The notes under the pieces: model-generated
Database searches by the model: none
The model's input: the letters and a program-made list of their open reading frames with translations, nothing else
What the model was told of the DNA's origin: nothing
IMG/VR virus record: IMGVR_UViG_3300046167_000166
Location: 1-29,848 of that record
Origin: a virus
Strand: one strand, 5' to 3'
DNA length: 29,848 nt
Position numbers and translations under genes: made by a program
Shown here: piece by piece, positions 1 to 29,848 of the stretch
How the letters are laid out: each line of letters starts with the position of its first letter
Numbering within the stretch: position 1 is the stretch's first letter

Positions 1-1387
1 GTTCGTTCTCGTAAAACACACCATCTTCTGCACCACCACCAATGCTGCCCCACTCAGTACCATCGTAGCCCTCAAAGGATACGTCAGTAGAGTTAAACCT
101 TAATGCACCAGCTATAGGTGACCCTGTGCGTTGTGCTGTCGTACCCGCTGGCATATTAGCTTGACCTGTTGCAGCAGTGGTCATTACAGCACCAGCAGCA
201 CCTACGTTAGCTGTGTCAGTTACGTCAGCACCAGCCTCAATGCCATCTAGCTTAGTGCCATCTGCTGATACATCACGACCATCTACGTTTCCAGATACAA
301 CCACATTGGGAACCGTGAGATCACCCGTCATCGTATCGCCAGTAACTGCAACAAAATCTGTGGCTGCGGCGGTAGCTGCTGTGCCAAGGCCAAGGTTCGT
401 CCGGCTTGTAGCAGCGTCAGCAACGTCCGAAAGATTGTTATTAACCAAGAGCGCGCCAGACAGTGAAGCATAAGCTGCCACCCACTGGCTTCCTTCATAG
501 ACCTTCATAACATCGTCTGTGGTATTGAAGTATAAAGCTCCTGAAACCAATGCGTTACCGTCATTGTCTACTGTAGGATCGGACGCCTTAGCGCCCAAAT
601 ACCTGTCATCAAAGTTATCCAGCGCAGCAAGAGCCGCATCCTTTGCGGCTTCAGATGCCGTGGCAGAGTTTGCACTAGCCGTGGCCGATGCAGCAGCCTC
701 GCCAGCCTTGGTTGTTGCAACGCCAGCCTGCGTGGTGGCTGTGGACGCACTTGTCGATGCGTTAGTCTCGCTTGTCGAAGCATTAGATGCGCTTGTAGAT
801 GCAGAAGATGCACTAGCAGCGGCGTTGGTCTCAGCGGTTTCAGCATTAGCCTCAGCGGTTTCAGCAGCAGCCTGCGCAGCAACACTAGCCACGCGGGAAG
901 TTTCGCTAGCTGTGGCGCTAGTAGCGCTATTTGATGCCTCTGTGGAGGCTGTGGCGGCGCTAGTGGTTGCAGCGTTCTTTGAGGCTAAAGCGGCGGCCTC
1001 ACTCGCGGCCGCATTTGTCTCGGCAGTTTCAGAGTTTGTCTCGGCGGTTTCTGCTGCGTATTGAGCAGTCTCAGATGCAGTTTTTGCGGTTTCGGCTGCG
1101 GTTTGCGCGGCCCCAGCGGTTGTAGCTGACCCGGCGGATGCGGTGGCCGAAGACGCGGATTGTGTGGCAGAAGTTGCGGACGCAGTAGCAGATGACGCGC
1201 TTTCGGCGGCCTTAGTGGTCGCCGTGGACGCGCTAGTAGATGCGCTGGATGCGCTGGACGCGGCAGCCGCTTCGGAGGCGGCGGCGGCGTCTTTCGACGC
1301 CTCAGCCTGCTCGGCATAATCCTCTAGGTTGTCAGCATCCGTATCGCTAGTCATGCCAGCGGTTTGGGTCCAGCTTGTAGTGGCCAT
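1..1387 (-). CDS. Tail fibre protein, C-terminus beyond window
   Basis: Open reading frame from ATG at 1387 to the left edge, 462 complete codons, with no stop; the C-terminus is missing. Its ATG overlaps the TAA of the adaptor gene (TAATG), so the two are translationally coupled. Residues 1-25 are a short head containing SWTQTAG. About residues 25-250 are an Ala/Ser/Thr/Glu-rich heptad-like stretch with recurrent ETAETN and SASTSAS units, typical of trimeric coiled-coil fibre shafts. After about residue 255 come globular fibre-like segments: YLGAKASDP, GALYFNTTDDVMKVYEGSQW, NNNLSDVADA, GDTMTGDLTV and DGIEAGADVTD. These short motifs are common in phage tail fibres and tail collar proteins. 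Role (inferred): host recognition at the tail tip. The receptor cannot be predicted. The visible end, GVFYEN, probably lies only tens of residues from the natural C-terminus, which is an estimate from remembered relatives. Confidence 0.88.
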   Translation of the reverse strand, partial: MATTSWTQTAGMTSDTDADNLEDYAEQAEASKDAAAASEAAAASSASSASTSASTATTKAAESASSATASATSATQSASSATASAGSATTAGAAQTAAETAKTASETAQYAAETAETNSETAETNAAASEAAALASKNAATTSAATASTEASNSATSATASETSRVASVAAQAAAETAEANAETAETNAAASASSASTSASNASTSETNASTSASTATTQAGVATTKAGEAAASATASANSATASEAAKDAALAALDNFDDRYLGAKASDPTVDNDGNALVSGALYFNTTDDVMKVYEGSQWVAAYASLSGALLVNNNLSDVADAATSRTNLGLGTAATAAATDFVAVTGDTMTGDLTVPNVVVSGNVDGRDVSADGTKLDGIEAGADVTDTANVGAAGAVMTTAATGQANMPAGTTAQRTGSPIAGALRFNSTDVSFEGYDGTEWGSIGGGAEDGVFYENE

Positions 1388-1992
1388 TAGCGCGGCACTC
1401 CCATTTTAAGTGGACCAGTAACCCTGCCCTTATCGCTTTCTAAATTTAACTTATCTATGCCAGATTGATAAAGAGCAGCCCAAACCTGCGTGCGGGCGTC
1501 GTCAGACAAGTAAGGCGCAGAATGAACCAAGGAACCATAAAGCAAAACGTCAGGCGCGTCAGTCAAAAGCCAATTTGTTGTAGCAGAATCGCTGAGCGCA
1601 GGAATGCGAGCATAATACAACATAGCAATGTCAGTTGCCGCATTGGGCGTAGGGTAAAACTCAAGCTGGTCAGCAGTCACTCGCACAAAGCGTGGCTCTG
1701 CGGCAATATTAGATTGCGCGCGACGCTCGGCCATTTCTGACGACGATACAGTCTGCATCATCTTGCCAGATGCCAGCGCAATCATCTTTAGCTCAAGCCA
1801 GTCGTTCGGCAAGTTTTCGTAACGCTCATCTACAGATGTGGTCACGCGCTTTTCTTGCTTCCAGTGACGCAAGTCACGCGCAATTTGCGCCTCGGCCAAA
1901 GAAATAAACGTAGGTATGATTGACGTTAAATCATCGCGGTTCAGAAAGTCCGCAATGGATGTCTTCAACTCTGCGTAAGTTGTGATTGCCAT
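1387..1992 (-). CDS. Head-tail adaptor protein (P22 gp4-like)
   Basis: 201 aa starting MAITTYAELKTSIADFLNR. The pattern is that of the phage adaptor family, in which short helical proteins dock under the portal: an N-terminal helix, IIPTFISLAEAQIARDLRHW, then an LPNDWLELKMI segment, a beta segment RFVRVTADQLEFYPTP, and LYYARIPALSD with TNWLLTDAPDVLLYGSL. Length and motif order match P22 gp4-type adaptors of marine podoviruses. No catalytic residues are evident. It overlaps by one base the stop of the 307-aa gene upstream (start 1992, stop 1992) and its own stop overlaps the tail fibre start, so it sits in a tight late operon. The assignment rests on remembered family pattern, not a search. 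Confidence 0.8.
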   Translation of the reverse strand: MAITTYAELKTSIADFLNRDDLTSIIPTFISLAEAQIARDLRHWKQEKRVTTSVDERYENLPNDWLELKMIALASGKMMQTVSSSEMAERRAQSNIAAEPRFVRVTADQLEFYPTPNAATDIAMLYYARIPALSDSATTNWLLTDAPDVLLYGSLVHSAPYLSDDARTQVWAALYQSGIDKLNLESDKGRVTGPLKMGVPR

Positions 1993-2915
1993 TAATTGTA
2001 ACCTATCTGCTTGAGATAATTGTTAAATACAAATGAGGCTTGCTCTGGGTTTTGCAATACAGACTCGTTCCCCATGCCTTTCATAATATTAACAAACTGC
2101 GGGAACGCAGGGTGCTGCATCATGGGCGATTGCATGTCGCTCAAGCGTGGCGTGTCATCTCTGCCCGCAGAAGGCTGGGCAAGTGGAATGTCTGGCCGAT
2201 TATTATAAGCATTTACCATGGCCTCAATTGGCCCAACTGTGTACACATTTTCACGCAAAGTATTTAGCGTGGACTCGCGAGGGGCTGGCGTTGAAACAGG
2301 CATGTTGTCTTGCATTTGTGGCATAATGCCTTGCTGCGATGATGCGTATCTTTCTGCTGGAGCGTAATCTTGCGGCAAAACACCTTGCTGCAATGATGCG
2401 TAAGTTGGAATGGGGCCATAACCTTCAGCCCCGCCAAGATTGCGTGGGTCGCGCGCTGGCAGGGAGCCATAGCCTTCAGAACCCCCAAGATTGCGTGGGT
2501 CAGCACCAACGCGAGCGCGGTTTGCCATTTCCATGTCAGAAAGCTGGTTGTTTGCCAACAAACCTTGAGGCTGCATAGCGGACATTGCGCCACTAGCGGA
2601 CTGGCTCTGCCCGCTTGTTGCTGAGCTTAGCATGCCAGCAGATCGGTTAATGCCGCCGCCATCAAACAAGTCAACATACCAAGGCACATAGTCTCGTGTC
2701 TCAGGGTTAAAGTAACCCGGCAAACTATCAGTTAATGTTGCAGCTATTTGCGCATCACCGCGCTTGCCTGCCGCAGCATCTTCACGCGTACCAAGAAAAG
2801 AAGGTAAACCACCAAGACCCAAGTCCTTCAAATCGTTAGGGTCAACAGACTTAGCTGCGCCTTTAGTAGGGCTTCCGCCGCCCATGCTATTTCTTAATTC
2901 CTCTAGAAATGCCAT
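1992..2915 (-). CDS. Low-complexity virion-type protein with tandem repeat
   Basis: 307 aa, start MAFLEELRNSMGGGSPTKG, not assigned to a named family. It is Gly/Pro/Met/Gln/Ser-rich with no transmembrane segment or signal peptide. It contains a 17-residue tandem duplication beginning DPRNLGG(S/A)EGYG at about residues 139-172, encoded by a 51-bp repeat (2434-2450 and 2485-2501 are identical). It also has a second imperfect repeat, YAS(L/S)QQG(V/I)(L/M)PQ. The C-terminal 50 residues, MMQHPAFPQFVNIMKGMGNE onward, look globular. Composition resembles the internal or ejected proteins at 24.7-28.5 kb. Position between the 26-aa peptide and the adaptor, in the late operon, supports a virion role. 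Function is otherwise unknown. It could equally be an assembly chaperone. Confidence 0.72.
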   Translation of the reverse strand: MAFLEELRNSMGGGSPTKGAAKSVDPNDLKDLGLGGLPSFLGTREDAAAGKRGDAQIAATLTDSLPGYFNPETRDYVPWYVDLFDGGGINRSAGMLSSATSGQSQSASGAMSAMQPQGLLANNQLSDMEMANRARVGADPRNLGGSEGYGSLPARDPRNLGGAEGYGPIPTYASLQQGVLPQDYAPAERYASSQQGIMPQMQDNMPVSTPAPRESTLNTLRENVYTVGPIEAMVNAYNNRPDIPLAQPSAGRDDTPRLSDMQSPMMQHPAFPQFVNIMKGMGNESVLQNPEQASFVFNNYLKQIGYN

Positions 2916-2918
2916 AAC

Positions 2919-2999
2919 CTACTTTCCGTATTTTTTGGACATACATTTACCGCCGCGCTTGCAAGCAGCGGGGGTGGGGCAACCTTTGCATGGTTTCAT
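2919..2999 (-). CDS. 26-aa cysteine-rich microprotein
   Basis: Small ORF translating MKPCKGCPTPAACKRGGKCM followed by SKKYGK. It has four cysteines in a C-x2-C-x5-C-x5-C arrangement and eight Lys/Arg, which suggests a tiny zinc-binding knuckle. An AGAGG ribosome-binding site lies 7 bases upstream of the ATG. It fills the gap between the 62-aa gene and the 307-aa gene and stops 4 bases before the next start. Similar tiny basic Cys peptides occur in marine phage genomes as far as I recall, usually unannotated. Metal binding is inference. The composition and clean RBS argue that it is real. Confidence 0.6.
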   Translation of the reverse strand: MKPCKGCPTPAACKRGGKCMSKKYGK

Positions 3000-3065
3000 G
3001 TCGTTATCCTCTAGCTTTGCTTCACATTAGCACAGTTCAATCAATAATACCACGCAAGCTACATA

Positions 3066-3254
3066 TCACACATCTTCTATGTTTTCTAGCACCTTAGCCA
3101 TGCGCGCGTTTAGCTTCCAATGGCCAGCACGCCACCTTGCAGCGTACTGCGCATCCTCCAAGCTCAAGCCCTTGCCAATATACGTTTTAATCCACTGGTT
3201 CATACGGATATTTTTCATCTTGGGTGACAGCTTGTGAAACGGAACTTGTTTCAT
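3066..3254 (-). CDS. 62-aa basic protein of unknown function
   Basis: Starts MKQVPFHKLSPKMKNIRMNQ; its ATG overlaps the TerL stop by 4 bases (ATGA). The protein is basic and helical, with QWIKTYIGKGLSLEDAQYAA and RWRAGHWKLNARMAKVLENI. It has no Cys, membrane segment or signal. I do not recognise a named family. Coupling to TerL suggests a late gene, perhaps packaging-associated, but nothing in the sequence shows that directly. Confidence 0.6.
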   Translation of the reverse strand: MKQVPFHKLSPKMKNIRMNQWIKTYIGKGLSLEDAQYAARWRAGHWKLNARMAKVLENIEDV

Positions 3255-4651
3255 GCGATACCTTTTAAGTTGCGTTTGAGTGACTGCGTCCAGCTAGACA
3301 TAGAGCCTGACAGTGCAGTTGCAGCATCGCTAGCCATTGTCAGGCATAACGCGTCAGCAAGGTCAGGAGACCTCAACCCACGCTTGCGCATCTCATCTTT
3401 ACTCTCAGCTTTCATCTTGCCGCCGGGCGTAAATCCATAACGTATCGACGTTAGCTCTGCCAGCAATTGATCGTCATTCGGTAGCTTGCACGACCTATCC
3501 TCTAGCCAACCCTTTGCTTTAAACCAAAGTTCTGCGCGCAAGTTCATGTATGTGCTGCCCATGGCAGGAGCCTCGCCAACATTAATCCCACGCACAGGAG
3601 CGCCAAGCTCACGCAATCTGTCAACAACGCCGCCGCCAACGCCAATACTGTCAACAAGTATCTCCTTTGGCCGCATAGAAGGCGATAAGCCTTCGTATTC
3701 GGCCATCACACGGCCAACAGTCTGCATCAAATCCAAGCCCTGCCACGACGTAATCTCAGTCACAACATTGCCATACCGCTTACACAGCGCAGTCTTGTCC
3801 GCACCAAACCTAGCCACATCCAAGCCCCAAATAGGCTTCTCGTCTGGCGTCACCTCAACATCACGACGAATGGCGCTCTCAACCAAGTGAAACGGAATGA
3901 TCGTGTCGTCATCCGCCATGGGAAACTCGCCAAGCACACGAATGCGAAACGCGTTGCTATCCTCGCCGTACCGCGCACGCATCTCGTCAACAAACTCTTC
4001 AGACACAAGTGGGCTATCCACGCACGACCAACGCCTAGTCCACCAGCTTTCCGCCATGCGCGTCTGGCTCTCAAAAAACGTGCCAGATGAGCGCGTCGGG
4101 TTGCTCAATAAAATCGTAGTCGCAGAGTGGCCGGACATAGAGCCAGCAGCAGCCTCAAACACCTTCTCAGGCACACCAGAAGCCTCGTCCACAACCAGAA
4201 GCACATTCTCCGAGTGAACCCCAGCCAACGCTTCTGGCGTCTCTGCACGGCTCGTCCTGGCCGAAATAAACGCCTCACTCGGAGCAGCCATTAGCTCAAC
4301 CCTGTCCGACTTAACCGTAAGCAACACTTTAAGCTGATCCGGCAACTCATTAATCCAGCGCTTGAGTTCCGCAAACAACGCGTCAAACAACTGGCCAGAC
4401 GTAGGGGCCGTAACCACAACCTTATTCGGAAAGCGCAGCAGAACAAACCAAAGCATAGCCCATGACGCCGTCGTGGACTTGCCTGTGCCGTGTCCACTGC
4501 GCACGCTCATCTTGCGCTCGCCATTCGCCAGCGCGTTGAGAAACTCGGCCTGATAGTCATACGGCGTTGCCCCAAGCACCTCAGTCACAAATAACGCAGG
4601 ATCATCACGGTAACGCAGCACAAACTCTTCTAGCGGATTATCATTGCTCAT
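3251..4651 (-). CDS. terL: Terminase large subunit (packaging ATPase/nuclease)
   Basis: 466 aa, normal length for the family. The N-terminal ATPase has Walker A SGHGTGKST (residues 52-60, K58) and Walker B LLVVDEAS (D155, E156), with coupling-motif-like LLSNPTR near 181-187. The C-terminal RNase H-fold nuclease shows WGLDVARFGADKT (D278, D285), ILVDSIGVGGG (D334) and SPDLADAL (D430, D433), which fit the metal-binding acidic residues. It pumps DNA through the portal and cuts concatemers. The start overlaps the TerS stop by 4 bases and its stop overlaps the 62-aa gene, so it belongs to the late operon. All motifs are intact, so the protein should be functional. Headful versus site-specific cutting cannot be decided from sequence alone. 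Confidence 0.96.
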   Translation of the reverse strand: MSNDNPLEEFVLRYRDDPALFVTEVLGATPYDYQAEFLNALANGERKMSVRSGHGTGKSTTASWAMLWFVLLRFPNKVVVTAPTSGQLFDALFAELKRWINELPDQLKVLLTVKSDRVELMAAPSEAFISARTSRAETPEALAGVHSENVLLVVDEASGVPEKVFEAAAGSMSGHSATTILLSNPTRSSGTFFESQTRMAESWWTRRWSCVDSPLVSEEFVDEMRARYGEDSNAFRIRVLGEFPMADDDTIIPFHLVESAIRRDVEVTPDEKPIWGLDVARFGADKTALCKRYGNVVTEITSWQGLDLMQTVGRVMAEYEGLSPSMRPKEILVDSIGVGGGVVDRLRELGAPVRGINVGEAPAMGSTYMNLRAELWFKAKGWLEDRSCKLPNDDQLLAELTSIRYGFTPGGKMKAESKDEMRKRGLRSPDLADALCLTMASDAATALSGSMSSWTQSLKRNLKGIA

Positions 4652-5145
4652 CCCGTGACATCCTCATAATCAACGTCAATCGCGTGAGCCTCGCGCTGAC
4701 GATCCTCAGCATCAATCGCGGCAATATCGGAATTAACCTTGCGCAGCGCGTCTAAGTGCATGTCGCTCACAGATATGGTCACGTTTGTCTGGGGCCTGCT
4801 GCCGTAACGCTCCTGATTATACGAGCCAGCCATAAACTTGCGCCACTGCACCTTTTCACGCGTAGCCGCAATCTCAGACGTGGTGCTGCCGCCGTCAAGC
4901 GCGTCAACCATGCCCAAGCCCTCCTCAACCAACGCGTCTGCCGCCTCCTGCTTCGCCTTAGCCAGCACAGAAGCATACTCAGGTATGGAGTTGATTGACG
5001 TGCTGAAATACTGGCGGCTGCACCCATAGTCTGCTGCAAGCTGCGTCATAGTCTTGCCCGATGCCACTTGGTCAAAAATGTACTCAGCGCCGCCTTGCTT
5101 CTTGATGTCGTCAAGTATGCGCCTGCGTAATGCCTTGCCTGCCAT
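4648..5145 (-). CDS. terS: Terminase small subunit
   Basis: 165 aa from the ATG at 5145 (MAGKALRRRILDDIKKQ). This start has a TTGGAG ribosome-binding site 7 bases upstream. An upstream in-frame ATG at 5250 would add a Pro-rich tail unlike the family and is rejected. Residues ~28-55 (SGKTMTQLAADYGCSRQYFS) form a helix-turn-helix for recognising packaging DNA. They are followed by a helical oligomerisation region and the YGSRPQTNVTISVSDMHLDA segment seen in podovirus small terminases. The acidic C-terminus DVDYEDVTG would contact TerL. It overlaps terL by 4 bases. This is the first gene of the leftward late operon and has a ~90-nt leader behind a predicted promoter. Confidence 0.86.
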   Translation of the reverse strand: MAGKALRRRILDDIKKQGGAEYIFDQVASGKTMTQLAADYGCSRQYFSTSINSIPEYASVLAKAKQEAADALVEEGLGMVDALDGGSTTSEIAATREKVQWRKFMAGSYNQERYGSRPQTNVTISVSDMHLDALRKVNSDIAAIDAEDRQREAHAIDVDYEDVTG

Positions 5146-5182
5146 TTGAATAACTCCAATTTTATATTTTTTTACATTGCTT

Positions 5183-5217
5183 GGGGTGTGTGAATTGCAA
5201 GGGGTGGGGTGGGGTGG
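5183..5217 (+). other. G-rich tract, possible G-quadruplex
   Basis: Four runs of four G occur: one at 5183-5186, then GGGGTGGGGTGGGG beginning at 5201, and a trailing GG. The last three runs are separated by single T loops. The first is 14 bases away, so a quadruplex would need one long loop or use the final GG. In the terS leader mRNA the tract appears as C-runs, with the G-runs on the template strand. Confidence 0.4.
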
Positions 5218-5232
5218 CACCCGTGTGCGTGA

Positions 5233-5260
5233 ATTGTATAATAATAACACTACCCGGCAA
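5233..5260 (-). promoter_or_regulatory. Predicted sigma70-type promoter for the late operon
   Basis: On the minus strand, TTGCCG (5260-5255, 4 of 6 to the -35 consensus), a 16-base spacer, then TACAAT (5238-5233, 5 of 6 to the -10 consensus). Transcription would start near 5226 and read through the C-rich leader into terS at 5145. Confidence 0.4.
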
Positions 5261-5307
5261 ATCGTTGACCCGGGGGGGGGTAAATCATAAGCGCCACTTT
5301 ATATAAG

Positions 5308-5328
5308 TAAACACTTGTTTAACATGTT
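5308..5328. repeat. Overlapping inverted repeats, operator candidate
   Basis: TAAACA-CT-TGTTTA (5308-5321) has perfect 6-bp arms and shares its last base with the palindrome AACATGTT (5321-5328). It lies between the two divergent promoters, as an operator might. The binding protein is unknown; the RHH protein at 7784-7948 is one candidate. Confidence 0.35.
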
Positions 5329-5494
5329 AGGCATTGTGGTACATAGATACCCCATCAAGCGCTGCCACATTGCTGACACATTCTTGCCCCAATCCTGACG
5401 CATTCCATATATTGCAATTGAACGCTTGTTCAGTTACGCGAGCGCGCCGGTGTGTCAGTGTCGCGGCGTGTGTTGTGGGTAGGTAAATCAGTTT

Positions 5495-5509
5495 GTGACG
5501 TTACGTCAC
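5495..5509. promoter_or_regulatory. Perfect palindrome GTGACGT-T-ACGTCAC next to early promoter
   Basis: Seven-base arms are perfectly complementary around a single central T. The site ends two bases before the predicted -35 hexamer of the rightward promoter, the usual position for an activator or for a host regulator dimer. The half-site TGACGT resembles ATF/CRE-like and some bacterial regulator sites, but no specific regulator can be named. Confidence 0.5.
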
Positions 5510-5511
5510 TA

Positions 5512-5540
5512 TTGCGCAGCGCATATGCTTCACATATAAA
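5512..5540 (+). promoter_or_regulatory. Predicted early promoter P1
   Basis: TTGCGC at 5512-5517 (3 of 6), an exact 17-base spacer, then TATAAA at 5535-5540 (5 of 6). The predicted start near 5547 leaves a ~29-nt leader before the ATG at 5576, with a GGAG site. The spacer contains GCATATG-N4-ACATATA, shared with the promoter at 10.25 kb. The weak -35 next to a palindrome suggests activation. Confidence 0.5.
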
Positions 5541-5575
5541 GTAAGCACAACACAAAACAAACATGGAGAAAGACA

Positions 5576-5836
5576 ATGCAAATCAAACCAATCGCATCAA
5601 ACATGACAGAGCTGCAAGTTTTGGGCATGTCTATTTTGTTCTCTTATCAAACGCCTGTTGCTGGATGGGATGATAAAGGCGCATTCCGTACAGAACAAAA
5701 GTTTAGCGCCACAACATCTAAGCACATAAACAAGTATCTCGGCGGTAAAGACATAGGGCGCACCGTTCCTCAATCATATATCACTGGCCTTGTTGATTTT
5801 GCAGAGGATACAACAATGGAGACATTGACAGCATGA
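5576..5836 (+). CDS. 86-aa early protein, possible DUF8033-like
   Basis: First rightward gene, with a GGAGAAAG ribosome-binding site 4-5 bases before the ATG. The protein (MQIKPIASNMTELQVLGMSI...) contains SILFSYQTPVAGWDDKGAFR, then KFSATTSKHINKYLGGKD and a C-terminal QSYITGLVDFAED. The FSYxTPVA and TxKHINKYL pattern matches a small phage family I recall as DUF8033, but I cannot confirm the number. No membrane segment or catalytic motif is present. Its stop overlaps the next start (ATGA). As the first product of P1 it may act early on host takeover. Function is unknown. Confidence 0.7.
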   Translation: MQIKPIASNMTELQVLGMSILFSYQTPVAGWDDKGAFRTEQKFSATTSKHINKYLGGKDIGRTVPQSYITGLVDFAEDTTMETLTA

Positions 5837-5949
5837 CACGCCGCCAAAGCAAAGCAATTCGCCAGCAAGTCAAAGCCGCACTAATACAGATTGGCCTTGG
5901 CGCTTGCGCCGGGTTTATCATCGGCGCTGTATTATTTATGAACCTGTAA
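5833..5949 (+). CDS. 38-aa single-TM microprotein
   Basis: Starts at ATG 5833, overlapping the TGA of the previous gene. The sequence begins MTRRQSKAIRQQVKAALIQI and ends with a hydrophobic helix, IGLGACAGFIIGAVLFMNL. A basic N-terminus with one C-terminal membrane segment predicts an N-in inner-membrane peptide. A small early membrane peptide could modify the host envelope or exclude superinfection, but there is no direct evidence. A similar 36-aa TM peptide sits at 15217-15327. Confidence 0.6.
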   Translation: MTRRQSKAIRQQVKAALIQIGLGACAGFIIGAVLFMNL

Positions 5950-5960
5950 GGAGAAAGACA

Positions 5961-6257
5961 ATGGAAACTATGACACTGGATCTGCCTGACCACTGGGCAT
6001 CTGCATTATTTTATGATGACACGAGCGGTTTTGAGTATGAAGAAGACACGCAATTTCAAGCCTTTTGCGAATGGGCAGTTAAAAACTACGGCACGAGCGA
6101 GCCTGTAGACATGGAGGGAGAAGGAAACTTCGCAACATACCATGATGCCAAGCAATTTGGTGTGTTAGCCTGTAACGTGAGCAAATATACGTTTATCATA
6201 AATGGCGGCAATCCTAAAACTAGCGCGATGACAACACTTGCTCACACTATGAAGTAA
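5961..6257 (+). CDS. 98-aa acidic early protein
   Basis: The start at 5961 is set by an AAGGAG site 9-10 bases upstream. An in-frame upstream start at 5904 lies inside the 38-aa gene and is rejected. The protein is acidic with LDLPDHWASALFYDDTSGFE near the N-terminus and FGVLACNVSKYTFIING toward the C-terminus. An LPDHWASAL...DxSG start occurs in a small phage family (I think DUF6926, unverified). No enzyme motifs are seen. It is the last gene before a strong terminator. Function is unknown. Confidence 0.7.
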   Translation: METMTLDLPDHWASALFYDDTSGFEYEEDTQFQAFCEWAVKNYGTSEPVDMEGEGNFATYHDAKQFGVLACNVSKYTFIINGGNPKTSAMTTLAHTMK

Positions 6258-6265
6258 AACAAAAC

Positions 6266-6291
6266 GCCCGGCCACCGCGCCGGGCTTTTTT
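6266..6291 (+). terminator. Rho-independent terminator of first early operon
   Basis: Stem GCCCGGC (6266-6272) and GCCGGGC (6279-6285), 6-base loop, then six T. It begins 9 bases after the 98-aa gene and separates it from the converging minus gene, whose stop lies at 6290. Confidence 0.85.
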
Positions 6292-6490
6292 AATGCACAG
6301 TTTCACCCTCTGGATTGACCATGTCGCTCAGCTCCAAAATGACCTCAGCTAGAGCTTGGAGCGCCCGTTCAACAGGTACGCCCGCAGACAATTGTTCCTC
6401 AACGTGGTCGATCAGCTCACCCGTCACAATCTCCTGCTGATCTGTATCCTCGCAATTGAGCATCATACGAAAGTCAATCTGGAACGACAT
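6290..6490 (-). CDS. 66-aa acidic protein, last gene of minus island
   Basis: The ATG at 6490 (MSFQIDFRMMLNCEDTDQQE) has an AGGAG ribosome-binding site upstream. A longer frame reaching 6595 is Arg-rich and lacks an RBS, so it is not used. The protein is acidic and helical (LIDHVEEQLSAGVPVERALQ). It has no recognised family. Between this gene and the DUF6378-like gene lie ~130 bases with a possible GCTCGG...CCGGGC stem followed by five T on the minus strand, which could be a terminator or attenuator. Confidence 0.5.
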   Translation of the reverse strand: MSFQIDFRMMLNCEDTDQQEIVTGELIDHVEEQLSAGVPVERALQALAEVILELSDMVNPEGETVH

Positions 6491-6620
6491 TGGCCCGGCT
6501 CCTGTAAAAAGACGCCCGGCACGTTTGGGACCGCACCGAGCTAGTTTGCGAGCGATTGGGAGGAGAATTACCCGCAAAGCCTTTCTAGCCCTCAAACCGG
6601 GCTTAGATCAAGCCCTGGAC

Positions 6621-6893
6621 CTATTCCGCCACTTCTGCCCCGAGCGCCATATATCCGCATGCGTCAATCGAGCTATCCCTATGCGGTCCACGTTTCAGCC
6701 GTGCAATCTTTAGCAAGGCCATCATGTGACATACATCGGCGGGCGATATGTCCCGGCCAAGGTAAGCCGTCCACATGTCGGCGCATGTCCCGAAATTATC
6801 TTGCGGCGTCCCATAGTGCGCTTGACGCTCGCCATTAATCAATTCACCGGCAATGGTTAGCACCTCTGACCTTGTATTCTTTACGTCACTCAT
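6621..6893 (-). CDS. DUF6378-like phage protein
   Basis: 90 aa, MSDVKNTRSEVLTIAGELIN then GERQAHYGTPQDNFGTCADM, WTAYLGRDISPADVCHMMAL, LKIARLKRGPHRDSSIDACG. This is the characteristic layout of DUF6378: ERxxxYGxPxxNF, then W..YL, then DV..MM.LLKIAR, then HxDSxID..GY. The family is widespread in phages and helical. I recall no proven function; the conserved acidic and His residues hint at a metal site similar to MazG-type folds (inference). Its ATG overlaps the stop of the 83-aa gene (ATGA). Confidence 0.8.
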   Translation of the reverse strand: MSDVKNTRSEVLTIAGELINGERQAHYGTPQDNFGTCADMWTAYLGRDISPADVCHMMALLKIARLKRGPHRDSSIDACGYMALGAEVAE

Positions 6894-7141
6894 TTCCCAT
6901 TCTCCATTTCAAATTTGCGCCGCAATATTGCATCACGTTCACTTGCATTCCATTGAGGCAATTCCGGATTAAATTTGCGCCGATTGGCAAACCCTTCCAG
7001 CTCGCCCAAATCCCGGCAAGCGTCAAGCCTTGATCTAAACCCCTGCAACCGCTCGACCCCTTTATGATAGCCTACAGGACGGACAATCGCCTCGCCTTTC
7101 TCAATCTTATGATTGACCCACTTTAACCAATCAAACCCCAT
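6890..7141 (-). CDS. 83-aa basic protein of unknown function
   Basis: Starts MGFDWLKWVNHKIEKGEAIV; basic and helical, with RLQGFRSRLDACRDLGELEG and NASERDAILRRKFEMENGK. No recognised family. It is the first gene downstream of the AT-rich repeat region, so that region may contain its promoter. It overlaps the DUF6378-like gene by 4 bases. If the AT-rich region is an origin, an origin-binding role is possible, but nothing proves it. Confidence 0.6.
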   Translation of the reverse strand: MGFDWLKWVNHKIEKGEAIVRPVGYHKGVERLQGFRSRLDACRDLGELEGFANRRKFNPELPQWNASERDAILRRKFEMENGK

Positions 7142-7310
7142 TTCATTAAACCCCGCTTATCGCCTCACCATAATACTCATTAACCTAAAGGTAATAATGA
7201 GTATTATGATATATGATGGCCTAAATAATAATTACATCATATTTACATCATAATTATCATAATTACACCATAAAGCCCCTTGTTTATATGGCCCAGCAAT
7301 TATGATCCAG
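7142..7310. repeat. AT-rich non-coding region with hairpin and iteron-like repeats
   Basis: 169 bases between two minus-strand genes, far richer in A and T than the rest of the window. A 13-bp perfect inverted repeat (arms 7170-7182 and 7195-7207, ATAATACTCATTA and its complement) has an inner ACC/GGT pair around TAAA. From 7230 to 7273 come four imperfect direct copies of about 10-11 bases related to TTACATCATA (ATTACATCAT, ATTTACATCA, TAATTATCAT, ATTACACCAT). This combination of DNA-unwinding-like AT content, iterons and cruciform is typical of replication origins, but it could also be the promoter/operator of the 83-aa gene. Confidence 0.55.
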
Positions 7311-7784
7311 TTATGAAACCATGTTTTCTGCCGCGTAGAGGCAAAGCAAGGCCGCTTCAGCCCTTCCATCGTCTTTCGCCCTGCCAAAATCGCTGGCGTT
7401 ATCCGGGAAGCGCTGCATTGCCAGACCGCGCGACACGCCTTTATCCCGGCTCAATCCAAAGTAGCCTTTCCATTTTGCAGGCGTCACAAATTGCACGGGC
7501 AGCTTGTTTGCAGCGCATCCCATTTGAAGCATTCCGTACCCCTCGCCGAATCGGAACATGCTTGACACGCCTTGGCCACGCATTGCGGCCACCTGCTCAA
7601 TGACGGCAAGGCAGCGCTCGCCACTTTCGTTTTGTAGCACGTCCAATAATGCCGGGCAGTTTATGACCGTCTTGCCTTTTGTGTTTTTGACTGTCGGCAT
7701 ATCATGGACTTCGAGCCTGCCCGTTTCGGTCCAGTATAAGGCCACAGCCCCGGTAAACCCCGGATCACACCCATATATGAGCAT
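7311..7784 (-). CDS. RuvC-like Holliday junction resolvase
   Basis: 157 aa from the ATG at 7784, which shares a base with the TGA of the RHH gene; a longer frame reaching 7853 overlaps that gene and has no better start. RNase H-fold signature: LIYGCDPGFTGAVAL (D7), then CLAVIEQVAAM (E63), and GRAKDDGRAEAALLCLYA (D138/D139, E143). These match the four acidic residues of RuvC. QVAAMRGQGVSSMFRFGEGY and PAKWKGYFGL are further family-like segments. It would cut four-way junctions before packaging. It lies in the minus island beside the possible origin. The bacterial ruvC symbol is not transferred because phage members form a separate branch. Confidence 0.85.
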   Translation of the reverse strand: MLIYGCDPGFTGAVALYWTETGRLEVHDMPTVKNTKGKTVINCPALLDVLQNESGERCLAVIEQVAAMRGQGVSSMFRFGEGYGMLQMGCAANKLPVQFVTPAKWKGYFGLSRDKGVSRGLAMQRFPDNASDFGRAKDDGRAEAALLCLYAAENMVS

Positions 7785-7948
7785 CAATCGGCCCTCGGCT
7801 GCTCGACATGCTGCACTATTGTTGCAGCTTTTTCCAACGCTGCACTGCGGCAAAACGCGCTGAACGATAGCCCGGACCGGCGCGCGGCCTCCGATATTAC
7901 CCGGTCATATTCTTCTGCAAAATTGATTAGTCGCTTTTTATCTGACAT
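7784..7948 (-). CDS. Small ribbon-helix-helix-type regulator
   Basis: 54 aa from the ATG at 7948 (MSDKKRLINFAEEYDRVISE), chosen because AAAGGTGG lies 6-7 bases upstream; an in-frame ATG at 7966 lacks a clear site. A short beta-like KRLINF is followed by two helices, YDRVISEAARRSGLSF and SAFCRSAALEKAATIVQ, the layout of Arc/MetJ or DUF1778-type DNA-binding proteins. Divergent placement opposite the early promoter at 8.0 kb fits an autoregulator or an early-gene repressor. The first base of resolvase overlaps its stop. It could instead be an antitoxin, but no toxin partner is visible. Confidence 0.6.
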   Translation of the reverse strand: MSDKKRLINFAEEYDRVISEAARRSGLSFSAFCRSAALEKAATIVQHVEQPRAD

Positions 7949-8016
7949 TTTATCCACCTTTTCCATTTGATTTGTTTATATATGTTTACAATATCGGGAG
8001 CCAGTGAAAAATATAC

Positions 8017-8046
8017 TTGCGCAGATGTTTTTTATATGCGAACAAT
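8017..8046 (+). promoter_or_regulatory. Predicted early promoter P2
   Basis: TTGCGC (8017-8022, identical to P1) lies 18 bases before AACAAT (8041-8046). The alternative -10 is TATATG at 8033-8038. The 15-base string TATATGCGAACAATG (8033-8047) recurs exactly at 10257-10271. Position is directly upstream of the 158-aa gene leader. Confidence 0.45.
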
Positions 8047-8078
8047 GTAGACACAACACAAACAAAGGAATTGAACAC

Positions 8079-8555
8079 ATGACAAACGATACCAAACCAT
8101 CCGCACAAGACATTGCCCGCTGGGAAAGCATCAAGCAAAATATGCTTGACCGCGCAGACGTAGTTTCTGGCTTTGCCGATGATGAACGTGAGGCGCTAAA
8201 CGAATTGCGCTGGGCAAGTCTGTCCATATCAGACGACGCCTTTTATCTCAATGATTTCGATTACAGCGATGTCACCGAGTTTTGCCGCGCCGCAGAGTTT
8301 CTTTGCGAGGAATACGGCTGGAACACTTCCGAAAATGAAGACAAGCGCGACATAGGCAAGAAGTCGCTTGCTCTTGCCGAGGCCTTGCGTGATGACGCTG
8401 GCGACGGGGCGTGCCTTTCTTTCAGACAGACCAAAGAGTTTGGCGGCATTTATCCCCGCATCACTGGCCTGCTAAATACCAAGCCAAACAAATATCAAAT
8501 GGAGCGCTTTACTGAGCATGGCATTACATGGGGGGGCGAAGTCGATGAGCATTAA
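8079..8555 (+). CDS. 158-aa acidic protein of unknown function
   Basis: The ATG at 8079 (MTNDTKPSAQDIARWESIKQ) follows an AAAGGAA site. A longer frame from 8004 starts inside the promoter and is rejected. The protein is acidic and helical, rich in Asp/Glu, with ADDEREALNELRWASLSISD, TEFCRAAEFLCEEYGWN and a C-terminal ITGLLNTKPNKYQMERF. No catalytic motif or membrane segment is seen and I recognise no family. It is the first gene of the second rightward operon and overlaps the next by 11 bases. Confidence 0.7.
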   Translation: MTNDTKPSAQDIARWESIKQNMLDRADVVSGFADDEREALNELRWASLSISDDAFYLNDFDYSDVTEFCRAAEFLCEEYGWNTSENEDKRDIGKKSLALAEALRDDAGDGACLSFRQTKEFGGIYPRITGLLNTKPNKYQMERFTEHGITWGGEVDEH

Positions 8556-8823
8556 GGTAGGATTGCCCGACGTGACGTTTAACGCTCTGTGCAAGCTCAC
8601 CGAGCTTGATCGCGAATTTATTGGCTCGCCGGATTATATGGGTGTCGCGCAGTTCTGGGATTGGAGCCACCCGCAGAACACGCGCCTAAGCCGTGCATCT
8701 GTTTCGGCCCGGCGCAAGATACACGCTGCGCTTATGAAGGATGGGCTTGACCTGAATGGAGACACAGGCATTCACCGATCAATTATTTCAATTGTGCTTG
8801 AGAAAGAGGAGCAAGGGCTATGA
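8545..8823 (+). CDS. 92-aa protein of unknown function
   Basis: The start at 8545 (MSIKVGLPDVTFNALCKLTE) overlaps the previous stop; a longer frame from 8518 uses an upstream codon inside the previous gene. It contains GSPDYMGVAQFWDWSHPQNT and a basic helix, RLSRASVSARRKIHAALMKD. The C-terminal half might bind nucleic acid (basic, helical), which is inference. It is followed by an ATGA overlap with the 85-aa gene. Confidence 0.65.
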   Translation: MSIKVGLPDVTFNALCKLTELDREFIGSPDYMGVAQFWDWSHPQNTRLSRASVSARRKIHAALMKDGLDLNGDTGIHRSIISIVLEKEEQGL

Positions 8824-9077
8824 GTGATCGCGAGAAGCAAATTGCTGAATGCACCAAAGATTTTTTGGCCGCGCTCCCTGATAATATGAAGAGCAGTCAT
8901 TTAGGTGCTGTCGTCTGCACGGTGTTCGAGGCATTTGACCTTGACCACGACACCCGCGCTCACATCTGCAAGGGTGTCGTGAATGTCATGCTTGAGGCTG
9001 AATTGCGCAGCGATGAGCGCGCGGCCCAAGCCGCTGAGGATGTGATTGCGCGAGCTGCTGCGAAGGCTCGCAAATGA
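8820..9077 (+). CDS. 85-aa helical protein of unknown function
   Basis: Starts MSDREKQIAECTKDFLAALP, overlapping the previous stop by 4 bases. The protein is all-helical with AVVCTVFEAFDLDHDTRAHI and an Ala/Arg-rich C-terminus AAQAAEDVIARAAAKARK. No family is recognised. The stop overlaps the 47-aa frame that follows (ATGA). Confidence 0.65.
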   Translation: MSDREKQIAECTKDFLAALPDNMKSSHLGAVVCTVFEAFDLDHDTRAHICKGVVNVMLEAELRSDERAAQAAEDVIARAAAKARK

Positions 9078-9217
9078 TTTGGTCTGAGCATCTGCCGACA
9101 TTTCTGCTCCAAATGTTTGGCCCCGTTGTGCAGTTGCGGGACGCTCAGACCAATATCGCGCCGGAACCTGCTGGGGGTTGGGTTCCGGCGCATCCAAACG
9201 AAGAGCCACCATTTTAG
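9074..9217 (+). CDS. 47-aa frame ending in an SSB-like acidic tip
   Basis: ATG at 9074 overlaps the previous TGA. The sequence starts MIWSEHLPTFLLQMFGPVVQ and ends HPNEEPPF. The terminal acidic-Pro-Pro-Phe resembles the C-terminal tip of bacterial SSB (DDDIPF) and that of this phage's own SSB (DDEIPF), so it could bind SSB partners. However, nearly the whole frame is occupied by two perfect 11-bp inverted repeats (9079-9153 and 9158-9191), so this stretch may instead be a structured RNA with a fortuitous frame. Tight coupling favours translation; the repeats argue for caution. Confidence 0.4.
   Translation: MIWSEHLPTFLLQMFGPVVQLRDAQTNIAPEPAGGWVPAHPNEEPPF
9079..9191 (+). other. Multi-hairpin structured element
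   Basis: Outer stem TTGGTCTGAGC (9079-9089) pairs perfectly with GCTCAGACCAA (9143-9153). Inside lie hairpins ACATTT/AAATGT (9098-9103 with 9111-9116, 7-base loop) and CCCG/CGGG (9122-9125 with 9137-9140), giving a three-way junction. Four bases later is GCGCCGGAACC (9158-9168) paired with GGTTCCGGCGC (9181-9191), 11 bp around a 12-base loop. No T-run follows, so it is not an intrinsic terminator. It may be a structured RNA, an RNase III site or a DNA element. Confidence 0.55.
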
Positions 9218-9229
9218 ATAGGACACGCC

Positions 9230-9739
9230 ATGCTTGTACACCTGACGCCAAGAGAGGTTGCTCAATGCAATCAGGCCGCAGCAATGCGCTGGCAATTGGC
9301 ACGAGCTTCTGGCGTCGTTAATCAGCGCAGGGACAAGGGTAGGTCTGACGCCGATCTTGATTTACTGGGCGTCAAGGCAGAGCTTGCCGTGTCGAAGGTG
9401 TTTGATCTCGACCACATCCACGCCGTTGGCGTGGACGATGGCCGAGACGTATGGCTTGATGATATTTCCGTTGACGTGAAAGCCACGTTTTACCCCACTG
9501 GGCGGCTACTGTTTAAGAAGCGCGAGGCATTCAAGGCTGACTGCTCTATTCTGGTGTGCCAGCAAGCGCCTGACCGAATGCACGTTGTGGGATACATACC
9601 CAAGACGCATTTTATGGATCAGGCATACGAGATCGACCTTGGCCACGGCAAGGGTTGGGCAATGGATCAGGAAAATCTGTTGCCGCTTGAGAAGCTGTGG
9701 GGCATTGCCCGCAGCATAAAACTAAAGGAAAGCAAATGA
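9230..9739 (+). CDS. PD-(D/E)XK nuclease-like protein
   Basis: 169 aa, start MLVHLTPREVAQCNQAAAMR, AGGA site upstream. The core GVKAELAVSKVFDLDHIH (E51) is followed by GVDDGRDVWLDDISVDVKAT (D82, K84), then beta segments GRLLFKK, CSILVCQQ and MHVVGYIPK. A helix with Glu, then a strand ending D-x-K is the PD-(D/E)XK arrangement, and the size suits a small phage endonuclease. Likely role: DNA processing or host DNA degradation, target unknown. The stop overlaps the next gene by 4 bases. Confidence 0.7.
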   Translation: MLVHLTPREVAQCNQAAAMRWQLARASGVVNQRRDKGRSDADLDLLGVKAELAVSKVFDLDHIHAVGVDDGRDVWLDDISVDVKATFYPTGRLLFKKREAFKADCSILVCQQAPDRMHVVGYIPKTHFMDQAYEIDLGHGKGWAMDQENLLPLEKLWGIARSIKLKESK

Positions 9740-10233
9740 ACAAAATCATCATAACAAACGCGCACGCTCATGGCTTTGCATTTGCCTGCGATACAGAAAC
9801 ACAAGGTCAAGTCTTCATCCCGGTTCACATTGCCGAGGGCTTTGATCTTGCGCCGGGCGATGAGATTGAGGCTGTGCTTGTGCCTAATTATCAGGACAAG
9901 TCAGACAAAGGCACGCCATGGCAGGCTGTGAAGTTGCAGCGTGACAGCGCAAGCGAAGTTTGCGAAAAAGTCTCTCTGGATAAAACGCAAACATTAAATC
10001 AAGAAGCGTTGGACGTAGAAATGCTCACATATATTCTTGCAGGCGGCTACCACACAACGGCAGAGCTTGCGGATTATTTCGAGATTGAACACAAGGCAGC
10101 AGGCAACGCAGCCATGCGCCTTTTTAACTCCGGCAAGATTGCGAAGGCAGACGTGCTTAATCGCGTAGGCCAGCAACGACCCACGATGATTTTGTGGGCC
10201 GCGTCTGCCAAAACATTTATTGAAGTTTTGTGA
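9736..10233 (+). CDS. OB-like plus winged-helix protein
   Basis: 165 aa; the ATG at 9736 overlaps the preceding stop and has an AAAGGAAA site, so a longer frame from 9697 is not used. N-terminal residues 1-68 are beta-rich, with HGFAFACDTETQGQVFIPVH, APGDEIEAVLVPN and TPWQAVKL, like a cold-shock/OB-type nucleic acid binding domain. Residues 92-155 (LTYILAGGYHTTAELADYFE, then AMRLFNSGKIAKADVL) read as a winged helix. A two-domain nucleic-acid-binding regulator is the best reading. Target unknown. It ends ~10 bases before the third early promoter. Confidence 0.65.
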   Translation: MNKIIITNAHAHGFAFACDTETQGQVFIPVHIAEGFDLAPGDEIEAVLVPNYQDKSDKGTPWQAVKLQRDSASEVCEKVSLDKTQTLNQEALDVEMLTYILAGGYHTTAELADYFEIEHKAAGNAAMRLFNSGKIAKADVLNRVGQQRPTMILWAASAKTFIEVL

Positions 10234-10234
10234 T

Positions 10235-10271
10235 TTGTTATTGCATATGTAAAACATATATGCGAACAATG
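10235..10271 (+). promoter_or_regulatory. Predicted early promoter P3
   Basis: Two overlapping readings are possible: TTGTTA (10235-10240), 16 bases, TATATG (10257-10262); or TTGCAT (10241-10246), 18 bases, AACAAT (10265-10270), the same spacing as in P2. It contains GCATATG-N4-ACATATA (10243-10260), shared with P1, and TATATGCGAACAATG, shared with P2. Confidence 0.5.
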
Positions 10272-10288
10272 AGGAAATGGAGGAAAAC

Positions 10289-11086
10289 ATGACAATTATA
10301 AAATCGGAAGACATGTCAAACGAAGAGTATCACGCGCATCATGCGTTTGGCTCAACGTCAGTCAAGACCGCAGCAAACAAAAGCATTGCGCATCTGTTTG
10401 GCCAGGAACGCAAGGACAGCCCGGCCTTTGCATTGGGCAGCGCGGTCCATGCTTACTTGCTGGAGCCAGAGAAAGAGCTTGTAGTGCGTGGGCCTGAGAC
10501 CCGGCGCGGCAAGGCATGGTCTGAGCTGAAAGAAGAGTGTGATGCGTCCGGCAAGATATTGCTCACTGAGGCTGACTTTTCGCTGGCAAACGACATGGCT
10601 GACGCCTGCATGCAGAACCGCATGGCAAATCATTTACTGACAAACCCTGACATGCTGGCCGAGGCCTCGTTCTTCGCCACTGACCCAGACATTGACATTG
10701 ACCTAAAGACGCGTCCAGATGGTCTTTTGCGCAAGGCGGGCATAGTGCTGGATATCAAGACGACACAGGATGCGTCACCCAGAGGCTTTGAGCGCTCCGT
10801 TCGTCAGTTCGGGTATGATTTGCAGGCTGCGTTTTACATGCACGTCTTAAAGCTAAACGGCATTCGCGTTGAGAATTTTATTTTCGTCTGCATTGAGAAA
10901 GACGCGCCGCATGTAACTGCGTGCCATGAGCTTTCTGAGATGTACCTGCGCCATGCTCACAACCGCATGCTTGCTGCGCTTGTTGACATAAAGCAAGCGG
11001 TCGAGACCGAGGAATACGGCACAAAGTGGCCAGACTTAAACACAATTCACTTGCCCGCATGGATGGACAGTGAAGAGGCATTTTAA
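10289..11086 (+). CDS. Exonuclease VIII/RecE-like (PDDEXK, DUF3799-like)
   Basis: 265 aa from ATG 10289, selected because GGAGG lies 5 bases upstream; an earlier in-frame ATG at 10277 overlaps that site. Signature: MSNEEYHAHHAFGSTSVKTA, then ALGSAVHAYLLEPE (H54), E125 in LAEASFF, RPDGLL (D144), GIVLDIKTTQDASP (D155, K157), then YDLQAAFYM (Q179). This is the RecB/RecE-type nuclease core with His, Asp, Asp-x-Lys and Gln in the expected order. It probably chews 5' ends of duplex DNA to load a single-strand-binding or annealing protein. It directly precedes the SSB gene and belongs to the P3 operon. Confidence 0.87.
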   Translation: MTIIKSEDMSNEEYHAHHAFGSTSVKTAANKSIAHLFGQERKDSPAFALGSAVHAYLLEPEKELVVRGPETRRGKAWSELKEECDASGKILLTEADFSLANDMADACMQNRMANHLLTNPDMLAEASFFATDPDIDIDLKTRPDGLLRKAGIVLDIKTTQDASPRGFERSVRQFGYDLQAAFYMHVLKLNGIRVENFIFVCIEKDAPHVTACHELSEMYLRHAHNRMLAALVDIKQAVETEEYGTKWPDLNTIHLPAWMDSEEAF

Positions 11087-11133
11087 CTTATCCCAGTGCA
11101 GGGGTGCTGCACAACATTGAGAGGAGTTGCAAA

Positions 11134-11778
11134 ATGCAACACATGATTACAGAAGTCACCGCGCGTTACCCGCGTCTAAATTCCACTTACAAGTTCGATA
11201 CATATGAGAACAAGTCGGTGAAATGCGATGCGTTTGACGACGGTGCAGCATATGAGATGAGCTTTGTAATGTCTGACGACAAGGCAAAAGAGCTTCATCG
11301 CATCTGCATGGAAGCATATTCCAACGCTGCGGCGCTGGATACAAAGCGCAAATGGCCAGAGAAGCCATCAATGCTCCCATACAAGCGCAACGATGACGGC
11401 GAAGTCGTCGGCAAGTGTAAGCTGAAAGGCGCTTACGGTGGTGACAAGACACAGCCACCAAAGCAAGTTGACGCTCAACGCAACAAGCTGCCGGATGATT
11501 TTATGCTGACCAGCGGAAGCAAGGTCAACGTCGCAGTTGTTGTTGTGCCATATAACACAGGCAGTCTGAATGGCGTATCACTTCGCCTGCGAGCTGTTCA
11601 GGTCTTGGACTTGGCAGAGATGCAGGGTTCGGATGATCCGTTTGACACTGTGTCAGGCGGGTTCACGTCCAGCGTGACAGCAACGCCAGCGGCGGCTGCG
11701 GATGATCCATTTGCAATGCCGCCTTCTACACCAGCGCCAGCAGCACATGCTGGCCTGGACGACGAAATCCCATTTTAA
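11134..11778 (+). CDS. Phage ssDNA-binding protein (DUF2815/gp2.5-like)
   Basis: 214 aa from ATG 11134 (MQHMITEVTARYPRLNSTYK), with GAGAGGAG upstream; the longer frame from 11104 has no RBS. The body is beta-rich and OB-like, with KVNVAVVVVPYNTGSLNGVS then LRLRAVQVLDL, matching DUF2815-type single-strand-binding proteins found beside RecE-like nucleases. A disordered Ala/Pro linker leads to the acidic tip DDEIPF, the hallmark that recruits replication partners. It binds ssDNA at forks and ends. The ExoVIII-SSB pairing suggests a recombination module. An annealing (Erf/Bet-like) partner is not evident, so this protein may serve that role. Confidence 0.8.
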   Translation: MQHMITEVTARYPRLNSTYKFDTYENKSVKCDAFDDGAAYEMSFVMSDDKAKELHRICMEAYSNAAALDTKRKWPEKPSMLPYKRNDDGEVVGKCKLKGAYGGDKTQPPKQVDAQRNKLPDDFMLTSGSKVNVAVVVVPYNTGSLNGVSLRLRAVQVLDLAEMQGSDDPFDTVSGGFTSSVTATPAAAADDPFAMPPSTPAPAAHAGLDDEIPF

Positions 11779-11801
11779 TCTAAACCAAAAAGGAAACCAC
11801 A

Positions 11802-12029
11802 ATGGAAGTTACTATCGTTCAAAACATGCCGATCCCGAAAGCAACAAACGGCAGACCCGTGTCTGGATCGAAATACAATGCAATACTTGACCAAATGTCT
11901 GTTGGCGACTGCGTTCAGTTCAAGGAAAAGGGGCAGCAGTCTTATTTTCGCGGGCTTCTTCGCAGACGGGGAATTCCAGCGACAACTAGGAAGCACAATG
12001 GCATGTACTGCGTTTGGATAATCGAATGA
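11802..12029 (+). CDS. 75-aa basic protein, possible DUF7303-like
   Basis: Starts MEVTIVQNMPIPKATNGRPV; then YNAILDQMSVGDCVQF, QSYFRGLLRRRGIPATTRKH and NGMYCVWIIE. The layout IPKATNGRP...YxxxLDxMxVGDxVxF...RRRGI...VWxI matches a small phage family of probable DNA-binding proteins (I recall DUF7303; not verified). AAAAGGAAA lies upstream. Basic residues cluster at 55-64. It is followed by an ATGA overlap with the 86-aa gene. Confidence 0.7.
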   Translation: MEVTIVQNMPIPKATNGRPVSGSKYNAILDQMSVGDCVQFKEKGQQSYFRGLLRRRGIPATTRKHNGMYCVWIIE

Positions 12030-12286
12030 GTGAAATGTTTTATGCTACCCCGAACCAGCTTTGGAAGATTAACCAGCTCACGCACTTATTGAGTGGAGTT
12101 GATGGTGTACCTTCTGCATCTATGCCTCTATCAAAATCCAAAGCGCATGCTTTGCTAAAAGATATGGTCAAGGTTGAGAAGCTAATGAACGAACCTGAAG
12201 TGCTGAAGCCCGAAAAGGCAAAAAGCGCAAAGAAGGCAAGTTCTGCTAGAGATGGCGAAATAAAAGTTATCAAAATCTCTATTTAA
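12026..12286 (+). CDS. 86-aa Lys-rich protein of unknown function
   Basis: The ATG at 12026 overlaps the previous TGA. It starts MSEMFYATPNQLWKINQLTH; the N-terminal helical part (to about residue 55) resembles a small helical DNA-binding-like domain (YATPNQLWKINQL...LSKSKAHALLKDMV). A Lys/Ala-rich linker KPEKAKSAKKASSARDG and a short hydrophobic end IKVIKISI follow. No family is recognised. A strong hairpin follows 6 bases after the stop. Confidence 0.65.
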   Translation: MSEMFYATPNQLWKINQLTHLLSGVDGVPSASMPLSKSKAHALLKDMVKVEKLMNEPEVLKPEKAKSAKKASSARDGEIKVIKISI

Positions 12287-12291
12287 AAAGA

Positions 12292-12323
12292 GTGTGGCCC
12301 GGCATTTACACGCCGGGCCACAC
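12292..12323. terminator. 12-bp perfect hairpin between the SSB group and primase
   Basis: GTGTGGCCCGGC (12292-12303), 8-base loop, GCCGGGCCACAC (12312-12323). On the plus strand no T-run follows (AATACC), so it would be a poor intrinsic terminator there. On the minus strand TCTTTTTAA follows, as an antisense terminator would have. It may act as an attenuator, an mRNA stability/RNase III site, or a block to antisense transcription. Confidence 0.6.
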
Positions 12324-12348
12324 AATACCAAAAAGGAAACCCACCACA

Positions 12349-12390
12349 ATGAAGAAGGTGTATAGATATGGTAGCCGACCACAGCCGTGA
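12349..12390 (+). CDS. 13-codon leader frame upstream of primase
   Basis: ATG 12349 encodes MKKVYRYGSRPQP then stop, overlapping the first 7 codons of the primase in another frame, with an AAGGAAA site upstream. It could be a translational-coupling leader or chance. The primase has its own GAAGGTG site inside this leader. Confidence 0.2.
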   Translation: MKKVYRYGSRPQP

Positions 12391-14275
12391 AAGCAAGTTT
12401 CCAGCCGCTCAGTGGAGCGAGTTTGGCCACAGCATCATACGCAATCTTGAGCTTAAAAAGACTGCGCAGGGCGAGTATCACGGCCCATGCCCTTCATGCG
12501 CTGGCACGGACAGATTTTGGATCAAAGAGTTCCACGGCGAAGTTATGGTCAACTGCCGCAAGTGCAACGATTACAAATCAATTAAAGATAGACTGCGCGA
12601 TATGTCATTGTGGCCTCAGCCTGGACATACGCCGAAATTGGAGGTGGCAAGAGTTGACATTGATTGGCCAGAGCGTGACGCCATGAGCGACCACCCGTAC
12701 CTTGAGAAGAAAAAGATTAAGCTGCACAATGCCAAGGTGGACGGCGACACGCTGACCATCCCCATCATTGATGTGCGCGGCAGGCGCGTTGGCGCTCAGT
12801 TTATTGACGCTGACGGCAAGAAAAAGTTTTCCTATCAGCTCCCCGTGATCGGCAACTTTAGCGTCATTGGCGGACCCATTCGAGACTTTGCATATGTTGC
12901 AGAGGGCTGGGCAACAGCCGCGACCGTGCATGAGGCCACAGGCAAGCCGTGCGTATTCGCTCTAAATGCAGGGAACATTTTGGCCGTGATCGACAACCTG
13001 CAACAAGCCAAGCCGGAAGCCGAGCTTGTTATTGCAGGCGACAATGATGATGCTGGGCGCAAAGAGTGCGAGCGCGCATTCTCTGAGCTTGGCGTTGAGT
13101 ACATCCTGCCAGACATTGAGGGCTGGGATTACTCTGACGTATGGGTGAACCAAGGCCCGGCAGCGGCAAAGAAAGCATTGACCGTGCAGAGCGTCATGGA
13201 TCAGATCTTTATGCCGGAAGACGCGATACCTCAACTCAGCCGAAACTATCTTGTGAAAGGTTGGCTTGGCGAGGGGCAGATGTCTGTGATTTACGGCCCA
13301 TCAAATGTGGGCAAGTCATTCTTCGCCCTTGACCTTGCGTGGCACATAGCCTGCGGGCAGGAGTGGAACGGCCACAAGGTAATTGGTGGCTCTGTCTTAT
13401 ACCTCGCCACAGAGGGCGGCATGGCGTTTCACAACCGCGTGGTTGCGCTCAAGGCAAAGTATCCCGAGCATAAGAACGTGAAGCTGGCTGTGCGGCCAGC
13501 CCCTGTCAACTTGCTTGACGGCGAGGTTGACATGGCTGTGCTTGAAAAGCTGTGCCGCGAGGTGTCAAAGAAGCACGGTCAGGTTAAGTGCATATTCGTG
13601 GACACGTTGAGCCGATCAATGGCTGGCGGCAATGAAAACTCGCCAGAGGATATGACAAAGTTTATTGGCAACTGCGATAAGTTGCGCGAGATAACAAGCG
13701 CACACTTGGACGTGGTTCACCACTCCGGCAAGGATAAAGCTGCTGGTGCGCGTGGCCACTCAAGCCTCCGCGCTGCGACCGACACAGAGATTGAGCTTGA
13801 CCACGATGAAAACACTGGCCTGCGCATTGCTAAGGCCACAAAGCAACGTGACATGGAAACAGGCGCGACATTCCAGTTTAAGCTGAACGTGGTTGACCTT
13901 GGGCTTGATGAGGATGGTGACAGCGTAACCACCTGTACTGTTATCCAAGCCACAGAGAGCGAGATTGAAGAGGCAAACAAGCCGCGCATCAAGGGCAAGA
14001 ACCAAGTCTTGATCCGCAAGGTGTTTACACAGTTGCGCGGTGAGGGCGTTGGTCAGCCAAACCCCGGAGGGGTTGGTTGGCCAGAGCCGAGAACGTACTG
14101 GGTGATCTCTGAAGAAACACTGAAGGATCACTTCATGGGGAAAGTCACAACCGCATCCAATAAGAGCCAAGTCTATAAGCAGGCTATGGATGCGCTTGTT
14201 GGGGCTGGGCATATGGTGCTGAACGACGGCCATGCTTGGTTCACTGACGGCGAAGGCAAATGTAAAAACGTATAA
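12368..14275 (+). CDS. Primase-helicase (zinc, TOPRIM and RepA/RecA-like ATPase)
   Basis: 635 aa. Zinc ribbon CPSC (C41, C44) with CRKC (C63, C66). TOPRIM core: AYVAEGWATAATV (E179) and VIAGDNDDAGR (D225, D227). RecA/RepA-like ATPase: VIYGPSNVGKSFFALDLAWH (Walker A 310-317, K316), LYLATEGG near 344-351, Walker B KCIFVDTLSRS (D412), HHSGKD at 451-456 and ARGHSSLRAATD at 461-472 (arginine finger region). It unwinds DNA and makes primers at the fork. A C-terminal region (~540-635) looks like a winged helix (VISEETLKDHF). Start 12368 has a GAAGGTG site 7 bases upstream. As no polymerase is present, it probably feeds primers to the host replisome. The domain order is complete and all key residues are present. 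Confidence 0.93.
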   Translation: MVADHSRESKFPAAQWSEFGHSIIRNLELKKTAQGEYHGPCPSCAGTDRFWIKEFHGEVMVNCRKCNDYKSIKDRLRDMSLWPQPGHTPKLEVARVDIDWPERDAMSDHPYLEKKKIKLHNAKVDGDTLTIPIIDVRGRRVGAQFIDADGKKKFSYQLPVIGNFSVIGGPIRDFAYVAEGWATAATVHEATGKPCVFALNAGNILAVIDNLQQAKPEAELVIAGDNDDAGRKECERAFSELGVEYILPDIEGWDYSDVWVNQGPAAAKKALTVQSVMDQIFMPEDAIPQLSRNYLVKGWLGEGQMSVIYGPSNVGKSFFALDLAWHIACGQEWNGHKVIGGSVLYLATEGGMAFHNRVVALKAKYPEHKNVKLAVRPAPVNLLDGEVDMAVLEKLCREVSKKHGQVKCIFVDTLSRSMAGGNENSPEDMTKFIGNCDKLREITSAHLDVVHHSGKDKAAGARGHSSLRAATDTEIELDHDENTGLRIAKATKQRDMETGATFQFKLNVVDLGLDEDGDSVTTCTVIQATESEIEEANKPRIKGKNQVLIRKVFTQLRGEGVGQPNPGGVGWPEPRTYWVISEETLKDHFMGKVTTASNKSQVYKQAMDALVGAGHMVLNDGHAWFTDGEGKCKNV

Positions 14276-14286
14276 GGAGGAAGCAC

Positions 14287-14454
14287 ATGGAAGACTGGAT
14301 TGATTGCCCCGAGTGCGATGGCGAAGGCCAAGTCGAACGGGATGTGTGGGTCAGGCAAAGTTCAACTTGGCATGGCGACTTCGGCAGCCACATGGAGGAA
14401 TGCGAAGTTTGCAATGGCATAGGTCAGATTGACCCTTTAGAGGAATACCAATGA
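14287..14454 (+). CDS. 55-aa zinc-knuckle microprotein (DnaJ-like repeats)
   Basis: A strong AAGGAGG precedes ATG 14287. MEDWIDCPECDGEGQVE and EECEVCNGIGQID give two CxxCxGxGQ units like DnaJ zinc-finger repeats, enough for one Zn site with four cysteines. About 25 residues rich in Trp, Arg and Ser separate them. The stop overlaps the following ATG (ATGA). Likely a small adaptor binding protein or RNA; function unknown. Similar short CxxCxGxG peptides sit beside helicases in other phages as far as I recall. Confidence 0.7.
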   Translation: MEDWIDCPECDGEGQVERDVWVRQSSTWHGDFGSHMEECEVCNGIGQIDPLEEYQ

Positions 14455-15224
14455 AATACGACCCCGAAGCTCTCACCCGCCACGTCCTTGCCTGCGCAGA
14501 GCAAGGCATGTCGCAAATTGAAACTGCCGAATTGCTGCGCGTGTCACCGTCAACGATAGCCCGCATATGCGCCGCATCAAACATAAAACTTGAAAGGAAA
14601 AAACGTGAGTACGGACCAAACTCAGATTATTATAAAAAGGCTAGAGCGCAACAACAGCATAATGCTGACGGAACAGAAGACAGCGATGCGTCCAAACTTG
14701 AAGCAACGCCTGGAGGAACAGTCGGCCCTTCTCGACGTACTCAAGCGCGAGATGCAAAAGACGCAGCAGAGCGGCTGAAGGCAAAGCTGGAGGGCGTCAC
14801 AAACAAGCATGAGCGCTTTGAGATTACATACGGCCATTGCCTGTGGGAATTTGAAACGCTCATGTATAAACAGCGAAAACGTGATCCTTTGCCAACTGGC
14901 CCGCGCAGGCCCACCACTGTGGCTCCGTCAATGCAGCGAGCTGCTGAGGCAAGCAAACAGCACAGCATAGACCAAGGCAATCGCCTGTTTGCCTTGATAC
15001 CATACGACCAACGGATCACGGCATCAGAGGCCGCCGAGCTTCTTGGGGACAGCGTGCCTCGCACGTCAAGCTATCTCAAGAAAATGTGGGAGGCTGACAA
15101 GGTTTACCGCGTGCGGGATTTTGTTGAAGTGCCGGGATACACAAAGCGCCAATGGCGTTGGGTATTCAGTAAGCAACCCATTCAGCCGTTGAATAATTGC
15201 TTTGAGGATGAACGTGATGGATGA
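14451..15224 (+). CDS. HTH DNA-binding protein, 257 aa
   Basis: Starts MKYDPEALTRHVLACAEQGM. Residues 17-45 (EQGMSQIETAELLRVSPSTI) form a canonical helix-turn-helix of homeodomain/resolvase style. A basic linker 47-100 (KREYGPNSDYYKKARAQQQ) and a Lys/Arg helical stretch follow. Near the C-terminus, YDQRITASEAAELLGDSVPR then SYLKKMWEADKVYRVRDF reads as a second winged helix. Two DNA-binding modules suggest a transcription regulator, perhaps late activation, or a replication accessory. A credible 57-codon frame is nested at 14605-14778 in another frame, so the linker region is under question. The stop overlaps the next gene. Confidence 0.65.
   Translation: MKYDPEALTRHVLACAEQGMSQIETAELLRVSPSTIARICAASNIKLERKKREYGPNSDYYKKARAQQQHNADGTEDSDASKLEATPGGTVGPSRRTQARDAKDAAERLKAKLEGVTNKHERFEITYGHCLWEFETLMYKQRKRDPLPTGPRRPTTVAPSMQRAAEASKQHSIDQGNRLFALIPYDQRITASEAAELLGDSVPRTSSYLKKMWEADKVYRVRDFVEVPGYTKRQWRWVFSKQPIQPLNNCFEDERDG
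14605..14778 (+). CDS. Nested 57-aa coiled-coil frame (GTG start)
   Basis: GTG at 14605 has an AAGGA site 6 bases upstream. The frame gives (M)STDQTQIIIKRLERNNSI, then MLTEQKTAMRPNLKQRLEEQ and SALLDVLKREMQKTQQSG. It looks like a natural helical protein with regular Leu spacing. It lies entirely inside the 257-aa HTH gene in another frame. It could be a true overprinted gene or a coincidence of composition. A frameshift in the host gene is another possibility. Confidence 0.3.
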   Translation: MSTDQTQIIIKRLERNNSIMLTEQKTAMRPNLKQRLEEQSALLDVLKREMQKTQQSG

Positions 15225-15327
15225 CCAAGAGATAGAGCGTAAGATCCACATCGCTGGCTTGGTCGGAGCCTTATTCGGCTTTGCAAGCGGCGCTAGCATG
15301 ATGATGCTGGTCGCGATAATATTTTGA
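15217..15327 (+). CDS. 36-aa single-TM microprotein
   Basis: ATG 15217 overlaps the preceding stop; the sequence starts MDDQEIERKIHIAGLVGALF and continues GFASGASMMMLVAIIF. A charged N-terminus plus one hydrophobic helix of about 22 residues predicts an inner-membrane peptide. It is the last plus-strand gene before the converging late genes. It resembles the 38-aa TM peptide at 5833-5949 in layout but not in sequence. Confidence 0.55.
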   Translation: MDDQEIERKIHIAGLVGALFGFASGASMMMLVAIIF

Positions 15328-15411
15328 AGTCGTGTGGGTGGCGCGATGTTGGCACATTCGGTAGCGCGGACCAATAAACAATGGTTGCGATGAAAGCCAC
15401 CCACTCAGACT
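15328..15411. terminator. Inverted repeat between converging operons
   Basis: GTGGGTGGC (15334-15342) pairs perfectly with GCCACCCAC (15396-15404), and AGTC (15328-15331) pairs with GACT (15408-15411). A 53-base interior separates the inner arms. It sits in the ~116-base gap where rightward early and leftward late transcripts meet, so a bidirectional transcription stop is plausible, though no T-run is clear. Confidence 0.35.
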
Positions 15412-15443
15412 TTCTAATCAAGCCCACGTCGGGCCACAAGCGA

Positions 15444-15827
15444 TTATTTAAAGCTGTCGAATGTTTTTTTCATTGACAGCTTTTCATTTATAAACTCTTC
15501 CGTTGATACATATGTTGTAACGGTAGTCAGCTCATCACCCCGGCGGAAAACTACAGCGCCCAAGTTGATGGCCACAAACGCAAACACGTCTGACGCACCT
15601 ACGTTTCTTTTCGGTGTGTGGAATTTGTATTTTTTGCTGTTACTGCACATCTTACTGGCGGTCTTAACTTGCAAAGTGAGAGTGCGTGTATCCGTCTGTA
15701 TATACGCGTCGTGGTCTTTGATCTGGCATAGTGTACAGATGTAGCCAGCGAGCGACAAACGAGCAAGGGCTAGATGCTCCCCCGCCCGGCCTACCGCCGC
15801 GCTGGCCTTTTGATCTTGTGCAGGCAC
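15444..15827 (-). CDS. Holliday-junction/PD-(D/E)XK-type nuclease
   Basis: 127 aa, starting MPAQDQKASAAVGRAGEHLA. Residues VGRAGEHLALARLSLAGYI (E17), KDHDAYIQTD (D40) and LTLQVKTASK (Q53, K55) give the E-D-x-Q/E-x-K core of archaeal-Hjc-like or group I intron-type endonucleases. The usual E of E-x-K is Q here, as in some active members. KYKFHTPKRNVGASDVFAFV and GAVVFRRGDEL are typical substrate-domain strands. Last gene of the late operon, 5 bases after the endolysin stop. Together with the RuvC-like protein it may resolve replication junctions or damage host DNA. Confidence 0.7.
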   Translation of the reverse strand: MPAQDQKASAAVGRAGEHLALARLSLAGYICTLCQIKDHDAYIQTDTRTLTLQVKTASKMCSNSKKYKFHTPKRNVGASDVFAFVAINLGAVVFRRGDELTTVTTYVSTEEFINEKLSMKKTFDSFK

Positions 15828-15831
15828 TTGC

Positions 15832-16458
15832 TCAGGTCAGCAGCCAAGTGTGGATCTTGCGGGTCTGGTTAACCCTATCCTCAAGCCCGTGATATCCACC
15901 ATTAACCCTGCGAGTGATCCGCTTGATAGTGTCATCACTTACACCGTCATCAGCAATTGCAAACAGGCCGTTCTTCTGGAAGAACCACAGCGCTGTCTCA
16001 AAAGCATACTCGTCAGCGAGCTTTGACGGATACTCAAGCACTTCCGGCAAGTCCATGTCAGCCGCAAATGCCTTGACGTTTGATTTGCCTGTGAGTTGCA
16101 GGAAGCCTTTGCCCGCAAACGCAAAGCCGTCACCACTGGCCTCATCTCCATTTCCCATTCGGCTGGAGTAAACCTTGTTTGCGAGACCTTGCGGGTTCTT
16201 GGCATACGGCTCGGCGCTCTCTACCGTCGGGAAACGTGACGGCCAGACAGCTTGGATGCGCTCGGGTGTTGAGTAATACAAACCCTCAGTCGTGCGCTTA
16301 AAACCGCCGCTCTCGTGGTGCGACTGACCCAGCAGATGCGCGCCACGATTGGGCGAAAGCTCGTAATGCTTTGCGATGGCTCGCGCCGTGTTCGGGCCGA
16401 AACTTCCGTCAGCCGTTACTCCGATTTTCATCTGGAGCAGTTTCATTGCTTCACTCAT
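15832..16458 (-). CDS. Endolysin: GH19-like lysozyme
   Basis: 208 aa. N-terminal KLLQMKIGVTADGSFGPNTA is a short peptidoglycan-binding-like module. GAHLLGQSHHESGGFKRTTE gives catalytic E49 and E58 (followed by GLYYST), and FAFAGKGFLQLTGKSNVKAF is the GH19 core. ADEYAFETALWFFQKNGLF and RITRRVNGGYHGLEDRVNQT follow in the order seen in phage GH19 enzymes. It cuts the glycan of peptidoglycan at lysis. No signal or SAR segment is present, so release depends on the holin. The start overlaps the stop of the 49-aa gene (ATGA). Confidence 0.9.
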   Translation of the reverse strand: MSEAMKLLQMKIGVTADGSFGPNTARAIAKHYELSPNRGAHLLGQSHHESGGFKRTTEGLYYSTPERIQAVWPSRFPTVESAEPYAKNPQGLANKVYSSRMGNGDEASGDGFAFAGKGFLQLTGKSNVKAFAADMDLPEVLEYPSKLADEYAFETALWFFQKNGLFAIADDGVSDDTIKRITRRVNGGYHGLEDRVNQTRKIHTWLLT

Positions 16459-16604
16459 TTTTTAGCCTTTTTCTTTGCTGTCTTGGCAGCCTTTTTAAAT
16501 GCACTGGCCGTTGGCGCTCCTTTGGCGCCGGGCTTGCGCATCTTTTCTCCGCTTCCGGCTTTGATGCGCGCGCGCTTTTTAGCAATATTTGAATACAGTC
16601 CCAT
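16455..16604 (-). CDS. 49-aa very basic protein
   Basis: ATG 16604 (MGLYSNIAKKRARIKAGSGE) with GAGGAG upstream; longer frames to 16799 only add out-of-context residues. It continues KMRKPGAKGAPTASAFKKAA and ends in a Lys-rich tail. The KMRKPGxKGAPT string occurs in many marine phages near the lysis genes, as far as I recall, with no known function. It is highly basic (about a third Lys/Arg), so DNA binding or membrane interaction is plausible. It is co-translated with the 84-aa protein (stop at 16609) and the endolysin. Confidence 0.75.
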   Translation of the reverse strand: MGLYSNIAKKRARIKAGSGEKMRKPGAKGAPTASAFKKAAKTAKKKAKK

Positions 16605-16608
16605 TTCA

Positions 16609-16863
16609 TTAACTCCTCTTCGATTTGGTGCCGGAGCATTTCCAGCGCTTGCGTGACAGGTTGAGCGGGCTGTTTGGATCTTTAGCCGCCTTGGGAAACT
16701 TTTTCTTCTGCGCCGCAGAGCGCGCGCAATACGCGTCACCTTTTGACGTGCCGGGCTTGACGCGAGGGCCACCGCCCTTCGCCTTACCGGCTTGGCCATA
16801 GCTTACCTTCTTGCCGCTGGCCGTGACTTTAACTCGGGCTTTGCCCTTCGATGGTGTAGCCAT
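16609..16863 (-). CDS. DUF6321-like basic protein
   Basis: 84 aa starting MATPSKGKARVKVTASGKKV. Contains VSYGQAGKAKGGGPRVKPGT, SKGDAYCARSAAQKKKFPKA and SPLNLSRKRWKCSG: the DUF6321 pattern, including two cysteines (C49, C81 by count). Very basic with Gly-rich loops. Role unknown; in other phages it lies with capsid or lysis genes. Here it is coupled by TAATG to the holin stop at 16863 and followed by the 49-aa basic protein. Confidence 0.8.
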   Translation of the reverse strand: MATPSKGKARVKVTASGKKVSYGQAGKAKGGGPRVKPGTSKGDAYCARSAAQKKKFPKAAKDPNSPLNLSRKRWKCSGTKSKRS

Positions 16864-17258
16864 TATTTCGTTAACCCCTGTTTCTTTTCGTAGCTTCTCA
16901 AGCCTCCAAGCCCAAGCATGCCCATCATAACAGTCATTAGGCTACCCATGTCAAATGAAGGCAGCTCTGGTATTTCCACACCCGCAGCGGTCACGCCAAA
17001 CACAATAAACGGCTGCAACACGAAATGATAGGCAAACGCAACGCCGCAAACCCACCCGATGAATGGGCGCCAGCCGCCCTTGAACACTGAGCCAGATGCC
17101 GCCTCGGCCTTGTTGATTTCGAGCTGGCCCTTTGCCAGCTCCTGAGCGTGACGCTCAGACATGGTTGCGATCTCGTGGGCGAGTGCCGCCTTCTGGTCCT
17201 TATCCTCAATGAACTTATCTAAAATGCCCGTCACGGGGCCAATGAGAGCCTGCAACAT
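16863..17258 (-). CDS. Three-TM holin (gene-transfer-release type)
   Basis: 131 aa starting MLQALIGPVTGILDKFIEDK. Residues 20-55 (AALAHEIATMSERHAQELA) form a helical cytoplasmic part, then KGGWRPFIGWVCGVAFAYHF, VLQPFIVFGVTAAG and MGSLMTVMMGMLGLGGLRSY give three hydrophobic segments. The GxWRPFIGW motif and length match holin family PF11351. It makes the membrane lesions that release the endolysin. The stop is shared with the start of the 84-aa gene. It lies at the end of the membrane block, 405 bases upstream of the endolysin. Confidence 0.88.
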   Translation of the reverse strand: MLQALIGPVTGILDKFIEDKDQKAALAHEIATMSERHAQELAKGQLEINKAEAASGSVFKGGWRPFIGWVCGVAFAYHFVLQPFIVFGVTAAGVEIPELPSFDMGSLMTVMMGMLGLGGLRSYEKKQGLTK

Positions 17259-17260
17259 GG

Positions 17261-17563
17261 TTAATCCTTTTTCGCTTGATAAGCGTTAGCCCCGAAGAAC
17301 GCGCCCAAGATTAAGCTGGTCGCCGGGAAGTAGATCGTGGCCATCGACCCGAGGATGTCAGAGGCGGCATCCAATCCGAGATAACTGGAGATAATCACAA
17401 AGAACGGATAGCCAAGCATGCCAGCCAGAACCCACCAGATCATTTTGCGAGACTGGTCGCGTTGCGCGTTGTCGTCTTCGATACGCATCCGGCGGTCTTC
17501 AAGCATCATCGCCTTCTCTTCTGGGTCGATCACGCCGTTGCCGTTTAAATCATAGTCGCTCAT
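17261..17563 (-). CDS. Two-TM protein with an EF-hand-like loop
   Basis: 100 aa starting MSDYDLNGNGVIDPEEKAMM. D-x-N-x-N-G-x-I-D-x-x-E (residues 5-16) is a classical 12-residue calcium loop, and a charged helix of about 25 residues follows. Two hydrophobic segments then appear: KMIWWVLAGMLGYPFFVIIS and ILGSMATIYFPATSLILGAF. The predicted topology has the Ca-loop on the cytoplasmic side or, in the other orientation, the periplasmic side. Similar EF-hand plus two-TM phage proteins occur in marine phages (memory). It lies 3 bases before the holin. It may be a second holin, an antiholin or an ion-sensing partner; evidence is limited to context. Confidence 0.7.
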   Translation of the reverse strand: MSDYDLNGNGVIDPEEKAMMLEDRRMRIEDDNAQRDQSRKMIWWVLAGMLGYPFFVIISSYLGLDAASDILGSMATIYFPATSLILGAFFGANAYQAKKD

Positions 17564-17572
17564 GGCAACCTC

Positions 17573-17992
17573 CTATCTAATGGGATTTTTAACTAGGTCA
17601 TCAAAAGCCTTCCACAGGTCTTCGATTTCCATGTCATATGTTTCGAGCTTGTCACCAATGCCATCAGTGACGGTTGCGCCCTTCTCAACGGTTGAACGCA
17701 GATCCATGAGCGTGCGTTGCTGCTCAAGAATGTTGGTCATCTGCGTGCTGATTTGCGTGAGCTGAGTGTTGAGGCCAGCCACGTTGTTTTGCGTCAGCGT
17801 CTGCTCAATGGCTTGTATTCGCGAAGTCGCATCCAGTACCTCAAGCACAGACGCCTCTAGTCCGTTAAAGCGAGAAATCGCATCATAGCCATAGTAAATG
17901 CCGCCGCTAAGGCTAGATAACAGAGGCACAGCAGCAGCAATATACCAGCCTCGAAGCGTGAACCCGCCAGCTTTGATTTCAACGTCTTCCAT
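17573..17992 (-). CDS. Single-TM coiled-coil protein
   Basis: 139 aa starting MEDVEIKAGGFTLRGWYIAA. TM segment at about residues 14-35 (GWYIAAAVPLLSSLSGGIYY), then a long coiled coil, FNGLEASVLEVLDATSRIQA through LEQQRTLMDLRSTVEKGATV, and an acidic end, MEIEDLWKAFDDLVKNP. This is the layout of inner-membrane-anchored periplasmic rods, so an i-spanin is possible. It starts immediately after the 258-aa exported protein stop (TAAATG). It could alternatively be a structural or superinfection factor. Confidence 0.65.
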   Translation of the reverse strand: MEDVEIKAGGFTLRGWYIAAAVPLLSSLSGGIYYGYDAISRFNGLEASVLEVLDATSRIQAIEQTLTQNNVAGLNTQLTQISTQMTNILEQQRTLMDLRSTVEKGATVTDGIGDKLETYDMEIEDLWKAFDDLVKNPIR

Positions 17993-18769
17993 TTACGGCT
18001 GGCCATATAGATTTTGAGCATGGTCGTACAACTCGTCTGCGGTTTTATTGTTTGAAGTTGTGTATTGGGTCCAGCCTGTACCTTCACCCTGGTCGCCCCA
18101 AGTAATGATGTACTCATTAGTGTCGAATGCAAAATCAACAGATGTGTACTCGCCAATTACAATGTTATTGTCAGCCACATATGTATCAATACTGTTAGTA
18201 AGAGCTGTGTTTTGACTTGCTGCAAAGAACGCGCCAGAAATCTGAGCCATACTGCTGACCGCACTTAACGCCTGATTATAGTTATCAACATGATCTTGGG
18301 TAATTGTGGTGTTTGCTAGAACTTCTTGAAGCGCCAAGCCTTCTGGTCTTGTGTCAGCCGTAGCCGCCATCTCAGAGACCACAGACACAGTCATAAGTGC
18401 AGCGCTTGCCTCTGCCAACTCGTCAACGCTCATTCCAAGCTCAAGCATTGCAGAGGCGTACTCTGCATCGAACAACTCAGTCGCAGTCTCAGCTTCCGAA
18501 AAGTCCATGGCCAGCACAAGGTCAACCGACGCTTGATAATTCGCCAGCATCTCATTGGTTACGATAGCTTCATCCAGACTGTTGTTCGCAATGATCTGGC
18601 CTGCGCCAGCCATATCAGTCGCTGCGTAAGCCATCAGAGCCGCCAGCTCCACTTGCTGCTGGATCACTGTCGCTGCGTCCTGAAGGTCGCCCACTTCCGT
18701 TGTTTGTTGAGCGTGTACGCCGGAAACGCTCAGAGAGAGTAGGGCGATTGTTGTCAGCCGTTTGAACAT
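17993..18769 (-). CDS. Exported Ala-rich protein (Sec signal peptide)
   Basis: 258 aa. Residues 1-21 are a textbook signal peptide: basic MFKR, hydrophobic TTIALLSLSV, cleavage after VHA (likely before QQTTEVGD). The mature part is acidic and helical to about residue 200, with repeated helices (VELAALMAYAATDMAGAGQI, ASAMLELGMSVDELAEAS). A C-terminal beta-like region, EYIITWGDQGEGTGWTQYTT, follows. No cysteines are obvious in the mature protein and no catalytic motif is recognised. It overlaps the 252-aa gene upstream by 155 bases in another frame. Periplasmic or outer-membrane-facing, exact role unknown. Confidence 0.7.
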   Translation of the reverse strand: MFKRLTTIALLSLSVSGVHAQQTTEVGDLQDAATVIQQQVELAALMAYAATDMAGAGQIIANNSLDEAIVTNEMLANYQASVDLVLAMDFSEAETATELFDAEYASAMLELGMSVDELAEASAALMTVSVVSEMAATADTRPEGLALQEVLANTTITQDHVDNYNQALSAVSSMAQISGAFFAASQNTALTNSIDTYVADNNIVIGEYTSVDFAFDTNEYIITWGDQGEGTGWTQYTTSNNKTADELYDHAQNLYGQP

Positions 18770-19373
18770 TTGGCAGTTCCTTTAAATCCATCCTGAGAAA
18801 CGCATCCCAGAAGCTCTGATCTTGTGCGTATCCTACCACATAAATGTTAGGATTTAAACGCATGGCCTCATACGCGTCTCGGCCAGTTAAAATTCGCGCT
18901 TCAGTTACACTATAGATAGGGCAGGGCGTAGATGACATGGCCATCGCCTTGAATACATGTGGCGCGGCGCACATCACAGACAGGCCGCTAATCTGCAAGC
19001 CAAGGCCGTGCGGCTGCGGCTGTCCCATGAGGCGAGCATCTTTGCGGCGGTTACATTCTGGGTCTTGCTCCATGTTTCCTTGAGCGATGCCAAACAAGCT
19101 GACTTGTATGCCGCTGGTTTTGGGCATGAGGCAGCTATCTTGACCGCCAGCCCCCATCACAGTGGGCGCAGCGGCCGTTGGTGGCGGCTGTGAGCCGGGA
19201 GAGCTACCGGGACCGTTGTAGGTGTTCTGATATGTCTCGTTGGTGTTGTTGCTTTCAACGGAACTGTTGTTGTTTCCGGTGTTGCTGTTGAAGTCGCCTT
19301 CAACACTACCGTCTTGGGCATAGCATAGAGACCCGAGCAAGATCAGGGATATGGCAGCGCATCTGGTTCGCAT
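18615..19373 (-). CDS. Exported Cys-containing protein (signal peptide)
   Basis: 252 aa starting MRTRCAAISLILLGSLCYAQ, a signal peptide cleaved near YAQ. A Ser/Asn/Thr/Pro-rich linker (GDFNSNTGNNNSSVESNNTN) precedes a globular region with cysteines in DSCLMPKTSG, PECNRR, SVMCAAPHVF and TPCPIYSVTE. MSSTPCPIYSVTEARILTGR and PNIYVVGYAQDQSFWDAF look conserved. The final ~52 codons overlap the next exported gene and are low-complexity Ser/Gly/Asp. The start lies inside the lipoprotein gene (31-base overlap). Function unknown. Disulphide bonds in the periplasm are probable (inference). Confidence 0.65.
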   Translation of the reverse strand: MRTRCAAISLILLGSLCYAQDGSVEGDFNSNTGNNNSSVESNNTNETYQNTYNGPGSSPGSQPPPTAAAPTVMGAGGQDSCLMPKTSGIQVSLFGIAQGNMEQDPECNRRKDARLMGQPQPHGLGLQISGLSVMCAAPHVFKAMAMSSTPCPIYSVTEARILTGRDAYEAMRLNPNIYVVGYAQDQSFWDAFLRMDLKELPNVQTADNNRPTLSERFRRTRSTNNGSGRPSGRSDSDPAASGAGGSDGLRSD

Positions 19374-19579
19374 TCCACCTCCAGAACATCTCGGACGTTA
19401 GCATCATCACACATAACCCGAAGGCCAGCGTCATGAAAGCCCATCGCAGCCAATGTTTCTGCATTTTTTCTAGCCTCACAATGCTCGTCCCCCATGCAAA
19501 CCGACGGCAGAACAAGAGGGCTTGGTGCTTTGATCTCTGCGCAGCCGAGCAACAGAAGTGCTGGCAATAAGCGCATCAT
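19343..19579 (-). CDS. Lipoprotein, possible outer-membrane spanin
   Basis: 78 aa. N-terminal MMRLLPALLLLGCAEIKAPS carries a lipobox LLGC, cysteine at residue 13, with Ala at +2 of the mature protein, so outer-membrane sorting is expected. The rest, LPSVCMGDEHCEARKNAETL and GFHDAGLRVMCDDANVRDV, has four more cysteines. The start overlaps the stop of the TM coiled-coil gene by 4 bases (ATGA). A TM coiled-coil gene followed directly by a lipoprotein gene resembles i-spanin/o-spanin pairs. The Cys content is high for an o-spanin, so this is unsure. Confidence 0.65.
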   Translation of the reverse strand: MMRLLPALLLLGCAEIKAPSPLVLPSVCMGDEHCEARKNAETLAAMGFHDAGLRVMCDDANVRDVLEVECEPDALPYP

Positions 19580-19800
19580 TTGCGCTCAATCAACCTGTCA
19601 ATCTTTGCATCAAGGCCGTCGAGGCGCGTCATCACGCGGTTCATCTGATCGGAGCTGTCTGCCTTTGTGATGTACTCTTCGCGGGTGCGGTTAATTAGTA
19701 TTTGCAGGCGAGTAATTTCACCTGTCCAAGATTTAACCCAGAAGCCAATGGCCGTGACGACGATTGACAGTAATGCGCTCCACATCGCGTCCATTTCCAT
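19576..19800 (-). CDS. TM coiled-coil protein, possible inner-membrane spanin
   Basis: 74 aa. MEMDAMWSALLSIVVTAIGF forms one N-terminal TM segment (~6-24), followed by a heptad coil, GEITRLQILINRTREEYITK to RLDGLDAKIDRLIERK. With an N-in topology the coil lies in the periplasm, like Rz-type i-spanins, and the overlapping lipoprotein would be the partner. Marine phages often carry this type of protein after the capsid cluster (memory). It starts 2 bases after the 102-aa gene ends. Confidence 0.6.
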   Translation of the reverse strand: MEMDAMWSALLSIVVTAIGFWVKSWTGEITRLQILINRTREEYITKADSSDQMNRVMTRLDGLDAKIDRLIERK

Positions 19801-19801
19801 T

Positions 19802-20110
19802 TTAGTAACTGCCTTCCCAGACCCGAAGGGCGCTAAATTCGTTGCTCATTAGCTTACGTTTTAGCACATCTTTGACGGCTTGTGTATCCGTCCAGTCCAC
19901 CCCGGCTTCCTTGAGCCATACGCCCAGCAGGCCCATGTCCACATTGCCTACATGCTTGTAATCGCTGGCAAAGCTGTTCTCAGCCTTTTCACGCGCATGA
20001 GCCGCATCCTTGAGCATGTGAGACGCGTCAAAAGTTTTCTTGATGATTAGCTGGTCGCCATCAAGCGTGAACTTTTCGGAGACCTTAGTTGAGTGACTTG
20101 CTTTTAACAT
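19802..20110 (-). CDS. 102-aa conserved phage head-region protein
   Basis: ATG 20110 (MLKASHSTKVSEKFTLDGDQ) with AAAGGT upstream; it overlaps the previous gene by 26 bases. The protein continues LIIKKTFDASHMLKDAAHAR, NVDMGLLGVWLKEAGVDWTD and TQAVKDVLKRKLMSNEFSAL. The GVWLKEAGVDW...DVLKRKL...FSALRVWEGSY ending recurs in podovirus structural clusters near the capsid, as far as I recall, but I have no named function. A head-completion or connector role is plausible from location. Confidence 0.7.
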   Translation of the reverse strand: MLKASHSTKVSEKFTLDGDQLIIKKTFDASHMLKDAAHAREKAENSFASDYKHVGNVDMGLLGVWLKEAGVDWTDTQAVKDVLKRKLMSNEFSALRVWEGSY

Positions 20111-20324
20111 TGATCGACCTTTTAGTTGGCTTCTTTGCGACTTTAACGCCATTGGTTTTTGCGGGCTTTGCTGCGGGTTTTACGTCGCGCAAAATGGTAA
20201 TGCTGTCAGGACGGAAGGACTGTATTTTCGCAACTTCATCATCCGGCAGAACAACGGTCTCGCCTTTTTCAATGCGACCCTTGCTGCACTTAATCTTGAT
20301 GCGATTTACAATAACTTCTTTCAT
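20085..20324 (-). CDS. 79-aa basic capsid-adjacent protein
   Basis: ATG 20324 (MKEVIVNRIKIKCSKGRIEK) lies after an AAGGAGA site; a longer frame to 20354 overlaps the hairpin. A beta-like N-terminal half (GETVVLPDDEVAKIQSFRPD) is followed by a Lys/Ala/Pro-rich tail (KPAAKPAKTNGVKVAKKPTK) resembling histone-like or DNA-contacting tails. Its position immediately after the capsid gene suggests a decoration or head-closure role. Unrecognised otherwise. Confidence 0.6.
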   Translation of the reverse strand: MKEVIVNRIKIKCSKGRIEKGETVVLPDDEVAKIQSFRPDSITILRDVKPAAKPAKTNGVKVAKKPTKRSINVKSKSLN

Positions 20325-20343
20325 ATCAGTCTCCTTATGAAAT

Positions 20344-20369
20344 AGCGGGGGCAATCACTCGCCCCCGCT
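20344..20369 (-). terminator. GC-rich hairpin after the capsid gene
   Basis: AGCGGGGGC (minus strand, from 20369) and GCCCCCGCT pair over 9 bp around an 8-base loop, 9 bases after the MCP stop. Only ATTTC follows, so termination would be partial. It could lower expression of downstream genes relative to the capsid protein, or protect the capsid mRNA. Confidence 0.6.
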
Positions 20370-20378
20370 CTCTTCCGA

Positions 20379-21335
20379 TTAGGAAGTTGTGTTGTCGAAA
20401 ACGCCGCCGTTGGCAGCTTCCGATTTTGCGCAGAGCGTGAGTTCTGTCACAACTTGGCGAGTAGTGTTGTCGCCAGTTTTGGCCAGAGCCACGTTCTTTG
20501 TGCCGCGCAAGGAAGCGATTTCCCACATATCATCCTGCATGATGAATACATCGCGCGAACGGTTCTCACGGCTTGGCATGAACTCAATGGTTCCCCATGG
20601 AGTTACATATACTGCCAAGGATTTGACAACACGCTCATCGCCAGCTTGTACTGCTGAACGCTGGTTGTTGTTACCTGTGAAGCCGAGAGCTTTGTTCATT
20701 TGGAAGGCAGACAAGTAAACTGTGTCTGGCTTACCGCCCTCTTCCCAGATGGACTGCATAACGCCGTCAAAACGTGCCTGTGAGAACGCAATCAAAGTTG
20801 TGGTCTCATCTGTACGAGCGTCTGTACCGTCGCCAGTTGGGTCAGCACCTTCGTTGGCACCGTGATCGGTGTTGGTGGTGATCCATGCTGGAGCGCCTGC
20901 AAGCTCACGAGCTGTTGTGGAGTTACCCGCAGCGCGTGCATTGTTGTCGAAAAGAGCCTTTTCGATGTCCAATTTTTGCTCTTTGGCAATCTTAAGTGTT
21001 TGATATGCAACTTCTTTTGCACGGCCAGCTTTATCCAGACCTTCATCTGTGTCAGGAACGACAACAGCGTTTTTGAAGATTTGTGTGTAGTTGCCGAGAC
21101 GTGTTGTAGCAGAGCGAGCTTCGCCTGCTGTTGCATCGCCTTCAATGTGAGCATTGGCAGCGGAAGCGCGAAGCGAGTCTGTTTGCCACTCTACCAAAGT
21201 ATTGCGAGCTGCCTTTTTGGCAGACTTGCTATAAAATGGAGTTTCTTCTGGAGAAATGTTGTGAATAACATTGCTCAAGTCCTCACGGATGCCGACGGCA
21301 TCATATGAGTCGAATGTGTTGGTTGGCTGTGCCAT
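20379..21335 (-). CDS. Major capsid protein (SU10/DUF5309 type)
   Basis: 318 aa starting MAQPTNTFDSYDAVGIREDL. The string SNVIHNISPEETPFYSKSAK, then VEWQTDSLRASAANAHIEGD, TTRLGNYTQIFKNAVVVPDT and FDNNARAAGNSTTARELAGA, is the start of the SU10 major head protein family (HK97-fold). The C-terminal half, with VYLSAFQMNKALGFTGNNNQ and VYVTPWGTIEFMPSRENRSR, also fits. Length is normal. It is preceded by the scaffold gene, as expected, and followed by a hairpin. It forms the icosahedral shell. Confidence 0.93.
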   Translation of the reverse strand: MAQPTNTFDSYDAVGIREDLSNVIHNISPEETPFYSKSAKKAARNTLVEWQTDSLRASAANAHIEGDATAGEARSATTRLGNYTQIFKNAVVVPDTDEGLDKAGRAKEVAYQTLKIAKEQKLDIEKALFDNNARAAGNSTTARELAGAPAWITTNTDHGANEGADPTGDGTDARTDETTTLIAFSQARFDGVMQSIWEEGGKPDTVYLSAFQMNKALGFTGNNNQRSAVQAGDERVVKSLAVYVTPWGTIEFMPSRENRSRDVFIMQDDMWEIASLRGTKNVALAKTGDNTTRQVVTELTLCAKSEAANGGVFDNTTS

Positions 21336-21355
21336 TAGTGTGTCCTTTCAAAGAC

Positions 21356-22351
21356 TTACTGATTTAAGATCAAGCCCAATGCGTCGTTGATTGAGCCTGT
21401 TTTCTGCAAGCGCGTTTGCGCCTTACTACGAGTTGCAGCGTTGCCATCAGGCCGTTTCTTTGCGCCAGCTTTCACTACGGGCCGGGCTTTCTTGCCTTTG
21501 GCCTGCACCGATTTGCGTTTTGCAACCAGTTCACGATACTTCAAAGCATCGTTCAAAATGCGTGTCTCAACGGCAGTTTTTACAGAACCAAGCTGGTCAT
21601 CTGTGAGACCGTAGTGCTGCTTCGCTTTGTTCGACGTATCTTGAATGAACGCAGATCGTTTTTCTGGGTCTGCGAACTCAGGTATATACCGCTGCAACTC
21701 TTCGGCCTGCTGTTGGAGTTGGGCCATTTCGGCCTCTCTTTGAGCTTGCGTCTGTTGCTGCTGCACAGCCTGATACTGTTGCATGTTTTGATCGTACTGA
21801 GCCTTTGCCTCGTCATACTTGAGCTTTTCTTCCATGTACCCGATTGGGTCACTTTCAAATAGCTCGCGTGTTGGCGGGGTTGGGGCTACATTACCACCAT
21901 CTTGCGCCTGCTGGTACAAAGCAGCGACTTGCTGTTGCTGCTGTTGCAATACGGCTGCCTGTTGCTCGACTTGCTTGCGCGCCTCGGCAACTTCTTGGAA
22001 CCGCTTATTAATTGCCGCCCGTCCCGAGTATGACTGCTTTAACTCTTCCAGTGTCCGCTGTTCAGTTTGTCCGTCAACTTTGACGGTATGAAATTCGGTG
22101 TCTTGAGCGCTTGCCTCTACAGGGTCTTCGTCGTCAATTTCTGCATCATCAAGATCGTATTCCTGATCTTCATCTTCGCTGGATGCTTCAACGTCATCTT
22201 GCTCTTCACCCTCAGCTTCAACTTCCTCAACCTGATCGTCATCGGGTTCAGTGATCTCACTTACGGCTTCGTCAAGATTATCGCCTCCAGAAGTTTCTTC
22301 GGAGGTTGCTAGTAGGCTATCTACTGCTGCGTCTAGGGTAGTCGATTCCAT
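21356..22351 (-). CDS. Scaffolding protein
   Basis: 331 aa starting MESTTLDAAVDSLLATSEET. The first ~105 residues are extremely acidic (Asp/Glu, e.g. DDVEASSEDEDQEYDLDDAE). A long Gln-rich coiled coil follows (AAVLQQQQQQVAALYQQAQD; YDQNMQQYQAVQQQQTQAQR). The basic C-terminus (KRKSVQAKGKKARPVVKAGA) is the expected capsid-binding end. Acidic, helical, placed immediately upstream of the MCP gene, this is characteristic of podovirus scaffolds (gp8-like). It guides procapsid assembly and leaves before maturation. Confidence 0.85.
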   Translation of the reverse strand: MESTTLDAAVDSLLATSEETSGGDNLDEAVSEITEPDDDQVEEVEAEGEEQDDVEASSEDEDQEYDLDDAEIDDEDPVEASAQDTEFHTVKVDGQTEQRTLEELKQSYSGRAAINKRFQEVAEARKQVEQQAAVLQQQQQQVAALYQQAQDGGNVAPTPPTRELFESDPIGYMEEKLKYDEAKAQYDQNMQQYQAVQQQQTQAQREAEMAQLQQQAEELQRYIPEFADPEKRSAFIQDTSNKAKQHYGLTDDQLGSVKTAVETRILNDALKYRELVAKRKSVQAKGKKARPVVKAGAKKRPDGNAATRSKAQTRLQKTGSINDALGLILNQ

Positions 22352-22356
22352 CGGTG

Positions 22357-22599
22357 CTACTTCCTTTGTTTGCGATCCAAAAGTGTCTCTGCTGCCATCG
22401 CAGCGTCGAGGTTCACTTCGATCTGGTTAAGCGCACGAATTATCGCATGCGCCTCTTCACGGGCAGACACGTCATCCGCCCCACTGCTTGCGAAAATCTG
22501 CATTTGATTTTCGCGCACACTCTGCATGAACTGCTTAAATGCAGTATCGTTTTTCAAACGACGGGCCTCCTCGGCCTCTATGCGTATCTCTGTTGTCAT
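22357..22599 (-). CDS. 80-aa helical protein between portal and scaffold
   Basis: Starts MTTEIRIEAEEARRLKNDTA; overlaps the portal stop by 4 bases (ATGA). FKQFMQSVRENQMQIFASSG, then REEAHAIIRALNQIEVNLDA, give two amphipathic helices, conserved in related phages between portal and scaffold. It may be a portal-assembly chaperone or head-vertex factor; the literature function is not known to me. Confidence 0.7.
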   Translation of the reverse strand: MTTEIRIEAEEARRLKNDTAFKQFMQSVRENQMQIFASSGADDVSAREEAHAIIRALNQIEVNLDAAMAAETLLDRKQRK

Positions 22600-24680
22600 T
22601 GCGGTGTACCCTGTGACATCGCGCCAATCATAGCGCGGGCCTTATCTTGCTCAGCCTGAATGCCCGCAACATCAACGGCTGTGCCGTACTCGCCATAAAT
22701 CTTTGCAGCGTTGACCAACAAGTCTTGCGCCATCTGATCCCGCTTGAGATCATCGCTGGCTGCTGCCTTCTGCATGTCAAGCTGCAACTTGGCCATGTCA
22801 GTTTGGGCCTTGGTCTGGGCCTTCATTTGCTCTGCCTGCAAGAACGCAGCGTTTGGATCAGACGCCTGACCTTGCTGCGCTTGAGCTTGCTGCTGCATCT
22901 GCAACATCTGCATTTCAATCTCAGGTGTAATTGGTGCAAAGTAACGGTCGGCATTTCGTATGCCCGACACAGCCAACTGATCTGCCAGCGTGTTGCGAAT
23001 GTTAGTCAAGCTAACCAGTCCGTTCATCGGGCCATAGTTTTGGTAAACCATCGTTTGCATTTGCAGCGCTTGGCTCAAAGCCATTGCCTTTTCTTCCTCG
23101 CGGCCAGTGCCGAGGCCAACATTGATGCTAACATCCATAGCCTGATCCCAAACGCGTGGGTCAACAGGTACAAATATACCGTTCATCCGCATCATTTGCT
23201 CTTCGTCTACGTTCTTGCTCATCAAGCGCAGCATGATCCCAAACAAGTCACGCATGCCGTCGGCAAGGTTGCGCACCATAACTTCGACCTGACCCGCTGC
23301 GGCCTGCACAGTAGCCTGCACAGCGGCCTTTGTGGTTGACTGCATTGCATCAGGGTCTAGGCCCATTGAGGCTCTGGAGACGCCTGTCTTGCTCTCTACG
23401 AGGCCATCTAGGTATGTAAGCGCTCCAAGCGTTTGGCCTGCGGTAAATGGTACGGTCAACTCTTGAACTGCGCCGGGCTGGCGCATCCGTACAATAGCGC
23501 CAATCTCGTTATTCAGAATGTCATCCACGTTCACAGCGCCGTCAACGATGCCTAAGCGCGGGTTGTTGGTCATCGCTACGTTATCAAGGATAGAGCGCAA
23601 AATGGATGTTGCCGCGTCTTGATCGTCGATAACGATCTCGGCCAGTGAGCGGCCGTAGAATGTATGTGGCTCTGGGTCAACTTCGAACTTGGCAAACGGA
23701 AGCTCATCGCATGGCTCTACATCCAGCAAGTCGTAAGATGTGCCGCCACACGTTAATTTGTGCAGGACAGGTATCCCGGTACCTTCAACGTCAATGCGCA
23801 TATACGCTTCCGTCACGGTCACATTCTTCATTGTCGGGTCTTGCTCTTCCTCGTCGGAAGTGTCCATTTCATAGCCGCGACGCTCATACGTCTCAGCTTC
23901 TGTCATTTCAGACCCGCTTTCCAATCCATCCAAGCTGAAAACAACTTCTGGGTCGTAGCCCATTGCGATCAGATCACCAGCACGCATGTCTGTGCGGTGG
24001 GCCACAACGTAAGCATCATCAAAGCTGCGGGCGTCACGGTTGATAAAGAACTCTTCCGGCGGAACGCTCTCAATGCAGAGCTTGCCCTTTTCTTGCTGGT
24101 AGCTGAGCTTGACGCTATGGGTTGGAAGTTCCACTTCCATGCCCATTTCGTCCATGGACACAGACATTTCAGTGCTATGCTCAAGCACATTCACGTTATC
24201 GTCTGCCACCAGATATGTATATTCATCGTCAGACAAATCTGTGAACGTGTGGATCTCTGCCTCTGGATACGTCATCCAGTACGCTTTCACGATGCCTTGC
24301 TTTTTAACCAAAGCGTCTTGAAATGCGTCGTTGATAACTCGGTATCCGTTCAGACGAGTGAACTCATGGTGCATAAACTCAGTGGCTTGCTCAGCCATTG
24401 CCACGTCTTCTGGGCCACGCGGCACGAACTCAACTGGCTTGGCTGTGCTGAGGAATATGCGCATCAAGCTCGGCTTCACAGAGCGTACGGTATCGCGTAC
24501 CTTTGTGGCTACAACTTTGCTGCGACCATCCTCGTAGCCAAGATCAACCTCGCCGTCGTAGTATCGTTGAGCCTTGATGCGGTCGTCGCTGATCTCGCTC
24601 TCAATAAAGTCAACGGCATTGGAAATAGCGTCTTGGACTATGCCCTCAATTTCTCTGCGTGATTTTGGTTTAAGTTCCAT
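22596..24680 (-). CDS. Portal protein
   Basis: 694 aa starting MELKPKSRREIEGIVQDAIS. Typical large podovirus/SU10-type portal segments: YYDGEVDLGYEDGRSKVVAT and KVRDTVRSVKPSLMRIFLST, then QGIVKAYWMTYPE, VPPEEFFINRDARSFDDAYV, GRSLAEIVIDDQDAATSILR and GVSRASMGLDPDAMQSTTKA. The ~C-terminal 110 residues are Gln/Ala-rich coiled coil (IEMQMLQMQQQAQAQQGQAS), probably the barrel. It forms the dodecameric vertex that TerL docks on. It is co-transcribed with the upstream injection proteins and the downstream 80-aa gene. Confidence 0.93.
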   Translation of the reverse strand: MELKPKSRREIEGIVQDAISNAVDFIESEISDDRIKAQRYYDGEVDLGYEDGRSKVVATKVRDTVRSVKPSLMRIFLSTAKPVEFVPRGPEDVAMAEQATEFMHHEFTRLNGYRVINDAFQDALVKKQGIVKAYWMTYPEAEIHTFTDLSDDEYTYLVADDNVNVLEHSTEMSVSMDEMGMEVELPTHSVKLSYQQEKGKLCIESVPPEEFFINRDARSFDDAYVVAHRTDMRAGDLIAMGYDPEVVFSLDGLESGSEMTEAETYERRGYEMDTSDEEEQDPTMKNVTVTEAYMRIDVEGTGIPVLHKLTCGGTSYDLLDVEPCDELPFAKFEVDPEPHTFYGRSLAEIVIDDQDAATSILRSILDNVAMTNNPRLGIVDGAVNVDDILNNEIGAIVRMRQPGAVQELTVPFTAGQTLGALTYLDGLVESKTGVSRASMGLDPDAMQSTTKAAVQATVQAAAGQVEVMVRNLADGMRDLFGIMLRLMSKNVDEEQMMRMNGIFVPVDPRVWDQAMDVSINVGLGTGREEEKAMALSQALQMQTMVYQNYGPMNGLVSLTNIRNTLADQLAVSGIRNADRYFAPITPEIEMQMLQMQQQAQAQQGQASDPNAAFLQAEQMKAQTKAQTDMAKLQLDMQKAAASDDLKRDQMAQDLLVNAAKIYGEYGTAVDVAGIQAEQDKARAMIGAMSQGTPQ

Positions 24681-26251
24681 TATTGCTGCTCCTGAGCCTG
24701 CAAGCCGCTTAATCTAGCAACTATGTCTTGGACTAATTCTTTGGTTACAACTTTTGAAGGCTCCGCAACGCCACCAGAACGCACCAAGTCTTCAAGAGCT
24801 TTGCGAGAGGTTTTTATTTTTGCGTTGTACCCCATTTTCGCAAAAGAAGCGGCTGTCATACCCATAATCTCATAAGCGAAATTGCCGGGGGTAGATAAAA
24901 GAATAATACTCATCCCAGAGGTTAAACCGTTAGATGTAGGAGCCAACTTGCCAATCGTCGCTAATACCTTGCTGCCTATTGTGCCGTCCGCGACCCTTTT
25001 CAGTGCGGCCAGCTCATCTGGCGACCAAAATGCAGCGGCTTTATCATTGTTGAGTATTTTGGTGGCAGCGGCCTGAAACGCCTCACCAGTTTTAGGTATT
25101 AAGTTTCCCTTTTTTGCATTTTGAGTTGCCTGCTTGAAGTATTTATCCAGCATTCGGGCTTTGGCGTATTTAGAATTTGCTGCCCTTGCAGCCTGCATTA
25201 ACGCCGCATCCTTGCTGCCCTCGGCAAGAACGTCATCCATTTTCTTTAACATTGACAAGACCTCTGGCGCGTCCGGCGCTGTCTTGTATATTTTGCCCAA
25301 AGCCTTCTGAAGCTCGTTAAACTTTGACAAATTCATTGCCCCAGATTTTTCAACCTCGTCAACAAGAGATAACGCTTTCTCAACAGACGGCTTTGCTGAT
25401 AGTATAATGTCGTCCATGTTTAGGACGCTTCTCATGTCCTGCACTAAGTATGCTGTCTGCGTACCAGTTAATCCAGTTCCTTCTAACTTCAAAAGATCGT
25501 ACGCGGAGTTCTTTTCTGCCTTCAGAGTCGAAATTGTAGGAGAAGTCACGTTTTTCTTCTGAAACGCAGAAAGGGTTTTATTTGCCGCGTATGGTGAAAC
25601 TAGCGCGCCAGCAATCCTTGCATAAGGCTCAAGGTCCGTACCCTCAGTCGCCTGCCCAGCAGCCTCGCTGCCAGCGCCAGCAGCCACGGATGCTTGCATT
25701 AGTTTTTTACCGCCGCCCAGTATCCCTCCCGGTCCGACAAACTCACCTATCGTACCCGCAAACTGCGCAGGCGTGCTTTCGCCTCTGTAGGCAAGAGCCT
25801 CATCAACTCCCAGCCCTTCAGTGGCTGCGGTTACAACTTCTCCGCTGAAGGTATCAAATAATCCCCTAGGCCCCTCTTCCCCGTAGCGGGCTTTAGATGT
25901 ATCGACGCCAAGAGCGTAATCAGCTAAGTCACCCAACCGATCCGCAGCATAGCCCGGAAGTCTAGCCGCCGCTTCAATGCCTTCTGGTATGCTGGTAATC
26001 CCGCGCGCCATGCCAGCAAGTCCAGCGCCAACAATGTCTTCAAACGCGCCGCTTTCAATTTGCTGCAAGTTTGGGTAGCGCGTCACGCCCTGCTCATCAA
26101 CGTATGGCTCGGTTGGGGTTGGCTCTGGCAAGTTAGGGGCAGCGCCACCGCCCGCAAGGCTTCTTTTGAGAGCTGCGTATGCACCCTCAGCGCTTTTTCC
26201 AGTAACTTCATACGTTTTACCGTTTGGGGCAGTTATTTCAAAAGTCGGCAC
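24680..26251 (-). CDS. Internal/ejection protein, 523 aa
   Basis: N-terminus MPTFEITAPNGKTYEVTGKS is a small beta motif (F-x-I-x-x-P-x-G-K-x-Y-x-V) common to phage internal proteins that are ejected or hold lysozyme domains. About residues 75-215 are Gly/Ala-rich with membrane-like helices (ARGITSIPEGIEAAARL; ASVAAGAGSEAAGQATEGTD). The central part is helical (KALSLVDEVEKSGAMNLSKF). No lysozyme catalytic motif is visible. Its stop overlaps the portal start by 1 base. Most likely one of the ejected virion proteins that form the trans-envelope conduit (inference from composition and context). Confidence 0.7.
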   Translation of the reverse strand: MPTFEITAPNGKTYEVTGKSAEGAYAALKRSLAGGGAAPNLPEPTPTEPYVDEQGVTRYPNLQQIESGAFEDIVGAGLAGMARGITSIPEGIEAAARLPGYAADRLGDLADYALGVDTSKARYGEEGPRGLFDTFSGEVVTAATEGLGVDEALAYRGESTPAQFAGTIGEFVGPGGILGGGKKLMQASVAAGAGSEAAGQATEGTDLEPYARIAGALVSPYAANKTLSAFQKKNVTSPTISTLKAEKNSAYDLLKLEGTGLTGTQTAYLVQDMRSVLNMDDIILSAKPSVEKALSLVDEVEKSGAMNLSKFNELQKALGKIYKTAPDAPEVLSMLKKMDDVLAEGSKDAALMQAARAANSKYAKARMLDKYFKQATQNAKKGNLIPKTGEAFQAAATKILNNDKAAAFWSPDELAALKRVADGTIGSKVLATIGKLAPTSNGLTSGMSIILLSTPGNFAYEIMGMTAASFAKMGYNAKIKTSRKALEDLVRSGGVAEPSKVVTKELVQDIVARLSGLQAQEQQ

Positions 26252-26254
26252 AAC

Positions 26255-27379
26255 TTACCCCTCTTTCTCTTTTATAATGTAAGTTCCATCGTCGGCTTCT
26301 ATTGTTTGAGCGCCACTGGATGTTGGAGCTGTTATTGCATCAATTTGGCCCTGAGTGAAATATGAGCTTCCGCCCTCAGTACTAAGTATTCTTTGCATTG
26401 ATTTTTTGTACTGCTCCTCAAGCCTCTCCAAATTCCTTACTAGCTGGCCAGCAGACTGTGCGGTGCTTAAACTGCCCAGACTTGCCTGCAAGGCATTAAG
26501 CTCCTGAACAGCGACCTGCCCCAATGCACCGCCAGTAGGGCTTTCATCCCGCATCCTTTGTAGTCTATCAAATCCGATATTTGACCTAATAGTTTCGCCA
26601 AGTTGCTCAACGTCAATGGCTTTTGTGTAGCCAAATTTCTTCAATACTGTAGCTACCGGGCCAGTGGTTAAATACGGGCTTTCCTGAACCTGAGACTTCA
26701 TTTCGCTAATGTCGCCAAGTACGGTAGTACCAGAGGTAACTTTTGCTGAGGTTCCAGCTTCTTTTGCGGATGCTGCGCGCGCAGCATCAGTATCAGCCTT
26801 GGACCCCGGAATAGGAACAACTTTATATGTAAGGTTGCCTTGCTCGTCACGCCCCTGCACCATCATAGTGCCTTTATCAAGAGCGCCAAACTGAGCAGGC
26901 GCGCCTGCTCCGAAAATGTCGCCGCCAGTAAGCATGAATTTTTTATAATCTTCCGTTCCAGGTTCCAAGCCAGCGGCTACTGCACGACGCATCAAGGCAG
27001 TGTCTTTTGTTTTAGCCCCGGCAAGCATTTGCTGACGCTTAAACGCCAAGTCAGCAGCCTTATCAGACTGCATCATAGAAATAGCTTGCTGCGCGTTGAT
27101 CCCGCCGTCCAAAAGCAACTTCGCCAAGTCCTCACGCCCCTGAGCGCGCAAGGTTTCGGCGGTGCGATTTGCAGCCATGCCCTTCGCCCGCTGAGCGCCT
27201 TGCTGGCGTATTGCATCGCCCATGCGCATTTCTGGCAGGATAAGAGCATCCAAACCAGCGGCAAATGATGTAAGGGGACTCATGCCCGTTCTTTGGTTTG
27301 GGGTGATGGCCTTGTCAAAAAAGCCCAGCAAACCACCACGACCCTCATCTTCTTGCTCAGGTTTGTTCGGTAAAATCAT
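26255..27379 (-). CDS. Internal/ejection protein, 374 aa
   Basis: Starts MILPNKPEQEDEGRGGLLGF. Contains FAAGLDALILPEMRMGDAIR, QQAISMMQSDKAADLAFKRQ and a long helical C-terminal half (VQESPYLTTGPVATVLKKFG, LRQN/QLVRNLERLEEQYKKS). No transmembrane segment, signal or enzyme motif is recognised. Helical, Ala/Gln-rich composition and location between two other internal-type genes suggest a virion internal protein. Ends IEADDGTYIIKEKEG. Three bases separate it from the 523-aa gene. Confidence 0.65.
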   Translation of the reverse strand: MILPNKPEQEDEGRGGLLGFFDKAITPNQRTGMSPLTSFAAGLDALILPEMRMGDAIRQQGAQRAKGMAANRTAETLRAQGREDLAKLLLDGGINAQQAISMMQSDKAADLAFKRQQMLAGAKTKDTALMRRAVAAGLEPGTEDYKKFMLTGGDIFGAGAPAQFGALDKGTMMVQGRDEQGNLTYKVVPIPGSKADTDAARAASAKEAGTSAKVTSGTTVLGDISEMKSQVQESPYLTTGPVATVLKKFGYTKAIDVEQLGETIRSNIGFDRLQRMRDESPTGGALGQVAVQELNALQASLGSLSTAQSAGQLVRNLERLEEQYKKSMQRILSTEGGSSYFTQGQIDAITAPTSSGAQTIEADDGTYIIKEKEG

Positions 27380-27388
27380 TTTATGCTC

Positions 27389-28096
27389 CTATGGTGCGGT
27401 GCCGCTCGGCTTGGCCATGGTCGCCGCCGTTTGCGCGCCAAGCTGCAAGTAATTAAACAAGCCGGGCTGCATGCTTGATGTCTGACCATAAGTATTGGCC
27501 AGTCCAGCCGCGCCACCCTGCATGGCCGCCAAGCCTTGCATTGGCGCACCTGTGTACCCTGCGTACTGGCCCTTTGCGGCGTTGATGAGGTTTTGCATTG
27601 CCTGCTGCTGCATAGCGCCTTGCTGCATTTGCTGGTTTTGTATGGCCTGACCGTAACCAAAGGATTGTTGGCCAAGACCCGCCATCTGACCAGCAGCGCC
27701 AAGCTGGCGGCCAAGGTCAGCCTGTGAGGCTCCAAGCGCAGTATTAAAGCCCTGAGACCGCAAGCGCGCTGCCTGATCTAATGCCTGTTGGCTAAAGCCC
27801 TTCATAGCTTCTGCCTGCGCAATGCCGTGCCGAGATCCGCCAAACGCGCCTGCCGCGCTCGCCTGAGCGCCCAATTGATTTAACCCCATCTGTGCTGCGC
27901 TGCCTACATCCCGCAGGGATTGCTGAACGACTTGGCTCTCGTATGGATTTGCGTAAGCCTGCATGCCCGGAACAGCCGTTTGATACATGCCCTGACCAAC
28001 GCGGCCCAAAGCCGCTGTTTGCGCGCCTGCTGCCTGTTGATACGGATTAGCACCGCCCGGCATTACTGTTTGTTGAGGATTTGCTCCGCCAGCCAT
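27389..28096 (-). CDS. Gly/Gln/Ala-rich internal virion protein, 235 aa
   Basis: Starts MAGGANPQQTVMPGGANPYQ. Highly enriched in Gln, Gly, Ala and Met, with helical QSLRDVGSAAQMGLNQLGAQ, GGSRHGIAQAEAMKGFSQQA and QAIQNQQMQQGAMQQQAMQ. No Cys. Similar Ala/Gln low-complexity proteins with a GSR motif occur beside portal and ejection genes in marine podoviruses (memory). Role likely structural or DNA-ejection; precise function unknown. A 9-base gap precedes the 374-aa gene. Confidence 0.7.
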   Translation of the reverse strand: MAGGANPQQTVMPGGANPYQQAAGAQTAALGRVGQGMYQTAVPGMQAYANPYESQVVQQSLRDVGSAAQMGLNQLGAQASAAGAFGGSRHGIAQAEAMKGFSQQALDQAARLRSQGFNTALGASQADLGRQLGAAGQMAGLGQQSFGYGQAIQNQQMQQGAMQQQAMQNLINAAKGQYAGYTGAPMQGLAAMQGGAAGLANTYGQTSSMQPGLFNYLQLGAQTAATMAKPSGTAP

Positions 28097-28105
28097 GATT
28101 GTCTC

Positions 28106-28546
28106 CTACTTTCCGCCGCTAGACGGCTTTTGCATTTCAAGGACCACAGGCTGCTGCGATGCAGTCTGCGCGCCCGGCTGACCTGTAATCGGGTCAACGC
28201 TAAAGCCCTCAAGATAATTATACAGGCCCGGTGCATTTTGCTGCAAAGCACCTCGTGATTCCATAAACAAAGGCGCAGATGAGTAACCCTGCACTCCGCC
28301 CGCAAAGGTCGTTGGTGCAGGCATATATTCGCCCTGAGCCACTGGCATGCCAAATGCACCTGCCATTTGATCCGTGCCTTGAAACGCAGCCTGTTGCAAC
28401 GGGCTAAACGAGGCAACGTCTGGGCCAAAATAAGGCACATAGCCCAACTGAGACACATCCCTCGCGAGACCAACTTTTTGCTGCTCTGCGGTTTCGGCAA
28501 AAGCTGGTGCCGTTTTTTCTGTTGATTGTGAGCCACCTTTGGCCAT
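28106..28546 (-). CDS. 146-aa virion-type protein
   Basis: ATG 28546 (MAKGGSQSTEKTAPAFAETA) with AAGGATA upstream; the in-frame start at 28564 is 18 bases longer and lacks such a site. Contains YVPYFGPDVASFSPLQQAAF, a Gly/Met/Pro-rich middle and PGLYNYLEGFSVDPITGQPG. Composition and gene order match the neighbouring internal proteins. Unrecognised family. Confidence 0.65.
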   Translation of the reverse strand: MAKGGSQSTEKTAPAFAETAEQQKVGLARDVSQLGYVPYFGPDVASFSPLQQAAFQGTDQMAGAFGMPVAQGEYMPAPTTFAGGVQGYSSAPLFMESRGALQQNAPGLYNYLEGFSVDPITGQPGAQTASQQPVVLEMQKPSSGGK

Positions 28547-28547
28547 T

Positions 28548-28922
28548 TTATATATCCTTCGCAAACTGGGTGTGCAAAACTTTCCACCCCAATGGTTCTA
28601 GCGGTTTTTTCCACCCTACACGGCCAGTCATGGTTGCGCCAGTGCATCCGTGAGCCGCAGCCCAAGCCTTCACGTCAGCGTCCATATCCAGAATTTGATC
28701 CAATTCGCCACCAGCCAAGAAGATATTGATAACTTTCTTTTTTGGATATACCACAATTTCAGTGACTATGCACCCCTTGGCTGCGGGCCACAATTGCATC
28801 ATCCCAGAAGCAATACCATTTTCAATGTCATCCCAGCTATGCGTGCCGTCGCAGTAGTCCAAGGCAGCCTCAATCCAAGGCTTGCATCGGTCCAGCTCGT
28901 TAATTGGCGTCATGTCGTTCAT
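28548..28922 (-). CDS. 124-aa conserved phage protein
   Basis: Starts MNDMTPINELDRCKPWIEAA; continues DGTHSWDDIENGIASGMMQL, WPAAKGCIVTEIVVYPKKKV, INIFLAGGELDQILDMDADV, and ends AAHGCTGATMTGRVGWKKPL. The DDI..GI..G.MQLWPA...IVTEI..YP..K..N.FLAGG...Q..DM...V..WA..HGC.G..MTGR.GW pattern is conserved across many phages near the portal and adaptor, as far as I recall; reported function is not known to me. An acetyltransferase-like fold is possible because of the beta-strand GGELDQ-like core, but this is a guess. Start overlaps the preceding stop (TAATG). Confidence 0.75.
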   Translation of the reverse strand: MNDMTPINELDRCKPWIEAALDYCDGTHSWDDIENGIASGMMQLWPAAKGCIVTEIVVYPKKKVINIFLAGGELDQILDMDADVKAWAAAHGCTGATMTGRVGWKKPLEPLGWKVLHTQFAKDI

Positions 28923-29579
28923 TAGCCGTGAGTCCTTGTTATTGACAACGTAGACGCGGGAAGGGCTGGAACAGGAGAGGATGCCGCTGTGTAATTCAAG
29001 AACCCCGCTAGTGCTGTCATCATGTAGTTAACTTCCAAGTAATCCCCGGCACTTACATTAAATATCTGGGTTCGCGAAACAACTAATGTCGCATTGTTTT
29101 GATGCAAAGCGGTGGTCATGCCGGAGTTTGCCGCGTCAGTTCCGTTAATACTGGGCCAAAAGTAAAAATGCACAGTGCTTGATGAAGTTGATGATATTTG
29201 TGCGGAAAACGAAAGCAAGTATTCCCCAGCTTCCTCAAATACAATCCGAGAAGCTGGCGTGCCTTGCGTAATGCCATGATTTCCGACTGGAGCATCATAA
29301 GTTAATTTATAGGCTGTGTTGGCGACCGCAGGCGTAACGTCAGAAGTTAATATAAAATTTGCATACCCATCAGACAAAACAATCTGCCGAAACTCATTAC
29401 CCTTTGAGACCACCGGGTATCCGTTTACCTCATCCCAGAGGATAATGCCGTTCTCGGATGGGTTGTCGTCACTTGTTTTGGTAAACAAGCGCGGCAATTG
29501 GCGTTGCAGGTAAGTCGTGAGCTGCCTGCCCCATTGCGACCAAGTCTGGCCCGAGGGGTGGGAGAACTGGAGCTGGCAT
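28922..29579 (-). CDS. Tail-associated protein, 5' end frameshifted
   Basis: The open frame reads continuously from about 29576 to the stop at 28922, but the only in-frame start is TTG 29497 (191 aa from there). The frame upstream of that TTG codes natural-looking residues: QLQFSHPSGQTWSQWGRQL, then TTYLQRQLPRLFTKTSDDNP. The ATG at 29579, which overlaps the stop of the gp10-like gene, lies one frame away, so a single-base indel near 29571-29577 probably separates them. The body, GIILWDEVNGYPVVSKGNE, and the beta-rich, Thr/Ser-rich C-terminus (SAQISSTSSSTVHFYFWPS, SPVPALPASTLSITRTHG) fit a tail or spike accessory protein. Family not named. Confidence 0.6.
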
Positions 29580-29848
29580 TAACGCCGACCCATAGGTTAG
29601 CGTCAACCCGCATTGTGCCAACACGCCAAGCCCCTATTTGATCGCCAGTAACACGCATACGCATTTGGCGGCCTGTAAAACGAACAGACGTAGGGTTAGA
29701 TGGGGTCAAATGGGCCCGTGGCTGCTCTCAGCGTCGTTAGGGTGAAAGCGTGTCTTAAATGTTAGAGACACATCCCCCTGCGTTAGTTCGTCTGGATCAA
29801 CTTGGTTACAGACATTACATTTTCGCCAGTACCAATAGATATTGGGCC
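29579..29848 (-). pseudogene. Packaged-DNA stabilization protein (P22 gp10-like), C-term, frameshifted
   Basis: Only the last ~90 codons lie in the window, and they are broken into three frames. Minus strand from 29848: PISIGTGENVMSVTKLI, then in another frame PDELTQGDVSLTFKTRFHP and NDAESSHGP, then LTPSNPTSVRFTGRQMRMRV, TGDQIGAWRVGTMRVDAN and, after another shift, PMGRR stop. Joined, this is the ending of the gp10-like tail protein that seals the portal after packaging (LIPDE, LTFKTRF, SVRFTGRQ, WRVGxMRxD, GRR end). The shifts need one added base near 29794-29795, 29712-29714 and 29595-29596. True loss of function is possible but sequence error is more likely. Its stop overlaps the next start. 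Confidence 0.75.

Follow-up and report, generated by a model that had tools for sequence, protein, structure and literature searches.

Gene organization of the locus

The window analyzed in the present study, that is, the whole stretch of 29.8 kb from an IMG/VR virus record, is a genome fragment of a marine bacterial virus. The following features were located in and next to the region 16863-19800.

19576..19800, minus strand: TMcc74, 74 aa; one N-terminal transmembrane (TM) segment and a short coiled coil; phrog_7885, phrog_462
19343..19579, minus strand: lipo78, 78 aa; predicted lipoprotein with lipobox Cys13 and a bare four-cysteine (4-Cys) domain
18615..19373, minus strand: cys252, 252 aa; signal peptide, Asn/Ser-rich stretch, 4-Cys domain and low-complexity tail; kin of phrog_20531
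17993..18769, minus strand: acid258, 258 aa; signal peptide and acidic helical bundle with a small C-terminal beta part
18615..18769, minus strand: overprinted region, cys252 tail over acid258 signal peptide, 152 coding nt
17573..17992, minus strand: TMcc139, 139 aa; N-terminal TM segment, predicted periplasmic coiled coil and conserved C-terminal NP motif
17261..17563, minus strand: EF100, 100 aa; EF-hand loop and two TM segments; member of the lysis cassette
16863..17258, minus strand: holin131, 131 aa; GTA_holin_3TM family
16609..16863, minus strand: 84-aa basic protein; small conserved marine-phage protein; phrog_10346, weak
15832..16458, minus strand: endolysin; phrog_181, E 6.5e-48

A sequence-only reading had described seven consecutive exported or membrane proteins at 16863-19800, and all seven open reading frames (ORFs) are present on the minus strand with the lengths and envelope signals that it gave. 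The pN/pS values against relatives were 0.01-0.53, mostly below 0.3, for all seven ORFs; since purifying selection thus acts on each, they are genuine genes. Export and membrane signals were called by rule-based heuristics from the sequence only. In a crude scan of the 33 window ORFs, those with a signal peptide or TM segment all lay within the block, except one at 15444-15827 that is probably spurious; thus, the clustering is unlikely to be due to chance.

The portal protein of the window is closest to that of Octadecabacter Antarctic DB virus 2 (DBV2; 49% identity). In DBV2, the capsid gene is followed by a homologue (by inspection) of a 116-aa protein, a one-TM protein and a lysozyme, and no lipo78, cys252, acid258 or TMcc genes were found between the capsid and lysis genes, which argues that the block either was inserted or replaced the lysis region. 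The capsid gene of the window, at 20379-21335, is separate from a 523-aa protein upstream of the portal gene (24680-26251) that matches a PHROG labelled major head protein. The small basic protein at 16609-16863 has a CARSA...KKFPKAAKDPNS motif, which is shared with gp43 of HTVC023P (L062 2560-2877).

An ordinary lysis cassette within the block

The block consists of two units that are separable in other phages. For example, CRP-810 has TMcc74, lipo78, cys252, acid258 and TMcc139 at one place (L001), and EF100, the holin and a GH108 endolysin at another. The ORFs and signals of the proposed seven-gene block therefore stand, but not its unity, since the two parts separate elsewhere.

EF100, the three-TM holin and the endolysin form an ordinary lysis cassette. 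holin131 is a member of GTA_holin_3TM (PF11351; E 2e-25, 90 bits, gathering cut-off 24.8), and no difference from the family was noted. EF100 combines two TM segments with a canonical 12-residue EF loop, DLNGNGVIDPEE, which is kept in 31 of 31 distinct homologues; with the Pfam EF-hand model, the window protein scores below the cut-off and some of its relatives match. The charges around its TM segments point to an N-in/C-in orientation, which suggests that the EF loop is probably cytoplasmic. In CRP-345 and CRP-9, the gene adjoins that for an endolysin or a spanin, and in Melnitz and HTVC008M it lies beside baseplate or tape-measure genes. EF100 is best read as a holin-type protein. A calcium-responsive system had been suggested for the whole block; this attribute is limited to EF100 with its canonical loop, and EF100 belongs to the separate holin/endolysin cassette.

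Conservation of the exported module

Upstream of the lysis cassette, lipo78, cys252, acid258 and TMcc139 constitute a separate conserved exported module. IMG/VR scans gave well over a hundred distinct relatives, and more exist than were kept. Among 100 non-redundant loci in which cys252 was present with enough sequence, acid258 was next to cys252 in 93, TMcc139 then followed in 91, and lipo78 was upstream in 76, fractions that are conditional on most loci having been found via cys252 or acid258. Only some of the phages have TMcc74 ahead of the module. Conservation as a unit in related phages is thus a property of four of the seven genes and not of the rest of the block.

Within 3.5 kb downstream of the module, the named genes seen most often were those for endolysins, the GTA holin and terminase. 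The module occurs near unrelated endolysins (GH19-like, GH108, amidase and M15), and in other phages it lies beside capsid or terminase genes. The proposal that the envelope-active genes go beyond holin and endolysin is therefore borne out, with a strongly conserved gene order and frequent proximity to lysis or packaging genes.

The seven loci without acid258 were from six pelagiphages and ctXG6705. The pelagiphages keep a triad in which acid258 is replaced by an unrelated, equally acidic exported protein with a lectin-like N-terminal part (by inspection; no Pfam hit), a Glu-rich stalk and a helical end. Its net charge, about -13 per 100 aa in the three proteins measured (P0002, P0004 and P0006), is similar to that of the acid258 family (median about -12 per 100 aa). 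Directly after this partner, or past a few small genes, lies the gene for a small protein that has a TM segment, a coiled coil and NPL or a related sequence at its end. Profiles support its homology to TMcc139 in HTVC115P and Mosig; in HTVC033P, 023P, 202P and Baldr, the homology is based on position, size and motif only. The pelagiphages with the triad have no lipoprotein, and hence no outer-membrane anchor.

Features of the module proteins

In an alignment of lipo78 (lipobox LLLGC) with 34 homologues, the Cys of the lipobox is invariant, as are three of the four Cys in the domain, and the fourth is conserved in at least 90%. lipo78 and its homologues have no Asp at +2, a sequence signal of outer-membrane-type lipoproteins. 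lipo78 is a paralogue of the 4-Cys domain of cys252 (residues about 78-180; hhalign probability 95, E 3.7e-8), and is predicted to be this bare domain on a lipid anchor. The signal peptides of cys252 and acid258 end CYA/Q and VHA/Q, and signal peptides and lipobox are conserved across distant phages.

No Pfam or PDB match was found for cys252, and its AF2 model is confident solely around the 4-Cys domain. The acid258 model (pLDDT 86) is a helical bundle with a small C-terminal beta part. Neither model hit a solved-structure fold at E <= 0.001, and the acid258 fold significantly matched only unnamed or uncharacterised viral proteins; an Arfaptin/BAR-like fold was rejected because its hits were below significance. 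No function could be assigned to the module proteins by searches of Pfam, PHROGs, PDB sequences and folds. In the 152-nt overlap of cys252 and acid258, the synonymous rate is depressed, which indicates dual coding.

In some cys252 homologues (L218, L222, L224 and L227), the 4-Cys domain is preceded by Asn/Thr/Ser-rich repeats that span as many as about 400 residues and look like amyloid or fibre sequences. In alphaproteobacterial chromosomal proteins, the domain is joined to long Asn/Gly/Gln-rich or collagen-like repeats (L229, L230, L231 and L234-L240), and one 4-Cys protein has an OmpA domain (peptidoglycan anchor). The gene lies near thiC in several of these genomes. Of 96 genomes from one alphaproteobacterial order, 8 have the domain, compared with 1 of 289 genomes sampled across the class. 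A cellular origin of the domain was rejected, as it is rare outside this order and has no named function there.

TMcc74 and TMcc139 each have an N-terminal hydrophobic segment and a coiled coil. The segment of TMcc139 is weakly hydrophobic yet conserved, and Lys and Arg are more numerous in its N-flank than in its C-flank in 27 of 41 proteins and never fewer. TMcc139 is thereby predicted to be N-in with a periplasmic coiled coil, an i-spanin-like topology. By the positive-inside rule, all 19 TMcc74 homologues are C-in, which places the coiled coil in the cytoplasm.

Public annotations of the module genes look wrong or incomplete at several loci (L001 6779-7534, 7602-8165 and 8165-8587; L002 3292-3873; L003 1654-2400). 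Doubtful labels are lysozyme for TMcc139 homologues and OmpA family for cys252; the acid258 start is annotated too late in CRP-810, and the gene is missing from the ct7L0027 annotation. The lysozyme label in CRP-810 and CRP-207 was rejected, since PHROGs show no lysozyme family for these proteins.

Distribution of the module and spanins

In a survey, approximately 13% of the phage genomes lacked a recognisable spanin, which raises the question of how such phages open the outer membrane (PMC6139136). We searched complete or nearly complete genomes and the window for spanins with a rule-based lipobox/TM scan, in which credible hits were judged by eye. A spanin-like gene other than lipo78 was found in 0 of 10 module-plus phages, whereas 5 of 9 relatives without the module had one. 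A one-sided Fisher test of this split gives p about 0.01; the test ignores kinship and was framed after the first cases had been seen, and the spanin-bearing relatives represent about three independent cases. In the window, beyond whose ends a spanin gene could lie, and in CRP-810, CRP-207 and ct7L0027, the scan gave no credible lipoprotein except lipo78, and it gave no genuine-looking lipoprotein in the module-plus HTVC033P, 115P, 023P, 202P, Baldr and ctXG6705.

Among the module-minus phages, DBV2, the nearest portal relative, has a candidate i-/o-spanin pair, consisting of gp32, a TM and helix protein weakly like Rz (phrog_1026, E 0.014), and an overlapping lipoprotein ORF. A u-spanin-type lipoprotein is encoded by CRP-345, CRP-9 and CRP-1; it bears the annotation spanin2 in CRP-345 and is matched by phrog_1804 in CRP-345 and CRP-9. 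CRP-738 has an Rz1-like lipoprotein. PHROG support for these calls is fair in CRP-345 and CRP-9 and weak in DBV2 and CRP-738. The lipobox/TM scan also found no spanin-like genes in module-minus CRP-235, CRP-603, CRP-212 and HMO-2011; thus, such a result is common anyway. Together, the distribution of module and spanins is suggestive of complementarity. No cys domain was found in the cyanophages listed as spanin-less (P-SSM2, S-PM2, Syn9 and P-SSP7).

Possible role of the module

Lysis was among the roles proposed in the sequence-only reading, and gene order, topology and spanin distribution make a role in outer-membrane lysis the best supported one. We put at about 0.4 the probability that the module is an envelope-spanning complex that substitutes for a canonical spanin in the outer-membrane step of lysis. 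We infer that its proteins form a physical complex and that this disrupts the outer membrane. TMcc139 would be anchored in the inner membrane and extend its coiled coil into the periplasm, and lipo78 would present its 4-Cys domain lipid-anchored in the outer membrane. cys252, which has the same domain, and its regular exported partner acid258, or the acidic protein of pelagiphages, could bridge the periplasm or load it. Once the peptidoglycan is gone through the action of holin and endolysin, the bridge would collapse or destabilise the outer membrane. The spanin-like geometry, with an outer-membrane-type lipoprotein and an N-in coiled-coil inner-membrane protein, was counted for this role; the pelagiphage triad counts against it, since the outer-membrane anchor is missing.

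The main rival is surface remodelling or superinfection exclusion, in which cys252 and its acidic partner would coat or bridge the outer membrane and block receptors or glue cells to one another, with lipo78 and TMcc139 as anchors. We consider this possible but rather doubtful. The cys proteins are exported and repeat-rich; the repeats of the cys252 homologues and the chromosomal kin, whose repeats are Asn/Gly-rich or collagen-like and one of which has an OmpA anchor, fit a surface role equally well. The lectin-like part seen by inspection in the pelagiphage partner is in line with it, as is the presence of other exported surface systems (curli) in pelagiphages (PMC7029224, PMC9599517). However, the module often sits with late lysis or packaging genes, its core includes an inner-membrane coiled-coil protein, and no receptor-like or glycan-modifying domain was recognised. 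The downstream lysis and packaging genes, the spanin-like topology and the split of spanin-like genes together favour outer-membrane lysis over a surface role.

Periplasmic 4-Cys proteins might instead act as T4 RI or Spackle do, regulating holin or endolysin to control lysis timing or inhibit lysozyme. Exported Cys-rich proteins of small size, encoded close to holin and endolysin, would suit such control, but the module occurs near unrelated endolysins and elsewhere beside structural or packaging genes, and four co-conserved parts exceed the needs of a regulator; thus, this explanation is unlikely. An option beyond the sequence-only reading is that TMcc139 and lipo78 may themselves be the i-/o-spanin pair of the window phage. 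That they are a separated two-component spanin with cys252 and acid258 as passengers of another function is quite unlikely: the topologies fit, but the gene spacing exceeds the approximately 1 kb of the most extreme survey case (PMC6139136), pelagiphages without lipo78 keep the cys protein and acidic partner, and the domain that makes up lipo78 is that of cys252. It is very improbable that the products are virion or DNA-ejection proteins whose N-termini resemble signal peptides, although the genes lie in the late region and the module moves among structural contexts, because the export signals are kept across distant phages and the cys252 (partly low-confidence) and acid258 models had no match to solved virion or tail folds, which had been named beforehand as evidence against the envelope proposal.

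If the outer-membrane lysis role is true, the conserved module in cultured marine phages makes spanin-less opening of the outer membrane directly testable, and provides a context for unannotated pelagiphage and roseophage genes.

Comparison with known systems

The curli/T8SS genes (CsgGF) of pelagimyophages resemble the module in that exported envelope proteins are encoded by marine phages. A curli partnership was rejected, as CsgG was absent from the ten module-plus isolate or complete genomes searched and the CsgG-bearing HTVC008M and Melnitz have neither cys domain nor module. Each of the three related myophages HTVC008M, Melnitz and Mosig has either CsgG or the cys module but not both, which with n=3 could be due to chance. 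phrog_20531 contains the 4-Cys domain of cys252 kin, with no function or system described.

A unimolecular spanin (T1 gp11 type; spanin2 of CRP-345) is a single lipoprotein with a C-terminal TM segment, which adjoins the endolysin in related module-minus roseophages; no protein with lipobox and C-terminal TM segment was found in the window, and nothing similar in the module-plus phages scanned. The two-component spanins (lambda Rz/Rz1, T4 PseT.3/PseT.2) share with the module an outer-membrane lipoprotein and an N-in inner-membrane coiled-coil protein near holin and endolysin. In contrast to them, the module has two additional soluble exported proteins between these genes, its outer-membrane part is a 4-Cys domain whereas Rz1 is Pro-rich, and the pelagiphage version has no lipoprotein.

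Of the defining features of spanins (PMC6139136), the module has by prediction the two topological ones, an outer-membrane lipoprotein (absent in pelagiphages) and a type II inner-membrane protein with a periplasmic coiled coil. Spanin i- and o-genes are embedded, overlapping or in close linkage, with about 1 kb as the extreme in that survey, but TMcc139 and lipo78 are separated by 1.35 kb with two genes between, and no sequence match to known spanins was found in PHROGs or Pfam. Thus, we do not file the module as a spanin, although it may work like one. Tentatively, the four exported parts, of which the acidic one is exchangeable and two share a 4-Cys domain, could form a complex of a third class of outer-membrane-breaking machine, which would take the place of spanins in widespread marine phages infecting SAR11 and Roseobacter.
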